DNA of 64,000 nucleotides, taken from positions 1-64,000 of the forward strand of contig JAIRXG010000031.1 in NCBI GenBank assembly GCA_031268335.1, in the 5' to 3' direction. The notes beneath the pieces were generated by a model. That model was not told the origin of the DNA. It ran no database searches and saw only the letters and a program-made list of their open reading frames with translations. The position numbers were made by a program, and so were the translations under genes. Of the stretch, positions 1 to 64,000 are shown in pieces (position 1 is the stretch's first letter; every line of letters begins with the position of its first letter). Source of the stretch: Campylobacteraceae bacterium. GTDB taxonomy: Bacteria > Campylobacterota > Campylobacteria > Campylobacterales > Campylobacteraceae.

Positions 1-240
1 GAAGCAAGGAGAGGATTGAAGGTTAGAGTAAAAGATATGATGGTAGAAATAGTTTGCTTAATAGTCATAAAAAGTATCCTTTTTATTAAATATTTTGAAT
101 GTTTGAGGATTTTATTCTAATTTTACTTAAATAGTTATAAAACTTAATAAAATAATAAAAAGCTATACCATAAGTTGTTTTAAATGCAGTTTAGAACTTA
201 AGCTAACGAGTAATTGAAAGTATCAGAAATTAGTAGACTA
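1..240. other. AT-rich spacer downstream of argH
   Basis: No gene can be supported here. A + strand frame is open from the window edge to a TAA at 118-120 and could be the 3' end of a gene cut by the window, but its last third reads as hydrophobic low-complexity sequence and I do not recognise it. The rest is AT-rich without an obvious terminator hairpin for argH. Confidence 0.3.
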
Positions 241-1629
241 TTAACTTAATTTGTTAAGCCAATTTTCCATATCTTTTATCTGTAACAGCGTCTCATTTTT
301 TGCAGTACCGCCTTTTGAACTTCGCGCATTCATAGAAGCTTCAAGACTTAAAAACCCAACAACGTCATCGCCTATTCTATCGTCTATTTTTTGAAGCTCT
401 TCAACGCTGATTTGAGAAATATCCACGCCTAATTCTTCAGCTTTTGCAACTGCTTTACCTGTTATGAAGTGAGCTTCTCTAAAAGGAATACTGCTATGCG
501 TCACAAGGTAATCGGCCAAATCGGTAGCGCTTAGATGACCTTTGGCACAAGCTTTAAGCATATTATTTTTATTGATACGCATCGTCTTAATAGTCTCATT
601 AAGTATGCGTACACAAATAGATGCTGTCTCTACACTGTCAAAAACGCCCTCTTTGTCCTCTTGCATATCTTTATTGTACGCTAAAGGCAGTCCTTTTAAA
701 ACTGTTAAAAGACCCATAAGATTGCCATAAACTCTACCGGTCTTTCCGCGCAAAAGTTCCGGGACATCGGGATTTTTCTTTTGCGGCATAATAGAACTTC
801 CCGTAGAGTACTCATCACTCAAAGTCACAAATCCAAACTCCGAACTTGACCAAAGTATCAACTCTTCGGACAATCTTGATATATGCATCATCAAAACAGA
901 TATATTAAACAGTATTTCCAATGCGAAATCCCTGTCGCTCACGCTGTCCATGGCATTGCTTGTAACTTTTCCGAATCCAAGTGTTTTTGCGACCTCATCT
1001 CTGTCTATAGGGTGAGGCGTCCCGGCCAAAGCCGCACTTCCAAGCGGTAAGAGGTCATTTCTGCGATAAGAGCTTTCAAATCTCTCTACATCACGCTTGA
1101 ACATACACATGTAAGCAAGAAGATGAAAGGCGAAATTGATTGGCTGAGCGTGTTGAAGATGAGTCATGCCCGGTAAGAGTGTATTTGTATTATTTTTGGC
1201 TATTTCAAGGAAAGTTGAGATAAGTTCTTTAATAATAGAGATGAGATGGAGTGAATTTTTTTGCACGTACAGTTTAAAATCAAGCGCAACTTGATCGTTT
1301 CTGCTTCTTGCCGTGTGAAGTTTGCCGCCTATCTCCTCGCCGATAACCTCACTTAACCTCTTCTCAACCGCCATATGAATATCTTCATCCATTATGTCAA
1401 ATATCAATTTACCACTCTCTATCTCGCTCAAAACCACGCCAAGTCCGTCTATGATAGCTTTCGTCTCATTTGTATTTAATATGCCTTGTTTGCCAAGCAT
1501 CATAGCGTGAGCTTTTGAGCCTTCTATATCCTCACGGTACAGTTTTAAGTCGAACGGCAGAGATGCGTTAAATTGATTTAAAAGTGTGGAGGCTTCTTTG
1601 TGAAACACTCCTGAACGAGATTTTGCCAT
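241..1629 (-). CDS. argH: argininosuccinate lyase
   Basis: Cytosolic enzyme of the last step of arginine synthesis, splitting argininosuccinate into arginine and fumarate. The 462-residue protein has the usual length for the family. The fumarase/aspartase superfamily signature [12 protein letters not shown], with the mobile catalytic serine loop, lies near residue 280, and TARSRNDQ lies near residue 106. Start chosen at the ATG preceded by aggaaaatat. In C. jejuni argH lies next to pckA and pycB, as here. A broken small membrane-protein gene lies between argH and pckA. Confidence 0.97.
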
Positions 1630-1637
1630 ATATTTTC

Positions 1638-1922
1638 CTAAAATATTATTTTAATTCTACACCTGTAAAACACAAAATACATTATCTCTATAACTGCCGA
1701 AACCACCGCGAGAGATAAAAAAAGCGTTCCGCTACTACAGTCTGCTACAACGGCATAAACTAAAAATGTTCCCAAAGCCACAAATCCGCCATATCAATAA
1801 ATAAGTGGCGCTACAACTATCATGATAAAAACCAAAAACAAAAGCGATAAAATATATCCCAATAAAAGTTTCGTTACGGCTATCTTTTTATAAAAATTTT
1901 GGCCCGGCTTTTGAATAGTCAA
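1638..1922 (-). pseudogene. small two-segment membrane protein split by an in-frame TGA
   Basis: Between pckA and argH on the same strand a 95-codon frame runs from a possible TTG start inside the pckA 3' end (1922) to a TAG at 1638-1640. It is interrupted once, by TGA at 1794-1796 (codon 43). The two halves read as strongly hydrophobic segments, for example KLLLGYILSLLFLVFIMIVV before the stop and GGFVALGTFLVYAVV after it. The stop falls in the context IY*YGG, where Trp would be natural. I do not recognise the family. It may be a recent nonsense mutation or a base-call error. Confidence 0.5.
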
Positions 1923-3480
1923 ATTCACTATTTTGAGTCGTATATTTTTTAAAATTTTTAATGAACATTTCGGCTAATTTAACTCTTGTCTCATCATATT
2001 GCGTTTTATCGCTCCATGTATTGCGCGGATTTAAAATAGCGCTGTCAACGCCATTTAACGATTTTGGGATTTGCAAATTGAAAATATCCAAAGTTTCATA
2101 TTCGCTGTTATTGATACTGCCGTCCAAAATAGCGCTTATGCAACCTCTTGTAGCTTTTATGCTCATGCGTTTGCCTACACCGTAAACTCCGCCGTTCCAA
2201 CCGGTATTTACCAAAAAGACATTAACTTTATGCTTATCTATCTTTTCGCCTAAAAGTTTTGCATAATCAGTCGGATGAAGAGGCAAAAACGCTTCTCCGA
2301 AACAAGCGCTGAAAGTCGCTACGGGTTCTGTGATACCTCTTTCCGTTCCTGCGACTTTTGCAGTATATCCACTTAAAAAGTAGTACATTGCCTGCTCTTT
2401 ATTCAGTTTAGATACTGGCGGCAATATGCCAAACGCATCCGCTGTTAAAAAAATGATGTTTTTAGGGTGTCCTGCCATAAGGCTCGGTTCATGGTTTTTG
2501 ATATGTTCTATAGGATATGAAACGCGTGTGTTTTCAGTCTTTGAAGCATCTTTAAAATCCACAACGCCATCTTTATCTATAACTACATTTTCCAATAAAG
2601 CGTCTCTTTTGATTGCTTCATAAATTTCAGGCTCGCTATTTGAGTCAAGATTTATGCATTTTGCATAGCAACCGCCCTCAAAGTTAAATACTCCCTCATC
2701 ATCCCAGCCATGCTCGTCGTCGCCTATCAATTTTCTTTGCGGATCTGTAGAAAGCGTTGTTTTTCCAGTGCCTGACAATCCGAAGAAAAGAGCCGTATCG
2801 CCGTTTTTTCCGACATTTGCGGAGCAATGCATGGATAATTTGCCCTCTAAAGGAAGCCAATAATTCATCATGGAAAAAATGCCTTTTTTCATCTCTCCGC
2901 CATACCATGTGCCACCGATGACGGCAATATTGTTTTCAATATTGAAGATGATAAAAACTTCCGAATTTAACCCATCCTCTTTATAATCTTCATTTGTACA
3001 TTTGCAAGCGTTATAAACCGTAAAATCCGGCTCAAAGTCTTTTAACTCATCTTTGTTCGGGCGAATAAACATATTTTTCACAAAATGCGCTTGCCATGCA
3101 ACTTCCGTAACAAATCTAACCCTCCTTCTGCTCGCCAAACTTGCGCCGCAGTATGCATCTTGTATATATACGTCTTTGTTTGAGAGTTGTTTTTTTGCTT
3201 TTACCAACAATTTGTCGAAAAGCTCTTTTGTGATGGGTTTGTTTATATTTCCCCACGCTATATATTTTGAAGACGGATCTTGTTTTACAAAATATTTATC
3301 TTTGGGGCTTCTGCCGGTAAAGATTCCGGTATCAACTGTGAACGCGCCGAATGTTGTCACTGCACCCTCACTATTTTTCACTTCGTGCTCAAAAAACTCT
3401 TGATAACTTAGGTTATAAAAAACTTTACCTATATTTTCTATCCCCAGCTCTTCGATTTTGTTTATATCTAAACTCATCAT
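1888..3480 (-). CDS. pckA: phosphoenolpyruvate carboxykinase (ATP)
   Basis: ATP-dependent PEPCK that converts oxaloacetate to PEP and CO2, the entry to gluconeogenesis in bacteria that live on amino and organic acids. At 530 residues it has the size of the ATP-type enzyme. The kinase-1a P-loop [11 protein letters not shown] is in the middle of the protein, followed by the metal-binding IGDDEHGW stretch, and the N-terminal substrate site reads TGRSPKDKY. The gene begins with two ATG codons and either could be used. It follows pycB, which feeds the same oxaloacetate pool, on the same strand. A TATAAT box 83 nt upstream indicates its own promoter. Confidence 0.97.
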
Positions 3481-3805
3481 TTCGCCTTTAATTCAATGAT
3501 AGCCAAAGCGGCTTTTTTTGGACGCTCCACCTTACGTAATTCGTTAAGCGATAAATTTTTGAATTATAAACTATATTAAGTAGCATATTGCTTAATTCTT
3601 CGAAAAATGTTTTCAAAAGAGACAAATTTTTGTTCTGCTTTTTAAAATTTTAATTGTGTTGGAATATTATTTCAATATTTAAGCAGTATGTTTATTGATG
3701 CTATAAATAAGACAGCTTTTTGGGGTAAATTTAAGCTGAAGCAAAACCGCATTTATATTTTAAAATGATACGATTTTACTTCATATGTGAGCAAATAATT
3801 TTAAT
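3481..3805. other. pycB-pckA intergenic region
   Basis: This 325-bp non-coding gap separates two genes of the same strand. It holds the likely pckA promoter (TATAAT on the minus strand at 3563-3568) and AT-rich sequence. I see no convincing small gene or RNA. Confidence 0.5.
3563..3568 (-). promoter_or_regulatory. -10 box of the pckA promoter
   Basis: A perfect TATAAT on the minus strand lies 83 nt upstream of the pckA start, in AT-rich DNA with T-runs upstream. No clear -35 box is seen, which is usual for Campylobacter sigma-70 promoters. Confidence 0.5.
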
Positions 3806-5662
3806 TTATTGGATAGCGCACAAAACTCCTCCGCTCTCAACGGCTTGTCCTTGCGATACAAAAATTTTTGCTATTACGCCGTCTTTGGACGCGCTTATCT
3901 CTGTTTCCATCTTCATCGCCTCAAGCAAAAACAGTATTTGTCCCTCTTTGACACTATCTCCCTCTTTAACAAAAATCTTTGAGACAGAGCCGGGAAGTTC
4001 GGCTTTTATCTTTAAAGCATTTGAGTCAATCGTATCATCAGCACTTTTTGTATCCTCTTTTGCTTCATAGTCCGAAGACTCTCCGATATTTGCAGCAACT
4101 TTCGTGATTTTACTTACATCAATCGCCGCACCCTCTCCTTCTATAACTTGCACATCATACTTTTCACCGTTAACTACGACCGTATACGAACCGACCGACG
4201 TTTTTATGCTTTGTGCAGCGGAGATTTTTTTCTCCTCTTGTACAACATTTATACTGTTGTTTTTGCGGACATTTACTTTTGCCTCGCCCTTCAAAAACGC
4301 CAGCCCTTTCTCTTTACAGGCGGCAACTATAAAAATATTTTCATCTGTAGCTTCAATGCCGGCCTCTTCAAGTTGATGCCTTACATAAAGAACCGTTTTT
4401 GTTATGTCTTTATCCGCTATATCCACAGGGTCTTCGGTAGTTATTGGAAGTTTCAACTGCTCGGAAGCTATTCTGATAATATCCTCGTTTGGTTTCACGG
4501 GAGTTTTGCCAAAATATCCTAAAACCATTCTGCCGTAGCCATCGGCTATTTTTTTCCATTTGCCGAACATAACGTTATTAAAAGCTTGTTGAAAATAAAA
4601 TTGCGAAACCGGAGTTACACTTGTGCCGTATCCGCCAAGTTCCACAACCTCTCTCATAGCTCTTATAACTTCAGGAAATTTATTTAAAATATTATTGTCT
4701 CTCATCATTTGCGTGTTTGCCGTCAAAGCGCCTCCGGGCATCGGCGAAAATGGAATGAGCGGTAAAACCTGCGTAGCTTCGGGTGGGAAAAAATAATCTT
4801 TCAAGCAATCTCTCAACACCTCTTCGTATTGTAACACTTTATCTATCTCAAGTCCGCCCAAATCATAATCTTTACCCTTTACGGCATGAAGCAAAGTTAA
4901 AATATCTGGCTGACTTGTTCCTCCGCTCACAGGGGCAGCCGCTAAGTCAATACCATCTACGCCGGCTTCCAACGCTGCTAAATAACAAGCCACGCTTACT
5001 CCAGCAGTTTCATGCGTATGAAGCCTTACATGTACGCCTTCGGGGAGCAATCTTTTTGCCATTTTAATAGTTTCGTATACTTTTTGCGGGCTTGATGTGC
5101 CGCTTGCATCTTTAAAGCAAACGCTATCGTACGGAATGCCCGTGTCCAATATCTCCCTCAAAGTCTTTTCATAAAACGCAACGTCGTGAGCGCCTGCACA
5201 ACCGGGCGGTAAATCCATCATAGTTACAACAACTTCGTGTTTTAAGTCATGTTTTTTTATGCGTTTTGCGCTGTAGCGAAGATTATTTACATCATTTAGC
5301 GCGTCAAAATTTCTTATCGTTGTTGTTGAGTGCTTTTTGAACATTTTTGCATGTAGGTCTATAATTTCTCTGCTTCCCGTATCTAACGTAACAGTATTTA
5401 TTCCGCGAGCCAATGTCTGAAGATTTGCGTTATGACCGGCGGCTTCTCTGAACTTGTCCATCATAGTAAAAGCGTCTTCATTTAAATAAAAATAGAGGCT
5501 TTGAAATCTAGCTCCCCCGCCAAACTCAAAGTGATTTATGCCCGCCATTCTTGCTGCGCTTACGGCAGGCAAAAAGTCATCCATAAGTACTCTTGCCCCA
5601 AATACAGATTGAAAACCATCTCTAAAAGTCGTATCCATAATGTCGATAAACTTCTTTGCCAT
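3806..5662 (-). CDS. pycB: pyruvate carboxylase subunit B / oxaloacetate decarboxylase alpha subunit
   Basis: Biotin enzyme subunit with an N-terminal carboxyltransferase TIM barrel (DTTFRDGFQS near residue 10; the metal-binding segment RLHTHETAG in the middle), a PYC_OADA linker and a C-terminal biotinyl domain with the biotinylation lysine in EAMKMETEI. At 618 residues it matches the OadA/PycB architecture. In C. jejuni the homologue is called pycB and works with a separate biotin carboxylase to make oxaloacetate; OadA proteins run the reverse decarboxylation. The gene just upstream encodes a small membrane protein that resembles an OadG-type gamma subunit, so a membrane decarboxylase role cannot be excluded. 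Confidence 0.9.
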   Translation of the reverse strand: MAKKFIDIMDTTFRDGFQSVFGARVLMDDFLPAVSAARMAGINHFEFGGGARFQSLYFYLNEDAFTMMDKFREAAGHNANLQTLARGINTVTLDTGSREIIDLHAKMFKKHSTTTIRNFDALNDVNNLRYSAKRIKKHDLKHEVVVTMMDLPPGCAGAHDVAFYEKTLREILDTGIPYDSVCFKDASGTSSPQKVYETIKMAKRLLPEGVHVRLHTHETAGVSVACYLAALEAGVDGIDLAAAPVSGGTSQPDILTLLHAVKGKDYDLGGLEIDKVLQYEEVLRDCLKDYFFPPEATQVLPLIPFSPMPGGALTANTQMMRDNNILNKFPEVIRAMREVVELGGYGTSVTPVSQFYFQQAFNNVMFGKWKKIADGYGRMVLGYFGKTPVKPNEDIIRIASEQLKLPITTEDPVDIADKDITKTVLYVRHQLEEAGIEATDENIFIVAACKEKGLAFLKGEAKVNVRKNNSINVVQEEKKISAAQSIKTSVGSYTVVVNGEKYDVQVIEGEGAAIDVSKITKVAANIGESSDYEAKEDTKSADDTIDSNALKIKAELPGSVSKIFVKEGDSVKEGQILFLLEAMKMETEISASKDGVIAKIFVSQGQAVESGGVLCAIQ

Positions 5663-5666
5663 TAGA

Positions 5667-5888
5667 TCACCTTTGCGAATTTTGATTTTTATATTGGTTG
5701 ATAGCTGCTATTATCACAGCGTACAAAACAGGATTTTGGGTCTTTTGTAGCTCATTTTCTATCTTTTTATCTTTTTTATCGTAAGCTTTTAGAAAAGACA
5801 CTCTTCGTATAAGTCTTACTTGATAAATCAAAACCGCACACAAAAGCACAATCAAAACCAAAGCTATAATTATAAAAACTATACTCAA
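5667..5888 (-). CDS. small membrane protein, OadG-like
   Basis: A 73-residue protein with one N-terminal membrane segment (about residues 3-25), a basic and acidic linker and a C-terminal AVIIAAINQYK segment. One N-terminal helix plus an Ala/Ile-rich tail of the AAI..Y type is the plan of oxaloacetate decarboxylase gamma subunits, and the gene ends 4 bp before pycB, so they are probably co-translated. The gamma-subunit assignment is inference from layout and pattern; similarity is weak by eye. Confidence 0.6.
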   Translation of the reverse strand: MSIVFIIIALVLIVLLCAVLIYQVRLIRRVSFLKAYDKKDKKIENELQKTQNPVLYAVIIAAINQYKNQNSQR

Positions 5889-5963
5889 ATCGGTTTCCCC
5901 TTGTATTTAATAACTAAATAGTAATTTTAAACTAAAGTATTTGATAGTTTGCTTTTTTTGCCA

Positions 5964-6296
5964 CTATATTTTCGCTTTATTTGAAATATCTTCATTTGTG
6001 CTACCAAATTTAACACTGTCTGTCTGTTTGCATTTTTGATTTAAAAATAGTATTTTTGGATTTTGCACTATCGTTGCATGTTCGGCTATAGCCTCATCTT
6101 TGCTGTTGTATCGCTCGTTGTACAAAGGTTTTACATATAAAATCTCATTGTCTAACATCTCAAAAACCATAGTTTCGTATACTACGATATTGTCATCTTT
6201 TTCAAAAAACTTATGCCTTATTTTCATGCTTATTGTTGAGACGAGATAGGATTTATCGTCAATTTTAATGATATTTTTCAGCTCAAGTTTTTTCAT
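5964..6296 (-). CDS. hypothetical protein, 110 aa
   Basis: Soluble, charged protein of about 110 residues, not recognised. The start at 6296 is preferred over an upstream in-frame start because AAGGA lies 8 nt before it. The N-terminus reads MKKLELKNIIKIDDKSYLVS; several residues suggest short beta strands (SYLVSTISM, IVVYETMVFEM). There are no membrane segments. It stands alone between oadG-like/pycB and the divergent phosphoethanolamine transferase gene. Confidence 0.7.
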   Translation of the reverse strand: MKKLELKNIIKIDDKSYLVSTISMKIRHKFFEKDDNIVVYETMVFEMLDNEILYVKPLYNERYNSKDEAIAEHATIVQNPKILFLNQKCKQTDSVKFGSTNEDISNKAKI

Positions 6297-6544
6297 AGCA
6301 AAATCCTTATTTTGAAAGTTTGGATTGTACCACAAAGCTTAAAAAAATAAGATAAAATTTCTTCTGTTCTTATACTATCAACGACAACAGTCAAAAATCC
6401 GCACTCTTTTTATACTTTATTATATTATTTTTCACATGATTTATGTTTTTAGCTTGTTTATATGTAATATAGCAATCAATATATTTGCATTGCTATAAGA
6501 ACAATATACTTCCTAATTATATTATTTAAAGGGTTATCTAAAAA

Positions 6545-8173
6545 ATGCGGAATGTGTTTTTAAAGTTTAAGCAGAAATTAAATATAGAAAGTAACCATTT
6601 GATTATTTTGCTAACTTTATACTTTGGTATTGTTCTGAATCTCAGCCTGTGGCGATTTACTTTGCGGCATATTGAACTGGACTTCGGCGGACTTTTATTT
6701 CTCTCTTCTTTTGTTCTTCTGATTTTAAGTTTGTTATATTTGCTGTTTGCTCTTATGGTTGTGCCTTATGTAACAAAACCATTGATTTCCATCCTTTTGT
6801 TTATTTCAAGCTTTGTAAATTTTTTAATGTTGCGTTTTGGCATTTTTATAGATATGGATATGCTGCACAACGCTTTTGAAACAAACGTACATGAAGCGTC
6901 TGATTTTATTACATTGCCTTCAATTATAGTTTTTGTTTTGACAGGTCTTATTCCTGCGTTGCTTTTAATTTTTATGAGCATCAAATATAACTCTTTGCAA
7001 AAAGAGGTCAGAAAAAGAGCTGTTTTTGGCATTACGTTTTTGCTGATATCCGTGATATTTGGCGCTTTTATCTATAAAGATTATGCCTCTTTTGCGCGTA
7101 ACAACCGAGAGTTTAGAAAACTTATAAACCCGAGTAATTATATTTACGCCGCTTTCAAATATGTCAAATCTTTACATGAAGTAGAAAAAACTTTGATACA
7201 TCTTGACAAAAAAGCCGTTCACGCTCCTTATAGAGACGACGTAATAACAACGGTTATCTTCATTGTAGGCGAAACTGCAAGAGCAAAAAACTTCTCCTTG
7301 TATGGATATGAAAAGGAGACAAACCCTCTCACTGCAAAGCAAGATATTATAGTTTTTAAAGACGTAGAAGCGTGCGGAACTTCCACAGCTATCTCAGTAC
7401 CTTGTATGTTTTCCGATAAAACCCGCAAAGATTTTAAAGCAAGCGAAGCGAAATATACGGAAAATCTTGTAGATTTAGCCGCACAATCGGGCTATGATGT
7501 TATTTGGCTTGAAAACGACAGCGGATGCAAAGGAGTTTGCAGCCGCATTTATACCGAAAATATGAGGAAAATAAAAAACTTAAAATATTGCGATGATCAA
7601 TATTGTAAAGATGAAGTTTTAATATACGATTTGGAAGAGAGACTCAAGAAAATAAAGAAAAATACTTTTATCATACTTCATACAATAGGCTCTCACGGAC
7701 CTGCTTATTATAAAAGATATCCTGATGAATTCAAAAAATTTATGCCGACTTGCGAAACTGCGGATATACAAAAATGCTCCAAAGAAGAGACGATAAATAC
7801 TTATGACAATACCATTCTTTATACGGATTATATAGTATCAAAAACGATAGACACAATAAAAAAATTCTCTTTTAGAAGCAGCGTTTTATATGTGTCGGAC
7901 CACGGCGAGTCTTTAGGTGAAAACAACATCTACCTGCACGGTTTTCCCTATAAAATAGCTCCCAAAGAGCAGCTACAAGTACCTATGATTTTGTGGATAT
8001 CTGAAAATATGAAAACAATGAGTTATATTGATGATAAATGCGTTAAAAAAGAGGCTCGCCAAAAGACTTACTCTCACGATAACATATTTCACTCTTTAAT
8101 CGGGCTTTTGGAGATAAAAAGCAAACTTTACGATAAAAATATGGATATTTTAAGCTCTTGCAGAACTAAATAG
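6545..8173 (+). CDS. eptC: phosphoethanolamine transferase (EptA/EptC family)
   Basis: Inner-membrane enzyme that moves phosphoethanolamine from phosphatidylethanolamine onto envelope targets such as lipid A; C. jejuni EptC also modifies the flagellar rod protein. The 542 residues comprise five N-terminal membrane segments (to about residue 180) and a periplasmic sulfatase-fold domain. The metal-site glutamate is in VGETAR (E243), the catalytic threonine in ACGTSTAISVPCMFS (about T281), and a further metal-site pair in SDHGES. The paired cysteines match MCR/EptA enzymes. It is a single-gene unit with no strong Shine-Dalgarno, followed by a stem-loop. The symbol is by family analogy. Confidence 0.9.
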   Translation: MRNVFLKFKQKLNIESNHLIILLTLYFGIVLNLSLWRFTLRHIELDFGGLLFLSSFVLLILSLLYLLFALMVVPYVTKPLISILLFISSFVNFLMLRFGIFIDMDMLHNAFETNVHEASDFITLPSIIVFVLTGLIPALLLIFMSIKYNSLQKEVRKRAVFGITFLLISVIFGAFIYKDYASFARNNREFRKLINPSNYIYAAFKYVKSLHEVEKTLIHLDKKAVHAPYRDDVITTVIFIVGETARAKNFSLYGYEKETNPLTAKQDIIVFKDVEACGTSTAISVPCMFSDKTRKDFKASEAKYTENLVDLAAQSGYDVIWLENDSGCKGVCSRIYTENMRKIKNLKYCDDQYCKDEVLIYDLEERLKKIKKNTFIILHTIGSHGPAYYKRYPDEFKKFMPTCETADIQKCSKEETINTYDNTILYTDYIVSKTIDTIKKFSFRSSVLYVSDHGESLGENNIYLHGFPYKIAPKEQLQVPMILWISENMKTMSYIDDKCVKKEARQKTYSHDNIFHSLIGLLEIKSKLYDKNMDILSSCRTK

Positions 8174-8203
8174 TTGCCTAAATACACTAAAAAACTGCGG
8201 AAA

Positions 8204-8237
8204 AATACGGAACATAACAACCCATATGTTCCGTATT
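8204..8237 (+). terminator. perfect 13-bp stem-loop after the phosphoethanolamine transferase gene
   Basis: Arms 8204-8216 and 8225-8237 pair perfectly (aatacggaacata with its complement) around an 8-nt loop, 31 bp after the stop codon. It lacks a clean T-tract, so it may stabilise the mRNA end rather than act as a strict intrinsic terminator. Confidence 0.5.
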
Positions 8238-8349
8238 CATATTAAAGTTGCCCGATATTTTACTATCAATATATATCTGCATAAACATCAACAAAAAATC
8301 AAAAAAACAACCGCAACTTTATCTTACCCATCGCAATACTCTTACATGT

Positions 8350-8690
8350 ATAGTATCTTGGCAGCTTCGCTATTTATCCTATAAACAAGCCTGTTCATAT
8401 CATTGCGACAAAACTTTAATTATTCGGATTTGTTATGTCATTTTGTGCTTTTTTGAGTTTGCCAATAGAGAATTCCCAACCATCGCTCGTAAGAAAATTT
8501 TATTCATTAGTCGTTTGTTCCAACTCTTCAATAATTTTAGATACACCCTTTCTATCTTTTAGTTAAGGTTTTTTCTATCTCTTGAAGATTAACAAATAAA
8601 TATATTTATAGCGATTGTCATATTGAATCGTTAAAAAACACTTCAGCCTGTTTTTTCAAGTCTTCATCTATACAGATATTTAAATTTGTT
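8350..8690 (-). pseudogene. relic of a RelB/DinJ-YoeB toxin-antitoxin cassette
   Basis: Read on the minus strand, this stretch aligns piecewise with the intact cassette at 12117-12654. Shared stretches include caggctgaagtgtttttt of the antitoxin, the junction with attgaagagttggaacaaa...taatgaata, the toxin segment tctctattggcaaactcaa and a later segment around gacttgtttat/ggcttgtttat. Gaps, frameshifts and stops break both frames, so neither protein can be made. It marks an older copy of the same mobile toxin-antitoxin module about 4 kb away. Confidence 0.75.
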
Positions 8691-8713
8691 ATATTAAAGT
8701 TATCGGCTATAAA

Positions 8714-8840
8714 AATGGTTTATTTTTAACCATTTTATTGTATTTTTAGTATGTGTCACATGTAGGTAGATTAATGTATATTAAAATCCATAAATAAAAA
8801 TATCACTTGATTTATCGCATTTTTAGTATATGCGACATAC
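8714..8840. repeat. stem-loop and two related dyad repeats
   Basis: A stem-loop has arms 8712-8720 and 8728-8736 (aaaatggtt / aaccatttt). After it come two copies of a related motif, at 8741-8762 and 8818-8840, each reading ATTTTTAGTAT followed by a short dyad (ATGTGtCACAT and ATATGcGACATA). They sit between the relic toxin-antitoxin cassette and the glnB terminator. Function unknown. Confidence 0.4.
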
Positions 8841-8854
8841 ATATAAGAGTAAAA

Positions 8855-8884
8855 ATAGGCTTTGAAATTTATCCCAAAGCCTAT
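8855..8884 (-). terminator. intrinsic terminator of amt-glnB
   Basis: A 10-bp perfect stem (8855-8864 / 8875-8884, ataggctttg with its complement) is followed on the minus strand by a run of T residues. It lies 8 bp after the glnB stop and should end the amt-glnB transcript. Confidence 0.8.
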
Positions 8885-8892
8885 CAAAAAAG

Positions 8893-9234
<342 letters not shown>

Positions 9235-9243
9235 TCAATCCTT

Positions 9244-10530
9244 CTATCTTAAGTTAAATGCTCTTTCGCCATGCTCCGTTTCATCCAATCCTTGAGATTC
9301 AACTTCGGCGCTGACTCTTGCTCCGCCCGTGATTAAAGATGCGGCTTTAAACACTATAGCTGTTGCGATCGCCGTATAGACGATAGTTACTACAACGCCT
9401 TCTATCTGAGTAACAACTTGTCCGGGATTGCCGTATAATAAACCCACACCGCTTTCATTAATCTCAGGGTTGGCAAATATTCCGGTAGCGATTGCGCCCC
9501 AAATGCCAGATATTGCATGTACGCCAAAAACATCAAGCGAATCGTCGTACTTCAAAATCTTTTTGAGTGAATTTACCGCATAAAATGAGAGTATACCAGC
9601 ACCCAAACCGATAACTAAAGCGCCTATAGTATCCACAAAGCCCGCTGCGGGCGTTATGCCTACAAGTCCTGCCACAATACCGGAAGCTATGCCGATAAGC
9701 GTAAATTTTTTATATTTGATATACTCTACTATCATCCACGCTAACGCTGCCGCTGAAGCTGCAATATTTGTTACAAGTACAGCATTTGCGGCTATACCGT
9801 CGGCTGCAAGTTCGCTTCCGCCATTAAATCCAAACCAACCAAACCATAATAAAATCGCGCCAAGCACAGTAAATGAAACGGATGAAGGAAATATGGCTTT
9901 GCCAAAATCTGCGCGTTTGCCAAGCAGCAATACTATCACAAGTCCCGCAACACCGGCATTTATATGAACAACCGTACCACCCGCAAAATCAAGAACGCCA
10001 TCTCCTTGAAGGAAGCCGCCGCCCCATACCCAGTGAGCTATCGGCGCATAAACGGCTATAATCCATATAGCGCCGAAGATTAGCCACGTGCTGAACTTTA
10101 GTCTCTCAATAGGCGCGCCGCTGATTAGAGCAAGCGTGATACCTGCGAAAGTCATCTGAAATGTAGCGAAAAGTATGGATGGAATAGTTCCACTCACATC
10201 ACTAATAGCGATATTGCTAAGAAAAAATCCGTCAAATCCTATTAAGCTTCCAATATCCGTTCCAAACGCCAAAGAGTAACCTACGACTACCCATACTAAT
10301 CCCGCTACAATATATCCGCCCACGCTCATTGCTATTGTGTTCAAAAGGTTTTTTGAGCGTGACATGCCGCCGTAAAAAAGCGCCAATCCTGCAGGCGTCA
10401 TAAGCATAACTAATGTAGTCGCCACTATGATCCACGCGGTATCTCCCGCATTGAGCACAGCCTCATCTTCAGCTGCCAACACAGAAGACAATGATGATAA
10501 TGCCAAAAGATAAAGTAATCTTTTCCTCAT
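9244..10530 (-). CDS. amt: ammonium transporter (Amt)
   Basis: Membrane channel for ammonium/ammonia, 428 residues. A cleavable signal peptide is likely at the N-terminus (MRKRLLYLLALSSLSSVLA), followed by eleven expected membrane helices. Family landmarks include LALFYGGMSRSKN near residue 50 and the pore-histidine helices DFAGGTVVHINAG and FGVHAISGIWGA. It is co-transcribed with the PII gene, which would block it under nitrogen sufficiency. The coding sequence is intact. Confidence 0.95.
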   Translation of the reverse strand: MRKRLLYLLALSSLSSVLAAEDEAVLNAGDTAWIIVATTLVMLMTPAGLALFYGGMSRSKNLLNTIAMSVGGYIVAGLVWVVVGYSLAFGTDIGSLIGFDGFFLSNIAISDVSGTIPSILFATFQMTFAGITLALISGAPIERLKFSTWLIFGAIWIIAVYAPIAHWVWGGGFLQGDGVLDFAGGTVVHINAGVAGLVIVLLLGKRADFGKAIFPSSVSFTVLGAILLWFGWFGFNGGSELAADGIAANAVLVTNIAASAAALAWMIVEYIKYKKFTLIGIASGIVAGLVGITPAAGFVDTIGALVIGLGAGILSFYAVNSLKKILKYDDSLDVFGVHAISGIWGAIATGIFANPEINESGVGLLYGNPGQVVTQIEGVVVTIVYTAIATAIVFKAASLITGGARVSAEVESQGLDETEHGERAFNLR

Positions 10531-10719
10531 TTTTACTCCTTATTTGGATAAATTTTGGAAAATTTTAACATTTGACATCTATACTTTTATGCTATAAGTT
10601 GCCTAATTTTTAATCATATAGTGAAATTATTATTTATACATGTAGGATAATTTTACCGCGATAACCATTTTTGCGGTTCTATAAGTTATTTTAATTTTTA
10701 TATTGTGAATATGGTTTTT

Positions 10720-11301
10720 TTATAAGCAAAACGGGTCGTGCGCCTTGTCTGTGTTCCAAACATACTCTATGTGTTTTGCAATTTGCATTGCTTTTTGAAT
10801 GCCAAATATATCGGCGACAAAACCTAAAGCCATATCAATTCCGGCACTCACTCCGGATGAAGTATAAAATTTACCGCTTACTGTCCATCTAGCACTTTTT
10901 ACCCAACTTACATGTGAATTTTGCGATGCTACCCACTCAAAAGCTTTTTTATTTGTAGTAGCCTCTTTGCCGTCAAGTAACCCTGTTTTTGCAAGCAATG
11001 CAGAACCTGTGCAAACAGATAAACAGTAGTGCGATTTGTTGCAAATTTCAAACAAATTTCTTATGAAATTTTCATCATCAACCAAAACTCTCGTACCTTT
11101 ACCTCCGGGTATCAAAACAACATCAAAATAAATCTCTTTTGCGGATATTGTATAAATTTTCATCTCTCCCGCACTTTTTACAATACCGCCCCTCAAAGAG
11201 ATGTAGTGTAAATCAAATTCATCTACTTTACCGAATACCTCAACCGGACCAAATGCGTCAAGAGTTTCAAAATCGTCAAATAGCAATACGCCTACGTTCA
11301 T
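10720..11301 (-). CDS. DJ-1/PfpI family protein
   Basis: A 193-residue protein of the DJ-1/PfpI (glutamine amidotransferase-like) superfamily. The nucleophile elbow is SVCTGSALLAKTGLLDG near residue 96 and the early acidic residue is in LFDDFETLDAFGPVEVF near residue 15. The pattern resembles isonitrile hydratase InhA and the amidase part of AraC-type regulators, but no DNA-binding domain is present. The substrate cannot be told from sequence. It is transcribed alone, away from the tiny Cys-Cys peptide gene. Confidence 0.85.
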   Translation of the reverse strand: MNVGVLLFDDFETLDAFGPVEVFGKVDEFDLHYISLRGGIVKSAGEMKIYTISAKEIYFDVVLIPGGKGTRVLVDDENFIRNLFEICNKSHYCLSVCTGSALLAKTGLLDGKEATTNKKAFEWVASQNSHVSWVKSARWTVSGKFYTSSGVSAGIDMALGFVADIFGIQKAMQIAKHIEYVWNTDKAHDPFCL

Positions 11302-11460
11302 TCTCTTTCCTTAAAAAATATATTATACCGCTTCCATGCTTTTAATTATTCAAAAATACAATATCAAAATATTTTTTAAGTTTCTATTTGCCGATGTCGG
11401 ATTAAAATATGCAAATTGGTTTTTAGAACCAATAAAATTTCCAAAGGAGGAATAAGACCA

Positions 11461-11538
11461 TGGCATGCTGCGGAAAGAAAGATGCTAAAGCAACAAAATC
11501 TGCCGATAAAACGGACAGCAAAAAGAAATCAAAATAAT
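11461..11538 (+). CDS. 25-residue Cys-Cys, lysine-rich peptide
   Basis: A very short frame encoding MACCGKKDAKATKSADKTDS followed by a lysine-rich tail. Support comes from its surroundings: a strong Shine-Dalgarno (aaaggaggaataagacc) directly before the ATG, an AT-rich promoter-like stretch upstream and a strong hairpin terminator 10 bp after the stop. An adjacent Cys pair with many lysines suggests metal or thiol binding, but that is a guess. A second candidate with a similar start (MCCEAKNAK) lies at 12886. Confidence 0.6.
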
Positions 11539-11548
11539 TTGATTTTTA

Positions 11549-11586
11549 AATAATAACTGTGTCAAATTTTTGGCGCAGTTATTATT
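11549..11586 (+). terminator. terminator of the 25-residue peptide gene
   Basis: An 18-bp stem with two G-U pairs (11549-11566 with 11569-11586) closes on a very short loop. It lies 10 bp past the stop of the tiny gene and would make a discrete transcript of under about 200 nt. Confidence 0.75.
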
Positions 11587-12003
11587 ATCTACTGTGAAAT
11601 TTTTCTCAATTTTTTAAATTATAAAAGTTCAAATCACTTTTCAAATATATATCTTTATACATGTAAGGATGTTGCTGCTTTTGCCGTACAAAATTGACAT
11701 AAATTTAACACAATACATGTGCGCTGCAAAACACGCGATACATTCATATACTTATAAAAATTTATGCCGATATAAGACTTGTCATTTTAAAAAACAACAA
11801 ATACTATTAAAAATAAATTAGGATTGAGAAGAAATCTGTGCAAAATAAAACATTTAAATCCAAGCAAATATTGCATGTAAAAAATTAATGGGTTAAAAAA
11901 TATTGCTTAAAATTTCTTATGTTATGACTTAATAACTAGCATTAATAAATTATCACCGCGCAAAAACACAAATTTAATTATATGGTATTGAGGCTAAAAA
12001 CGA
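11587..12003. other. gene-free AT-rich region left of the insertion site
   Basis: No frame, RNA or hairpin here that I can support. It contains a TACATGTA octamer (11658) and a related TACATGT (11714). It ends where the first tRNA-derived attachment copy begins. Confidence 0.5.
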
Positions 12004-12026
12004 TGGTGCGGTCAACGAGACTCGAA
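12004..12026. repeat. imperfect copy of the tRNA-Leu 3' end (old attachment site)
   Basis: Matches 44466-44488 over 23 bases with one difference (a for g at 12014). It marks the left boundary of an earlier or tandem insertion next to the large prophage. The mismatch suggests it is older or was contributed by a different element. Confidence 0.8.
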
Positions 12027-12058
12027 GTTATATACCCATCTTAAATAGTTCAATTGTA

Positions 12059-12088
12059 TTGACAATGTGCGTATTGTTGTAGTATAAT
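12059..12088 (+). promoter_or_regulatory. consensus promoter of the toxin-antitoxin operon
   Basis: TTGACA at 12059-12064 and TATAAT at 12083-12088 are separated by 18 bp, an unusually complete sigma-70 promoter for this genome. The antitoxin ATG follows 28 bp after the -10 box, with AAGGAG in between. Confidence 0.8.
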
Positions 12089-12116
12089 GTACACATATTT
12101 TATAAGGAGCATAAAA

Positions 12117-12395
12117 ATGACTTCCAATACATCAAATTTAAATATTCGTGTTGATAAAGATATAAAAAATCAGGCTGAAGTGTTTTTTGGCACAATGGGA
12201 CTTACAATGTCAGCTGCAGTAAATATATTTCTGCGCCAATCACTCATACAAGGCAAAATTCCTTTTGAGCTCAAATCTGACCCATTTTACAGCGTTTCAA
12301 ATATGAAAGCTTTAGAGCGTTCTTTACAACAACTAAAAGATGGAAAAGTTGTAACTAAAACCATTGAGGAGTTGGAGCAAATGGCTAATGAATAG
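12117..12395 (+). CDS. RelB/DinJ family antitoxin
   Basis: A 92-residue antitoxin with an N-terminal ribbon-helix-helix (NLNIRVDKDIKNQAEVFF... MGLTMSAAVNIFLRQ) that should bind its own promoter, and a C-terminal toxin-wrapping tail. The ATG at 12117 is chosen over an upstream in-frame ATG because AAGGAG lies just before it and the upstream one falls inside the promoter. It overlaps the toxin start by 8 bp. Pairing a DinJ-type antitoxin with a YoeB toxin is a mixed arrangement, since E. coli YoeB uses YefM. Confidence 0.9.
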   Translation: MTSNTSNLNIRVDKDIKNQAEVFFGTMGLTMSAAVNIFLRQSLIQGKIPFELKSDPFYSVSNMKALERSLQQLKDGKVVTKTIEELEQMANE

Positions 12396-12654
12396 AGTTT
12401 TATTTACGGGTGATAGTTGGGAACATTATCTCTATTGGCAAACTCAAGATAAGAAAACTTCAAAGCGTATAAATGACATTATCAAGGATATTTCACGAAA
12501 TGGTAATACTGGTATAGGTAAGCCTGAACCGTTAAAAGGCAATTTGTTAGGTTGGTGGTCTCGCCGTATAGATGATACGAATAGACTTGTTTACAGAATA
12601 AACAATGAAGTTGTTGAGATATTGCAGTGCAAAGGGCATTATGACGATAAATAA
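12388..12654 (+). CDS. yoeB: YoeB/Txe family mRNA-interferase toxin
   Basis: An 88-residue ribosome-dependent mRNA endonuclease, close in length to E. coli YoeB (84). Family landmarks are WEHYLYWQTQDKK, KPEPLKGNLLGWWSRRI (with the catalytic Glu and Arg region), RLVYRI and the C-terminal HY in CKGHYDDK. The start overlaps the antitoxin stop (ATGAATAG), which couples translation. The coding sequence is intact, so the pair is probably active and may stabilise the inserted segment. Confidence 0.92.
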   Translation: MNRVLFTGDSWEHYLYWQTQDKKTSKRINDIIKDISRNGNTGIGKPEPLKGNLLGWWSRRIDDTNRLVYRINNEVVEILQCKGHYDDK

Positions 12655-13078
12655 TGCTTAAATTTCTATATTTGCATTCCAAAGAAAATAACCCTTGCCT
12701 TCTCCGATCTGCTACACTTTACTTGTTTGTGATATTCCCATTTTATCCTATTTGTTCCGCTACAAGGACGAGTTAAAAAGTACGAATGTTATTACAGTGA
12801 TGGTTGAGATATTGAATGTTTCAATCAATGCTACTGAATAGCTATTTTCTGCTTCATAGGAATAAAGCTAAAAAGGTCAAACAATATGTGTTGCGAAGCA
12901 AAGAATGCAAAAACTCTTTTGAGTGAGGCGAAGCCAAACGAAAAAGAGTGATGCTCTTGGCTAATTATAAAAAAGATGTGTAACCTAATTTAAAAAATTT
13001 AAAGAATTTCTAAAGATAATTGCGATACTATCGCATTATAATATGGTGTGTATTGGTGTGCAATATTTAAGGCTCAAT
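12655..13078. other. gene-poor stretch in the small insertion
   Basis: Apart from one tiny candidate frame (12886-12951) and a GGCgaaGCC-centred hairpin inside it (outer arms near 12912-12919 and 12941-12948), I find no gene here. On the minus strand that hairpin is followed by a T-run and could be a terminator of something lost. Confidence 0.45.
12886..12951 (+). CDS. possible 21-residue Cys-Cys peptide
   Basis: The frame starts MCCEAKNAKTLLSEAK and ends after 21 residues. Its beginning resembles the peptide at 11461 (Cys-Cys, then Lys and an Asp/Asn-Ala-Lys). AAGG lies 9 nt before the ATG. Against it, the second half overlaps a strong hairpin, so the match may be chance. Confidence 0.3.
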   Translation: MCCEAKNAKTLLSEAKPNEKE

Positions 13079-13333
13079 ATGATTAAAAAAACATCTTTAA
13101 GAATAACAGTTACTTTAGATAAAAACCTTGTAAGAAAAATTGATAACAAATGCAAGAGAGATAAAAAAACAAAAAGTGAAATTATTGAGTTAATGCTTAA
13201 ATTATACTTTAACAATGAAGAAATTGAAGATAAAAAGTTTCAGGAATTAATTGAACAGGTTAAAAGATTAGTTTTTAAGCTAGACAAGATATATAAAGAT
13301 CGCAATCAAAATATGTACGATAATTTCTTTTAA
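13079..13333 (+). CDS. ribbon-helix-helix (CopG/Arc-like) protein
   Basis: An 84-residue protein whose first half reads as a ribbon-helix-helix: a beta strand SLRITVTLDKNLV, then two helices ending KSEIIELMLKLYF. The rest is a charged helix. The start at 13079 is taken because it opens the motif and follows aaggct. An 11-bp gap leads to a second small gene, so the pair looks like a toxin-antitoxin-type or plasmid-like unit. The target is unknown. Confidence 0.65.
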   Translation: MIKKTSLRITVTLDKNLVRKIDNKCKRDKKTKSEIIELMLKLYFNNEEIEDKKFQELIEQVKRLVFKLDKIYKDRNQNMYDNFF

Positions 13334-13344
13334 AAAGGATTGAA

Positions 13345-13548
13345 ATGAAAGCTTATTTAAAACAGGATTTTGTCAATTTGGATGAGATTGAGGATGCTTT
13401 GAGGATTAAACTAAGTATATATGCCAATCTTTCATCTGATATTACGGATGATTGTGTTTTATTTTTACAGCAAAATGCTTTTGAAATTCAAGATGTATTA
13501 GACCAACTATTTAAACAAATAAAAGACTTTCAGAATATTGATGTTTAA
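13345..13548 (+). CDS. hypothetical acidic protein, 67 aa
   Basis: Small acidic, mostly helical protein, not recognised. aaaaaggattgaa precedes the ATG. It follows the RHH gene directly and could be its partner. It ends 11 bp before the 26-bp attachment repeat and so belongs to the small inserted segment, not the large prophage. Confidence 0.6.
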   Translation: MKAYLKQDFVNLDEIEDALRIKLSIYANLSSDITDDCVLFLQQNAFEIQDVLDQLFKQIKDFQNIDV

Positions 13549-13559
13549 AGATTTTAATT

Positions 13560-13585
13560 TGGTGCGGTCGACGAGACTCGAACTC
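13560..13585. repeat. att repeat, left end of the prophage
   Basis: A 26-bp perfect copy of 44466-44491, the 3' end of the tRNA-Leu gene including the T-arm and CCA. The two copies bound the prophage, as expected for a tyrosine integrase that uses the tRNA 3' end. Confidence 0.92.
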
Positions 13586-13805
13586 TAAATAAATATTACT
13601 AAATGGCTAAAATAGCCTAAACTGCAAGGCATTTTCATCAAATAACACTACTTAAGGCGATTGATTTGGGCACAATTTTAGACACAAATTTTAAAACATT
13701 TTCCTTTGATTTTATGGTAATTGGATTACTTGGATAGGATAAAAACTCTTTAAAAATTCTAAGTGTTTACTGTAACTTTGTTGTCTTAAAATGAGGTTAA
13801 AATAC

Positions 13806-13828
13806 CCTCGAGCGATTAGCTCAAGAGG
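13806..13828 (-). terminator. stem-loop downstream of fic
   Basis: A dyad around cctcgagc / gctcaagagg lies about 15 bp past the fic stop. The rest of the 13586-13842 gap holds no recognisable gene. Confidence 0.4.
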
Positions 13829-13842
13829 CTATGATGTATTGC

Positions 13843-14988
13843 TCAATTGTCATTAAATAAATCTATATAGTCTCGGTAGACCCATTTTTGAGCATAAATA
13901 TTATCACCACTTTTAACGGGATATAAGATATTCATATTAACAAGTCTATCAACTGCTCTGTATGCGCCCCGCGGCGTATAATTTGTCCATTTAGTAACAT
14001 CGGCTATACCAACAATAGGCATTTTATATAATTCTTCCAATATTTTTACTGTAGCTTCGGAAGCGGTGCGATTTAAAGTTTGTACTTTTATCATATCGTT
14101 CTCACGTAGTTTAGTGATGGCAGAGCAAGTTTTAATCGAAGAAAGCGCTGTTTCTGTAATGCCGTCCAAGAAAAAATCCAACCAACCAAAAATATCTCCA
14201 TTATGATAATTATTAAGTTTTTCATAATAAATTTGCTGGTATTTTTTAAAATATGAAGATAGATATAGTATCGGCATCTCTAAAAGTTTTTTTTGCCATA
14301 AAAACATTGTAATAATTATCCTGCCCGTTCTGCCATTACCATCGTTAAATGGGTGAATGGTTTCAAACTGAGAATGAAGCAAGCCCGCTTTTATAAGAGG
14401 TAGAAAATTATCGTTATCGTGTATAAATTTTTCAAATTGGTCTAAAGCTTTATTCATAGCATCAGCAGGCGGCGGCACAAATCGCGCATTATCTGGGCGT
14501 GTTCCACCAATCCAATTTTGAGAGCGTCTAAACTCTCCAGGATATGCATTATGCGAACTTCTCGCATCACTCATCAACTTTTTATGAAGCTCTCTTATGA
14601 GACGTAAAGAAAACGGCAATTCTTTTAAGCGTTCTAACCCGTAATTTAACGCTGATATGTAATGTAAAATATCATCAACATCATTAGGCAAATTTGAACG
14701 TGGTTCCGCATTTTCACTTTCAATGGCATCCATCATTGTAGCATTTGTGCCTTCTATTTGACTTGAACTTGCCGCATCTTTACGAATAAACATCAATAAA
14801 AAAAGATCTTTGTCCGGCAAAAGCTCCGTTATACCGTCTAACTTGCCAAGTAACCTAATAGCTTCAGTATGCTTTATCATTATCGAGTTTGGAAGCCCTA
14901 AATTGTCTTGAGGAGGGAAGTCGGATGGAATAAAAGACTTATAGCCCTGAGGTTGCTGTACTAATTTACCAATAACAAATTTGTTCAT
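13843..14988 (-). CDS. Fic family protein (class II, with winged helix)
   Basis: A 381-residue Fic enzyme, which normally transfers AMP from ATP to hydroxyls of target proteins. The order is: an N-terminal inhibitory helix motif SSSQIEGT near residue 75 that keeps class II Fic proteins in check, the catalytic motif HPFNDGNGRTGR near residue 210, and a C-terminal winged-helix region that may bind DNA. The ATG at 14988 is preferred because GGAG precedes it. It is the last gene at the attL end, likely cargo. Direct repeats of ATGTGAACA upstream suggest self-regulation. Confidence 0.9.
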   Translation of the reverse strand: MNKFVIGKLVQQPQGYKSFIPSDFPPQDNLGLPNSIMIKHTEAIRLLGKLDGITELLPDKDLFLLMFIRKDAASSSQIEGTNATMMDAIESENAEPRSNLPNDVDDILHYISALNYGLERLKELPFSLRLIRELHKKLMSDARSSHNAYPGEFRRSQNWIGGTRPDNARFVPPPADAMNKALDQFEKFIHDNDNFLPLIKAGLLHSQFETIHPFNDGNGRTGRIIITMFLWQKKLLEMPILYLSSYFKKYQQIYYEKLNNYHNGDIFGWLDFFLDGITETALSSIKTCSAITKLRENDMIKVQTLNRTASEATVKILEELYKMPIVGIADVTKWTNYTPRGAYRAVDRLVNMNILYPVKSGDNIYAQKWVYRDYIDLFNDN

Positions 14989-15000
14989 ATTCACACTCCA

Positions 15001-15051
15001 ATGTGAACATTTTATCAAAAATCGTTCTTATTTGCAAGTAACATGTGAACA
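15001..15051 (-). promoter_or_regulatory. direct repeats upstream of fic
   Basis: ATGTGAACA occurs at 15001-15009 and 15043-15051, 42 bp apart, flanking an AT-rich segment that contains a gataaaat box on the minus strand. The fic start region itself carries the related half-site gttcatat. This looks like an operator for a repressor, possibly the winged-helix domain of Fic. Confidence 0.4.
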
Positions 15052-15109
15052 AAATTTATCTTTTAAGAGAAAAGCAAGCTTTGCCGAATCCTCAACCCTT
15101 AAAAAATAA

Positions 15110-15556
15110 TCACCTTTCTATCATCCTATTAATAAGCCTTTGTGCGCGTTTTGGCGTTTGTAAATACCACTTGCTGTTTTTCATTTCGTCTGCCGTACAA
15201 GTGTAATCCTTATTCTCAAGTGCTATCCACATTTTTTTAAAACCAAGAAGTCCTTTGGTGCCAAGTTGATAGACCATATTATAAATTATCTCTTTACGAT
15301 TTTCATTCAAAGTTTTTATAATATCGCCTTTTACAACGTTAAGCTCTTTGATTGCATTTTCAAGTCTAAACTGCAATAGTTTTTCTGCTTCAAATTCAGT
15401 TATATTATTAGGATCTTTGACGTTTGCAAGTTCTGATTTACTCAAGGGTAATTTCGTTCCATATCCGATAGTTAGAAACCCTTCCGAACATTTATAAGGC
15501 TTTGCTCTAAAACCTTCGTCCCGTTTTACTTCCCGTATCAAATCACTGTAGTTCAT
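15110..15556 (-). CDS. phage endolysin, T4-type lysozyme (GH24)
   Basis: Cell-wall hydrolase of about 148 residues. The N-terminus has the GH24 active site: Glu in RDEGFRAK, then a Cys in YKCSEG where T4 lysozyme has Asp, then Thr in LTIGYGT. This is the Glu-Cys-Thr version of the triad known from some phage lysozymes. ATG at 15556 overlaps the stop of the o-spanin gene (ATGA) and has ggaagg 6 nt upstream. There is no signal peptide, so export relies on the holin. Confidence 0.88.
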   Translation of the reverse strand: MNYSDLIREVKRDEGFRAKPYKCSEGFLTIGYGTKLPLSKSELANVKDPNNITEFEAEKLLQFRLENAIKELNVVKGDIIKTLNENRKEIIYNMVYQLGTKGLLGFKKMWIALENKDYTCTADEMKNSKWYLQTPKRAQRLINRMIER

Positions 15557-15786
15557 TTGCATCCTTCCAATGCAGATAAAAGATTGTTGTAATCAACTAT
15601 CAAAGCCTCTTTTTTTATCAAAATACATTTTGCTACTTCACTATAGTTTCCCTCGCATACCTTATCGTTGTATAGCCTTGCAGGCGTTTCAATCTCGCAA
15701 AGAACGGTTATAGTTACTAACTTTTCAGAACAACCGCTAAAAGTTAGCGCGCAGATACTCAAAAGTGCTATTGCAACTATTTTCAA
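15553..15786 (-). CDS. small lipoprotein, likely o-spanin (Rz1-like)
   Basis: A 77-residue protein with a lipoprotein signal, the lipobox Cys in LTFSGC at residue 19. It starts inside the preceding gene (50-bp overlap in another frame), as Rz1-type genes do relative to Rz, and sits between that gene and the endolysin. It is longer and less proline-rich than lambda Rz1, so the role rests mainly on position. Confidence 0.65.
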   Translation of the reverse strand: MKIVAIALLSICALTFSGCSEKLVTITVLCEIETPARLYNDKVCEGNYSEVAKCILIKKEALIVDYNNLLSALEGCK

Positions 15787-16111
15787 TTTGTATCTCCTTG
15801 ATATATTTGACCTTGTCTTGATACTTAATCACCTCTTTTTCTATTATCTTCTCTACGTACTCTTTTTTGGTATCTGCTATTATCTTGGCTTCGTTAAGTT
15901 TAGCTTCTATGTTTTCTATGCTATTCCTACATGTAAGATATTTATTCTCTTCTTGCAAAAGCATAAAGTGTAAAATACTAATATAAATAACCAAAATGCC
16001 AATTACTATAAACGTCCAATACTGTTTTATAGTTGGAAAGAAACTTACAACCTTTGCAACCCAAGAGAGTTTGGAAAACCAACTCCAAATTGTTAAAAAC
16101 CAAGCTATCAT
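15737..16111 (-). CDS. membrane protein with coiled coil, likely i-spanin (Rz-like)
   Basis: A 124-residue protein with N-terminal hydrophobic segments (about residues 30-52) and a charged coiled coil (NSIENIEAKLNEAKIIADTK and beyond) placed in the periplasm. With the overlapping lipoprotein it fits a two-component spanin that fuses inner and outer membranes in the last step of lysis. Its stop overlaps the next gene and its start overlaps the holin stop. Confidence 0.65.
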   Translation of the reverse strand: MIAWFLTIWSWFSKLSWVAKVVSFFPTIKQYWTFIVIGILVIYISILHFMLLQEENKYLTCRNSIENIEAKLNEAKIIADTKKEYVEKIIEKEVIKYQDKVKYIKEIQIENSCNSTFEYLRANF

Positions 16112-16560
16112 TTTTTACCTCCTCCATCTAAAAGTCTGTCAAGCTGGTTTTTAATGGCTTTTAGTATGTAACTCGTTGCGTCTATTTCGTGTACGCTTTT
16201 GCCTGTGCGAAATGTATAAATATTCGCGATATTTGAATAGGTTTCCGTTAAAATCAAAGCGTTAATGGTAAAAGCTATTAACCATTCGCCAAACTTCACA
16301 TCTAAACCTTTCATCGCAAGAGCAATAATTAAAGGTACTAACAGATATAAGAGCTTGGATATACACCCCAAACCCATTCTGTGAGACGTAATATTTCTTT
16401 TGTTAAGCCTATAAGCCTTCGCTATGCCCGTCAACATGTCTATACCCATAAGGCTGGCTAAAATAATGAACTGTATTTCATTAAGTCCTAAGAACGCAAA
16501 TATACTTGCGATGCCTGCCGTGATTACACTTAGCCCTACGTCCACTTGTGCTTTTTCCAT
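16108..16560 (-). CDS. phage holin (phage_holin_4 type)
   Basis: A 150-residue membrane protein with about four helices. The GLNEIQFIILASLMGIDMLTG and RMGLGCISKLLYLLVPLI stretches match the phage_holin_4 (Cp-1/toxin-secretion holin) pattern. It begins the lysis cassette holin, i-spanin, o-spanin, endolysin, all overlapping by 4-50 bp. Intact. Confidence 0.8.
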   Translation of the reverse strand: MEKAQVDVGLSVITAGIASIFAFLGLNEIQFIILASLMGIDMLTGIAKAYRLNKRNITSHRMGLGCISKLLYLLVPLIIALAMKGLDVKFGEWLIAFTINALILTETYSNIANIYTFRTGKSVHEIDATSYILKAIKNQLDRLLDGGGKK

Positions 16561-16569
16561 ATGTTTTTC

Positions 16570-17583
16570 CTATAATCCATAAAATCCAACTGGAGCAAAC
16601 ACACTACTTTTATACTGCATGTAAGTTCCAGTATTCATAAGATTAAACACATTGGCATTGTCGCCCACGTAACCTATCGGAAGATATACTTTACCGTTTG
16701 CCGAAGTAGGTATAACTGTTGTATACCAACTCGTTACGCTTGTTTGGTCAAGTTTAAAACCTCCGCCGGTGATTGTTCCTACCAAGTATAATTGCTTGTT
16801 AAAATCAGCAGATGCAAAACCGTTGAAAGAATATTGGATATTTCCACTTGAATAGTAATACTCATAATAAAATCCGTTTGTCGCTTTAGCTCCTGCAGCG
16901 ATAGAACCGCTTCCCGTCCAAAATAGTACGGGGCTTGAAAGGTCAAAAATTTGCGTAGAAGCTGTCTTAGTTGCAGTTGTAACGTCTCCTATAGATAGAG
17001 GATATAATTTACCGTCTATACCTTTCATGCAAAGTTTATATCTTGTTATTTGTACTCCCGCGATAAAATTATTGCCACCCATATTTGTATTTGGAATAGT
17101 GTCATTATCCGACCAATCGGGCAGATGAACAAATTGATAAGCCGTTCCATCAAAACGCACAAATATCGTTTGATTTGCGGCAAATGAATAATTCGCGCTG
17201 GAGGTTAAGTTATTGTTATTCCATCTCAAATAATAAGAAGTTCCGTTGATACTAACCTGCGGACTTGCCACTGTAGAAGCAACTGTAAACTTCAGAACCA
17301 AGAAATCTCCGCTTTTTGGCACATAGTCAGATTGAATACCATCTACTATTTTTATGGCCGTAGCTGCTGCTGTAGAAGTAGTTCCTGACATTATTACGCT
17401 TGGAGGAACTAATGTCCCACTTGATAATGCACCTACCTGAACAACGGGTACAGCTATCTTTTTACCATCTTTATCGGTTACTTCCTGAACTTTAAAATTA
17501 CTGTTTCCGCTCACGTCAACGATTGGCGTTGAGAGTAGATTTCCATCTTGATTTGGCACGCCTTGAATAACATAATCAGCCAT
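16570..17583 (-). CDS. phage tail fibre protein
   Basis: A 337-residue protein rich in Gly, Ser, Thr and Asn with beta-strand-like repeats, of the kind found at the distal end of siphophage tails. It lies after the tail-tip genes and overlaps the tail-fibre-associated gene upstream (8 bp). There are no Cys clusters or enzymatic motifs. Receptor binding is inferred from position and composition. Confidence 0.65.
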   Translation of the reverse strand: MADYVIQGVPNQDGNLLSTPIVDVSGNSNFKVQEVTDKDGKKIAVPVVQVGALSSGTLVPPSVIMSGTTSTAAATAIKIVDGIQSDYVPKSGDFLVLKFTVASTVASPQVSINGTSYYLRWNNNNLTSSANYSFAANQTIFVRFDGTAYQFVHLPDWSDNDTIPNTNMGGNNFIAGVQITRYKLCMKGIDGKLYPLSIGDVTTATKTASTQIFDLSSPVLFWTGSGSIAAGAKATNGFYYEYYYSSGNIQYSFNGFASADFNKQLYLVGTITGGGFKLDQTSVTSWYTTVIPTSANGKVYLPIGYVGDNANVFNLMNTGTYMQYKSSVFAPVGFYGL

Positions 17584-18109
17584 CGTTTGCCTCCCATTTG
17601 ATATTTTCTATCTCTTCTTTTGTTTTGGCTTTTTTTAAAGCGTCTTTTAAAACTCTGCCTTTTGCTACTAATGAGGCACTTCTTTGAGCTATCAAAAAAC
17701 CAATTTCCGTAAGTTCTTGAATACTAAAAGTAATCAGTTTATTGTCAGCGCTCCACCAATCATAACTATTTATCCCCATCGCTTGACACAACAATACTGC
17801 GGAGGAAAGTTTACTTTGACTATCCGCATCGGCTTGAATTTCATAACTTTTATAAGTTATGTTAGAATATTCGGCTTGCTGTTTTAGTAGATTGATTTGT
17901 TGTTTTTTTTGTTGCTTCAATCTAACTAAATAAGCTTTTTGTTTTTCTTTACTGATAACAAGTTTATTATTAATAATATCCCAAACCTCTTGGGGTTCGT
18001 TTGGCAACTTATCCTCATCTATAACCAAATACCCTTCGGTATTGCTATAATCCATAAATGTATTTAAGATAACAACACTATCATTATCCTTATAAAGAGT
18101 AATTTTCAT
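17576..18109 (-). CDS. DUF4376-like tail-fibre-associated protein
   Basis: A 177-residue protein. The N-terminal part is a small beta domain; the middle carries a basic coiled coil; and the C-terminal half (IQADADSQSKLSSAVLLCQA, then W and FSIQELTEIGFLIAQR) has the DUF4376 pattern seen in phage tail-fibre regions, often with chaperone-like roles. The start overlaps nothing and follows an AT-rich leader after the upstream gene. Confidence 0.65.
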   Translation of the reverse strand: MKITLYKDNDSVVILNTFMDYSNTEGYLVIDEDKLPNEPQEVWDIINNKLVISKEKQKAYLVRLKQQKKQQINLLKQQAEYSNITYKSYEIQADADSQSKLSSAVLLCQAMGINSYDWWSADNKLITFSIQELTEIGFLIAQRSASLVAKGRVLKDALKKAKTKEEIENIKWEANDG

Positions 18110-18118
18110 TTTTTTCCT

Positions 18119-18670
18119 TTAATAATAAATAGGAACCGCAACGGCTCCATACCCTAAATCAGTACTATCTACACTTACTATTATTGAAGTGGGTGTAACA
18201 TTAAGAGGTGAGAGATTCGTACTGCATTTAAGGTATAATCTGATATGGTCAATAGTGCCTGCCAGTGTTATATCGTCAGAGTAAGTGGCATTTGAAGTGA
18301 AGGTTCTTTCTACTAAAACAGGTTCTTCACTTGACGTCACTCTAACCCATTTCATACTGAATGTTGGGGAGGCAGGAGAAACAATGTTAACAGAAAGTTC
18401 CGTTTTAACTCTGATAATGCCTTTTCTAAACATTCTAAAATCAAATACTTTTGTATAATTATTGGAATATACAGTACTTAAGTTTTTGGCAAAAAGCACA
18501 TTAGTATTTCCGGAAGCAACAACGGGAATCACCTTATCTGCTATCTTCGGAGCCCCGCTCGCCCCCTCAGCCAATGCTAAAATATCCTGATATATCGCCC
18601 AAATGTCCGCTGCTCGTATAGGTTTTTCAGGTTCTATATTTGCTTGCGGTATCGTTGTCCATGTTGCCAT
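18119..18670 (-). CDS. phage tail protein, 183 aa
   Basis: Not recognised at family level. The sequence opens MATWTTIPQANIEPEKPIRA, a start common in distal-tail or fibre-linker proteins, and the rest is beta-rich. It lies between the tail hub gene and the fibre-associated gene, preceded by a Shine-Dalgarno (aaggag). Structural role inferred from position. Confidence 0.55.
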   Translation of the reverse strand: MATWTTIPQANIEPEKPIRAADIWAIYQDILALAEGASGAPKIADKVIPVVASGNTNVLFAKNLSTVYSNNYTKVFDFRMFRKGIIRVKTELSVNIVSPASPTFSMKWVRVTSSEEPVLVERTFTSNATYSDDITLAGTIDHIRLYLKCSTNLSPLNVTPTSIIVSVDSTDLGYGAVAVPIYY

Positions 18671-18688
18671 TTTTTCTCCTTATAAAAA

Positions 18689-20443
18689 TTAACTGTATAA
18701 ATATGGCTCGTCGCCTGCGACTAAACCGTCGTTATCAGCGTAAAACGCTTTGCCTCGTCTCTCCGAAGAAGTATAATCGCCGTAATCTAAGGCATCTGGA
18801 TATGTGTAAAAACCATATCTTTCGCCCTCCTCAAACTCAAAACTTTGCAGTTCAAGCTGTATCGTCTCGCCATGCGTAACTTCATTAACGCTTATGACTT
18901 GCCATATATTTACGATATTGTCGCCAAGCTCGTCTTGTATGCTATTTGTGTCAAGCATTACCACATCCGATACGTTTATCGCTCTATCTTTAGCGTCGAC
19001 TTTAAGAGTTACGTATTTTGGCGTCCACTTATATCTTTCTATAAACCTTACCGACAATTGATGAGCTTGCGCTTCTGTTGTAAGCCATCTTGAATAGATA
19101 CGCTTAGTTCTTGCCTCGTTATAAGCAAATTCGCTGTCAACGTCTACTCTTAAAGTTGCGTTCGCATAGTTAGCTATCTTGTCTTCGCTCTCGGTTGGAT
19201 TTTTTCTGTTAAAATAGATAACCACGCGCGAAGCTCTTTGATTTGGGTCTTCTCTTATGCTAAGGCTTGTCTTTATGATATTGCTCGTATCGTCCATCGG
19301 ATAAACTGTGTCAATTTCAGGGCGCACGGCTCGCATTTTTATCTTTTGCGCTCTCTCGTCCCACCAGATATAAAACAAGCACTGTTCGCATAGTTCTCCA
19401 AGCAACTCGTCAACTGCTTTTGGTTCTTCAATCACTCCCGAAACTATAAAAGTATTTAACCAAGTATTGCCCTCTAAGTCCCAATCTGTCATATTTATAT
19501 ATTCAGATGGAATAGAAGCGAAATTAACGAGTAAATCATAAGCTACTTTCCAGCAAGGATAATTCTCATACGCAACTACTCTTTGAGCGTTCTCGTCTAC
19601 GTCGTGCTCTGCGGCTTCAGTACCAAGCTGCCCTCTTTGCACTCCTGCGAGAGTATACAAAGTATCGCTTTTGGTAGCTCCCGTGTAAGACAGTATCTCG
19701 TCGTCTATTCGTAGATAATAAACACTGGTATTACCTTTGAGAGCCAATATATCATCTTCGCTGTTTTCTATGACAATTCCAGTTGCTTGCGTATCGGTTA
19801 TATGCACGGCGAGTCTGCTATCTGAAGTATTTGGAGCTAAGGCTCTTTTGTCGTCGGCTATCCTTAAAATATCTTTAGCGGTTATCGTTACTTTACCGCC
19901 GCTAGGTCCTGCTATCTTATCTATGATGTAGCTTCGTTTTTGCATTTGCTGCAAACTTTGCCCTTGATAACCCTCGTAGATATTGATTTTCCACTGAACG
20001 TAGTAAGGATTACGCGCCAAGAATTTTCCCCAAAAAGTACCTTTTGTAAGAGGGTCAAATCCTCTATCATTCAGATAATAATCATTGCTGTCGTCAGTTG
20101 GATGATCGGCAAATGTTATCGTACATGTAGCACGTCTGCCAAATGGACTTTCGGTCTCACTTCCGCCGCCTATATTTATTTTTGTCGGCGTTGTGGATAC
20201 CGACTGAACGGAGGGTATAGCGTTTGTAAAATTAGCGTCGGGCTTACAAAACCTCCAATAGATGATATTATCTGTATTAAAAGACAAATGACTTTGACAA
20301 GTTTTAAATGTGTTATAACATTTTTGAACGCCCGTTTTGCCAAGTATAGCTTTGCAGGGCGAAACCCCGTAACGCAAAGAACATACGGGTTGCTCTATCT
20401 CAACTATAAGCAGAGGTTCTCGTCCGATGTCAAACTCATTCAT
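18689..20443 (-). CDS. tail tip/hub protein with Cys cluster
   Basis: A large tail protein of about 584 residues, the ATG at 20443 with aaagga upstream. Near residues 20-50 four cysteines occur in CSLRYGVSPCKAILG and KCYNTFKTC. A Cys cluster is also found in lambda tail-tip protein gpL, where it holds an iron-sulfur centre, so metal binding is plausible. The later part resembles tail hub/host-specificity proteins. It overlaps the upstream gene by 8 bp. Confidence 0.7.
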   Translation of the reverse strand: MNEFDIGREPLLIVEIEQPVCSLRYGVSPCKAILGKTGVQKCYNTFKTCQSHLSFNTDNIIYWRFCKPDANFTNAIPSVQSVSTTPTKINIGGGSETESPFGRRATCTITFADHPTDDSNDYYLNDRGFDPLTKGTFWGKFLARNPYYVQWKINIYEGYQGQSLQQMQKRSYIIDKIAGPSGGKVTITAKDILRIADDKRALAPNTSDSRLAVHITDTQATGIVIENSEDDILALKGNTSVYYLRIDDEILSYTGATKSDTLYTLAGVQRGQLGTEAAEHDVDENAQRVVAYENYPCWKVAYDLLVNFASIPSEYINMTDWDLEGNTWLNTFIVSGVIEEPKAVDELLGELCEQCLFYIWWDERAQKIKMRAVRPEIDTVYPMDDTSNIIKTSLSIREDPNQRASRVVIYFNRKNPTESEDKIANYANATLRVDVDSEFAYNEARTKRIYSRWLTTEAQAHQLSVRFIERYKWTPKYVTLKVDAKDRAINVSDVVMLDTNSIQDELGDNIVNIWQVISVNEVTHGETIQLELQSFEFEEGERYGFYTYPDALDYGDYTSSERRGKAFYADNDGLVAGDEPYLYS

Positions 20444-21209
20444 CGTAGCCAAGTCCTTTCACGCTTATTTTCACGCTCATAAAGTCCTTTCTGCCCATAT
20501 TATCGGGGTGAATATCTGTAGGCGCATAACAATAAGCCGTCTCATTTGGAAATTTAAGTGGTCGCCAAGCGATAAAAAACGGTTTGGTTCTTGCATGTAA
20601 GATAAACGGGTCAAAGTTTTCTCTAACCCATTCGGCTTCCAAATTATCCCAAGAAAAATCGCTCTCCAATCCTTCCCTTACTATAGAAGTTCCGAGCCAC
20701 TGACCTCTTTCGCTTTCGTTTGTTCTCTTGGTTGTAATACGCGACATAGTAATAGGCGAATGTCCGCCGTAAATCTCTCTTTGCATTAAAAGAGCCTTAC
20801 CGCAAAATACCACCCCGACCAGCGCTAAGCCTAACGGCACGCCGGTTATTACTATTCTTACCTTATTTGTGGTGATTTGATTAAATTTTAGTATTATCGG
20901 ACGCCTGTCTGTTATAACTTCCGTATGTCCTATCTCCGTCCAATTGTTACCTTGTTGAAGTGTGACGGTGCAACCTACTAACGTATGATTTGCTATAGCA
21001 AAATAGTCTATAACTTCATTTTGACTAAATGTAAGCGTCCATGTCGCAGGCAATGAAGCAGGTTGCCAATAAGAATAGGTAAGTTCATTATTTGGAGCGG
21101 ATGCCGGAAACATATCGACTTCACTTGTTGCGCTGGCAACGCCTTTTTTCTTGTCGTAACAAATAATCGCCCTGTTATCAGTTATTGAGTTATTTATATT
21201 TACTATCAT
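20436..21209 (-). CDS. phage distal tail protein, 257 aa
   Basis: Beta-rich protein with a discoidin-like middle (TWTLTFSQNEVIDYFAIANH and following) and a C-terminal segment ending in tail-protein style. It lies directly after the tape measure gene with 4-bp overlap, the usual place for the distal tail (Dit-like) or gpM/gpL-type protein. Exact family not recognised. Confidence 0.6.
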   Translation of the reverse strand: MIVNINNSITDNRAIICYDKKKGVASATSEVDMFPASAPNNELTYSYWQPASLPATWTLTFSQNEVIDYFAIANHTLVGCTVTLQQGNNWTEIGHTEVITDRRPIILKFNQITTNKVRIVITGVPLGLALVGVVFCGKALLMQREIYGGHSPITMSRITTKRTNESERGQWLGTSIVREGLESDFSWDNLEAEWVRENFDPFILHARTKPFFIAWRPLKFPNETAYCYAPTDIHPDNMGRKDFMSVKISVKGLGYDE

Positions 21210-23254
21210 TTTACGTTTAACCTCACTCCATCAGCCATTAGTTCATTCATGCTTTCCATCAAACCTATAACTTGATTACGTCCAAACATATCGCCGACTA
21301 AAGAGATATTGGCTACTTGTCTTTCGGGTTGTGCCCCAGCTGCCACAGGAGCTGATGCCGCCAAGGCTGAAGCACCGGGGTCTCCGCCAGCACTTCCTCC
21401 GCCTTTAAATTGTTGTGATTTTATCGCGTTTACCCTCATCATTCCCGAAGCTATCGCGGCGGCGGCGGCAGCAGCACCGAGCGCTGGTCCGACATAAGGT
21501 ATGCCTGCCATTGCGGAATAAGAGCTTTGCGCCGCTTGATATGTACTTATCACGGTTTCTGCGATAGATACAGCTTTATTTAATTCAAAAGCTTTTTTAC
21601 TCTCTTTCGCTGCATCTGCCAAAATACCTCGCATAGCATTATATGTTTTTGCATAAGCCTCTTTTTTTATGCTTTCTTGTTGTTCTATACGTTGCTTCTC
21701 AAGACCTTCATAATTTTGTTTCAACTGATCTTGTGCCGCAAGATAAGCCTCTTCGTTTATTAAATTGTTTGAGTAAGCTTCGTTGAGTCTTGCGGATTTT
21801 TCATCGAAAGCTATTGTGTCAAGCTCTTTTTGCTTTTCTATCGCCTCAAATTGCTTTGTAAAATTATTTTCATTCTCTCTTAACGTGCTCTCAAGCGAAA
21901 ATTGCTCTCGTTTATTTAACTCTTCAACCAATGCATTAGTTTGCTTTTTTAAATTTTCAATGTAAGGATCTTCTTTTTCCTTTTCCTTCTTTTCTGCTAT
22001 TTCTCTGCCTTGCGGTAAGGCTGCGTTCATAGCCTCTCTTTGCACTACTGTAGCTTCTGCTGCTGCCTCTGATACCGCACGCCAATTTGCAATCAAAGCG
22101 TCCAGTTTTTCGCTTGGCAGCGGTTCGTCCATAAGACTTCTTATCTCGTCCGCAACAGTTGCAAGCTCGATATTTGCTTCATTCTTAAAGTTCGTTACTG
22201 CTTGCAACGCTTCGCTTGGTTCAACATGTATTAGGTCTATATTAACGCCGGGTATATTGTTTGCAGCAGATATAAGAGAGTTGATAATATCAACTTCGAT
22301 TGTTTCCAAATCCTGAAAAGCTTGCATTATAGCTTCAACAACTGACGCAGCAGCTACTTGAATACCATACCAAACACCTTTTAAGCCTAATAGTATGTAT
22401 TCAAATCCTCTCCATGCATCTGCCAAAAGTCCTGCTCCATTTATACCTATATCAACAGCTTTTTGTATTGCGCCGTCAAACAGACCACTCTCTTTAGCAG
22501 CATCTGCTATCTCTTTTGATACTCCAGTTATAATAGGAGCAAACTCAACGGCAAGTTGATTTTGAATACCTTTTGTCATTTCGCCAAATACGCTCATCTC
22601 ATTATTCGCTTCTTCTATTTGAGCAAGCTGAATTTCGCTAAGAGCTATACCGAATTTATTCACTTCCTCAGCTGCTCTTTTTAGGCTATCAGGGTCAAGA
22701 TTTTGCATAGCAAGAGCTGAATGTGAACCAAATAAATCAGCCATAGCAGCGGCTCTTTGGGAAGCTGGAACTGTCTCATTTATCTTTTCGGTTAAAAAAG
22801 CTATCTTTTCAGCTCCGCTCATATCGGATAAATCGTTTAGCGAAACGCCGAGTTGTTCAAGCAAATCTTTAGCTGTTCCCGTTCCTTGCGCAGCTTGTCC
22901 AAGTCCTACGATCATAGTTCTCATAGCCGTTGTTAATTGTTCGGTTGAGATACCCGATAAATCTGCGGCACGTTGGAGCTCTTGCAATTCGATACCCGAC
23001 ATTCCAAGAGCTCGCGATTGCTTAGCCAAAGCATCCGCACTATCTATGCTCATTTTAATAAAAGCAGCAGCCGTTACGGTAGCTGCTTTTACGGCTGCAA
23101 CTCCCCATTTGGCAAAATGAGTAGTATCTAAACTACCAGCCAAATTATCGGCTTTTTGTTTTGCTTCTAAAAACTCTTTTGTGAGTTTTTTAACGCCCGT
23201 TACTGCTTTATCCATATCGACGATTACAGTGGCTTTAGCCTCTTTATTTGCCAT
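21206..23254 (-). CDS. tail tape measure protein
   Basis: A 682-residue, mostly helical protein with long coiled coils (about 430-560), a hydrophobic Ala-rich segment (IPYVGPALGAAAAAAAIASG near residue 600) and the N-terminal AVTGVKKLTKEFLEAK region typical of tape measures. By the known rule that tail length follows tape length, a non-contractile tail of roughly 100 nm is expected. It follows two small chaperone-type genes and is intact. Confidence 0.88.
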   Translation of the reverse strand: MANKEAKATVIVDMDKAVTGVKKLTKEFLEAKQKADNLAGSLDTTHFAKWGVAAVKAATVTAAAFIKMSIDSADALAKQSRALGMSGIELQELQRAADLSGISTEQLTTAMRTMIVGLGQAAQGTGTAKDLLEQLGVSLNDLSDMSGAEKIAFLTEKINETVPASQRAAAMADLFGSHSALAMQNLDPDSLKRAAEEVNKFGIALSEIQLAQIEEANNEMSVFGEMTKGIQNQLAVEFAPIITGVSKEIADAAKESGLFDGAIQKAVDIGINGAGLLADAWRGFEYILLGLKGVWYGIQVAAASVVEAIMQAFQDLETIEVDIINSLISAANNIPGVNIDLIHVEPSEALQAVTNFKNEANIELATVADEIRSLMDEPLPSEKLDALIANWRAVSEAAAEATVVQREAMNAALPQGREIAEKKEKEKEDPYIENLKKQTNALVEELNKREQFSLESTLRENENNFTKQFEAIEKQKELDTIAFDEKSARLNEAYSNNLINEEAYLAAQDQLKQNYEGLEKQRIEQQESIKKEAYAKTYNAMRGILADAAKESKKAFELNKAVSIAETVISTYQAAQSSYSAMAGIPYVGPALGAAAAAAAIASGMMRVNAIKSQQFKGGGSAGGDPGASALAASAPVAAGAQPERQVANISLVGDMFGRNQVIGLMESMNELMADGVRLNVK

Positions 23255-23426
23255 TAAAAAATCCTCTCGCTTTTGCGAATTTCTTTAGACTATCCATATC
23301 GACATTTGATTTTCTCTCCGTAATAGCGTCTATAATCGCGTAAGCTTCACCTATAGTCATTTGTCTAACCTCGCTTGGAGGGAGTTTTAAGTAATAAATA
23401 CAGACCCCGTATAACTCCCTTATCAT
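23244..23426 (-). CDS. tail assembly chaperone-like protein, 60 aa
   Basis: Short protein overlapping both its neighbours (4 bp upstream, 11 bp into the tape measure gene). In siphophages the slot between tube and tape measure genes holds the G/GT-type assembly chaperones, sometimes joined by programmed frameshift. Here the ATGA overlap suggests simple translational coupling. Family assignment is from position. Confidence 0.55.
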   Translation of the reverse strand: MIRELYGVCIYYLKLPPSEVRQMTIGEAYAIIDAITERKSNVDMDSLKKFAKARGFFNGK

Positions 23427-23761
23427 TCCGTCGGGGTCTGCTGTTTTTTTCCATCACTCTTTTTGTTTGGTATCGGTAGACAAGATTGTAATATCTTGGC
23501 GACAATAACAATCACTTCACTTCCATTACCAAGTTCTTCAAGAATATCTTGAGGGCTATCCTCAACTCCATTACAATTTAGAACATAATTTATTATTTTT
23601 ATAGCCGTTGAAATGGGCAAGTTTCCTTCGCCAACCTTTGAAAACAGAGAGTAAAGAGAAGTATTTAATCGACTTTCCAATCCATTCATAAATTCAAAAT
23701 CAGGCTTTTGTCTGATTGATCTCCCCTTATACTCAAATTCAATATTTCCCCAGATATACAT
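23423..23761 (-). CDS. tail assembly chaperone-like protein, 112 aa
   Basis: A 112-residue protein without recognised motif, starting one base from the tube-protein stop and overlapping the next small gene by 4 bp. Position is that of lambda gpG-type tail chaperones that coat the tape measure before tube assembly. Confidence 0.55.
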   Translation of the reverse strand: MYIWGNIEFEYKGRSIRQKPDFEFMNGLESRLNTSLYSLFSKVGEGNLPISTAIKIINYVLNCNGVEDSPQDILEELGNGSEVIVIVAKILQSCLPIPNKKSDGKKQQTPTE

Positions 23762-24213
23762 TATTCAACTACCGCCATTGCTATTTGTCCGCTACTGTTA
23801 AAAGTTGCGCTGAATGTTACTGCCTCGCTTGTACCACCGCTTATTTCATATGAAGCGATAGCAAAATTACCTGTAATTGTCCAATCAGGATCGCTTGACG
23901 GGTCAGGGTTGGCGGTATCCCATACCTCTATCGTTAAGGGTACAATTATACTTGCGCCCCCGTTCCCATTCGTTAATGTTTTGTACATTAAACTTCCTGT
24001 TAAATTCGCTGCCGTAGTATCTAAAAGACCTTCTGCAGAAATATCTACGGATTTAACGCCTACTTTTGACAAATATGTTCTCCAACCACTGTCACCATCA
24101 GATGTAATATCCAATAACTCGTTATTGATTGTTATTGATTTGCTTTGACAAACTGCTATTTTGGCAGTTCCTTCTTTGAGGACGAGCATTCGTCCGACTT
24201 TTTCGTTAGCCAT
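23761..24213 (-). CDS. major tail tube protein
   Basis: A 150-residue protein with the pattern of TP901-1-type tube proteins: SITINNELLDITSDGDSGW near residue 25, then VKSVDISAEGLLD and a C-terminal immunoglobulin-like stretch. It is the first intact structural gene after the region where the head genes are missing. Good start with RBS. Confidence 0.82.
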   Translation of the reverse strand: MANEKVGRMLVLKEGTAKIAVCQSKSITINNELLDITSDGDSGWRTYLSKVGVKSVDISAEGLLDTTAANLTGSLMYKTLTNGNGGASIIVPLTIEVWDTANPDPSSDPDWTITGNFAIASYEISGGTSEAVTFSATFNSSGQIAMAVVE

Positions 24214-24412
24214 TTTTTACTCCTATAAATCTAAATTGAGAAACTCCATGCGTTAAAACGCCGTCATTCTCTAATGTCGTATCTGAAAATTGAAAATTTA
24301 CCGACACACTAAAATAACCCTCAACATCAAGACATTGTCTATGAAAAAGGTCATAAACCTCTTGTTGAATTTTTTTACACTCTTCGTGTCCTAAAAAGTT
24401 GTTAATTTCTCC
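24206..24412 (-). pseudogene. fragment of a DUF3168-like tail terminator
   Basis: An open frame of 68 codons that ends inside the first codons of the tube gene. It includes FSDTTLENDGVLTHGVSQFR, which fits the DUF3168 tail-completion family. The expected ATG (overlapping the gp10 stop at 24434) opens a different frame that stops after four codons, so the N-terminus is frame-broken. This protein normally ends tube growth. Confidence 0.6.
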
Positions 24413-24433
24413 TTATGACTTTTTATAACGCTA

Positions 24434-24670
24434 TCATTTGAGAACCTCACTTACAGCTTCTTTTATTAAAGCCTCTACTCTTGCACAGTTTTGTTCAACA
24501 ATAGGCGCTATAAAAGGATGCGCTTTATTTTCGGGCAAACCAAACTCTAAATCCCAAGCATATTCAATATTGGTTCCAGCTTCAACGTAAGTGCCATAAT
24601 GTTTAGCCTCGTCAGCACCTAGCGGCTTCATTGTTTGAGTGCTTTTTTGCGACTCATATTTTTCAAAAGG
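24434..24670 (-). pseudogene. N-terminally truncated HK97-gp10-like protein
   Basis: The C-terminal half of a head-tail joining/tail-completion protein is readable: HYGTYVEAGTNIEYAWDLEF and KAHPFIAPIVEQN match the gp10 C-terminal core. The frame runs back only to a TGA at about 24671. The first half is gone, at the edge of the region that should hold the head genes. An internal ATG at 24631 is probably not a true start. Confidence 0.7.
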
Positions 24671-24750
24671 TCAAACATGTACAAGCTCTTAATTTAATCA
24701 TTTGACAAGGATATAACTTTTTGAAAAAAAATGTAAGTACCTAAAAATTT

Positions 24751-24801
24751 AACGTCCGTAAAAAATTGACGTCCCTCTTTTTTTAACGTCCGCTAATTTT
24801 T
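24751..24801. repeat. three 17-bp tandem repeats at the head-gene gap
   Basis: The core ACGTCC recurs at exact 17-bp spacing (24752, 24769, 24786), each followed by an A/T run. The repeats lie in the roughly 190-bp gap between the truncated gp10 fragment and the terminase pseudogene. They could be a remnant of the deletion event or a protein-binding array. Confidence 0.6.
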
Positions 24802-24860
24802 TAGGGTCTTGACTTTTGCGGGATTTTATGCTATGGAGGTAAAAATTTTAGATATGAAAG

Positions 24861-26214
24861 TTAAAAAGTCTCAAAAATGAGTGTGGAACTGTTTTTCGGA
24901 GCGTAAGCCATCACAAAAGCGTCTGCCATATTTGGACTTGCTACGCCTCGTTTTTTTAGACTCTCTTTGCTCTCTACTTTGGTCAGCCCATTTGGCGTAT
25001 ACTCTTTGCGAGGAGCAGTAAGTTCGTAAATCAGTTTCTATATTATCGCAATTTGAACTTATTGATATGATGTCATTTACGTCGCAAACATTGCCGTTTT
25101 TGACGTAATCGTAAGTCTTTCTAAATCTATCGGCTAACGTATACCAGGCTTGCGCTTTGAGATTGAAAAAGTGGTCTTTGTTTTTCTTGTTTTCAGTGTA
25201 AAAAAGTTCGGGATTAAGTATCTTGCCGCCTGCATTAAACGACATGTAGGTTATAGACTTTCCTTTTGCCTCGTTAAGCTCTTTAAATTTTGCTCCCGCA
25301 CTTGCCCCTATGCCTATGCTGTCGTATATAATCCCAGCTTCTAATCTTTCGGCTTCAAGATATACTCTGGTGCAGGATTTGAGCAATTCGTCCTCTTTGC
25401 CTTTCCAATTTTCTATACTCAAAGCTAACTGACCGTGCCTTGCGACAAGAGCGTTCAAATCCTCACCGCTATCCGCAACGTCGTAACCTACGACCTTATC
25501 GCCCATAGGTTCAATGCCAAGCTTTTTATGAGCGTCAATCGCAGCGTTTATCCAATCCGTTTTTATGATACTCTCATCGTCCGAACTTAAAGGCACTCCA
25601 AGATAGATATGTTCGTATTCATCGGGTCTACTTCTTTTACAATCCTCTATGATACTGAGCATAGTTTCACTTAAAAAAGGATTTTCATCATAGTTGATTT
25701 TTCGTATCAGTCTATCCTCTTTTTTATCAACCACAAAATGCTTATATACAAAGTCAGTTGCAAAGCGAGGGTTAAATATCACCCATATTTCGCTGTTTTC
25801 TTTACGAATAGTAGGCTCTAAGACGCCCCACATATCTTTTGTTAGACTATGAGCCTCTTCTATCCAAAGTACGTCTATGCCCTCAAGCGATTTTATCTCG
25901 TCAATATTTCTTGCAAGCCCGTAAAAGACAAATTCGCTACCCGTTACATCATTCACGATAGAGTTATTTTTAAATGTGAAGTTTTTATCTACTCCAAAAC
26001 GAACGGCTTGATTTTTTAGGACAGTATATACGCTCTCGTCTATCCTGTTTTGAAACATACGAGTACAGAGAAATCTTACTTTAACCGTACTTGCTATCCT
26101 GATAGCGTTAGCGGCGGCATCCCAAGTCTTAGAGCTTGCCCTGCCGCCGTAAAGTATCTTTTCGCGGCTTTTAGTTGCCCAAAAAGACTTTAAGGCAGGG
26201 TTCATCGTAGGCAA
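24861..26214 (-). pseudogene. frameshifted terminase large subunit (TerL, PBSX type)
   Basis: The ATPase half is intact: Walker A YGGRASSKT near residue 23 and Walker B VLWIEEA near residue 115. The nuclease half begins with GYDVADSGED. Near 25026 the frame shifts: the open frame continues as an unnatural basic tail, while the other frame reads ELTAPRKEY and then ASPNMADAFVMAYAP, the expected C-terminus with the last nuclease Asp, to a stop at 24861. A 2-base loss explains it. Packaging should therefore fail unless the shift is a sequencing error. Confidence 0.85.
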
Positions 26215-26733
26215 TCAGTCGCCTTTAACAAATTTATAAAACGTTTTTAAGTTGACAATAAACTCCGCATTTACTTGATACTCTGAAGTCAAGCTATCGC
26301 CTATGACTGTTATTTTCAGCTGTTCAGTACTTACAAGCTTGACAAAATCGCTTTCACTCATACGAATACTGCCTCTTTCAACAAGTTTAGTATAATTAAA
26401 TTCGCCGCCGCACGCGTAATACTCTTTTTGACCGACATCGTAAGTAAGCTTTTCCGTACCTATATCAAACGTGATACTTTTAAGCTTGTTAAATGCTTCC
26501 GCATCACAAGCCCCCGTGATACCCAAAAGCATAGCGAAATTTATGTTTTTATTAAATATCGTCGCCGAAGGGTTAAAATATATGCTTTTATTGTCCGATG
26601 TGGGCAAAATATTATTAGACGACGTTATGGTTTTGCCATTGATGTTATCGCTCACACTGGCATTTGGCATAAATCCCGTAGCGCACCCACCTAAAAATAA
26701 GACCGTAAAGGTCAACATTAAGACTTTTTTCAT
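26215..26733 (-). CDS. prophage lipoprotein A, 172 aa
   Basis: Lipoprotein with a clear signal and lipobox (VLFLGGC, Cys at residue 17). The mature part is soluble, with a Cys pair (residues around 97 and 129). Not recognised. It overlaps lipoprotein B by 4 bp and shares with it a C-terminal pattern: (M/I)S(E/D)(S/A)DF-K-V then a strand. Placed between antirepressor and terminase, it is probably lysogenic cargo, for instance superinfection exclusion, but that is speculation. Confidence 0.75.
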   Translation of the reverse strand: MKKVLMLTFTVLFLGGCATGFMPNASVSDNINGKTITSSNNILPTSDNKSIYFNPSATIFNKNINFAMLLGITGACDAEAFNKLKSITFDIGTEKLTYDVGQKEYYACGGEFNYTKLVERGSIRMSESDFVKLVSTEQLKITVIGDSLTSEYQVNAEFIVNLKTFYKFVKGD

Positions 26734-27353
26734 TCTGTTAACTCCTTAAATTTATTATAAACTTCTATTAAAGTCGGCTGAAATGTATCCTCTATCGTCG
26801 TATCCTTATAAGCTCCACCGTATAATAAGCCTTTTTTATACGCTATTTGACCGCATTTGACGGAAAGCTCTTTGGCGTTAACGATTTTCTCAAAATCCGC
26901 ATCCGATATTAAGCCGCTTCCATAAGCCACTACGTCCACACTGAGCCGTTTACTGCCAGGATTACCTACGACATCTACGTCTACATCGCTTCTTTGACGG
27001 CTAAGTTTAACGGGGATATTTACATCGTCCGCTCTAAAAGTACATAAGCCTCCGATATAAAAATCATAATCTTTGATTACGTCTCCGTACCCATTGTGAT
27101 AATACGAAGCCAAAACGCTCCAAAAAAGCGTATTTCTACTGTAAGTTTTGGACACGTCCATATAAAGACCTGCTTTTTGCATAAGCCCCGACAATCCACC
27201 TACGCGGTTATCTTCGGTTCTTACCGTTTTAACCGAACTGAACTCGTCGCCCGTTGTTGTTATTTTAGGACCCGATGTGCCTATAGCGCCCGAACACCCG
27301 CTTAAAATCAGAACTATAAATGCTAAAAGCAAACTTGAAACCATCTTTTTCAT
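26730..27353 (-). CDS. prophage lipoprotein B, 207 aa
   Basis: Lipoprotein with signal and lipobox (LILSGC, Cys near residue 20). The segment ISDADFEKIVNAKELSVKCG resembles MSESDFVKLVSTEQLKITV of lipoprotein A, so the two may be diverged paralogues. It is first in the pair, with RBS aaggag. A poly-A tract of 14 lies just upstream of a tacaat box in its promoter region. Function unknown. Confidence 0.75.
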   Translation of the reverse strand: MKKMVSSLLLAFIVLILSGCSGAIGTSGPKITTTGDEFSSVKTVRTEDNRVGGLSGLMQKAGLYMDVSKTYSRNTLFWSVLASYYHNGYGDVIKDYDFYIGGLCTFRADDVNIPVKLSRQRSDVDVDVVGNPGSKRLSVDVVAYGSGLISDADFEKIVNAKELSVKCGQIAYKKGLLYGGAYKDTTIEDTFQPTLIEVYNKFKELTE

Positions 27354-27391
27354 CTATTTACTCCTTATAGAAATTTTTTATTATTGTACCG

Positions 27392-27405
27392 TTTTTTTTT
27401 TTTTT
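27392..27405 (-). promoter_or_regulatory. A14 homopolymer in the lipoprotein promoter
   Basis: On the minus strand a run of 14 A residues lies directly upstream of a TACAAT-like -10 box (within cggtacaataat), about 40-50 bp before the start of lipoprotein B. Slippage here would change -35 to -10 spacing and so expression, a known phase-variation device in Campylobacterota. Confidence 0.5.
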
Positions 27406-27458
27406 GTAAATCTTTAAAAAGCTAAAAATTTACAATTTTTTTAGCAAATTTTTTACCT

Positions 27459-28052
27459 TCACTCCATCATCTGATGTTTTGGTAATCTTTTGCACTGTTC
27501 CCCAACGCCTTGATGGTTCTTGAAGCGTTCTTGTATTCTGCTTAAGAAACTTTCAGCAGTATTTGCGTAATAATCCGCATATCCCGCTAACTCCCTCATA
27601 GTCTTTGTGGCTCTGCTTATGTAACCTATAAAATCCAAAAAGTCATTCATTGCCCAAGGGGTGCTAGAGAGACTATCCATTAGCGTAATCCTGTTCATTG
27701 CACGTTTGAGTTCAATGTTTTCACGTTCAAGTTGATAAGCACCTAATCTTTTGAGTTCTTTCTCGCAAGCGATAAAGTATCTTCTTGCTTCTTTGCCTTT
27801 TTCATTGTTTTCAACCATACAAAGCTCTTTTGCCATATCAAGAGTAATAAAATAATCATAAGCAGTTGCATTACCAACCTTTCTAATTGTTTTTATGTAG
27901 TCCTGATTTTCTATGAAGCCGTATTGTTTAATACGATTTTTAATCCAATCAGCGAATTTACTATCAACTTCTAAAAAGTCAAATAGTTTTTTGCTGTCAG
28001 CTGGAAAAGTACCTTGTAGCTCTTGTTACGGAAAATATTGTGAAAGTTGCAT
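27459..28052 (-). pseudogene. antirepressor (AntA type) with an early stop
   Basis: From an ATG with aaggag upstream (28052) the frame reads MQLSQYFP, then TAA at 28026-28028, and continues in the same frame through a full AntA-type domain: FADWIKNRIKQYGFIENQDY, YFITLDMAKELCMVE and KGKEARRYFIACEKEL. No other usable start lies before 27836, so translation from there would lose most of the domain. A consensus promoter lies upstream. The gene would normally relieve repression. Confidence 0.75.
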
Positions 28053-28091
28053 TTTCAACTCCTTAGGTTGTAATTTTTACTTTATGTGAGA

Positions 28092-28121
28092 ATTATAGTA
28101 TAAATTATAGACTATTGTCAA
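28092..28121 (-). promoter_or_regulatory. promoter of the antirepressor gene
   Basis: On the minus strand TTGACA (28116-28121) and TATAAT (28092-28097) are 18 bp apart, 40 bp before the ATG at 28052. Confidence 0.65.
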
Positions 28122-28168
28122 GAGACTAAGTAAAAAATATTTACTAAAGAGTATTTTTTTGGTTTGCA

Positions 28169-28223
28169 TTAATACTTTTTTGGCTTTCTAAAAAATTAGA
28201 AAGTAGCAATTTAAAAGTATTAA
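28169..28223. terminator. nested stem-loop between the dinD operon and the antirepressor
   Basis: Outer arms 28169-28179 / 28213-28223 (TTAATACTTTT with its complement) enclose inner arms 28184-28191 / 28196-28203. It overlaps the stop codon of the last gene of the leftward operon and probably ends that transcript before the antirepressor promoter. Confidence 0.6.
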
Positions 28224-28447
28224 GTATATTTTTTAATTATTGATGTAAGTGTTTTAAAGTCTGTGAGCACTTCTTTTAGCCTTAGTATTTCTAAGTATAA
28301 TTCAATGGCTTTTTTCATAGGCTCGCTTATATTTCCTGTGGATGAAGCTGTTTTTAATGCTCCTTCACTGTATCCTATTTTTTCACCGAGTTCCTTGTAC
28401 GTTATCCCCAGCTCTTTACATGTCTTTTTGACGATGTTTTCACTCAT
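28220..28447 (-). CDS. small HTH (XRE-like) protein
   Basis: A 75-residue protein with a Cro/XRE-like helix-turn-helix (KELGITYKELGEKIGYSEGA, then LKTASSTGNISEPMKKAIE) and a C-terminal helix. Similar short HTH proteins occur in Campylobacterota prophages. It is the last gene of the dinD module, overlapping the preceding gene by 8 bp, and may regulate it. Confidence 0.75.
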   Translation of the reverse strand: MSENIVKKTCKELGITYKELGEKIGYSEGALKTASSTGNISEPMKKAIELYLEILRLKEVLTDFKTLTSIIKKYT

Positions 28448-29240
28448 TGCTATCCTTCGGTACTATGTTGTGAAGTTTTACAACTCTATATAGTTTTACT
28501 TTTCCATCCATTCTATTGACATATAAATCAACTAAAAAATAATTATTGAAAGGGTCGTTTAGTATCTCTCTTTTTGCTTCAACATCAGATATTTCTGTTG
28601 GTATCGCCTGGTGCGGTACTATCTCATAACAATACGCAGCATCCTTTACCACCTTTTTTGAATCTTTTACCGTTTGCATTTGTATCAAAACATTCTCATA
28701 AAATATTTTTTCTTCTTTGTCATATTCTTTTATTTTGCCTATAAGAGTAATGGCTTCTTTGAATTGTTTTATATTGGTTGGGTTGATATTGATTACTTGA
28801 CAATTTGTGTTAAATTGAAAAGATGCTCCTTGATTATTTTCTACAACTTCTATGATATTGTTTATCTTCTCAACATTTGTTTTTGTTAAAAACTTATCTT
28901 CTTTTATCTCTTCAACTGGTTTTTTAAAAATATCTTTCAAATTTCTTATAAACTCAAAAAGTCCATTTACGGAATCTATGTAGCTACCTATGGGTATTAA
29001 GCTTGCAGCAACTACTACTTCCATAAAAAAGATGTCGCTTCCTTTTTCAACGCCTTTTAGATTTAGTTGTACATCAGCTGAGCCTGAGTTTTTTGTTAAA
29101 TAATCCTTTAAAAGGCTATCAAAAGATGTCAATGCAAGAGATAAATCTTTTATGCTTATATTGTTATCTCTTGTAATAGTTAGTTTTATTTCATTTTCTT
29201 CCATTTTATTTTCCTTATTTATATTTTCTTTTTCATTCAT
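28440..29240 (-). CDS. paralogue 2 of the dinD module, unknown function
   Basis: A 266-residue protein not recognised; clearly related to the next gene. Shared landmarks are LNLKGVEKGSDIFFMEV, a hydrophobic stretch with IPIGSYI, and the C-terminal NDPFNNYFLVDLYV...KVKLYRVVKLHNIVP. A second ATG 36 nt downstream has the better RBS (aagga), so the true start may be 29204. A weakly hydrophobic centre hints at membrane or protein contact. Confidence 0.65.
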   Translation of the reverse strand: MNEKENINKENKMEENEIKLTITRDNNISIKDLSLALTSFDSLLKDYLTKNSGSADVQLNLKGVEKGSDIFFMEVVVAASLIPIGSYIDSVNGLFEFIRNLKDIFKKPVEEIKEDKFLTKTNVEKINNIIEVVENNQGASFQFNTNCQVININPTNIKQFKEAITLIGKIKEYDKEEKIFYENVLIQMQTVKDSKKVVKDAAYCYEIVPHQAIPTEISDVEAKREILNDPFNNYFLVDLYVNRMDGKVKLYRVVKLHNIVPKDSNE

Positions 29241-30051
29241 CTGCTTCGCCTTTTTCGTTTGGAATTATCTTATGAAGTTTTGTTATAGTATATAGTTGGA
29301 TTTTATCATTAAATAAACGAACTTCCATATCTACTAAAAGTAAAGCGTGAAATGGATTATCCAGTACCGTAGCTTTTTCTTTCTCATTTTTAAAGATAGT
29401 CGGTATCGCTTTACCTTTTAAAATATCGTCGCAATATGCGCTATCTTTAACTTCTTTAGTGGTATTTGTAACTCTGTGCAACTCTATCAAAACTTCTTTA
29501 TAAAATTTGTGAGTATCATCATTTTTGGGCTGTTCTTCACCGCGTATCTTCTTTACTATTCCACTATTTTCTAATATTTTGGCTTTATCTTCGGATTTGA
29601 ATACAAGCACATTTACAGAGTTATTGTCGCCTTCAACTTTTATTTGTATCTCTGAATTATCGCTGCTGTCTTCAATAGGCGATATAAAATTTTCAACATT
29701 TTTAACGCTTTCCATACTGTAATGCCTGCTATTTTTTACATCTTCTATCGGTTTAGTTTCTATTGTCAAGAACGAACGGATATACTCAACAAATTGTCCT
29801 ACGGCCGTAATATTTTCCACAATAGGCAAACTTGCGGCTGCAAATTGAATTATGAGTTGATAAATATCGCTCCCCTCTTTTACGCCGGTTAACAGTATTT
29901 TTGTATCTTTAATACCATGTTCTTTGCTTATATGCTCTAATGCAAGATTATTAAGTGCTATAAGAGAATTTGCCATAGTAATAACATCAACTGGTTTACT
30001 GTGCCTTAGTTTGATTTCCATACTTACTTCATTGTTTGTGTTTTCAGTCAT
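29233..30051 (-). CDS. paralogue 1 of the dinD module, unknown function
   Basis: A 272-residue protein with the same plan as its neighbour: ILLTGVKEGSDIYQLIIQFA, ASLPIVENITAVGQFVEYI, and a C-terminal LDNPFHALLLVDMEV...KIQLYTITKLHKIIP. Similarity by eye is moderate, mostly at the two ends, with a divergent middle. It overlaps dinD (8 bp) and paralogue 2 (8 bp), so all are translated as a unit. I cannot name the family. Confidence 0.65.
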   Translation of the reverse strand: MTENTNNEVSMEIKLRHSKPVDVITMANSLIALNNLALEHISKEHGIKDTKILLTGVKEGSDIYQLIIQFAAASLPIVENITAVGQFVEYIRSFLTIETKPIEDVKNSRHYSMESVKNVENFISPIEDSSDNSEIQIKVEGDNNSVNVLVFKSEDKAKILENSGIVKKIRGEEQPKNDDTHKFYKEVLIELHRVTNTTKEVKDSAYCDDILKGKAIPTIFKNEKEKATVLDNPFHALLLVDMEVRLFNDKIQLYTITKLHKIIPNEKGEADE

Positions 30052-30865
30052 TTGTATCCTTTTTGGATAGCTTTTTGGCGTCTTTTTTTGTTAAGCTTTT
30101 TTCGACTTTTTTAACCTCTTTTGTAATTTCATTAATATCCGATTGTCTTGTCAAATATTCAGGTTTTACGCCGTCATTTTCAATCATAATATTTCTTACT
30201 TTTCTACCAACTTCGTGAGCTGCATTTTCTAATTTTTGTTGTCCATAAATTTTATCAGATTTAATTTTAGCTTCTGTCTCTGACAATCTAAACAGGTTAG
30301 CTGCTAACTCTCTTGAGCCCATAAAGTCAAGAGGACTTTTATCTGCCTTTATGCCTTTTATTTGTCTCAATTTGGTTATGCCCATATTATACATACCCAT
30401 ATAACCTGCATTCATAAAATTAGCATAACTTGTAACTCCTGCATTTTTTGCTGTTGATGTCAAAGAGGTATTTTTTTCTTTAATTTTGCCTCTTATTTCT
30501 ATTCTCTCTATTTGCTCTTGTTCTATATATCCTTGAATTGCATCAGCTAAAGAAGCGAGATAAACTTGTGCTTTTGCTACATTCTCTTTTTTTACATCAG
30601 AATTCATTGTTATAAGATAACACGCAAATCTCGTAAGCTTATAATCACCATTTTCGAGAGGTATAAAGTGTTGTAAAATCTGCATATTTAAGCTTGTGCA
30701 AACGCTTATGGCTTTATTTATACTTTTTAAAAAAGATTTATACTCTACATATCCAAGTAAGTTACTTAATTCGCTTGCCAACCAATACCTTATACCGTTT
30801 TCGTGACAAGATAATTCAAATTTATCGTTTTCAACATTTGTTACATCAAACAATGTGATTTCCAT
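30044..30865 (-). CDS. dinD: DinD-like DNA-damage-inducible protein
   Basis: A 273-residue protein with the Bro-N-like N-terminal domain (GIRYWLASELSNLLGYVEYK) and the DinD C-terminal core: SPLDFMGSRELAANLFRLSE, then TEAKIKSD and AAHEVGRKVRNIM. E. coli DinD (274 residues) is SOS-induced and inhibits RecA activities. No LexA box is evident; instead the gene is embedded in the early leftward operon, 42 bp after the terminase small-subunit gene. It heads an operon with two paralogues and an HTH gene. Confidence 0.88.
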   Translation of the reverse strand: MEITLFDVTNVENDKFELSCHENGIRYWLASELSNLLGYVEYKSFLKSINKAISVCTSLNMQILQHFIPLENGDYKLTRFACYLITMNSDVKKENVAKAQVYLASLADAIQGYIEQEQIERIEIRGKIKEKNTSLTSTAKNAGVTSYANFMNAGYMGMYNMGITKLRQIKGIKADKSPLDFMGSRELAANLFRLSETEAKIKSDKIYGQQKLENAAHEVGRKVRNIMIENDGVKPEYLTRQSDINEITKEVKKVEKSLTKKDAKKLSKKDTND

Positions 30866-30907
30866 ATTATCTCCTTTGGATTTTATATTTTACCATTTTC
30901 ATATTTG

Positions 30908-31390
30908 TCAATTGCTTACGTCCTCATAAAAATCCTTCAGCCCCTCTTTTGCATTTACCTGTGTGTTGCTTTGCACGTTTATCTGTTGGCTTGAGTGCCT
31001 TGCGTTTACTCCAAGCGTCAAAGAGGCTTTATCGGCTAACTCAATAATGGTTCTTAAGTCGTTTGGATTGTTTATCTCTTCTATCAGCGCTTCTACTTTT
31101 TTCAAGGCTTTGGTTGTTACGTTGTAAATAAGTTTTTTGTTTGATATGGTTTCGTCTGCTAATTCGTCCAAGATTTGTATCTCTGTTGCTTTTTTTGTTG
31201 CTTTTTTTTCAGAAATAGTCAATTTGGCATCAATATAATCGGCATTTGCACCTTGTTGCCAATGTTGCATTTTTGCCTTTTTTGAAATAACCGCATAATT
31301 AATGCCTACTCTTTTCTCTATGTCCCTTAACGTTAATCCTGCTTCATAATATGCTTTAGCTCTTTGCCATTGCTCTTTGGAGTAAGCCAT
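30908..31390 (-). CDS. terminase small subunit-like protein
   Basis: About 160 residues with an N-terminal helix-turn-helix of the type in small terminase subunits: YSKEQWQRAKAYYEAGLTLR, then DIEKRVGINYAVISKKAKMQ. A coiled coil follows. The ATG at 31390 overlaps the upstream stop and has gaggag 8 nt before it. It is separated from the large subunit by the dinD module, antirepressor and lipoproteins, showing those were inserted into the packaging region. Confidence 0.7.
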   Translation of the reverse strand: MAYSKEQWQRAKAYYEAGLTLRDIEKRVGINYAVISKKAKMQHWQQGANADYIDAKLTISEKKATKKATEIQILDELADETISNKKLIYNVTTKALKKVEALIEEINNPNDLRTIIELADKASLTLGVNARHSSQQINVQSNTQVNAKEGLKDFYEDVSN

Positions 31391-31578
31391 CAGACAATCT
31401 CCTCGCTTAACTTTTTCCATTTTTTGACTTTTTCAACCCATTTGGGCGAATCATTTAAAAACTCAAGCAATACCTCACCTTTGGTTTTACTCTCTTTTTG
31501 GGCTATTTTCTCTATAAGATTAACCTCGTCTATCGGCAAAGAGAGTTTGATTTCACACTTGTATATTTTTTTGCTCAT
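31390..31578 (-). CDS. hypothetical phage protein, 62 aa
   Basis: Small basic protein with an RHH-like strand (KCEIKLSLPIDEVNLIEKIA) and helices. The ATG at 31578 overlaps the ninG stop and has aaggaa upstream. The stop overlaps the terminase small-subunit start. Confidence 0.6.
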   Translation of the reverse strand: MSKKIYKCEIKLSLPIDEVNLIEKIAQKESKTKGEVLLEFLNDSPKWVEKVKKWKKLSEEIV

Positions 31579-32117
31579 GTGTTCTTCCTTTTGCATTCGC
31601 TTTCTATCTCCTTGCACTTTTGCCTATAAGTCTGTATCAAGTCTTTCAGCTCATCCACTGTCCACTTTTTGACTTCGTTATTGTTCTCTAACTCTAAGAC
31701 TGTCTCCAAACCTATTTTTTTAATCAAATTTTCTCTATATCTGACCAAATTTCCAGATAGGTGATTATTACAAATTGAACACTGTTTATGACAGTTAAAT
31801 TCGCAAAATCTCAATGCCCCGTTCCTGCCTTGAGGTCTGTAGTGTCCGGCGTGCCATTGCCTGTTTTCCCCTTTGTATCCGCAAGATATACAAGGAAGGT
31901 TTTTGTCTCTTAACCTGATGTATCTGTTAAACAACGCTTGAGCTTTAGTCATCAGCGTTTTTTTATCGGACATTCTAAAAACCAGCTTCTCTTTTCTCTG
32001 TTTTTTTGCTTGACAAATCTTTGAGTATTCTTGTGCGCATTTTATGGAGCAGACTACTTGAAATTGTCTTACGGGTGTAAACTTGACCTTACAGACTTTG
32101 CAGACTTTTAACTTCAT
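31575..32117 (-). CDS. ninG: NinG-like recombination protein
   Basis: A 180-residue Cys/His-rich protein of the lambda NinG (Rap) family, a recombination endonuclease that acts on branched DNA. Zinc-type motifs: CKVCKVKFTPVRQFQVVCSIKC at the N-terminus (spaced pairs) and CISCGYKG with WHAGHYRPQGR in the centre, then CHKQCSICNNH. Overlaps with neighbours at both ends. This gene supports a lambda-like layout. Confidence 0.85.
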   Translation of the reverse strand: MKLKVCKVCKVKFTPVRQFQVVCSIKCAQEYSKICQAKKQRKEKLVFRMSDKKTLMTKAQALFNRYIRLRDKNLPCISCGYKGENRQWHAGHYRPQGRNGALRFCEFNCHKQCSICNNHLSGNLVRYRENLIKKIGLETVLELENNNEVKKWTVDELKDLIQTYRQKCKEIESECKRKNT

Positions 32118-32746
32118 GCCAAAACTTTCTTCACTAAATTTAAAACTCTGTTTTTTGGTTGTGAGAGATTTAGCTGCTCTTGTCTTTTCTTAAATTCAAT
32201 CAGCGGGATTCTTTCCGTGTGTTGCCCTATCATAATCACAGGAGTTTCGCTTATGTCATAGCCCGCAAATCCGTTTTGTTGCTCAATCAAGCCTACAAGT
32301 CTACTTGGCGTCCTCATTCTTTCAGGATTTCTTGACAACGCTTTATAGAGTTTTAGAAAATTATGTCTTTCAAATTTCCACTCTTCGCTTGTCGTATTGC
32401 AAAGCGTTATCCACCCGCCCATACTGTCAACGCAAGCCATAATGATTTTATCTTCAAAGCACACTGAGTTATACCTGCCGTGTTTGGCTATCGCGTGTTC
32501 AAGTTCTCTAAGCGCTATCATTGCCATATCATCGGCATTACCCGTCATTGCTTCAATAAAATCGGCAGGCATGGGAAAATTTGAATATTTGCGAGTTGAT
32601 AAAATTTCCATACAAGCTTTTTTATAATCTTCAAAAGGAAAATCTTTTAAAACTTCATAGTAAGTTTCAATCAAAATTTCATATAACGGCTTATTGTAAA
32701 CTTCCGCCATGCCGGCAAAAGATGGGTAAAACTCTTCTTTTGTCAT
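32114..32746 (-). CDS. helicase loader-like / DUF6475-like replication protein
   Basis: About 210 residues. The ATG at 32746 overlaps the initiator gene stop (ATGA) and has ggaggcgg before it; the longer upstream frame is a shadow of that gene. It opens MTKEEFYPSFAGMAEVYNKP, a pattern seen in phage replication proteins that lie after an O-like gene and take the place of lambda P. No ATPase motif. Role inferred from position. Confidence 0.6.
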   Translation of the reverse strand: MTKEEFYPSFAGMAEVYNKPLYEILIETYYEVLKDFPFEDYKKACMEILSTRKYSNFPMPADFIEAMTGNADDMAMIALRELEHAIAKHGRYNSVCFEDKIIMACVDSMGGWITLCNTTSEEWKFERHNFLKLYKALSRNPERMRTPSRLVGLIEQQNGFAGYDISETPVIMIGQHTERIPLIEFKKRQEQLNLSQPKNRVLNLVKKVLA

Positions 32747-33498
32747 TCTCCGCCTCCCATACGTTCCATTATCCGCAGGTTTTGAGCGGTTACTTTGCTG
32801 ATTTTCCCCTGTTCTGCCATGATGTCGTATTTGTCTTTTGGCGGCTTGGTTGGTTGTGAGGTTTGTTTGTCCAACTCTTTTTTTTGCCATGTAAGCGCTT
32901 TTTGCTTCCAGTTTAAAACTTTTTTGCCATTGCTATCAACCCATCCGCTCGTAGTGAAATAATCAAAAAAGAATTTAGCGTTTACCAAAAAAGAATTGCC
33001 TATAAAATATTCTTCAATTTCTTGTAGAGTTGGGGGAATGAATTTAGATTTTTTTTCTTCACTTTTTGGAATATTATTTATAATATTCTTTTTATATATA
33101 TTCTTAATACTACTCTCTTCCTTTATATGCAAATTTTGCAGTGTATCATTTTGCAAATTTTGCAGTGTGTCTGCACTATTTTCCTGCAAATTTTGCATAC
33201 CCTCTGCATTTTTTGCAGTCTCATCTTTGCAAGAGGCTAAATTTAGCCATTTACTTGTAACTTTTAGATGATTAAGTTCGGTTTTTATTAGCCATTTATC
33301 CTTTACCAATTCATCAAGCAAAAGATAAAGTTTGCGTTCTGAAATACCTAAGTATTCGGCTAAACTTTTTTTACTTGAATAACAAGCGTGATAAGTGTTG
33401 TTTGATAAAAAATAGATGTTTTCAAGTAACGCCCATTTTTCAAAATTTAATCCATTTTGTTTCATTGTTTGAATGTCTACTGAAATGTAACGTTTCAT
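32743..33498 (-). CDS. phage replication initiator (O-like, winged helix)
   Basis: A 251-residue protein with an N-terminal winged-helix domain (KKSLAEYLGISERKLYLLLD near residue 45), a middle carrying a repeated LQNLQ/LQNLH motif, and a C-terminal DnaD/DnaT-like stretch (NAKFFFDYFTTSGW). The repeat codons are the iterons of a probable origin, as in lambda O. It lies between Rha and the loader in a run of 4-bp overlaps. Confidence 0.78.
   Translation of the reverse strand: MKRYISVDIQTMKQNGLNFEKWALLENIYFLSNNTYHACYSSKKSLAEYLGISERKLYLLLDELVKDKWLIKTELNHLKVTSKWLNLASCKDETAKNAEGMQNLQENSADTLQNLQNDTLQNLHIKEESSIKNIYKKNIINNIPKSEEKKSKFIPPTLQEIEEYFIGNSFLVNAKFFFDYFTTSGWVDSNGKKVLNWKQKALTWQKKELDKQTSQPTKPPKDKYDIMAEQGKISKVTAQNLRIMERMGGGE
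33128..33217. repeat. iterons of a putative replication origin inside the initiator gene
   Basis: The 13-bp palindrome TGCAAATTTTGCA occurs at 33128, 33152 and 33185, and a two-mismatch copy TGCATTTTTTGCA at 33205. Next to it (33040-33120) lies a very AT-rich stretch. Iterons within the O-like gene beside AT-rich DNA is the lambda ori layout. Confidence 0.78.
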
Positions 33499-34238
33499 GC
33501 TGCTATCCTTTTATATAAATATTCTTGTCCTTTGGCGGTTACTCTTACTTGCGAATAGATGACGTCATCGCCGGTCGTTGAATTTTTGTAAGTAGCTTCT
33601 TTTAGAGTTAAAACTCCCATATCAACATATCTTTGATACGGCTTATTTTTATTATCCAAAATGTCTAATTCTTTAAGCTTTTCAAATAGTCTGTTTTGTC
33701 CGATTTGAAGTCCTTTGTCGCACAATAATTTTGCATAATCCCTTAGCGATAAAGTACCCTCGCTTTTTAATAATCTGTCTGCAAATTCAACTCTTGGTTT
33801 TTGATATTCTAAAACCTTGGTTTGTTTTTCAATTTGTTTGGCTTGATTAGCGGCTAAAAGCAGAGCGTCTGAAAAAGTTTGAGGAATTTCAAAAAGCGAT
33901 GGTTGTTTTAGAGCTTGTTCCATTTTATTAAAACCATTAATGTATGCTAATTTCCACTCTAAAGCTTTATCGCCTGTAAACCCCATCGCTAAAAGTGTAA
34001 AACCGTCTCTTGTCATTTCATAAAACGGCTGGCTTCTACTATAAGTATCCTTATATTCTCGCTCAATAAACATCGGCGCAATTTTGCGCTCATCTTTTGA
34101 CATTAAATTTCTAATATCTCTAATCACTTCTTTGTGATTTTTTTCAAAAACCTTAGCTACTTCAAGTGAAGTTGTAAAGACTTGCCCATTTTTTGAAGTT
34201 AAATTAACCTCAATGTTATTGATTACTAACATTTGCAA
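33495..34238 (-). CDS. Rha family phage regulatory protein with KilA-C-like domain
   Basis: A 247-residue protein. The N-terminal Rha domain reads TTSLEVAKVFEKNHKEVIRD, then FYEMTRDGFTLLAMGFTGDK; the C-terminal part (SLRDYAKLLCDKG, IGQNRLFEKLKELDIL) fits the antirepressor KilA-C domain. Such proteins regulate lysis/lysogeny and block growth without IHF in P22-like phages. It follows a strongly structured leader. Confidence 0.83.
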   Translation of the reverse strand: MQMLVINNIEVNLTSKNGQVFTTSLEVAKVFEKNHKEVIRDIRNLMSKDERKIAPMFIEREYKDTYSRSQPFYEMTRDGFTLLAMGFTGDKALEWKLAYINGFNKMEQALKQPSLFEIPQTFSDALLLAANQAKQIEKQTKVLEYQKPRVEFADRLLKSEGTLSLRDYAKLLCDKGLQIGQNRLFEKLKELDILDNKNKPYQRYVDMGVLTLKEATYKNSTTGDDVIYSQVRVTAKGQEYLYKRIAA

Positions 34239-34259
34239 TTCTCCTTTACAGAATTACGA

Positions 34260-34469
34260 TTTATCAAAACAACCTAAAGCCACTCCCGACTGTAAAGGAG
34301 AGAGTGAAGTGGCTTTGATAAATACTCTTGTAAGCCTCTTGAGGGTAGAATTACTACGCCCTTTAAGGCGACAAATATAGGGATAGTTCGTGTCGGTAAA
34401 CTTGAAGCTATCCCTATCATACTAAAGGAACCGGAGCATAAGCTCCAAAAAGCGTTGCTACGAAACGCT
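34260..34469 (-). ncRNA. structured intergenic leader with four hairpins
   Basis: Four stem-loops lie in 210 bp between two early genes: 34276-34284/34308-34316, 34377-34386/34408-34417 (10 bp perfect), 34433-34437/34442-34446, and 34451-34456/34464-34469. No frame is open. On the leftward transcript this could be an antitermination (put/nut-like) element, a leader or a small RNA. There is no direct evidence for a promoter of its own. Confidence 0.45.
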
Positions 34470-34702
34470 CATTGCAACTTAGGCAATCTTAACTTTTGGA
34501 TACGCTCCTTTATCCTCTCCAAAAAGTCTTTAGTCTTATCGTCAGCGATATTTTTATATGACACTATCGCTTTTTCTATCTCTTCCAAAGCTTGGTCGGT
34601 ATCCTCTATATGCTTTAGTATCTTCTCCTTCGCAGTTGATTGGATAGTAGTTTTATCGCCCTCAACTAAAATCGTTTGTAAATTCGGTCTGTTTTCCAGC
34701 AT
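34469..34702 (-). CDS. hypothetical phage protein, 77 aa
   Basis: Small helical, charged protein with coiled-coil character (KEKILKHIEDTDQALEEIEK). ATG at 34702 is favoured over a GTG at 34708; the upstream gene ends at 34705. Not recognised. Confidence 0.6.
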   Translation of the reverse strand: MLENRPNLQTILVEGDKTTIQSTAKEKILKHIEDTDQALEEIEKAIVSYKNIADDKTKDFLERIKERIQKLRLPKLQ

Positions 34703-34704
34703 TT

Positions 34705-34944
34705 TCACCCCTTTGTGACTAAGTCAAACGCGACGGCTTTCGGATTTTTGGCTATCAACTCTTTTTGCTTCAAGATAGACTGGATAGTAGGCTGAATGAG
34801 CAAGTTGATTACCTCACTATTGCTTATATTTTTCGCGTCTGCTATCTCCGTTACAAATTCCAAGTCCGTACAGATAAGCGACACGGTTACGCGGCTTATC
34901 TTTTTACCCTCGCAATCCACGCTTTCACCGTACAGACAACTCAT
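34705..34944 (-). CDS. hypothetical phage protein, 79 aa
   Basis: Small protein with an RHH- or helix-rich look (NISNSEVINLLIQPTIQSIL). It overlaps the Cro-like gene by 4 bp. Not recognised. Confidence 0.55.
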   Translation of the reverse strand: MSCLYGESVDCEGKKISRVTVSLICTDLEFVTEIADAKNISNSEVINLLIQPTIQSILKQKELIAKNPKAVAFDLVTKG

Positions 34945-35306
34945 TCACACTCTCCATCCACACTTTGCGCGTCGTTACTCCCACCCTCACTCTCTCCGTC
35001 ATTGCAGGCGTGGCAATCCACACCATTTTCACTCGTCTGTTCACTATCGTTACCATCATCACACCCAGTAACGCCTCGTAACTCTTGCGCACGCTTTTTG
35101 GGTGTGGTAGTATTGCTGTTGATGAAGGATTTGATGTTGGACCAAGCGTTAAGAGGAATACCCTCTTTAGATAGCTCAAGCATTTTGCTGTACGAAGGTT
35201 TGCGTCTGCCGCAAAGAATAGATTTAACACTATTATATGAATAATAGTTCTTAAGTACTGTTTTTATTTTTTGCATTTCCATTTCAAAAGTGTACATCAC
35301 GAACAC
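34941..35306 (-). CDS. Cro-like early regulator
   Basis: The first leftward gene from the operator region. Its N-terminal half has an HTH pattern (YNSVKSILCGRRKPSYSKML), followed by an acidic, Gly/Asp/Ser/Cys-rich tail unusual for Cro. The start is uncertain: GTG at 35306 lies inside the operator; ATG codons at 35297, 35282 and 35276 are possible, none with a clear Shine-Dalgarno, so a leaderless mRNA is conceivable. It faces the S24 repressor, as cro faces cI. Confidence 0.65.
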   Translation of the reverse strand: MFVMYTFEMEMQKIKTVLKNYYSYNSVKSILCGRRKPSYSKMLELSKEGIPLNAWSNIKSFINSNTTTPKKRAQELRGVTGCDDGNDSEQTSENGVDCHACNDGESEGGSNDAQSVDGECE

Positions 35307-35345
35307 TTAATAAAAAATAAAACGTAGTGGTCTATATGTACACTA
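35288..35345. promoter_or_regulatory. operator pair A (between cro-like gene and repressor)
   Basis: Two 21-bp sites of 8-5-8 form: AAGTGTAC-atcac-GAACACTT at 35288-35308 and TAGTGGTC-tatat-GTACACTA at 35325-35345, centres 37 bp apart. A TATAAT box for the repressor (35355-35360) follows. The first site overlaps the cro-like start. The matching pair lies inverted at 40061-40118. Confidence 0.8.
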
Positions 35346-35380
35346 CTCAAAGTGTATAATTCTAAAATTAGGAGAAATGA

Positions 35381-36094
35381 ATGACATTCAATAGTAAACT
35401 TCTTAAAGAGCTTATGAAAGAAAGCGACTATACTCAAGAAAAATTAAAGAAAGAATTTGATTTACGAGGTAGCGAGATAACTATTGACGGCATAAAAAAT
35501 TGGAATAGAACAGATAATCCGAGAGTTCCCGAACTTGAAAAAATTATTATTCTTGGAGAAATTTTTAAGGTCAATCCATTAGATTTTTTAAATGACAAAA
35601 AGGTCAACAAATATAACTCACAACAAAATGTAGTTAACAACGTCATACTCCTTGACAAAATAAATCTGCGCGCAAGCGCCGGAGGCGGAGCTTATAGCGA
35701 TTTACCTATTGAAACCACAAAAATGGCTATAGATAAAAGCGCGATCGCATTAGAAAAAGGGCTTGACCCGAAAAATCTTAAAGTTATTGAAGTTATCGGC
35801 GATAGTATGGAACCGGAGTACTATGAAAGCGACTTTGCTGTTGTTGATATGGTAAACGGACGCTATGATTTTACTAAAATAGGCGGCGTATATGTAGTCC
35901 GTGTTGCTGACATGATATACATCAAAAAAGTTGAATTTTTACCAGAAAACAAAATCAAACTAATATCCCTCAACAAACAATACGGCGATATGTATCCGCA
36001 CAAAGACGGATACGAGTACGAGATACTCGGCAAAGTCTGCGGTAAGATACACTTTTCAAAAGGACTGTTTTTTGATAGGCAGGGGATAGAGTAA
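35381..36094 (+). CDS. S24 family phage repressor (CI-like)
   Basis: A 237-residue repressor with an N-terminal helix-turn-helix (TQEKLKKEFDLRGSEITIDG) and a C-terminal LexA/CI-type self-cleaving domain. The scissile region is near RASAGGGAYS, the catalytic Ser in VIGDSMEPEY and the Lys in the IYIKKVEF strand. It should repress both operator pairs, and RecA-stimulated cleavage would induce the prophage. RBS aggag is 6 nt before the ATG. Confidence 0.9.
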   Translation: MTFNSKLLKELMKESDYTQEKLKKEFDLRGSEITIDGIKNWNRTDNPRVPELEKIIILGEIFKVNPLDFLNDKKVNKYNSQQNVVNNVILLDKINLRASAGGGAYSDLPIETTKMAIDKSAIALEKGLDPKNLKVIEVIGDSMEPEYYESDFAVVDMVNGRYDFTKIGGVYVVRVADMIYIKKVEFLPENKIKLISLNKQYGDMYPHKDGYEYEILGKVCGKIHFSKGLFFDRQGIE

Positions 36095-36119
36095 ACTAAT
36101 CAAAATTTAAGGAGAAAAA

Positions 36120-36545
36120 GTGAGTTATATCAATGAAACTCTCATTAGTGGCGAAGAAGTGGTCTATGGAGGCAAGATAAGCGTTTGGTTTTTATTGCCA
36201 AAAATACTTTTAGGAGTATTGTTTCTGGTTTTTGCGATAGCTTATGTATGGTTGATAGCTATTGCAGTACTGTTTTTTGCTCTGGCTTATATTCAGTATA
36301 TATCTACCGAATTAGCTTTTACAAATAAAAGGGTTATAGCCAAATTTGGATTTATCAAAAGAGTAACGGTAGAATTAAACATAAATAAGATAGAAAGTAT
36401 TCAAGTAGAGCAAAGCATATTAGGTAGGATATTTAACTATGGTTCCATAGTTATAGCAGGCGCTGGTAATCCTCAAGCACCGATAGCAGGCATCTCAAAA
36501 CCTATGATATTTAGAAATAAATTTATGGAATACACAAGTAAGTAA
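36120..36545 (+). CDS. PH-domain (bPH2) membrane protein
   Basis: A 141-residue protein: an N-terminal strand, two membrane segments (about 25-65) and a bacterial PH (bPH2/YdbS-type) domain with LAFTNKRVIAKFGFIKR and ELNINKIESIQVEQS. GTG start with aaggagaaaaa upstream. A longer protein with a nearly identical C-terminal domain is encoded at 53276-53845 on the chromosome, so the phage copy was probably captured from a host. It lies between repressor and nuclease gene. Confidence 0.85.
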   Translation: MSYINETLISGEEVVYGGKISVWFLLPKILLGVLFLVFAIAYVWLIAIAVLFFALAYIQYISTELAFTNKRVIAKFGFIKRVTVELNINKIESIQVEQSILGRIFNYGSIVIAGAGNPQAPIAGISKPMIFRNKFMEYTSK

Positions 36546-36564
36546 AGTGAAATAGGAGTAAGAC

Positions 36565-37635
36565 ATGGTTGATTTCAAAGACCAAATCAAAGCGCTCGGC
36601 GAACGCGTTGCTAAGCTTAAAGAACAAGTTTTAACCGAAGAAGCTACAAAAACGGCTTTTATTATGCCTTTTATCAGGGAATTGGGTTACGATATTTTTA
36701 ATCCTGCAGAAGTTGTTCCCGAATTTGTAGCGGATATAGGAAAAAAACAAGGTGAAAAAATAGACTATGCGATACTGAAAGACAACGAGCCCATTTTGCT
36801 AATTGAATGCAAAACGGCAGGTAACGACTTAAATGTAAATAACGAATCTCAACTGCTTAGATATTTTCACACTACTAAAGCAAAATTTGCTATTCTTACA
36901 AATGGTATAGAATATAGGTTTTACACCGATTTGGTTGAAAAAAATAAAACGGACGAAAAGCCATTTTTTGTGTTTGATATAACGCGCATAAAAGACAATC
37001 AAATTGATGAGTTGAAAAAATTTCATAAGTCATATTTTGATTTCAACACTATTTTAAGTGCAGCAAATGAATTAAAATACACAAGTGAATTAAGACAATT
37101 AATGAACAATGAAATCTCAAATCCATCGCCTGATTTTGTCAAGCATTTTGTAAAACAAATTTACCACTGGCCAATAACGCAAAAAATTCTCGAACGATTT
37201 ACAGGACTTGTTAAAAAATCATTTCAACAACACCTTAATGATATTGTTACCGATAGATTGCAAGTAGCATTAAATAAAGAAACAGCCGAGCAACAAAAAA
37301 TACAAGAAGAGAGTAAAAAAGAGAGCGAGCTTGACGCAAAAATTGTAACCACCCAAGAGGAGTTAGACGCTTTTTATATCATAAGGGCTATTTTATGCTC
37401 CAAAGTCAAATTAGAAAGAGTAGCGCACAGAGACGCTCAATCATACTTTGCTATTCTTTTTGACGATAACAACAGAAAAACTATTTGCAGACTATATCTC
37501 ACAAGCACAAGAAAACAGATAGGCATATTTGACAGCGAGAAAAAAGAGACAAAATTTGAGCTTGAAAACATTGAAAATATCTACAGTTATGCCGATAAGT
37601 TATTGAGCGTAGTTGAATTTTATGATAAAGGGTAA
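36565..37635 (+). CDS. HsdR_N-like nuclease (type I restriction R N-terminal domain)
   Basis: A 356-residue protein with an N-terminal PD-(D/E)XK nuclease domain of the HSDR_N type: Asp in KIDYAILKDNEPILLIECK with the EXK pair at its end, and TNGIEYRFYTD after it. There is no helicase, so this is a solitary nuclease-like protein, widespread near mobile elements but not characterised. RBS aggag. It lies in the immunity block and is expected to be expressed in the lysogen. Confidence 0.85.
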   Translation: MVDFKDQIKALGERVAKLKEQVLTEEATKTAFIMPFIRELGYDIFNPAEVVPEFVADIGKKQGEKIDYAILKDNEPILLIECKTAGNDLNVNNESQLLRYFHTTKAKFAILTNGIEYRFYTDLVEKNKTDEKPFFVFDITRIKDNQIDELKKFHKSYFDFNTILSAANELKYTSELRQLMNNEISNPSPDFVKHFVKQIYHWPITQKILERFTGLVKKSFQQHLNDIVTDRLQVALNKETAEQQKIQEESKKESELDAKIVTTQEELDAFYIIRAILCSKVKLERVAHRDAQSYFAILFDDNNRKTICRLYLTSTRKQIGIFDSEKKETKFELENIENIYSYADKLLSVVEFYDKG

Positions 37636-37638
37636 TGA

Positions 37639-37818
37639 ATGTTGGGTAAATGTGCATCTTGCGAACATGAAGTAGATATAAATGCTGAATATTACCCAAA
37701 GTGTGGTAGAAAAAACCCGACTAGCACCATATTGAGTACTATACTTGGTAATGCAGTAATAATATGTATTGCAATAGCAATATTTTTTGCTTTTTTCTAT
37801 TTCTATTTTGACAAATGA
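37639..37818 (+). CDS. 59-residue zinc-ribbon membrane peptide
   Basis: Too short for most gene finders. It starts ATG at 37639, 4 bp after the nuclease stop, and reads MLGKCASCEHEVDINAEYYP, then KCGRKN and one membrane segment at the C-terminus. This is the zinc_ribbon plus helix plan, but the second knuckle has YYPKCG where YCPKCG would be expected, so one zinc ligand is missing. Confidence 0.65.
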   Translation: MLGKCASCEHEVDINAEYYPKCGRKNPTSTILSTILGNAVIICIAIAIFFAFFYFYFDK

Positions 37819-37912
37819 AAATTGGCAATCAGAGATATAATATGGCGGCAAAAATGTATTTATTCCGATGTCTTTACGTGATAGCGTAGTTTTAATTTAC
37901 TACCTATATAAT

Positions 37913-39958
37913 TCATCTTATTTTATTTCTTAATATATTTAAAAATACTTGATTTCTTGCATCTGCTTCTACTAATAGTTGATCAAACGATAAAACGTTA
38001 ATATGAGCTTTAGAATTTTTTGCATAATAGTAATAAGATGAAACATTGTTTTCTTTATCTCCAAAAGCATAAGGATCAAATTCTTCTGCCTCTACTAAAG
38101 CTTCTCTTGTTTCCTCATCTAAGTCAATAATTGTATAAGTAAAAATACTACGAATATTTTGTCCTTCTAAAACTTTTCTAATATATACGGGATACCTTCT
38201 TAATTGATTAATTGCTTTCATTTTAGCATCAATATTTTCATATAATCTTTTGAATTCTATTAAAAGTACATCTCTATAATTATCTTCATCTTCAGAGAAA
38301 AACATTAATAAATCTGGTTCTTTGCCTTTGTGATAATCCTTTATTTTATCGCTTGAAAAATCATCTCCTTGAATTTCTTTTGCTATTGATTGAATTGTTT
38401 TATCACTTGCAACATAAATGTAAGACATAAATTTATCATCAAATATCCATATATTATTTGCATATCTATTATCAATATTTGTACTGGACTTACCTCTTTC
38501 TAAAAAAAGATCATGTATATCTCCTTCATCAAACGCTTTTTTATCTAATTTTGTTTTTTGAGAAATATTCATGAGCATGTCAATAATAGTTTGTCTATAT
38601 GCCATATAGCTTGCTAATTGCTCTTTTCCAACAGACGTAAATTGATTTTTAATTTCTTCATATTTGTCTTTATTAAAATTATCATTTTTAATTGAATTAA
38701 TAAATTTTTTAATTTTTTCTTCTGTCTGTTCTCTTTTTTTATAAAAATTTGTTCTTGCTTTATCCAAAAGGTCTTTTATTGGCATAGTGATTTGAGTATA
38801 CTCATCTATATAGTCTATAAGATATGGATATTCTTCACATAATTTATTTTTTTCTTTTTTAAAGTTTTCTTCAAGTTCTGGAAATTCAGTTTTGATTATG
38901 TTGCTTAACAAATTTCTTAATTTTTCATTTATTTCATGAAAAACAATAGGAGTTTCAAGTGAAACATTATTTTGATCAGCCTTAATAATAAAATCTGTAC
39001 GAGAGTCTTTTACTTTATCATTAAAATAATTTGATGTTAAGCAAAAAATTCCGCTATAGCCTTCTGGTAATGACAGCAATCCTGTGTCATTTGGAAATTT
39101 AGTAACTTTTCTATCAGATGCTCCATAAAATTGCTCAAGAGAATCCTTTTCTTCAGATTTTTTAATTTGATAAGTTAAAATAAATGTTTCTTTGATGTTT
39201 ATATCTTCAACATTCTTTTCAATAACAAAACTATCGACTTTGAACCCATCATTATCAAATAATTCCTGTAAAATTTTTTCATCAATAATTTCATTATTAT
39301 CATCAAAACTTATTCTAAATTGAATTTTCTTATCTCTAAGCCATATAAATAACGGCAATAGATTTATAAAAATTTTTTCTTTTATTTTTTTAATTTCTGA
39401 TGATCTATTTATATTTCCCTTGTGCTCTTGTCCTTTTTTGTTATCACATTTAATTAAAAATTCCATATAGTTTTTATTAATATTAGCATATTGGCTGCTG
39501 GTCCAACTTGTATTGCTATTGCTTGAAATTCTTTCTATTTCTTCAACATTATTTTTATTAAAATTTTTATTAAAGTTAATTTTTACTTTTTGTCCCATTT
39601 TGCTGTTAGTATCTTTTGTTTGACTATCAATAGTAATATCATCAAATACTTTTAAACACAAAACTCGACCACTGCCTAATCCACCAATTCGTATTTTCGA
39701 ATTACTCCATAATGTTAAAAATGATTCAATATTATCATCAGTAAATCCATCCCCATTATCTTTTACTGTGTATCCGATAAGTAAATTATCTGTATCTTTT
39801 TCAAAAGTAATACCTATAGTATCGGCATGTGCTTGAAAAGCATTAACTATAGCTTCGCACAATGGTTGTAAAAACAAAATATCATCATTAATATTTTTAA
39901 TAGCTCTTTCTAAATTAACTTTCATATCACTATGCCTAAATGTAGATTCTAATAACAT
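37913..39958 (-). CDS. GHKL (HSP90-like) ATPase with C-terminal nuclease-like domain
   Basis: A 681-residue protein. The N-terminal Bergerat ATP fold has PLCEAIVNAFQAHAD (E/N pair near residue 40), DNGDGF and GLGSGR. The middle is charged and partly coiled. The C-terminus carries a PD-(D/E)XK-like motif: KEPDLLMFF, then VLLIEFKRL (D-x-EXK). This architecture suggests ATP-switched DNA cleavage, as in MORC-like or restriction-type defence proteins; not identified further. Strong RBS (ggggaggaggt). Very AT-rich. It points against its neighbours and has its own promoter with a G10 tract. Confidence 0.82.
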   Translation of the reverse strand: MLLESTFRHSDMKVNLERAIKNINDDILFLQPLCEAIVNAFQAHADTIGITFEKDTDNLLIGYTVKDNGDGFTDDNIESFLTLWSNSKIRIGGLGSGRVLCLKVFDDITIDSQTKDTNSKMGQKVKINFNKNFNKNNVEEIERISSNSNTSWTSSQYANINKNYMEFLIKCDNKKGQEHKGNINRSSEIKKIKEKIFINLLPLFIWLRDKKIQFRISFDDNNEIIDEKILQELFDNDGFKVDSFVIEKNVEDINIKETFILTYQIKKSEEKDSLEQFYGASDRKVTKFPNDTGLLSLPEGYSGIFCLTSNYFNDKVKDSRTDFIIKADQNNVSLETPIVFHEINEKLRNLLSNIIKTEFPELEENFKKEKNKLCEEYPYLIDYIDEYTQITMPIKDLLDKARTNFYKKREQTEEKIKKFINSIKNDNFNKDKYEEIKNQFTSVGKEQLASYMAYRQTIIDMLMNISQKTKLDKKAFDEGDIHDLFLERGKSSTNIDNRYANNIWIFDDKFMSYIYVASDKTIQSIAKEIQGDDFSSDKIKDYHKGKEPDLLMFFSEDEDNYRDVLLIEFKRLYENIDAKMKAINQLRRYPVYIRKVLEGQNIRSIFTYTIIDLDEETREALVEAEEFDPYAFGDKENNVSSYYYYAKNSKAHINVLSFDQLLVEADARNQVFLNILRNKIR

Positions 39959-40025
39959 ATTGTATACCTCCTCCCCTTAATTTCTAATCTAAACTCTTCT
40001 AAACAACAAATACAGAAGAGTGTTA

Positions 40026-40044
40026 CCCCCCCCCCGCCATTATA
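40026..40044 (-). promoter_or_regulatory. TATAAT promoter with a G10 tract at the predicted start site
   Basis: On the minus strand TATAAT (40039-40044), preceded by ttttatgc, is followed by ggc and ten G residues (40026-40035). The expected +1 falls within the run. It drives the GHKL ATPase gene. Tract-length change or initiation slippage would alter expression. Confidence 0.65.
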
Positions 40045-40060
40045 GCATAAAATTTCAATA

Positions 40061-40118
40061 AAGTGTACTAAAAGACCATATATTTTAATATTGCTATAAG
40101 TGTTCTTATTGTACACTA
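40061..40118. promoter_or_regulatory. operator pair B (inverted copy of pair A)
   Basis: AAGTGTAC-taaaa-GACCATAT at 40061-40081 and AAGTGTTC-ttatt-GTACACTA at 40098-40118; centres 37 bp apart, as in pair A, and in inverse orientation. It lies between the ATPase gene (leftward) and the right early operon (rightward), as lambda OR/OL flank cI and rex. Confidence 0.8.
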
Positions 40119-40148
40119 CTATCAACAAAACATCAAAGGAGTTTCAAA

Positions 40149-40384
40149 ATGAACCTACGTTTTACAAAGTCTTTACTAAAAGAACTTGAAAAAGCTAAAA
40201 CGAATGCTGACGAGCTTTTGGTGCGTATCCAATACATACTGGATGCGGCGAGGATAATACATGGGATTTTGTAAGCGTCATAAGCCGTCATTTCGGCGCA
40301 CAAACACTTAGGGTAATAGTAGACAAGACCAATTATAAAATCTTGCCTAATGGCTATATATCTATATTGGAGGCTAAACAATGA
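40149..40384 (+). pseudogene. first gene of the right early operon, frameshifted
   Basis: From ATG 40149 (RBS aaagga) the frame ends after 41 codons at 40274. A second frame continues with EDNTWDFVSVISRHFGAQT and ends naturally at 40384, overlapping the next ATG. Loss of one base near 40250 (gcggcgagg) would explain the split of a gene of about 77 codons. Confidence 0.55.
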
Positions 40385-40515
40385 TTTATCACACTAAATT
40401 TTACATAAATGAAAAGGGTATAGGTTTCAGCGTCGCCCGATTTGAAATCAAAAAAGGCAGGATAATAGACCGCATTAGTGGCAAAGACGTTGGAGAGTTA
40501 AGGAGAACAAAATGA
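40381..40515 (+). CDS. 44-residue hypothetical phage protein
   Basis: Small basic protein (MIYHTKFYINEKGIGFSVAR at its start) whose ATG overlaps the stop of the previous gene and whose TGA overlaps the next ATG. Such tight coupling supports it. Not recognised. Confidence 0.6.
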   Translation: MIYHTKFYINEKGIGFSVARFEIKKGRIIDRISGKDVGELRRTK

Positions 40516-40757
40516 CCATCCGCAACAACTTAAGCCAAAATGACTTACACGTGATAGAACCAAAATGTTACGACACAGATGAAACCAAAGCTTTGGAAAA
40601 CTTTGAGTCAAAGCTTGAGGATTTATTGGAAGAGGTCTTGAACTTAGGCATTGACAGCGAGGACGTTAGCGGAAGTATAACTGGGACTTTTGATTTTGTT
40701 TTAGCCAAAAGAGCCCAAATGCGTAGAGAGTGGAACGCTAATCCATTCAAATTTTAG
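40512..40757 (+). CDS. hypothetical phage protein, 81 aa
   Basis: Acidic, helical protein of unknown function. ATG overlaps the previous stop (ATGA); aaggaga precedes it. Ends 9 bp before the next gene. Confidence 0.65.
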   Translation: MTIRNNLSQNDLHVIEPKCYDTDETKALENFESKLEDLLEEVLNLGIDSEDVSGSITGTFDFVLAKRAQMRREWNANPFKF

Positions 40758-40766
40758 GAGTTAAAA

Positions 40767-41054
40767 ATGCTAAGAAAAAAATATGACAAAATATTCAATG
40801 ATGTATTAAAAAAGCCAAGATTTGATTATTGGCTAAACGAAAATTTAGACTTTAGAAAGTACATAGGGAAAAATGTATCTATAGATTATTTGGGTGATAA
40901 ATATAATGGAATGGTGAAAGACATAAAAATAATAGAATACTCAAAATCTGTGTCTTTTACTGTACTTGAATTAGAGTTCGGGGGGATACAAAAGATTTTA
41001 AAATCATTTATATTGATGATATTGAAGTATATCCATCATAAATTAATAGCTTAA
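40767..41054 (+). CDS. hypothetical phage protein with a G6 tract, 95 aa
   Basis: RBS aggag precedes the ATG. After a G6 run (40980-40985) the present frame reads a poor tail (IQKILKSFILMILKYIHHKL). With seven G residues the frame would read GGDTKDFKIIYIDDIEVYPS to a stop at 41041, a more natural C-terminus. Either the gene is frameshifted or the tract varies. Not recognised. Confidence 0.55.
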   Translation: MLRKKYDKIFNDVLKKPRFDYWLNENLDFRKYIGKNVSIDYLGDKYNGMVKDIKIIEYSKSVSFTVLELEFGGIQKILKSFILMILKYIHHKLIA

Positions 41055-41063
41055 GGATAAAAA

Positions 41064-42107
41064 ATGCAATTTCTTAAAAAACCTACAAATAGACAAGCTT
41101 ACGCAAAAGTAGGTATATATGGAGACACTGGAAGCGGTAAGACTACTACTGCGGCAAAGATAGGCATAGGACTCGCCCATATCAAAGGAAACAGGATAGC
41201 TTTTTTTGACACTGAAGGCGGTTCGGACTACCTAATCAAAACTTTTGAGAGCAATAACGTTGAACTGTTTGTATCGGACATAAGCAGGGACTTTCGCTAT
41301 CTTTTGAATTTTGTAAAAGAAGCCGTCAAAGAAAACATTGACGTCATTATAGTAGATAGCATTACTCATATCTGGAAACAATTACAAAAAGACTATCTGG
41401 ATGAACTGAACGAACGAAACTTAAAGAATGGACGCAAAAAAAGATTTGCGCTTGAATTTCAAGACTGGAGATTTATCAAGGATAGATGGCAAGAGTTCAC
41501 AGACCCTTACCTTACAAGTCCAATTCACGCTGTTATTTGCGGTCGTATGGCTCAAATATATGATTATCAGGAAAATGAAAGCACAGGCAAAAAAGAGCTA
41601 ATCACAAACGGTACAAAAATGAGCACCGAAAAAGAGCTTGGCTATGAACCCTCGCTTTTGATAGAGATGATGAAAGAGTTTGATAAAGATAAAAATAGAC
41701 TCGTCAATAAAGCTATCATAGAAAAGGATAGAACGGACCAGCTAAACGGAAAGATATTCTATATGCCCGATTATCAAACTTTTAAGCCCCATTTTGATTT
41801 TTTAAATATCGGCGGCACACAGATGAGCATAAAAGCCAAATCCGAACAAGTTTTCAGCGACGATATAGGCGACGACGGATTTGGCGCAGAGAGACGAAAA
41901 CGCGACATTTGGTGCGAAGAAATACAAGGACTTATACTTAAATACTTCCCGTCTCAAAGCGCGGAAGATAAAAAAGCCAAAGCGGATTTGATAGAAGAGG
42001 TCTTTGGTACGAGAAGCTGGACTAAAGTGGAAAGTATGAATTCTGAAGATTTGAAACTCAAATTTGACGAGCTCAAAAATGTTCTTGATAAAAAGTTTCA
42101 TTCGTGA
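41064..42107 (+). CDS. Sak4-like RecA-fold ATPase (phage recombinase)
   Basis: A 347-residue protein with Walker A GDTGSGKTTTAAK near residue 18 and a Walker B-like VIIVDSITHIWKQL; the FDTEGGSDYL motif is typical of phage nucleotide-binding proteins of the Sak4/AAA_24 type, which act in single-strand annealing-linked recombination. It is the largest gene of the right early operon and is followed by small genes of likely related role. Confidence 0.83.
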   Translation: MQFLKKPTNRQAYAKVGIYGDTGSGKTTTAAKIGIGLAHIKGNRIAFFDTEGGSDYLIKTFESNNVELFVSDISRDFRYLLNFVKEAVKENIDVIIVDSITHIWKQLQKDYLDELNERNLKNGRKKRFALEFQDWRFIKDRWQEFTDPYLTSPIHAVICGRMAQIYDYQENESTGKKELITNGTKMSTEKELGYEPSLLIEMMKEFDKDKNRLVNKAIIEKDRTDQLNGKIFYMPDYQTFKPHFDFLNIGGTQMSIKAKSEQVFSDDIGDDGFGAERRKRDIWCEEIQGLILKYFPSQSAEDKKAKADLIEEVFGTRSWTKVESMNSEDLKLKFDELKNVLDKKFHS

Positions 42108-42430
42108 AGACCATATATCAAAACCGTCTTTATCACGGACTTATCAAACAGTTACACGAAGCTCAAATGATAAAGATTCAGTTTGAAAATGATTTTTTCA
42201 AGTTTAGACCACAGGCAATAAACAAAGATAGCTTTAGGTATTTGCTTAAAGTTTTGGATGGTGAATTGAAAGCGACAAATACTTATTTCCCTGAGGCATC
42301 GCAAAATAAAAATGAGTTTTGCGATGCCTCAAAGGAGGATTTGCAACACCACATTAGTTGGTTAAAAGAAGTGCTTTGGGATAACAAGATTGTCCCATTT
42401 GACGACGAAGCTTTTTATAAGGACTTTTGA
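42104..42430 (+). CDS. hypothetical phage protein, 108 aa
   Basis: GTG start overlapping the Sak4-like stop (GTGA). Mixed alpha/beta sequence without recognised motif. Probably co-translated with the recombinase gene and so a candidate for recombination or replication. Confidence 0.6.
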   Translation: MKTIYQNRLYHGLIKQLHEAQMIKIQFENDFFKFRPQAINKDSFRYLLKVLDGELKATNTYFPEASQNKNEFCDASKEDLQHHISWLKEVLWDNKIVPFDDEAFYKDF

Positions 42431-42516
42431 AAGTTTTTACAAAAGGTTTTAACCTTTAATCCATTTCATGAGGACAAGAAAATGTCTGAAAAAGTCAAAG
42501 CATAAAGGATACAAAA

Positions 42517-42849
42517 ATGAATACGATTAAATTTAGTCATAGATACCCAAAATTACACGAGCAAACATATGCGGAATTGCTAAAAGTTTACCTTATAGAT
42601 TTGCCAAAAGATATGAACGAGAGGTTATACGAATATGACACTGCCTATCGCAACAGCAAGGGACTAAAACAACATTACAAATTAAGCGATGGTGAGTATA
42701 TACAGTTGGTTTTTTGTGGAAATTATCATATTCCTTTTTGCACAATAAGGAAAAGATTTAACTACAGATATTGCAACTATGATAAATTTGCTTTTTATAA
42801 TAGCAAAATTGGACAGAGATTTAATATTGAGGTGGAGGAAAAAAAATGA
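42517..42849 (+). CDS. hypothetical phage protein, 110 aa
   Basis: Tyr- and His-rich protein (FCGNYHIPFCTIRKRF near residue 68) of unknown function. An 86-bp gap before it contains no frame. aaaggata precedes the ATG. Confidence 0.6.
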   Translation: MNTIKFSHRYPKLHEQTYAELLKVYLIDLPKDMNERLYEYDTAYRNSKGLKQHYKLSDGEYIQLVFCGNYHIPFCTIRKRFNYRYCNYDKFAFYNSKIGQRFNIEVEEKK

Positions 42850-43049
42850 AATTTCCTGACAATTTTTTTGGCGCGATAAAAATAAAAGATAAGGTAATAT
42901 TAGGCTATTTTACTAAAGGATTTTTGCAACCCTTTATTTTTACTGCTGAATTTGACGATACGAAAAGAATAAGATTAGTAAATCCGAAAGATATTCACTT
43001 TTATAAAAATAAAAAAGGCAAAGTTATTTTTTGTAAGGAGTTGAAATGA
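42846..43049 (+). CDS. hypothetical phage protein, 67 aa
   Basis: Small beta-rich protein, coupled to both neighbours by 4-bp ATGA overlaps. Preceded by gaggtggagg in the 3' end of the previous gene, a strong RBS. Not recognised. Confidence 0.6.
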   Translation: MKFPDNFFGAIKIKDKVILGYFTKGFLQPFIFTAEFDDTKRIRLVNPKDIHFYKNKKGKVIFCKELK

Positions 43050-43252
43050 GCACATGCGGCGATTGCAAATATCTCATACAAGAAGATGGCGAGTGGTTTT
43101 GCGACAATGAAGAAAGCTTTTTTGATGGAATAGGCTTTGACCCGAGACAAAGCGTTGCCCAACTCCAATGCTCTGTTTTTTGCCATAAAGATAAAGAAAA
43201 TGAGGTTGAAGTTGAATACAAAAGCCCAAATCAAGGGCATTTTGAGTTTTGA
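43046..43252 (+). CDS. Cys-rich phage protein, 68 aa
   Basis: Contains STCGDCKYL, EWFCDNEE and LQCSVFCHKD, five to six Cys in two clusters, suggesting a small zinc site. Similar short Cys-rich proteins are common in phage early regions. RBS aaggag. Confidence 0.6.
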   Translation: MSTCGDCKYLIQEDGEWFCDNEESFFDGIGFDPRQSVAQLQCSVFCHKDKENEVEVEYKSPNQGHFEF

Positions 43253-43261
43253 AAAGCAACT

Positions 43262-43534
43262 ATGTTAATAACTAAAAAAAGATTATCAGAACTTTCAGGG
43301 CTAACGATTAACAGCATTGACAGACTAATAGCACAAGGTATATTCAGAGAAAATTTACATTACCGTAAGGTGAGTGAACGTAAAATTCTATTTGATGAAA
43401 ATGCCTTGAGTATTGCCAATCTAAAGGATATTAATGACAATATATATAAGGAACGGGAAACTATGGGTAAGCTTATATCAGAATGGACGGAGGGTACGAA
43501 AATCCACAAAGCTTGCCGATACAAGAGAGAATAG
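43262..43534 (+). CDS. HTH excisionase-like protein
   Basis: A 90-residue protein with an N-terminal winged-helix/MerR-like motif (ITKKRLSELSGLTINSIDRL). It lies directly before the integrase gene and overlaps it by 101 bp in another frame, so its last third is encoded by integrase codons. Position and fold fit an excisionase or integrase regulator. Confidence 0.6.
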   Translation: MLITKKRLSELSGLTINSIDRLIAQGIFRENLHYRKVSERKILFDENALSIANLKDINDNIYKERETMGKLISEWTEGTKIHKACRYKRE

Positions 43535-44453
43535 GCGGCGAATTAAAGGGGAGTTATTTCCTCTTTTGAAAAAAACGGATTTTTCGCCCAAAAAAACTGT
43601 TGAATACTATTATCATGAAATGATGAAATATAAGCACATTAAACATACCACTTTAGAAAGGTATGTGTCTATATATGAAAATCATATCAGTAAATTTAAG
43701 GATTATGCGATTAATGAGATTAAGCCTGCGCTTGCGAAAAAGTGGGCAAATACTATTAATCTAAGCCCTAAATCCATAAGAATGATAGTTAATGTATTCT
43801 CTCAAATAATAGACGAGGCTATACTAAATGAGGAGGTAGAGAAAAATCCTTTTAAAACCGTTAGGCTTCCAAAACTCAAAAAGTATAAACCGCAACCATT
43901 TAGCGAGGAGGAAATCAAGCTTTTACTTGAACGCTCTCAAGGCTGGTTTAAAAATGTGCTTGGGTTTTTGTTTAATACTGGCATGAGAATAGGAGAGGTA
44001 TTGGCTTTGAACTGGAGCGATATTCAAGACGACTTTATAGTTGTTGATAAAACTATTCGTAAAGGAGTAATAGGAACCGTTAAAACGGAAAATGAGAGAA
44101 GGATACCGATTTTTAACGTATTACGCTTTTTTATAAAGTCTCAACGGTCTATCTCAAGAGGACAAAGGATTTTCCAAAACACAAAGGGTGCTGACAGCTT
44201 GCAAAAAAAGTGGCAAAGTCTTTGTAATAAATGCGGGTTAGAAGGAAGGGTGCTTTATCAAGCGAGACACACGTTCGCCATCAAAGCGTTGGACAGCGGA
44301 AGATTTAGAGCTAGTCAAGTAGCTTATATGCTTGGACATACGAGCCTAAAAATGCTTTTTGAAAAATATGCTAAATTTATAAAGTCCGAAATAGAAGAAA
44401 TCGACATGACTTTTAATGTTTTGGACACAAATTTAGTCACAAGATGTGCATAA
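43434..44453 (+). CDS. int: tyrosine recombinase / phage integrase
   Basis: A 339-residue integrase. The N-terminal arm-binding part reads MTIYIRNGKLWVSLYQNGRR; the catalytic domain has Arg in NTGMRIGEVLAL, YQARHTFAIK (box II; the first His of HxxR is Tyr here), LGHTSLKMLFEKY with the nucleophile Tyr. Start: ATG with aaagga 6 nt upstream. It ends 12 bp before the tRNA 3' end, the standard location for a tRNA-targeting integrase. Confidence 0.92.
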   Translation: MTIYIRNGKLWVSLYQNGRRVRKSTKLADTRENRRRIKGELFPLLKKTDFSPKKTVEYYYHEMMKYKHIKHTTLERYVSIYENHISKFKDYAINEIKPALAKKWANTINLSPKSIRMIVNVFSQIIDEAILNEEVEKNPFKTVRLPKLKKYKPQPFSEEEIKLLLERSQGWFKNVLGFLFNTGMRIGEVLALNWSDIQDDFIVVDKTIRKGVIGTVKTENERRIPIFNVLRFFIKSQRSISRGQRIFQNTKGADSLQKKWQSLCNKCGLEGRVLYQARHTFAIKALDSGRFRASQVAYMLGHTSLKMLFEKYAKFIKSEIEEIDMTFNVLDTNLVTRCA

Positions 44454-44465
44454 AGCCCGAAACAA

Positions 44466-44491
44466 TGGTGCGGTCGACGAGACTCGAACTC
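44466..44491. repeat. att repeat, right end of the prophage
   Basis: The 26 bp shared exactly with 13560-13585; here it is the 3' part of the intact tRNA-Leu gene, so integration keeps the tRNA functional. Confidence 0.92.
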
Positions 44492-44550
44492 GTACACCCG
44501 AAGGCACTACCCCCTCAAGATAGCGTGTCTACCAATTCCACCACGACCGC
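44466..44550 (-). tRNA. tRNA-Leu (anticodon GAG)
   Basis: An 85-nt class II tRNA including the encoded CCA. Acceptor stem GCGGTCG pairs with CGACCGC; anticodon stem CTATC/GGTAG encloses the loop TTGAGGG, giving anticodon GAG; a long variable arm and a T-arm follow. It is the integration target of the prophage. Confidence 0.95.
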
Positions 44551-44592
44551 AATAAAAGAGAAAATGGGGCTTGATTTAAGCCCCTTAATTAT

Positions 44593-44928
44593 TTAAGCAA
44601 GTACTATAAACGGATTTAAGAAAAGCAAAACAAGCGCAATAACAAGAGTGTAAATAACTTGTGCTTCAATCATCGCAAGAGCGATAAACATTGTCCCCAT
44701 TAACTTTCCGCCAAGTCCTGGATTTCTAGCAGTTCCTGCAATAGTAGCCGCTGCGGTATTTCCCATACCTACAGCACCTCCAAGCGCTGCTATTCCCAAA
44801 CCAACACACGCTGCAAGAGCAGAGAAAGATTTTAACATCTCATTGACAGCCGGAACTTCCGTCAAGCTAGCTTCTTGTCCAAAAGCCGCCGCCATACATA
44901 CAACCATAAGAAAAAGAATCTTTTTCAT
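44593..44928 (-). CDS. atpE: ATP synthase F0 subunit c
   Basis: Proteolipid ring subunit. At 111 residues it is longer than the usual 70-80 because of an N-terminal signal-like extension (MKKILFLMVVCMAAAFG), a feature I recall from Campylobacter c subunits. The two-helix hairpin has the Gly/Ala-rich first helix (LGIAALGGAVGMGNTAAATI) and the proton-binding Glu in ALAMIEAQVIYTLV. Stands alone, away from the other atp genes. Confidence 0.95.
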   Translation of the reverse strand: MKKILFLMVVCMAAAFGQEASLTEVPAVNEMLKSFSALAACVGLGIAALGGAVGMGNTAAATIAGTARNPGLGGKLMGTMFIALAMIEAQVIYTLVIALVLLFLNPFIVLA

Positions 44929-45135
44929 AAATACTCCTTAAGTTCTCTGCAAAATTCGTTCGGATTGCGTATCCCTACTTGTAATTTTGCAAGTTGCGAT
45001 TATAACCTTTGGGAAGTTAAAATCGGCTTTAGAATAAATCGCTTATATAAGCAAATAATGAAATTTCAGATGAAATCATCTTTGTGCTCAAAATTCATAT
45101 CGCACCCATTTTGCACATGTAAAAGCGAAATTACT

Positions 45136-47310
45136 TTACTCTTTGCTCTCCAAAGCCAACTCTACTTTAGGACCTTTTTGAAACAGTACCTTGACTTTGA
45201 CTTTATCACCTACATTTATTACGTCGGTTACTTTATCTACTCTGCCCTCAGCCAATTTTGATATGTGTAAAAGCCCGTCAATATCCCCTGGAAGCCCTAT
45301 AAATGCGCCAAAATCTGTTACTCTCTTAACAGTGCCTTCAATTATTGCGCCCTTTTCAAACTCTACTATTTTGGCTTTGTGATCTCTATCGTGACTGCCG
45401 CCCCTACGGTCAAAACCACGTCCCGCGCCGCTATTTTTTACTATGTTTAGTATATGCTCTTTTGCCATATCTACTCTATTTCTATTTATGCCAGAGAGTT
45501 TCACTTCGCCGTTATCGCGGTTCAAATCTATTGAAACAGAGTATTTTTCTATAATCTCTTTAATGGTTTTGCCTCCCTGACCGATGATGTCTACCATTTT
45601 GCCGGTATCCACACTAAATAGTTCAAATTTTGGCAAAATCTCCTCGTTTATTACTATCTTATCGTTTGCCTCTTCCATTAGATTTAGTATGTACTCTCTG
45701 CCCTCTTTTGCTTGATATAAAGCTTCTTTTAAAATTTCTGGCGCAATGCCTCCCAATTTTATATCCATTTGCAAAGCAGTTATTCCGTCTTTTGTTCCAG
45801 CTACTTTAAAATCCATATCGCCGTCATGGTCTTCAAGTCCCATTATATCGGTTAATATCGCATAGTCCCCGTCTTCAAAAACAAGACCCATGGCAACTCC
45901 GGCAACCAATTTTTTGCTATCCACTCCGGCAGCTCTTAGGGCAAGAGAACCTCCGCATACCGTAGCCATAGAAGATGAGCCGTTTGATTCTAATATTTCC
46001 GAAACCAATCTTATCGTATATGGGCTATTCTTGCATATCGTCGGTTCAAGCGCTCTTCTTGCAAGATTACCATGACCGAGCTCTCTTCGTCCCGGCGACC
46101 TCAATGGACTTGCTTCGCCTACTGAAAATCCGGGAAAATTGTAATTGACCATAAACTTATCGGAATTAGGCAATTTTTCAGTTAACAAGTCGTATGTTTG
46201 CGCATCTTGATCGCTGCCTAAAGTTGCTATCGCCAAAGCTTGCGTTTGACCTCTGCTGAAAAGGCAAGAGCCGTGAACGTTTGGCAATATATTTGTAGCG
46301 ATAGATATCGTTCTTACATCTTTCAAACCTCTTCCATCGGCTCTTGTCCTGCCTTTTACTATCATCTCTCTCACTATATTGTGTTTGAAAGTCTCAAGAG
46401 CATTTTTGACTGTACTTTTATCCCACTCTTTAGCCAACACAACATCGTCTTGCATAATCGCTTCAAGCACTTTTTTGAGTTCAATCGCACGTTCTGATTT
46501 TGCCATTTGGGTAAGAGCGTTGTAAACATTCGGCTTATAATTTTCTTTTATATATTGATAAGCTTCTTCATTTAAAACGGAGGCTTTGTATATGAGTTTA
46601 GCATCTTCTTTTTTTATAGGAGTAAAAACTTGTTCGTATAAACCGGAAGCGTCGGAAATTTTCTCCGAAGCAAAATTTATAGCTTCTACCATCTCTTCTT
46701 CATTCATTTCATTTACAAATTGCTCGTCTTCTTTTAAAGATGATATCGCTCTCATCTCTATCATCAACAATTCCTCTTTGGTGCCGGCAACGTATAAATC
46801 AAGGGAACTGTTTTTAAGTTCGGAATTTGTGGGATTTACCACCAAGTTACCGTCTATTTTTCCTATTCTCACACTGCTTACACATTTATTGACAGGAATA
46901 TCGGAAAGATATAAGGCTGCCGAAGCGGCATTGAGAGCAGCAACTTGTAGGTCAACTTCAGGATCGCAACTTAACACAAAAATAACTATTTGCGTAGGAT
47001 ATGCGTAACCTTTTGGGAAAAGCGGTCTTAGGCTTCTGTCTATAATTCTTGAAGTAAGTGTTTCAAAATCGCCCGGTTTTGTTTCTCTTTTTATATAGCC
47101 TCCGGGGATTCTGCCCGAAGCATAGCTTTTTTCTACATAATTAACCGTCAAAGGTAAAAAATCCTCTTCAACCGGCGTGTCATCTCTTGCTATCGTAGCC
47201 AAAACGACTGTATTTTTTACTCTTAAAAGAGCTGCTCCGGCGGCATGCTTTGCAACGCTGCCAATATCATAAATTTCCTCTTGATTGTTAATCTCAATCT
47301 TATATTCCAT
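45136..47310 (-). CDS. pnp: polyribonucleotide nucleotidyltransferase
   Basis: PNPase of 724 residues, a 3'-5' phosphorolytic exoribonuclease. Two RNase PH-like domains (first with [13 protein letters not shown] near residue 64; second with [14 protein letters not shown] and [10 protein letters not shown]), a KH domain ([12 protein letters not shown]) and a C-terminal S1 domain ([20 protein letters not shown]). A Gly/Arg/Asp-rich linker precedes S1. The downstream order phosphoribosyltransferase-lptD fits Campylobacter. Confidence 0.97.
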
Positions 47311-47997
47311 CTATTCATCTCCTTGTGATTTTTGAAACGATATGTAATGTTTGTTGGATTCTAAAATTTTTAAAATCTCATCTTGACTAAATTCATTCTC
47401 TTTTTTGTAATAAAAATCCGTACTGACAAAGTTTGCAACTCTGCTAAAGCAAAAAAGCCCGTCTGTTTCGCTGTCTAACATTAAAGCGGTATCCTGCGCA
47501 ATAATCGGCGTGGCAAATGAGGCTGACTTTACATGTTCGGCTATAACGGTTTTCAAAGATACCAGCGCTCTCATGCCGCTCTCGCAACCATCGTCTATAA
47601 GCAAAACATTTTTGCCCGTAAGCAAAGGCAGCGAGGCTCCTTTTCTATATTTATAAATATTTTTTAATATATTCTCCTCATACTTTCTTTTAGCCTCTCC
47701 GTAAATAAAATCAAGGTTTATTTCAAATGATTTTACAAGAGCTTCTTGCATAACTATCTCTTCGTTTTCGCTAACTATCGCTATCATACATGTAGGATTA
47801 TTCGGCGCAAAAATGAGTTCGTTAAATAAAATATCATAATCCAAAGCGCTTTTCTTTGAGATATAATCCGCTATAAAAACAGCGTCCAAAGAGAGCGCCA
47901 ACAATACCCAATTTTCATCTTGCATCTGTTTTATAGGTAAAATCTCAAACATTTTTTCAGCAGCTTCCAGATGAGACTCAAATCTGTACGCGGACAT
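47311..47997 (-). CDS. phosphoribosyltransferase-like protein
   Basis: A 228-residue protein of the type I phosphoribosyltransferase fold; the PRPP motif is NVLLIDDGCESGMRAL near residue 150. The substrate is not known. It begins just after lptD and ends one base before the pnp start, so all are likely co-transcribed. Confidence 0.8.
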   Translation of the reverse strand: MSAYRFESHLEAAEKMFEILPIKQMQDENWVLLALSLDAVFIADYISKKSALDYDILFNELIFAPNNPTCMIAIVSENEEIVMQEALVKSFEINLDFIYGEAKRKYEENILKNIYKYRKGASLPLLTGKNVLLIDDGCESGMRALVSLKTVIAEHVKSASFATPIIAQDTALMLDSETDGLFCFSRVANFVSTDFYYKKENEFSQDEILKILESNKHYISFQKSQGDE

Positions 47998-48005
47998 TCA
48001 CTCTC

Positions 48006-50069
48006 CTACAAATCTCTTGAATTTTCCACAGAATACTTATATCTCACTCCGCCCAACGGATATAAGTTGAACAAAAGATATATGCCTTTTTTATCAATGG
48101 AACTGGCTTTGCCTGAACTTGTTAGTTTCGGCGTGGTATCTTCTCTATAGATGATTCTATAATCCCAACACCTTTTACTCTGCATAAAACCGATATTCCA
48201 AGACTTTGCGAAACTATCGTCAATATCATACTGAATTTCTGCAAAAATAGAGCTGTGGTCAAATATATTGCTCTCAAAATTTAATGCAAAATAATTATTA
48301 TCCTCATCTTTATTATAAGTGTGTGAGAAATACATCTGTTGATTATCGCCTTTATACGAGGCATAAGTGAGAGATTTGACAAGTTTGCCGAACTCGTAAG
48401 AATATTGAATTTCATTTGATAAAGAGACACGTGATGTAAGCGCTAATTCTATCTTATTTTCTATAGGTGCGTATTTATATCTATCATTCTCAAAATAGTA
48501 TGGCTGCCTCAAAGAGTGAATTATCCGTTTTTCACCCTGCGTATCATAAAAATACTGCTTAAAATTCATCGTTATTTGTTTCTCTTCGGTATTTATCGGA
48601 ACAAATTCATCTCTGTCGAGATACCCTTTTTGATTATCAAAACTTGGTATGATATATTCGGCGCCAAAATATATTTTATGATAAAACATTTCGTACGCTT
48701 TTGCCAAATCCGTATAAGCAGATAAAATATGATAATTTCTCAAATACTGTCCATAATCTTGAGGCACACTGTCGAGTCCGTTGTAGTTAACTCTCATCAT
48801 ATAAATATTTTCCGACAAACTAGCCCTCAATGTATCGTCAAACATAGACCAGTAAAAAGTAAAAGGAGCGCGCATCTCAAACTGTTGCGCTTCAAGACCT
48901 GTTTTTCTATAGTAATTATGATACTGTACGTCCACTAAATACTGGAGATTATTTATCAAAAGCTTATCTAAAAATTTATGATACTGAATAGTCGGAAGTT
49001 CCTGCAAAGTATAGTCGTTATTATCTGCGCTTGTGTCTATAAAGTATTTTCCGTAAACGCCTATGTAGTTATCTTCATCTCTCAAAAAATAGTTCAACCT
49101 TGATGTTGCGAGTTTGTCAAATGTTTCCGAATTCGTTGTTTTGAGGTTTAAGTAATCCACATCATTGAGATATTTAAAATCCACTCTCAAACCGTCCTCA
49201 ACGTCTTTTCCAAAGATATCCGATAAAACGTTGCTTCTGTCATAAAAGAGGTCATATCCGTAGTGTCTTTTGTTCTTCAAATCCTCTTTATCCGCATAGC
49301 TTCTCTTTTCGTTAAAAAATCCCGCCGTAACGTATCCGTTCGAATAAGCAGAATCTGCGAAGCGAAAAGTTGAGTAAAGTCCGTTTCCTCTCTCCATTCT
49401 CATTTGAGGATCAAACTCCAAATCCCAAGAATCATACGGCGCAAAATATATAGGCTGCATATACAGCAAACCCTCGTCTTTAGTATATCCGGTCTCTGGT
49501 CTCAAAAGCCCTGTGCGCCTCGTTTTATCAGTCGGAAATGCAAAATAAGGCATATAAAAAACAGGTACGTCTTTGATATAAAAAAGAGCATTATAAATAT
49601 GTAAAAATTTATTTTCTCTGTTTAATTCACCGCTTGAAAAGCCTATCTTCCAATCAGGCTCTTCCACGTCGCAGCTTGAAGTTATAGCTTTTTTTGTCAT
49701 GTAATACGCAAAGTTCATTGAGGCATTGTCGCATCTTACCCATAAATTACTATTTTGATTGAAAAAGAAAAATTGAGAAAAATCGCCCAAATCATTTTCC
49801 AAATTCAAAAAAACATAGTTACTTCTGCTCATTTCATCAGAACCGCGCAGTATGTTGATATTGCCGAAAAGCTCCAAATCTTTACTTATGGTGTTATATA
49901 TGGCTCTGTCGGCTGTTATGAGATATCGCTCCGAATAAACCAAAACATCGCCCTCAGCGTAAACAGTATCATTTTCTTGTCTCATATTTTTTGTTAATAT
50001 CTCAACGTTTTGCATATCGGCGGATAGTTTTAAAAGAAAAAGCAGCAGGAAAAAGACAATTTTATGCAT
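48006..50069 (-). CDS. lptD: LPS-assembly protein LptD
   Basis: Outer-membrane protein that inserts LPS. Signal peptide MHKIVFFLLLFLLKLSADM; OstA/LptA-like N-domain (AEGDVLVYSERYLITADRAI); then a large beta-barrel with alternating aromatic strands to the C-terminus. 687 residues, shorter than E. coli LptD, as in other Campylobacterota. Overlaps the RDD gene by 8 bp. Confidence 0.92.
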   Translation of the reverse strand: MHKIVFFLLLFLLKLSADMQNVEILTKNMRQENDTVYAEGDVLVYSERYLITADRAIYNTISKDLELFGNINILRGSDEMSRSNYVFLNLENDLGDFSQFFFFNQNSNLWVRCDNASMNFAYYMTKKAITSSCDVEEPDWKIGFSSGELNRENKFLHIYNALFYIKDVPVFYMPYFAFPTDKTRRTGLLRPETGYTKDEGLLYMQPIYFAPYDSWDLEFDPQMRMERGNGLYSTFRFADSAYSNGYVTAGFFNEKRSYADKEDLKNKRHYGYDLFYDRSNVLSDIFGKDVEDGLRVDFKYLNDVDYLNLKTTNSETFDKLATSRLNYFLRDEDNYIGVYGKYFIDTSADNNDYTLQELPTIQYHKFLDKLLINNLQYLVDVQYHNYYRKTGLEAQQFEMRAPFTFYWSMFDDTLRASLSENIYMMRVNYNGLDSVPQDYGQYLRNYHILSAYTDLAKAYEMFYHKIYFGAEYIIPSFDNQKGYLDRDEFVPINTEEKQITMNFKQYFYDTQGEKRIIHSLRQPYYFENDRYKYAPIENKIELALTSRVSLSNEIQYSYEFGKLVKSLTYASYKGDNQQMYFSHTYNKDEDNNYFALNFESNIFDHSSIFAEIQYDIDDSFAKSWNIGFMQSKRCWDYRIIYREDTTPKLTSSGKASSIDKKGIYLLFNLYPLGGVRYKYSVENSRDL

Positions 50070-50517
50070 TCACTACCAATGTTTTAGCAACCACATCTTG
50101 CCAAGCCTGCCTTTTATTGCTTGCAAATGCCCACAAAAATCCAATGAAAAAAACAGTTTCGCTTACCACGCGTATAACTGAACGAACAAACGACATGTAA
50201 AAATCGGGTCTCTCTCCATTGTGAATATAAATAACGCGTACTTTAACAGCCATCTTTCCAATGGTCGCTCCATATAAATAGACAAAAAAAGCCTGATATA
50301 CAATCTTGGCAATAATAAGATAAGGAGTTAGATATTGAAAAAACGCTTGCAAGCTCTCTTTGCTTGAGCCGATTGCAAATATAGTATCGTTAAAAGCTAT
50401 ATACATCAAAACAGCAATTATAAAATCATCTATAGCATATGCAATAAAACGCTTACTTAAGGGGGCTAAAGTGATATTACCGCTCTCAAATTTTTTAACT
50501 AACTCGTCTTCTGTCAT
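50062..50517 (-). CDS. RDD family membrane protein
   Basis: A 151-residue protein with three to four membrane segments; the RDD signature is in RFIAYAIDDFIIAVLMY near residue 25 and GATIGKMAVKVRV near residue 85. Transport of an unknown substrate is proposed for the family. It overlaps purD by 4 bp and lptD by 8 bp, as in C. jejuni. Confidence 0.88.
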   Translation of the reverse strand: MTEDELVKKFESGNITLAPLSKRFIAYAIDDFIIAVLMYIAFNDTIFAIGSSKESLQAFFQYLTPYLIIAKIVYQAFFVYLYGATIGKMAVKVRVIYIHNGERPDFYMSFVRSVIRVVSETVFFIGFLWAFASNKRQAWQDVVAKTLVVNA

Positions 50518-51770
50518 TTAAGAGCCTGGTAAGCGATATCATTTCTAAATTTAGCGCCTTCAAAAAATATTTTTTTTGTTAAATCATACGCATTATCACG
50601 CGCGGCTTTGATGCTTTTGCCTGTGCCTACGCAAACAAGCACTCGCCCGCCGTTTGCATACATTGAACCCTCTTTTTTGCAAACTCCCGCATACGCTACA
50701 TGTGAACATTCACTCTTTTTATCGTCTATATCTATAATTTTCGGCTCGGAATTTTTATATGGATAATCTTTGCTTGCTACTACAACCCCAACTGCAAACT
50801 CATCTTTAAATTTCAAATCAAGTTCATTCAATCGTCCCGTAGCGGCTTTATAAAAAAGTTCGCTTGCCGACGTTTTTAGAAGCGGCATCAACACTTCGCA
50901 TTCCGGGTCTCCAAATCTTACATTATATTCAAGCACATAAACTTTTTTATCCACAATCATAGCGCCGATAAAAAGTACTCCCGTATATGATGCGCCCTCC
51001 TCTTTCATGCCTTTTAGCGTCGGCTTTACGACAAACTCTTCTACTTGAGTATAAATATCATCATTCGCTAAAGGAGTCGGAGCATACGCGCCCATTCCGC
51101 CGGTATTAGGACCTTCATCGTTATCCAAAAGACGTTTATGGTCTTGAGCTGCGGGAAGTATTTTATAATTTTCCCCATCGCAAATAGCAAATATAGAAAG
51201 TTCAAAACCGTCCAAAAACTCTTCTATAACTACATTTTTGCCTGCATTTCCAAAACTCTCTCCATTTAGCATACTTTTTGCCGCGTCTTTGGCTTCGTCT
51301 TTGCTTTTTGCTATTATCACGCCCTTGCCCGCGCAAAGACCGTCGGCTTTCACTACTATAGGCGCGATTAGCGTATCTATAAAATCATTTGCCTTTTTGA
51401 CAGAGCTTGTTTGTATATATTTTGCGGTTGGGATATTGTGGCGAAATAAAAAATCTTTCATAAAAGCTTTTGAACCCTCTAATTTTGCAGCGTCTTTTGA
51501 AACCCCAAAAATCGTTAAATTATGCTTTTTAAATACATCCGCTATACCTTCAACCAAAGGCGTTTCGGGACCAACGATAGTCAAATCTATACTCTCTTTT
51601 TTTGCAAATTCCGCGAGCTTTTCAAAATCTTTAATATCAATATTGACGCCGAGTTCATCGGTAGCGCCGTTTCCAGGAGCAAAATACAAATTTTTCACAT
51701 TTTCATCGCGTTTTAGAGCAAGCGCGATAGCATATTCTCTACCTCCGCTGCCTACTATCAAAATTTTCAT
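50514..51770 (-). CDS. purD: phosphoribosylamine-glycine ligase
   Basis: Second step of purine synthesis, ATP-dependent joining of glycine to phosphoribosylamine. ATP-grasp enzyme; start at 51770, where MKILIVGSGGREYAIALALK opens, with ggag upstream. Motifs: VKADGLCAGKGVI near residue 145, GGMGAYAPTPL and the metal site VRFGDPECEV. About 418 residues, as usual. A 6S RNA candidate is encoded upstream on the same strand. Confidence 0.96.
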   Translation of the reverse strand: MKILIVGSGGREYAIALALKRDENVKNLYFAPGNGATDELGVNIDIKDFEKLAEFAKKESIDLTIVGPETPLVEGIADVFKKHNLTIFGVSKDAAKLEGSKAFMKDFLFRHNIPTAKYIQTSSVKKANDFIDTLIAPIVVKADGLCAGKGVIIAKSKDEAKDAAKSMLNGESFGNAGKNVVIEEFLDGFELSIFAICDGENYKILPAAQDHKRLLDNDEGPNTGGMGAYAPTPLANDDIYTQVEEFVVKPTLKGMKEEGASYTGVLFIGAMIVDKKVYVLEYNVRFGDPECEVLMPLLKTSASELFYKAATGRLNELDLKFKDEFAVGVVVASKDYPYKNSEPKIIDIDDKKSECSHVAYAGVCKKEGSMYANGGRVLVCVGTGKSIKAARDNAYDLTKKIFFEGAKFRNDIAYQALK

Positions 51771-51783
51771 TGATGTCTCCAAC

Positions 51784-51834
51784 ATAAAAAAAATAGCAAT
51801 AATATGGACGCTTAAAAACGCTCATATTATTGCT
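51784..51834 (-). terminator. terminator of the 6S RNA candidate
   Basis: AGCAATAATATG (51795-51806) pairs with 51823-51834; extra pairs form in the loop. On the minus strand a T8 run follows. It lies 14 bp upstream of the purD start, so it also separates the RNA from purD. Confidence 0.85.
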
Positions 51835-51839
51835 GTTTT

Positions 51840-52043
51840 AAATTTAACCCGAGCGGGCGTTCCGCATTGTGTATTGGCCCTAAAAAGCCAACGATGCAAA
51901 AATGACAAAGCCTTTAGGCTGCGATGTCTTGCCTGCAAAACAGACTCAAGCGACATTGCGGACACACCAGCCTCGTACGCTTTCCGCCAAATCTTAGTGT
52001 TGGACCTCATTTAAGCGGGTATCGCTTCACCCAGGCTAAATTT
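51840..52043 (-). ncRNA. ssrS: 6S RNA candidate
   Basis: No frame is open here, but the ends pair (aaattta..cc.g.g at 52043 with its complement at 51840), an apical stem forms around cgcttgagtctg/caggcaagacatcg, and the middle is unpaired: a rod with a bubble about 204 nt long, as 6S RNA has. A TATAAT box at 52049-52054 predicts the start near 52042, and an intrinsic terminator follows. From memory, 6S RNA lies beside purD in epsilonproteobacteria. It inhibits RNA polymerase holoenzyme in stationary phase. A covariance search would settle the name. Confidence 0.75.
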
Positions 52044-52049
52044 GGACAA

Positions 52050-52694
52050 TTATAAGCTACTTTTGCTTAATTTTTTAGCAAATGCCACACATTCGTCGAT
52101 ACTAAGTTTCGGTGATATTAAAGGCTTTATATCGCAGCTAAATGCTGCGGCTGTTTTTTTTCCTATAGCTATAGCCGTGAAATTTTCATTCCACTTTATA
52201 CATTTCAAAAAACATCTCACAGATGAGGGCGAAGTAAAGATGAATATTCCATCTTTTGATAAAACAAAATCCTTGCAAGGTTTACATACATTCTCGTAAA
52301 CCACAATCTCTTCTACATGTACATCTTTTGACTTTAATATGCCGCCAACATCGGAAAATACGACTTTGGCGCGTGCAAATAAGACAAGTTTACCAAAAAG
52401 TTTTTGCGATATTTGGGCGGCAAAATCATCTCCGTATGAAATTTTTGCTTCATAGACTAAATTGCCTCCAAGTTTTTTTATAACCTTGCTCGTGCCTTCA
52501 CCTATAGAGTAAGCGGGCAATTTTTTCCACTCTTTATAAATTTTATCTATGCCAATAACACCGTTTTTTGAAGTAAATACAACAGCTTCATACTCTTTTG
52601 GAGTAATTTTTGGATTCAGATACTTTATATCAAATACGCCGATATTTTTAACTCCGTCATATTTCGCATCGTTTAGCAGATAAATTTCTCGCAT
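52050..52694 (-). CDS. hemD: uroporphyrinogen-III synthase
   Basis: Closes the tetrapyrrole ring in haem synthesis. About 214 residues from ATG at 52694 (RBS gggg 5 nt upstream; opens MREIYLLND). HemD proteins vary widely; supporting segments are VVFTSKNGVIGI near residue 45 and IFIFTSPSSVRCFLK with FTAIAIGKKTA in the C-terminal half. Its stop overlaps the -10 box of the 6S RNA promoter. Confidence 0.82.
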   Translation of the reverse strand: MREIYLLNDAKYDGVKNIGVFDIKYLNPKITPKEYEAVVFTSKNGVIGIDKIYKEWKKLPAYSIGEGTSKVIKKLGGNLVYEAKISYGDDFAAQISQKLFGKLVLFARAKVVFSDVGGILKSKDVHVEEIVVYENVCKPCKDFVLSKDGIFIFTSPSSVRCFLKCIKWNENFTAIAIGKKTAAAFSCDIKPLISPKLSIDECVAFAKKLSKSSL

Positions 52695-53117
52695 ATTTTC
52701 CCCAAAAAACAGTGTGTTCAATTATAGCGGATTTATAGCAATATAATAAATTAAAATAGGCGTTTGATGCGAATATACAACGCAAAACACTGATTTGCTC
52801 TTACATGTAATGATTTAAAAACGTTGAGCTTAAAAGTCAAAAGTTAGAAAATTTTTCAATTCATTATACATGTAGAGATTTTAATATCAAATATCGTTTT
52901 TTCTTTGCATGTAAGTTTTTAAAACCGGCTTTATTTACAACGCTATTCAATCTCTATTTTTTGATTAGAGGTTAAAAAATTTTGTAAATTTGACTAAAGT
53001 ATATGAAACGCTTGCGTGTTGAAAAAAATATACATGTACATAAATGAAACTTTTTAGCTTAAATATTTCAAGCGTAATTTTGAAATTTTCATCAAACAAA
53101 CAATGTCAAAATTTCGC
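52695..53117. other. gene-free region rich in TACATGTA
   Basis: About 420 bp with no frame I can support. It holds three TACATGTA octamers (52802, 52867, 53031). No clear terminator or RNA structure seen. Confidence 0.5.
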
Positions 53118-53275
53118 CTATACTATATGTACAGAACCTTGGTAAGCAATCGCATCAATACTGTGAAGTCCAACTTTAATTTGCTCATTGTTGTTCGTAA
53201 GTACAACTATCGTATTGTCATCGGTTATTTTGATGGCTTTGCCCTCAGAGGAGAAAAGAAACAAATGAGATGAGT
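53118..53275 (-). pseudogene. remnant of a staphylococcal-nuclease-like (thermonuclease) gene
   Basis: On the minus strand a frame after the bPH2 gene reads GKAIKITDDNTIVVLTNNNE and then QIKVGLHSIDA before a TAG at 53118. This matches the N-terminal core of SNase-type nucleases (DGDT, then RL.GIDAPE), with DGDT changed to DDNT and the gene cut short. The signal peptide and the second half are missing. Confidence 0.6.
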
Positions 53276-53845
53276 TTATTTGTCCATTGTATATTCCATA
53301 AACTTATTTCTAAATAACATAGGGTTAGAAATACCCTTAATTGGCACTTGATGATTACCGGCACCTGCTATAATTATTGAACCATAACCAAACATTCTAC
53401 CTGATATATCTTGCTGAACCTGAATACTTTCTACTTTGTTTATATTTAATTCTACTACATTCCTCTGAACAAACCCATACTTTGCTATAACTCTCTTATT
53501 TGTAAAAGCTAATTCTGTTGAAGTATATTGAATGTAACATATAGCAAAAAACGGTATTGAAATAATTATAAAATATCCATTATTTAATGCCAAAAGTAAA
53601 AATATTACACCAAAAACTATCTTAGTAAATAAAAACCGTAGACTGATTTTAGCTTGATAAATCACATTTTCATTACTCATAAGAGTTTGAGCAATGTAAC
53701 CCATTCCTTTTCTATTTTGTTCCTTAATATTAATAATACCATTATGGTCGTGGTCTATTTTATTCTCTTTTTCATCTTGAAAAAAAGCAAAAGTTACTAC
53801 ACCAACTATCACAACTAAAGTAAAAATAATTTCCGTATGTTCCAT
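53276..53845 (-). CDS. bPH2 (PH-domain) membrane protein, chromosomal copy
   Basis: A 189-residue protein: an N-terminal membrane helix, a linker (with HDHNGIINIKEQNRKG), two more membrane segments and a PH-like C-terminus (LAFTNKRVIAKYGFVQRNVV, ELNINKVESIQVQQD). Its last 110 residues closely match the prophage protein at 36120. Function of the family is unknown. A nuclease relic follows it. Confidence 0.82.
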   Translation of the reverse strand: MEHTEIIFTLVVIVGVVTFAFFQDEKENKIDHDHNGIINIKEQNRKGMGYIAQTLMSNENVIYQAKISLRFLFTKIVFGVIFLLLALNNGYFIIISIPFFAICYIQYTSTELAFTNKRVIAKYGFVQRNVVELNINKVESIQVQQDISGRMFGYGSIIIAGAGNHQVPIKGISNPMLFRNKFMEYTMDK

Positions 53846-54036
53846 ATTTACACCTTTTTAAGATTTAACAAAATTATACCAAAATTTATCCTCTCCCAAC
53901 CATTTTTAACCGTGCTTTCCGATTATGAAATCTCATTTTATTGATTGCAACAACAACCGAAACTTCTAAATCGTTTATTTCGTCATCAAATCTATTTTTC
54001 GTTCTTGCTCGCTAACATTTTTCAAAATCTATCTGC

Positions 54037-55575
54037 CTATTCCCACTCAATAGTTGCGGGCGGCTTGTTAGAGATATCGTACACCACGCGATTTATTCCG
54101 CTTACTTCATTTATAATTCTCGTACTCATTCTTTCCAAAACTTCATGCGGCAAATGGGCAAAAGTAGCAGTCATTCCATCTGTGCTTTCCACTATTCTAA
54201 TGCAAACCGTGTTATCATAAGTTCTATTGTCACCCATAACTCCTACGCTATTTACATTTAAAAGCACTGTAAAACTTTGCCAAGTTTTGTCGTAATATCC
54301 GCTCGCTTTAAGCTCTTCTTGCATTATCACATCAGCAGCTCTTAAAAGTTTCAAATCATCTTTTGTAACCTCTCCCATTATTCTTATAGCAAGTCCGGGA
54401 CCGGGAAACGGATGACGCATAATCATATCTCTTGTTATGCCAAGCTCAAGTCCTAAAGCGCGCACCTCATCTTTAAAAAGTTCTCTTAACGGTTCAATGA
54501 GGGTAAATTTCATCCAATCCGGAAGTCCTCCGACGTTATGGTGAGACTTTATAGTTTTAGAAGGTCCTTTTACCGATACGGACTCAATGACGTCCGGATA
54601 AAGCGTACCTTGCGCTAAAAACGCTATACCTTCATATTTTTTTGCCTCTTTTTCAAAAACTTCTATAAAAGTGTGTCCTATAATTTTTCTTTTTTGTTCC
54701 GGGTCTGTAATTCCTTGTAGGCGCGACAAATAAATCTCACTCGCATCAACCGTAATAAGCGGGATTTTGAGATTTACTCTAAATATATTTTCTACCTGTT
54801 CTCTCTCGTTTGCTCTTAAAAGTCCCGTATCTACGAAGATAGGCACAAGCCGCTCGCCTATAGCCTCATACAAAAGTGTCGCTACAACGGAGCTATCCAC
54901 TCCGCCGCTTACGGCGCAAAGAACTTTTTTATTTTCGGTAATGCTTTGAATCTTTGATATTTGTTCTTTTGCAAACGACCCCATATTCCATGTAGTTTCA
55001 CACTCGCAAATCTCTTTTGCAAAATTCTTTAAAATTTTTGCTCCATAGGTAGAGTGCGTAACCTCGGGATGAAACTGCAAAGCGTATATCTTTTTCTCTA
55101 TATTGGCTATCGCGGCATGCGTAGCGTTGTCGCTTGAAGCGATACTGACAAAACCTTCGGGCAATTTTTCAACCCTATCGGCGTGACTCATCCAATAAAC
55201 GCTGTTATTTTCCGTATTTTTAAATATAGCGCAGCCTTCCGTATGTTTGACATTTGCCTTACCGTACTCGTGATGATTAGCCGCAGCAACCTCTCCGCCG
55301 AAATGGTGCGCAATAAGCTGCATACCGTAACAGATGCCAAGTATCGGAAGTCCTAATTCATAAATACTATCGCTGACTTTATAAGCGTCTTTTGCGTAAA
55401 CCGAAGCCGGACCGCCTGAAAATATAAGTCCTTTTGGATTTTTTGCTTTGATATTTTCCGCGCTCTCATTATAAGGAACTATTTCGCAATAAACTTTCTC
55501 TTCTCTCATACGCCTTGCAATTAATTGCGTATATTGTGAACCGAAATCCAAAATGACAATAGGGACATTTTTCAT
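54037..55575 (-). CDS. guaA: GMP synthase (glutamine-hydrolysing)
   Basis: A 512-residue enzyme making GMP from XMP. Glutaminase domain: [16 protein letters not shown] at the start, the nucleophile Cys in GICYGMQL, and [11 protein letters not shown]-pyrophosphatase domain: P-loop SGGVDSSV near residue 220. Dimerisation domain with the C-terminal KPPATIEWE. It overlaps the small lipoprotein gene by 4 bp. Complete. Confidence 0.97.
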
Positions 55576-55751
55576 GAAATCTCTCTTTTTATTAATTTTT
55601 TCAACGTTAAATTACTTGACAAACCTTGTTTTGATTCTGTTTTTTGAGGAAAATCAATCAAATCGGATGACAAATGAACATATTTTGGGTCGTCTTTGTA
55701 TCCGCAACCGGAAAGTAAAAATATAAATGTTATAATTAACAAATGAAACAT
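55572..55751 (-). CDS. small lipoprotein
   Basis: About 59 residues with a lipobox Cys in [17 protein letters not shown] and a short basic mature part. ATG at 55751 gives a typical 15-residue signal; ATG at 55772 is possible. It overlaps the divergent gene at 55743 at its 5' end and guaA at its 3' end. The CGYK(D)DP pattern recalls LptM-type lipoproteins, but this is weak. Confidence 0.65.
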
Positions 55752-56192
55752 ATAAGCTTTATTATCTCTCATATAAGGCAGCGTCCTTCGTTTGAAAAAT
55801 TAGAACAAATAGCCTCTTACAAAAAGCTTTTGTCTCTTTTACCTGTCAGTTATCAAAACGCGGTAAAGTTTATGTACAATAAAAATAACACGCTTTTTTT
55901 CGTACTTAAACATCCGGCTTTTAAAATGGAGTTTAATTATAAAACTACATTGATAAAAGGTCTATTAAAAGAGCTTGTAAAGCGAGACGAAAGCTGCAAA
56001 TGTATAGATGCGGACGATATTAAAGTATTTCTCACAAATAAAATGTCTTCACATGTAGAAGAGCAAAGAACCGATACGGTGCCGTTTTATCGTGAAAAAT
56101 CAAAAGGCGGCTTTAAAAATCTCGCAAAAGATGCAAAATTAAATAACTTATTTGAATCCATAAGAGATGTGATTTGCAAAAAAACAGATTGA
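55743..56192 (+). CDS. DUF721-like protein (DciA-related?)
   Basis: A 149-residue protein. The middle part (LPVSYQNAVKFMYNKNNTLF, then LKHPAFKMEF) has the look of the DUF721 fold found in DciA-type helicase operators, without certain motifs. It is divergent from guaA and its lipoprotein and comes before uvrC, as in C. jejuni. The start overlaps the lipoprotein gene. Confidence 0.5.
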   Translation: MKHISFIISHIRQRPSFEKLEQIASYKKLLSLLPVSYQNAVKFMYNKNNTLFFVLKHPAFKMEFNYKTTLIKGLLKELVKRDESCKCIDADDIKVFLTNKMSSHVEEQRTDTVPFYREKSKGGFKNLAKDAKLNNLFESIRDVICKKTD

Positions 56193-56260
56193 CTGTTCGC
56201 CGATAATCAAATTATGCAAAAGCTTCGGTCTTTGGCTATATCCGTTTGAGTGTTTTTTGC

Positions 56261-56266
56261 TATAAT
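56261..56266 (+). promoter_or_regulatory. -10 box of the uvrC promoter
   Basis: TATAAT preceded by TTTTTTGC, the Campylobacter -16 pattern. It lies 34 bp upstream of the TTG start of uvrC, so the ATG at 56250 is upstream of the promoter and not used. Confidence 0.65.
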
Positions 56267-56294
56267 CTTAAAAGCTAATTTTTTAGGAATTTTT

Positions 56295-58100
56295 TTGTTA
56301 AACGCGATAAAAAATCTGCCCGACAGCGCGGGAATTTACCAATATTTTGACATAAATAACAAACTCTTGTACATAGGAAAAGCAAAATCTTTAAAAAAAC
56401 GCGTAAAAAGTTATTTTCGTTTTGAGGACGGTTTATCGCCTGCGCCGAATTTAAGTCTTAGAATACACAAAATGATAAGCGAAACAAACAAACTTGAATA
56501 TCTTTTAGTGGAGAACGAGCACGACGCACTTATTTTGGAAAACTCTCTTATAAAACAGTTGAAGCCAAAATACAATATTTTGCTAAGAGACGACAAGACA
56601 TATCCTTACATATATATAAATTTGGCGCAGGAATATCCGCGTTTTGAGACGACAAGAAAACTCGTAAAAGGTTCGCATATAAAGTATTTCGGACCATTCA
56701 GTTCATCTCATAAAGCTATTTTGGAAGCGTTGTATCTGCTTTTACCGCTTGTACAAAAAAAAAGTTGCTTAAAAGATAAAAAATCTTGTCTGTTTTATCA
56801 AATCAACAAATGTTTAGCCCCGTGCGAAGCAAAAGTCTCAAAAGAAGAGTATGGACGAATAGTACAAAACGCGATGGAACTTATAAACGACAAAAAACGG
56901 ATGGTAAAACAGCTTAATGCAAAAATGCTGCAAGCCTCAAAAGCATTGAATTACGAAGAAGCTTCAAGACTTCGCGATATGCAAATCGCCATAAAAAACA
57001 GCATACATGTAAGCCGTATTGACTTAGCGAAATTGGAAGATTTTGATATTTTTGCCGTATATATTGAAAATAAAAACGCCTGCGCTTTGAGGCTTTTTAT
57101 AAGAGATGGTAAAGTTACTTCATCAACGCATACGATTTTAAATTCTACAAACGGATTTGATAAAGAAGAGCTTTACGAAAGACTTTTGTTTGAGTATTAT
57201 ACTCCCGATATTCCATACCTTGCAAAAAATATTTTAGTCGCGGACGAACTTGAAAACAAAGACGTTATCACTCAAGCCTTAAAAGAGCGATGCGGACATA
57301 ACTTCAATATACAAAATCCGAAAATAGGCGATAAAAAAGCGCTTTGCGATTTAGCTGTAAGAAATGCCAAAGAGCTGCTTTTGCTTAGCAAAAACGAGAT
57401 AAAAATTACGCTTTTTGAATCTTTGCAAGATTTGCTTGAGCTTAGCAATACGCCGTTTACAGTTGAGGTTTTTGATAACTCTCATTTGATGGGCGAAGCA
57501 AGCGTTGGGGCTATGATAACATGCAAAAACGGCAAGTTCGCAAAGCAAAATTACCGCCACTATCATTTACACGCCAAAGATGAATATTCGCAAATGAGAG
57601 AACTTTTAAGCGAACGCGCCAAAAGATTTGATAAATCTCCAGCGCCGGATTTGTGGCTTATTGACGGCGGCGAAACTCTAAGAAGTTTAGCCGAAGATAT
57701 CTTGCAAAGTGTGGGCGCAAACGTGGACGTCGCGGCGATAGCTAAAGAAAAAATTGACGCCAAAGCTCATAGAGCAAAGGGGAGCGCGAATGACGCCGTA
57801 TACACAAAAAAAGGAAGGTTAAATTTAAGTCCAAACGACGAAAGATTGCAATTTTTGCAAAGACTTCGCGATGAAGCGCACCGTTTTGCTATCTCGTTTC
57901 ATAGAAAAACGAGACAAAAAAGAGCAAGTGAAAATTCGGCTTTAAAAATGGCTGGTTTAAACGATGCCGTTATCAAAAAATTGATTGATTATTTCGGCTC
58001 ATTTGAGGCTATAAAAAAGGCGGATAAGCAAACATTGGACGAACTTTTTTCCAAACATACCGCCCGAAAAATATTTGAAGCGATACAAGAGAAGGCTTAA
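56295..58100 (+). CDS. uvrC: excinuclease ABC subunit C
   Basis: Nucleotide-excision repair nuclease of about 601 residues. GIY-YIG domain: SAGIYQYFDINNKLLYIGKA near residue 10; Cys-rich segment SCLFYQINKCLAPCEAK near residue 155; UVR motif YEEASRLRDM; RNase H-like C-nuclease with EVFDNSHLMG and LWLIDGG; helix-hairpin-helix tail. The TTG start at 56295 has aggaat before it and fits homologue N-termini. Confidence 0.94.
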   Translation: MLNAIKNLPDSAGIYQYFDINNKLLYIGKAKSLKKRVKSYFRFEDGLSPAPNLSLRIHKMISETNKLEYLLVENEHDALILENSLIKQLKPKYNILLRDDKTYPYIYINLAQEYPRFETTRKLVKGSHIKYFGPFSSSHKAILEALYLLLPLVQKKSCLKDKKSCLFYQINKCLAPCEAKVSKEEYGRIVQNAMELINDKKRMVKQLNAKMLQASKALNYEEASRLRDMQIAIKNSIHVSRIDLAKLEDFDIFAVYIENKNACALRLFIRDGKVTSSTHTILNSTNGFDKEELYERLLFEYYTPDIPYLAKNILVADELENKDVITQALKERCGHNFNIQNPKIGDKKALCDLAVRNAKELLLLSKNEIKITLFESLQDLLELSNTPFTVEVFDNSHLMGEASVGAMITCKNGKFAKQNYRHYHLHAKDEYSQMRELLSERAKRFDKSPAPDLWLIDGGETLRSLAEDILQSVGANVDVAAIAKEKIDAKAHRAKGSANDAVYTKKGRLNLSPNDERLQFLQRLRDEAHRFAISFHRKTRQKRASENSALKMAGLNDAVIKKLIDYFGSFEAIKKADKQTLDELFSKHTARKIFEAIQEKA

Positions 58101-58202
58101 ATTCTACAGTTAAAACGCTCTAAAGAAGATATTTTTATTATAAGACGTTTTGATGTTTTTTAAAAATTTAATATTTTTAGGTAGAATTACGTTTTTATTT
58201 TT

Positions 58203-59414
58203 ATGTTCTTCATCCCCGCATCATTACGGCACATTTACAAGAACCAACTGGATAAATTTATGATATTTACAAAAAATTTTATATATATAGCGCTAATAAA
58301 TTTCTTTGTCTCCATGGCATACTATATGCTTTTCGTTATCAGCACCCCTTATGCTATTAATCATTTTTACGTGAGCATAAGTCTTGGCGGATTTGTGGCG
58401 GGATTGATACTGATAGGCTGTCTTTGCGGACGTTTTATCGCAGGTAAAATAGTCCTTTTGATAGGATTTAAAAAATTGCTTTTTACAGGACTTATTGTCT
58501 ATATTTTAAGTCTTGTTTTATATCTTGTTGTGGACAATCTCTATCTTTTTATGATCGTGCGTTTCATAAGCGGTATCGGCATCGGTTGTATAGGAACGGT
58601 CGCGAGCGTGCTTGTCGTACACATCATACCAAAAGAGCTTCACGGTCAAGGTATAAACTACTTTAGCTTAAGCGCTGTTATGGCTATGGCAATAGGTCCG
58701 TTCGCAGGCATATATATGATGGAACATGTGAGTTTTCACACGATATTCGGCTTTTGTCTTGCCGTTGGAATAATGAGTTTTATATTCGCGCTTTTTATCT
58801 TATATCCGTCTATAGAGAAACGACCCGAAAAAAGCAGCGGCTTTCATTTAAGCGAATATATATCTTACGCCGTTATCCCGATAGCTATCGTAACTATGCT
58901 CGTTACAGCCGGCTACGGAAGTTTGCAAGCTCTTTTACCGGTACACGCCGCCAATATAGATATGAGCAAAACCGCAAGTATATTTTTCTTGGTATACGCG
59001 ATAGCTGCTTTTGCATCTCGTCCGTTCACAGGCAAAACTTTTGACAAAAGAGGGGCAAATATAATCATATATCCTGCCTTAGTTTTAACAACAATAGGAT
59101 TTGTGCTTTTAAGTTTGGCTACAACTTCATTTTTGATGCTGTTATCGGCGGTATTTTTAGGACTTGGTATAGCCAATTTTCAAACTACCATACAAGCTAT
59201 ATGCGTAAGACTATCTCATGGTAAAGGCATATCGCAGGCTATCTCAACATATTTTATCTTTATGGATTTAGGTATCGGTATGGGACCTTATTTATATGGA
59301 TTTTTAGCGCACTATATAGGTTTTAACGGACTTTTTGCAAGCGCGGCAGCAGTAACTTTTATGTGCATCTTTTTGTATTATTTGGTTTACGGTAAGAGAG
59401 CGTATGCTATGTAA
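58203..59414 (+). CDS. MFS transporter
   Basis: About 384-403 residues with 12 expected membrane helices. Loop motif GRFIAGKIVLLIGFKKL (motif A-like) after helix 2, and RFISGIGIGCIG. It resembles the arabinose-efflux type of MFS_1. The start is uncertain: ATG at 58203 or, more likely, ATG at 58260 (MIFTKNFIYIALINFF). Substrate not known. Confidence 0.88.
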   Translation: MFFIPASLRHIYKNQLDKFMIFTKNFIYIALINFFVSMAYYMLFVISTPYAINHFYVSISLGGFVAGLILIGCLCGRFIAGKIVLLIGFKKLLFTGLIVYILSLVLYLVVDNLYLFMIVRFISGIGIGCIGTVASVLVVHIIPKELHGQGINYFSLSAVMAMAIGPFAGIYMMEHVSFHTIFGFCLAVGIMSFIFALFILYPSIEKRPEKSSGFHLSEYISYAVIPIAIVTMLVTAGYGSLQALLPVHAANIDMSKTASIFFLVYAIAAFASRPFTGKTFDKRGANIIIYPALVLTTIGFVLLSLATTSFLMLLSAVFLGLGIANFQTTIQAICVRLSHGKGISQAISTYFIFMDLGIGMGPYLYGFLAHYIGFNGLFASAAAVTFMCIFLYYLVYGKRAYAM

Positions 59415-59789
59415 AGTTTAGCTTTGTTGGAGTTATTGCAATTTTGATATTGCAAACTCCGCATTGAGATTTATGATTTATGACAAAATGATTTTTAAAA
59501 TATCAAGAAACAAAAAAGATCATAGCTATATAAAAATAACTTACATGTAAGTTAGGCAATAGTCGGAAAAACTACCGTTTTTTACATCGTTTGCCAATCT
59601 TTCGCTTCTCTCTTTAGCGCCGTCGGAAATAAAAAAATATCGAACAATATTTATAAAAGCGTCTATATGTCATATTTGATATACCACATGTACAATATGA
59701 GTCGTTTTTTATCATTTTATTACTCTTTTGCTCTATCTTAGCTACTCTTTGCTATAATTAATCTTTAATTCATATAAAAAAGGCAGCGT
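59415..59789. other. intergenic region with a 16-bp palindrome
   Basis: No gene seen in 375 bp. A perfect 16-bp palindrome AACTTACATGTAAGTT lies at 59538-59553. The promoter of the next gene probably lies near 59755 (tataatta). Confidence 0.5.
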
Positions 59790-60809
59790 TTGGATACTCT
59801 TTTTTTAGAATATAGAGACCCGATTTTTGGCGTCATCATATTCTTTGCAATTGTATTTATCATAGCGTTTTTAAATTATTGGTGGGGCGTTTTTAAGAGC
59901 AAAGAGGAACGCTACAATATAGAACAATTTATAAAACGTTTTGAAGTTATGGCGGACGCGAACGAATATAAAAAATTGCTTGATGAGTTTAGTATATCGA
60001 GCGAATCTTTAGGGCTTTTGGCACACTCTTATTCAAAAAGCGGCGAATACGAAAAAACTATCGGCATCTACTTAATCGCATTAAAGCGCGTGAAAAACAA
60101 GGAAGAGAAACAATATTTTTTATTTGAACTTGGCAAAACGTATTTTAAAGCTGGATTTTTAAGACGCAGCGCCGATATATTTATGGAGCTTTTGAGACTC
60201 TATCCGCGACATAAAGAGGCTCTTAAGCTTTTGACGGTGATTTACGAACAACTTAAAGAGTATCAAAAAACACTTGAAGTTTTGGACTCTTTGGAAGAAC
60301 TTGAGGTTGAAGTAGAAAGCGAAAAAAACTTTGTCAAAGCTTTGCAAATTCTAAATGACAACCTAAAAACAAATCAGAAAAAATATGAGATATTGCTGGA
60401 GCTTGCAAAAAAAGAGCCGCTTGTCGGACGAATTTTATTTGAGTTTGCCAGAAAAGAAATCTTGGATTTTGACGTAGATTTGGTGGATGCAAACAGCGTG
60501 TTGGATTTATTGTGGGAAAGCGACGTTAGACTCATCAAAAACTCTTCACAATTGTTGGTAAAAGCGATATTGGCGGCAAAAAAAGGCGGCGAAGCACCGC
60601 AAAACATACCGTTTGAACTTGAAGTATTAACGATGCTCAAAAAACAAAATTACACAAAAGCAACTATTGGTTTTGAGTATACATGTACGTGCTGCAAAGG
60701 AACGTTTCCTGTGCATTTTTACAGATGCCCTTCGTGTTATACTTTAAAGAATCCGTACATTTCTATCTTGCTTATCAAAAACGAACATGAAAAATATTAC
60801 GCTTTTTAG
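59790..60809 (+). CDS. LapB-like TPR protein
   Basis: A 339-residue protein with an N-terminal membrane anchor (residues 13-30), several TPR repeats (about 50-180) and a C-terminal rubredoxin-like zinc fold: YTCTCCKGTF then YRCPSCYT. This is the plan of LapB/YciM, which links LpxC turnover and LPS assembly. TTG start, as no ATG fits. It overlaps rnhA by 23 bp. Confidence 0.8.
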   Translation: MDTLFLEYRDPIFGVIIFFAIVFIIAFLNYWWGVFKSKEERYNIEQFIKRFEVMADANEYKKLLDEFSISSESLGLLAHSYSKSGEYEKTIGIYLIALKRVKNKEEKQYFLFELGKTYFKAGFLRRSADIFMELLRLYPRHKEALKLLTVIYEQLKEYQKTLEVLDSLEELEVEVESEKNFVKALQILNDNLKTNQKKYEILLELAKKEPLVGRILFEFARKEILDFDVDLVDANSVLDLLWESDVRLIKNSSQLLVKAILAAKKGGEAPQNIPFELEVLTMLKKQNYTKATIGFEYTCTCCKGTFPVHFYRCPSCYTLKNPYISILLIKNEHEKYYAF

Positions 60810-61224
60810 CGATGGTTCGAGCTTGGGAAATCCGGGCTTTGGCGGATATTGCGCAATTTTACGTTATAAAGACAGTGAAAAAATCATAAGCGGCAACGAA
60901 GCGGACACAACAAATAACCGTATGGAATTAAAAGCGGTAATCGAGGGCATGAAAGCCTTGAAAGAACCTTGCGAAATAGAAATAATAAGCGATTCAAGTT
61001 ATGTTACGAAAGGTATATCGCAATGGCTTGAAGGGTGGGTGCTTAAAGATTTTAACAAGATAAAAAATCCTGACTTGTGGAAAGAGTATGTAAAAGTTGC
61101 AAAAAAACATAAAGTAAAAACCACATGGGTCAAAGGACACAATGGCCACGCAGAAAATGAAAAATGCGACAAAATAGCCAAAGAAGAGGCTGAAAAGATA
61201 CGTGAAAGAAAAGGAATCGCATGA
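60787..61224 (+). CDS. rnhA: ribonuclease HI
   Basis: A 145-residue RNase H cleaving RNA in RNA-DNA hybrids. Active-site residues are visible: Asp in FSDGSSLGNPG, Glu in NRMELKAV, Asp in IISDSSYV and Asp in KCDKIAKEEA. It overlaps both the TPR gene and rnc, indicating co-translation. Confidence 0.96.
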   Translation: MKNITLFSDGSSLGNPGFGGYCAILRYKDSEKIISGNEADTTNNRMELKAVIEGMKALKEPCEIEIISDSSYVTKGISQWLEGWVLKDFNKIKNPDLWKEYVKVAKKHKVKTTWVKGHNGHAENEKCDKIAKEEAEKIRERKGIA

Positions 61225-61904
61225 AAAAATCTTTTGAAAAACTTGAGCAGTGTTTGGGTTATAAGTTTAAAAGTGCACAACTTATAACTCAAGCTCTTAC
61301 ACATAAAGGCTACGCGAAAGTTAAAAATAACGAGAGATTAGAGTTTTTAGGAGACGCTGTGCTTGATTTGATAGTGGGCGAATATCTTTATATGAAATTT
61401 CCCACAAAACCTGAGGGCGAACTTTCAAAATTGCGCGCATCGCTTGTAAATGATAAAAGCTTCAAAAATATGGCGCTAAAGTTAAATCTTGGAAACTATA
61501 TATTGTTATCCGCAGCCGAAGAAAATAACAAAGGAAGACTCAAAGCTTCTTTATTGTCAAATGCGTTTGAAGCGCTTATAGGCGCGATTTACTTGGAAGG
61601 CGGCATAAAAAATGCAAAGAGAGTAATAATAACTCTTTTGGAAAACACCTATCCGAAAATAGACATGCAAACGCTCTTCAAAGACTATAAAACACTCCTG
61701 CAAGAATTTACGCAAGCGCATTTTGGCGTAACGCCCATATATACTCTTTTGCATTCGTTCGGACCGGATCACGAAAAAGAGTTTGAAATGGCGGTATTAT
61801 TAAAAAACAGAGAACTTGCAAAAGCGCGCGGAAACACGAAAAAAGAGGCCGAACAAAGCGCGGCTAAAAACGCGCTTGATATACTGGAAAAGGAAACTCA
61901 TTGA
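61221..61904 (+). CDS. rnc: ribonuclease III
   Basis: A 227-residue double-strand RNA endonuclease. Signature NERLEFLGDAVLDLIVGEYL near residue 32, the second catalytic segment AFEALIGAIYLEGG near residue 112, and a C-terminal dsRNA-binding domain ending GNTKKEAEQSAAKNAL. ATGA overlap with rnhA. Confidence 0.96.
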   Translation: MKKSFEKLEQCLGYKFKSAQLITQALTHKGYAKVKNNERLEFLGDAVLDLIVGEYLYMKFPTKPEGELSKLRASLVNDKSFKNMALKLNLGNYILLSAAEENNKGRLKASLLSNAFEALIGAIYLEGGIKNAKRVIITLLENTYPKIDMQTLFKDYKTLLQEFTQAHFGVTPIYTLLHSFGPDHEKEFEMAVLLKNRELAKARGNTKKEAEQSAAKNALDILEKETH

Positions 61905-62977
61905 ACTGCTTTGGCATAAAATTTCGTATAACAACATTTGGCGAATCGCATGCAAATGCGATAGGTTGTATCATTGACGGCGTTCCTGCCGGACTTGAAA
62001 TAGACGAAAACTATATTCAAAACGAAGTAGATAAAAGAAGACCCGGACTTACAAAATTTGCCACTCAAAGAAAAGAGAACGACAAAGTGCAAATTTTAAG
62101 CGGCGTCTTTAACAATCTTAGCACGGGTGCCCCTATAGCTTTGCTGATATTTAACGAGAACCAAAAATCAAGCGATTATGAAGATATAAAATCGCTTTTT
62201 CGCCCCTCACATGCAGACTTTACGTATTTTAAAAAATATGCTATCAGAGATTATAGAGGCGGCGGCAGAAGCAGCGCTAGAGAAACGGCGGCAAGAGTTG
62301 CAGCAGGCGCAATAGCAAAAAAATTACTTGAAAAATTTAACATACATGTTAAAAGCGGCATTTTTGCTATAGGAGGTATTGAGGCTGAGGATTTGGATTT
62401 TGAGTATGCAAATGGAAGCGAAATTTTTGTACTAGACAAACTACAAGAAGACGTGCAAAAAAAAGTCATTTTGGAAGCAAAAAAAGACGGGGATTCCGTA
62501 GGCGGTTGTGTTTTTGTAAAAGTTACGAATATCCCTATCGGTCTTGGAGAACCTTTGTACGAAAAACTTGATGCAATGTTAGCCGCGGCATTGATGGGAA
62601 TAAATGGCGTAAAAGCAGTAGAAATAGGCGAAGGTGTAAACGCTTCAAAATTAAGAGGTTCACAAAATAACGACCAAATGAATAAAAACGGCTTCATGTC
62701 AAATCACGCAGGCGGTATTTTAGGCGGTATAAGTACAGGGATGGATATAGACTTGAAAGTTCATTTTAAACCTACTCCATCAATTTTTTCGGAACAACAG
62801 ACGCAAAACGAGCAAAATGAAAGCGTAAAATTCAGCCTCAAAGGAAGACATGATCCTTGTATCGCAATACGCGGCAGCGTAGTCGCAAACGCTATGGTAT
62901 CTTTGGTGATTGCAGATATGCTGCTCTTGAACGCTTCGAGTACATTGGAAAATCTAAAAAAGATTTACGACAAATAG
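61901..62977 (+). CDS. aroC: chorismate synthase
   Basis: Last enzyme of the shikimate pathway, FMN-dependent. 358 residues; signatures GESHANAIGCIIDGVPAG near residue 15, RDYRGGGRSSARETAARVAA near residue 115 and SNHAGGILGGISTG near residue 268. TTG start overlapping the rnc stop. Same order rnhA-rnc-aroC as in C. jejuni. Confidence 0.96.
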   Translation: MNCFGIKFRITTFGESHANAIGCIIDGVPAGLEIDENYIQNEVDKRRPGLTKFATQRKENDKVQILSGVFNNLSTGAPIALLIFNENQKSSDYEDIKSLFRPSHADFTYFKKYAIRDYRGGGRSSARETAARVAAGAIAKKLLEKFNIHVKSGIFAIGGIEAEDLDFEYANGSEIFVLDKLQEDVQKKVILEAKKDGDSVGGCVFVKVTNIPIGLGEPLYEKLDAMLAAALMGINGVKAVEIGEGVNASKLRGSQNNDQMNKNGFMSNHAGGILGGISTGMDIDLKVHFKPTPSIFSEQQTQNEQNESVKFSLKGRHDPCIAIRGSVVANAMVSLVIADMLLLNASSTLENLKKIYDK

Positions 62978-63006
62978 TTACATGTAACCAAATGAGGTAA
63001 AAAGTC

Positions 63007-63600
63007 ATGAACGGTAAAATTTCGTCAAGCAAGCAAAAGGCAAAAATAGCCATATTGCTTATGTGGAGCCTGCTCTTTATATTTCCCGCATTGATTATTT
63101 CGGGTTATTATTTGGAAAACTTGCATGAAATTAACGCTAAAGCGTTGTTAGCATTATTGGTTACTTTGATAAGTTTTGTGATTGTCATCGCTTCGTTAGT
63201 AGTGTTCATAATATGGTTTTATAAAGCATACTCAAATCTCTATCAAAAAACATCTAATTTAAAATATAAAAAATATTGGGCGATTTTGGGTTGGATAATC
63301 CCTATAATAAATCTCTATCTTCCCTACTTTCTCATCAAAGATATGTACTCAAATATCGCTATTTTAACTAATGATTCTACTGCGGTAGAAAACTTCAAAA
63401 AACTAACTGCCATTAATATATGGTGGGCACTTTATATTTTAGGGTGGATTTTGGATATAGGATACTATATAGCGATATATCCCGATAAATCTATCGTTTT
63501 TGATATAACCACATATATTTTACTTATTCCGTCCGTTTGGTTTACCGTTAAAATCATTCGAGATTATTGCGAATCGGAAGAGCGGCTTTTTTCGAATTAG
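63007..63600 (+). CDS. DUF4328-like membrane protein
   Basis: A 197-residue protein with four to five membrane helices (near 17-38, 45-70, 90-108, 140-158, 170-185). FIIWFYKAYSNLYQ and YWAILGWIIPIINLYLPYFL match the DUF4328 pattern. Function unknown. It follows aroC by 29 bp with aatgaggtaaaa as RBS. Confidence 0.75.
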   Translation: MNGKISSSKQKAKIAILLMWSLLFIFPALIISGYYLENLHEINAKALLALLVTLISFVIVIASLVVFIIWFYKAYSNLYQKTSNLKYKKYWAILGWIIPIINLYLPYFLIKDMYSNIAILTNDSTAVENFKKLTAINIWWALYILGWILDIGYYIAIYPDKSIVFDITTYILLIPSVWFTVKIIRDYCESEERLFSN

Positions 63601-63601
63601 A

Positions 63602-63634
63602 TAAATTTGTCATAATCAACTTATAACAAATTTA
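63602..63634 (+). terminator. possible terminator after the DUF4328 gene
   Basis: Nine-bp stem TAAATTTGT / ACAAATTTA directly after the stop, with T residues following. It is all A/T but for two G-C pairs, so weak. Confidence 0.4.
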
Positions 63635-63922
<288 letters not shown>

Positions 63923-63971
63923 GCATTTTTAATTTTATTTTTAAAGTAAATATTCAGTTTAGCGAGAACTT

Positions 63972-64000
63972 ATGATTAGCAATAATAATTTTTCTATCGA
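63972..64000 (+). CDS. 5' end of a gene cut by the window edge
   Basis: An ATG at 63972 opens MISNNNFSI and runs off the window. gcgaga lies 7 nt before it. Too short to recognise. Confidence 0.4.

What the first reader, a model, noticed from the sequence alone, without database searches (positions are those of the whole stretch)
35288..40118. Lambda-type immunity region bounded by two inverted operator pairs, with candidate defence cargo
Four 21-bp sites of the same 8-5-8 form (AAGTGTAC-N5-GAACACTT type) occur as two pairs, 35288/35325 and 40061/40098. Both pairs have centres 37 bp apart, and pair B is the inverse of pair A. They flank the S24 repressor, a bPH2 protein, an HsdR_N-like nuclease, a zinc-ribbon membrane peptide and a GHKL ATPase-nuclease. 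As with lambda OL-rexBA-cI-OR, genes between the operators would be expressed in the lysogen. Two nuclease-type proteins, a membrane PH protein and a GHKL ATPase together look like an undescribed exclusion or anti-phage module.
Basis: partly seen in the sequence, partly recalled or inferred. Interest (0 to 1): 0.85.

Follow-up and report, generated by a model that had tools for sequence, protein, structure and literature searches.

The report
Prophage defence bay between twin operators
A dormant virus in this Campylobacter-like bacterium keeps its master repressor and a set of probable anti-virus genes between two mirror-image repressor-binding sites, and sister viruses keep the same frame but carry different binding sites and different defence genes, so the frame behaves like a swappable defence slot.

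Summary
Four 8-5-8 sites form two mirror-image pairs (35288/35325 and 40061/40098, centres 37 bp apart). The site pattern occurs nowhere else in the 1.65-Mb genome. They bound the CI/S24 repressor, bPH2, HsdR_N, zinc-ribbon and GHKL-nuclease genes of a ~31-kb prophage.

The frame recurs. Ten to eleven further S24 prophages of the family carry an inverted copy of the repressor's upstream region 1.9-6.3 kb downstream, above null; two more (L060, L079) show it weakly. Operator sequence tracks the repressor's N-terminal DNA-binding half (Mantel p=0.007), not its C-terminal half (p=0.78). Of five sister cargoes scanned, four hold known or candidate defence genes (kinase/phosphatase, PDC-M30, type IIG R-M plus another GHKL nuclease, SIR2).

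bPH+HsdR_N recur together beside an unrelated repressor. GHKL is separate cargo, a paraMORC3-like GHKL/PD-(D/E)xK protein. Five of six other close relatives sit beside a D12 adenine methyltransferase; here a related orphan enzyme lies elsewhere in the chromosome.

Extras: the GHKL leader carries a G10 tract, and a sister prophage shares promoter, leader and first codons but has a different GHKL body. Binding, expression and defence activity are inferred, not shown.

The parts
13560..13585 (.). attL: 26-bp repeat of the tRNA-Leu 3' end; left edge of the ~31-kb prophage
   Evidence: Consecutive 16-mers shared with 44466-44491; tail tape measure, terminase, NinG and Ant genes lie inside
34941..35282 (-). 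first leftward lytic gene, small Cro-position protein (phrog_20300); likely start ATG 35282, just beyond operator A1
   Evidence: a homologue (CGRRxPSY motif) holds the same place in L079
35288..35308 (.). operator A1 (strong): AAGTGTACATCACGAACACTT; abuts a possible -10 of the leftward lytic promoter (TATTAA, 35312-35307, minus strand)
35325..35345 (.). operator A2 (degenerate), over the -35 region of the repressor promoter
35355..35360 (+). TATAAT, probable -10 of the repressor/cargo transcript
35381..36094 (+). CI-type repressor: N-terminal DNA-binding half plus Peptidase_S24 autocleavage domain (phrog_4, phrog_6201)
36120..36545 (+). bPH_2 membrane protein (phrog_3707 'membrane-flanked domain')
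   Evidence: 83% identical copy at the same place in G147
36565..37635 (+). solitary HsdR_N-like PD-(D/E)xK nuclease (phrog_4225); D67, E81, K83, Q96 invariant
   Evidence: AF2 mean pLDDT 88
37639..37818 (+). 59-aa protein with two CxxC pairs and one apparent transmembrane segment; possible zinc ribbon, weak match
   Evidence: sequence; Pfam DZR E=0.034
37913..39958 (-). GHKL ATPase + C-terminal PD-(D/E)xK nuclease (E478, D549, E568xK570), paraMORC3-like; sits in the B-end slot
40026..40035 (-). G10 tract (C10 on + strand) immediately after the -10, at the probable start of the GHKL transcript
   Evidence: one of about 7 G>=9 tracts in the genome
40039..40044 (-). TATAAT of the extended -10 TATGCTATAATG, probable leftward lysogenic promoter of GHKL
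   Evidence: same sequence at the same place in L060, L061 and L079
40061..40081 (.). operator B1 (degenerate), over the -35 region of the GHKL promoter
40095..40100 (+). TATAAG of TGCTATAAG, probable -10 of the rightward lytic promoter, overlapped by B2
   Evidence: read from sequence
40098..40118 (.). operator B2 (strong): inverse of A1
40149..42107 (+). rightward early lytic genes, including an AAA_24/Sak4-like ATPase at 41064-42107
43434..44453 (+). tyrosine integrase beside tRNA-Leu(gag) 44466-44550, whose 3' end is attR

Best explanation
This is a lambda-like immunity region in mirror order, used as a defence-cargo bay. SHOWN by sequence: lytic genes point outward from both ends; each end has a two-site operator whose strong site abuts the lytic gene or its probable -10 and whose weak site lies over the -35 region of an inward TATAAT. 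INFERRED: CI binds both ends, shuts the two outward lytic promoters, and leaves two inward transcripts running in the lysogen: CI-bPH-HsdR_N-zinc ribbon from end A and the GHKL nuclease from end B. When CI self-cleaves, both lytic arms fire. INFERRED: the GHKL-S5 ATPase clamps DNA and licenses its C-terminal nuclease against incoming phage DNA, possibly discriminating by adenine methylation; HsdR_N with the membrane bPH protein acts as a second nuclease, possibly at the membrane. Repressor DNA-binding half plus operators, and the cargo, are exchanged between prophages while the frame is kept. The G10 tract in the GHKL leader may tune or phase-vary expression (inferred).
For: Unique, mirror-image two-site operators. 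Of 68 S24 repressor genes tested (the window's and those of family genomes), 10-11 others have an inverted downstream copy clearly above shuffles while direct-orientation scores stay near null; L060, L079 and the window itself were recognised by inspection or local alignment. Twenty-one S24 genes in HsdR_N-bearing viral contigs from elsewhere show none. Operator similarity follows CI N-terminal similarity (rho 0.37, p 0.007) and not C-terminal similarity (rho -0.13, p 0.78); window and L061 share the CI C-terminus at 77% but neither N-terminus nor operators. A TATAAT-like inward promoter lies at the B end, with extended -10 in most of 14. Sister cargo: Ser/Thr kinase + PP2C, PDC-M30A with DUF5131/PDC-M30B, type IIG R-M with specificity subunit plus a second GHKL nuclease, SIR2/PDC-S25. 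L079 shares B promoter, leader and first codons with the window but has a 25%-identical GHKL body. GHKL motifs and the catalytic D-ExK residues are invariant across 41 homologues, E478 nearly so; the AF2 model (pLDDT 86) matches MORC/TopoVI-B/Hsp90/MutL. A GHKL+PD-(D/E)xK protein of the same layout, VcSduA, needs both activities for phage defence (PMC12137116).
Against: No expression or binding data. A simple sigma-70 scan finds no promoter excess (22 found, 27 expected), and the TTTTATGCTATAATG promoter is not phage-specific, since it also precedes a chromosomal response-regulator gene. The window's own score in the automated inverted-copy test is only marginally above null (18 against a maximum of 17). 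The -10 to operator distance differs between the two inward promoters (67 against 74 nt from the pair start), so CI may not act equally on both. Only five sister prophages had cargo scanned, and one of them (L128, one protein) gave only a weak Sel1 hit. No PADLOC model matches the window's own bPH, HsdR_N, zinc-ribbon or GHKL proteins.
Confidence: 0.72

Rival explanations
1. The GHKL gene is the restriction half of a methylation-based system whose modification half is the orphan D12 adenine methyltransferase in the host chromosome; the prophage restricts DNA lacking the host's own mark.
For: Five of the six other close relatives found (41-49% identity; Sulfurimonadaceae, Campylobacterales, two Arcobacter, Campylobacter RGIG8913) are followed by a D12 methyltransferase 'MNYIGSKxKL', directly in four and two genes on in RGIG8913. 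This genome has one such enzyme far from the prophage, 65% identical to the L171/L172 partners, more than those are to the L174 partner (47%). GHKL and this methyltransferase subfamily co-occur in the family: 5 of 8 against 20 of 145, Fisher p=0.003.
Against: A 41% relative in G393 has no methyltransferase beside it and no match in a 99%-complete genome (the empty search had no positive control in that genome). The co-occurrence test pools distant GHKL subfamilies and ignores phylogeny. Recognition sequence unknown.
Confidence: 0.3
2. The second operator pair only provides long-range CI cooperation (DNA looping), and the cargo is neutral hitch-hiking DNA without defence function.
For: Paired inverted operators several kb apart are what lambda OL/OR looping uses (established knowledge). 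HsdR_N and bPH families have no tested function that I found.
Against: Sister intervals hold recognisable defence genes; catalytic residues are invariant in GHKL and HsdR_N; HsdR_N follows repressors in phages of several phyla.
Confidence: 0.15
3. bPH and HsdR_N form a two-part membrane nuclease that cuts DNA at injection, functionally like SNIPE, and this pair rather than GHKL is the main exclusion system.
For: The pair is kept together at 83%/80% identity beside an unrelated repressor in G147; SNIPE is a membrane nuclease that cuts injected phage DNA, and some homologues carry PH domains (PMC13190303).
Against: The pair was seen in only two prophages; in G145 and in the 80 viral loci examined HsdR_N has no bPH neighbour. 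SNIPE's nuclease is GIY-YIG with DUF4041, unrelated to HsdR_N.
Confidence: 0.25

Closest known systems
Phage lambda immunity region (OL-rexBA-cI-OR)
   Same: Repressor and lysogenic cargo lie between two inverted operators; lytic promoters fire outward on both sides; S24-type CI
   Different: Two sites per operator instead of three, mirrored order, a second inward (convergent) lysogenic transcript from the far operator, and interchangeable multi-gene cargo
paraMORC3 GHKL-endonucleases (Iyer et al. 2008, PMC2292703)
   Same: N-terminal GHKL ATPase motifs, S5-like region, C-terminal E-D-ExK restriction-endonuclease fold, patchy distribution
   Different: Membership assigned here from motifs and fold only; this copy is phage-borne beside a CI operator with a G10 leader
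VcSduA, GHKL-type Shedu of Vibrio cholerae (PMC12137116)
   Same: GHKL N-terminus plus PD-(D/E)xK C-terminus; anti-phage activity of VcSduA needs both
   Different: No match to the Shedu domain PF14082; profile comparison with a PF14082-bearing GHKL protein aligns only the ATPase part
phrog_4225 endonuclease of temperate phages
   Same: Same family (2.9e-128) and common lysogeny-region position
   Different: Here followed by further cargo inside a twin-operator frame, which was not found in other phrog_4225 viral contigs tested
Prophage defence loci (P2/P4 hotspots PMC9122126; KKP PMC11341870; Tha PMC11087260)
   Same: Defence genes carried by prophages, variable at a fixed position in P2/P4; kinase/phosphatase cargo in L060 recalls KKP
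   Different: Slot is delimited by inverted repressor operators and keeps its own promoter-leader at one end

Membership tests
lambda-type immunity region | CI-type repressor gene between two operator regions in inverted orientation | tested here: met
lambda-type immunity region | three sites per operator region | tested here: not met
   two sites per region; the claim is therefore 'works like', not 'is', a lambda immunity region
lambda-type immunity region | same repressor recognises both operators | tested here: inconclusive
   same motif at both ends and co-variation with CI N-terminus; no binding data
lambda-type immunity region | Cro-type gene first on one lytic arm | tested here: inconclusive
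   small gene at 34941-35282, phrog_20300, no annotated function
paraMORC3 | GHKL ATPase motifs | tested here: met
   E35, N39, D67, G69, G95, G97, R98 invariant in 41 sequences; HATPase_c_3 2.1e-9
paraMORC3 | S5 domain after GHKL | tested here: inconclusive
   Foldseek alignments of ~400 columns to MORC3 and MutL N-terminal modules, TM-scores by target 0.44-0.54; domain not scored separately
paraMORC3 | C-terminal E-D-ExK restriction-endonuclease fold | tested here: met
   E478, D549, E568xK570 conserved; strand-strand-helix core modelled at 550-596
Shedu (type with GHKL) | SduA_C domain PF14082 | tested here: not met
   no Pfam hit at E<=0.1; family search does not ring in G000; hhalign covers GHKL only
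type I restriction enzyme HsdR | N-terminal PD-(D/E)xK nuclease | tested here: met
   invariant D67, E81xK83
type I restriction enzyme HsdR | SF2 translocase motor and HsdM/HsdS partners | tested here: not met
   356 aa, no helicase domain, no M/S genes in the interval
restriction-modification pair | cognate methyltransferase next to the GHKL nuclease | tested here: not met
   none in the interval; related orphan enzyme at G000:C28:38297-39292
phase-variable locus | length variation of the G tract between cells or strains | not testable with these tools
   single assembly; tract length 10

The most novel reading that the evidence does not exclude
Campylobacterota prophages have evolved a standard, operator-delimited defence bay: CI locks both ends, two inward lysogenic promoters feed interchangeable anti-phage cassettes, and the distal slot keeps promoter, leader and start codons while gene bodies are swapped. 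In the window the slot holds a phase-tunable (G10 leader) GHKL nuclease that borrows the host chromosome's orphan adenine methyltransferase for self-recognition.
Probability: 0.2. Interest if true: 0.8.

Novelty: new variant of a known kind. Interest (0 to 1): 0.55.

Why it matters
If right, the pair of mirror-image operators is a sequence landmark that finds lysogen-expressed cargo, and hence candidate anti-phage systems, in Campylobacterota prophages without relying on known defence families. It also gives matched repressor/operator sets for studying immunity specificity, and a natural test of whether a prophage nuclease can rely on a chromosomal methyltransferase.

Tried and rejected
Fixed four-gene exclusion module: rejected, because G147 has bPH+HsdR_N without the rest and GHKL homologues occur independently. 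Shedu membership: PF14082 not met. Generality of twin operators to all HsdR_N phages: 21 S24 genes tested in viral contigs, none. TTTTATGCTATAATG as a phage-specific promoter: rejected, also chromosomal. Single-sequence IMG/VR scan with HsdR_N found nothing and the GHKL scan found one distant copy; alignment-based scans worked better. HMMER searches against PDB sequences: no hit for HsdR_N, weak MutL/PMS2/FixL hits for the GHKL region. Foldseek of HsdR_N gave no match at E<=0.001; the best restriction-enzyme match was DrdV at 0.013. PADLOC: no model for the window cargo. G145's HsdR_N is not beside CI or bPH.
Full report
WHAT IS THERE. The window lies in a 1.65-Mb Campylobacteraceae-type genome (contig C7). 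A prophage of about 31 kb runs from a 26-bp attL (13560-13585) to the 3' end of tRNA-Leu (44466-44491), with integrase, terminase, tail tape measure, NinG and anti-repressor genes. The finding sits in its regulatory centre. All four sites are at the stated coordinates, in two pairs with centres 37 bp apart, and pair B is the inverse of pair A. A looser form of the pattern, written from these sites, occurs in the whole genome only at three of them, with no hit for the reversed control. In each pair the strong site touches the lytic gene or a TATAAG/TATTAA-like element, and the weak site lies over the -35 region of an inward TATAAT.

THE FRAME RECURS. I fetched S24-repressor loci from other genomes of the family and asked, for 68 repressor genes, whether the 220 bp upstream of the repressor has an inverted copy within 10 kb downstream, against shuffled sequence. 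L061, L145, L075, L076, L101, L152, L073, L128, L103 and L147 are clearly above null and L159 somewhat. Direct-orientation scores stay near null; the largest excess there is about 6. The window itself and L060 are only marginal in this automated test (18 against 17, and 20 against 16) and were recognised by inspection, as was L079. Most operator sequences differ from one another. Across the 14, operator similarity follows the CI N-terminal half (Mantel rho 0.37, p 0.007) and not the C-terminal half (rho -0.13, p 0.78). The clearest pair is the window and L061: CI C-termini 77% identical, N-termini and operators unrelated. Twenty-one S24 genes in viral contigs that carry the same HsdR_N family but come from elsewhere show no such twin.

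THE CARGO. In L060 the interval begins with the same bPH (83%) and HsdR_N (80%) beside an unrelated repressor (26% identity), then a Ser/Thr kinase and a PP2C phosphatase; L061 has PDC-M30A and a DUF5131/PDC-M30B protein; L079 has a type IIG restriction-methyltransferase, a specificity subunit and a second GHKL nuclease; L159 has a SIR2 protein (PDC-S25); L128's slot gene gave only a weak Sel1 hit. I scanned ten proteins from five sister prophages; the others were not scanned. The interval is therefore a good candidate defence bay, but enrichment was not measured against a control set.

HsdR_N. The protein is phrog_4225, a solitary PD-(D/E)xK nuclease with invariant D67, E81, K83 and Q96. It lies downstream of the repressor, directly or after one or two small genes, in annotated phages of Streptococcus, Fusobacterium, Enterococcus, Acetoanaerobium, Terrisporobacter and Corynebacterium; Porphyromonas is an exception. 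Among 66 usable IMG/VR loci, 20 have an S24 gene within three genes upstream; HTH or S24 families are the commonest in a sample of upstream neighbours. More than 550 viral contigs encode it. The model is confident per residue (pLDDT 88) but matches restriction enzymes only weakly.

GHKL. The 681-aa protein has GHKL motifs, an S5-like region and a C-terminal E478-D549-E568xK570 nuclease; its model resembles MORC, TopoVI-B, Hsp90 and MutL. This is the layout of paraMORC3 (PMC2292703) and of VcSduA, whose ATPase and nuclease are both needed for defence (PMC12137116). The Shedu domain PF14082 is not detected. At least 233 relatives lie in genome contigs. Five of the six other close relatives are followed by a D12 adenine methyltransferase, directly in four and two genes on in the fifth; a sixth, in G393, is not, and no relative of that methyltransferase was found in its genome. 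The window copy has none beside it, but the chromosome carries a related orphan enzyme, 65% identical to two of the partners. Among neighbours of more distant GHKL genes, DNA methylase (4 of 35 proteins) and specificity-subunit (3 of 35) families are the most frequent.

SLOT EXCHANGE AND G10. L079's GHKL gene shares the promoter, part of the leader and the first codons with the window (a 90-nt near-identical alignment running from the leader into the gene) while the proteins are 25-26% identical overall. The window's leader differs by about 30 nt that include a G10 tract at the probable transcription start. The genome has about seven G>=9 tracts, up to 22. In Helicobacter, a 5'-UTR G-repeat tunes tlpB through the sRNA RepG, most strongly at 9-12 G (PMC8295292). 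The leader folds with its CUCUUC segment on the ribosome-binding site (z -1.6, 15 of 200 shuffles as good); this is weak.

HOW IT MOST LIKELY WORKS. See Best explanation. Operator placement, gene order, conserved residues and recurrence are shown; CI binding, lysogen expression, defence activity, methyltransferase borrowing and G-tract tuning are inferred.

CAVEATS. The genome is 85% complete. The simple promoter scan gives no excess. Gene calls in related loci are from a greedy ORF picker, not a trained annotator. The Fisher test of GHKL/methyltransferase co-occurrence (p 0.003) ignores phylogeny. The operator/repressor correlation uses 14 loci, three of which were added by inspection. The literature searches returned no description of this frame, in a library that lacks most subscription journals.

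Noticed in passing
window 40026-40035 (minus strand, leader of GHKL): G10 tract at the probable transcription start, with a ~30-nt leader insertion relative to L079 that carries a segment able to pair with the ribosome-binding site.
   Followed up: partly
L079:2700-2790 versus window 39920-40010: Shared promoter, leader and first codons followed by a 25%-identical GHKL body: looks like gene-body exchange at a fixed slot.
   Followed up: partly
G000:C28:38297-39292 (L257): Orphan D12 adenine methyltransferase; a different, only ~33%-identical D12 relative (possibly the Cj0208 type) is the one found in most Campylobacter-family genomes searched.
   Followed up: partly
G000:C18:1862 and other contigs: About seven homopolymeric G tracts of 9-22 in the genome, typical of contingency loci; genes not identified.
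   Followed up: no
L060:12503-16015: Ser/Thr kinase operon with convergent PP2C phosphatase in the same bay, reminiscent of KKP (PMC11341870).
   Followed up: partly
L063:7304-8365 (G040): HsdR_N appears convergent to the repressor operon, i.e. in the B-end slot, in another genus; twin operators not detected there.
   Followed up: no
L073:8550-10101 and L103: Two consecutive S24 repressor genes in the same prophage; only the first shows the inverted operator copy.
   Followed up: no
   Followed up: partly
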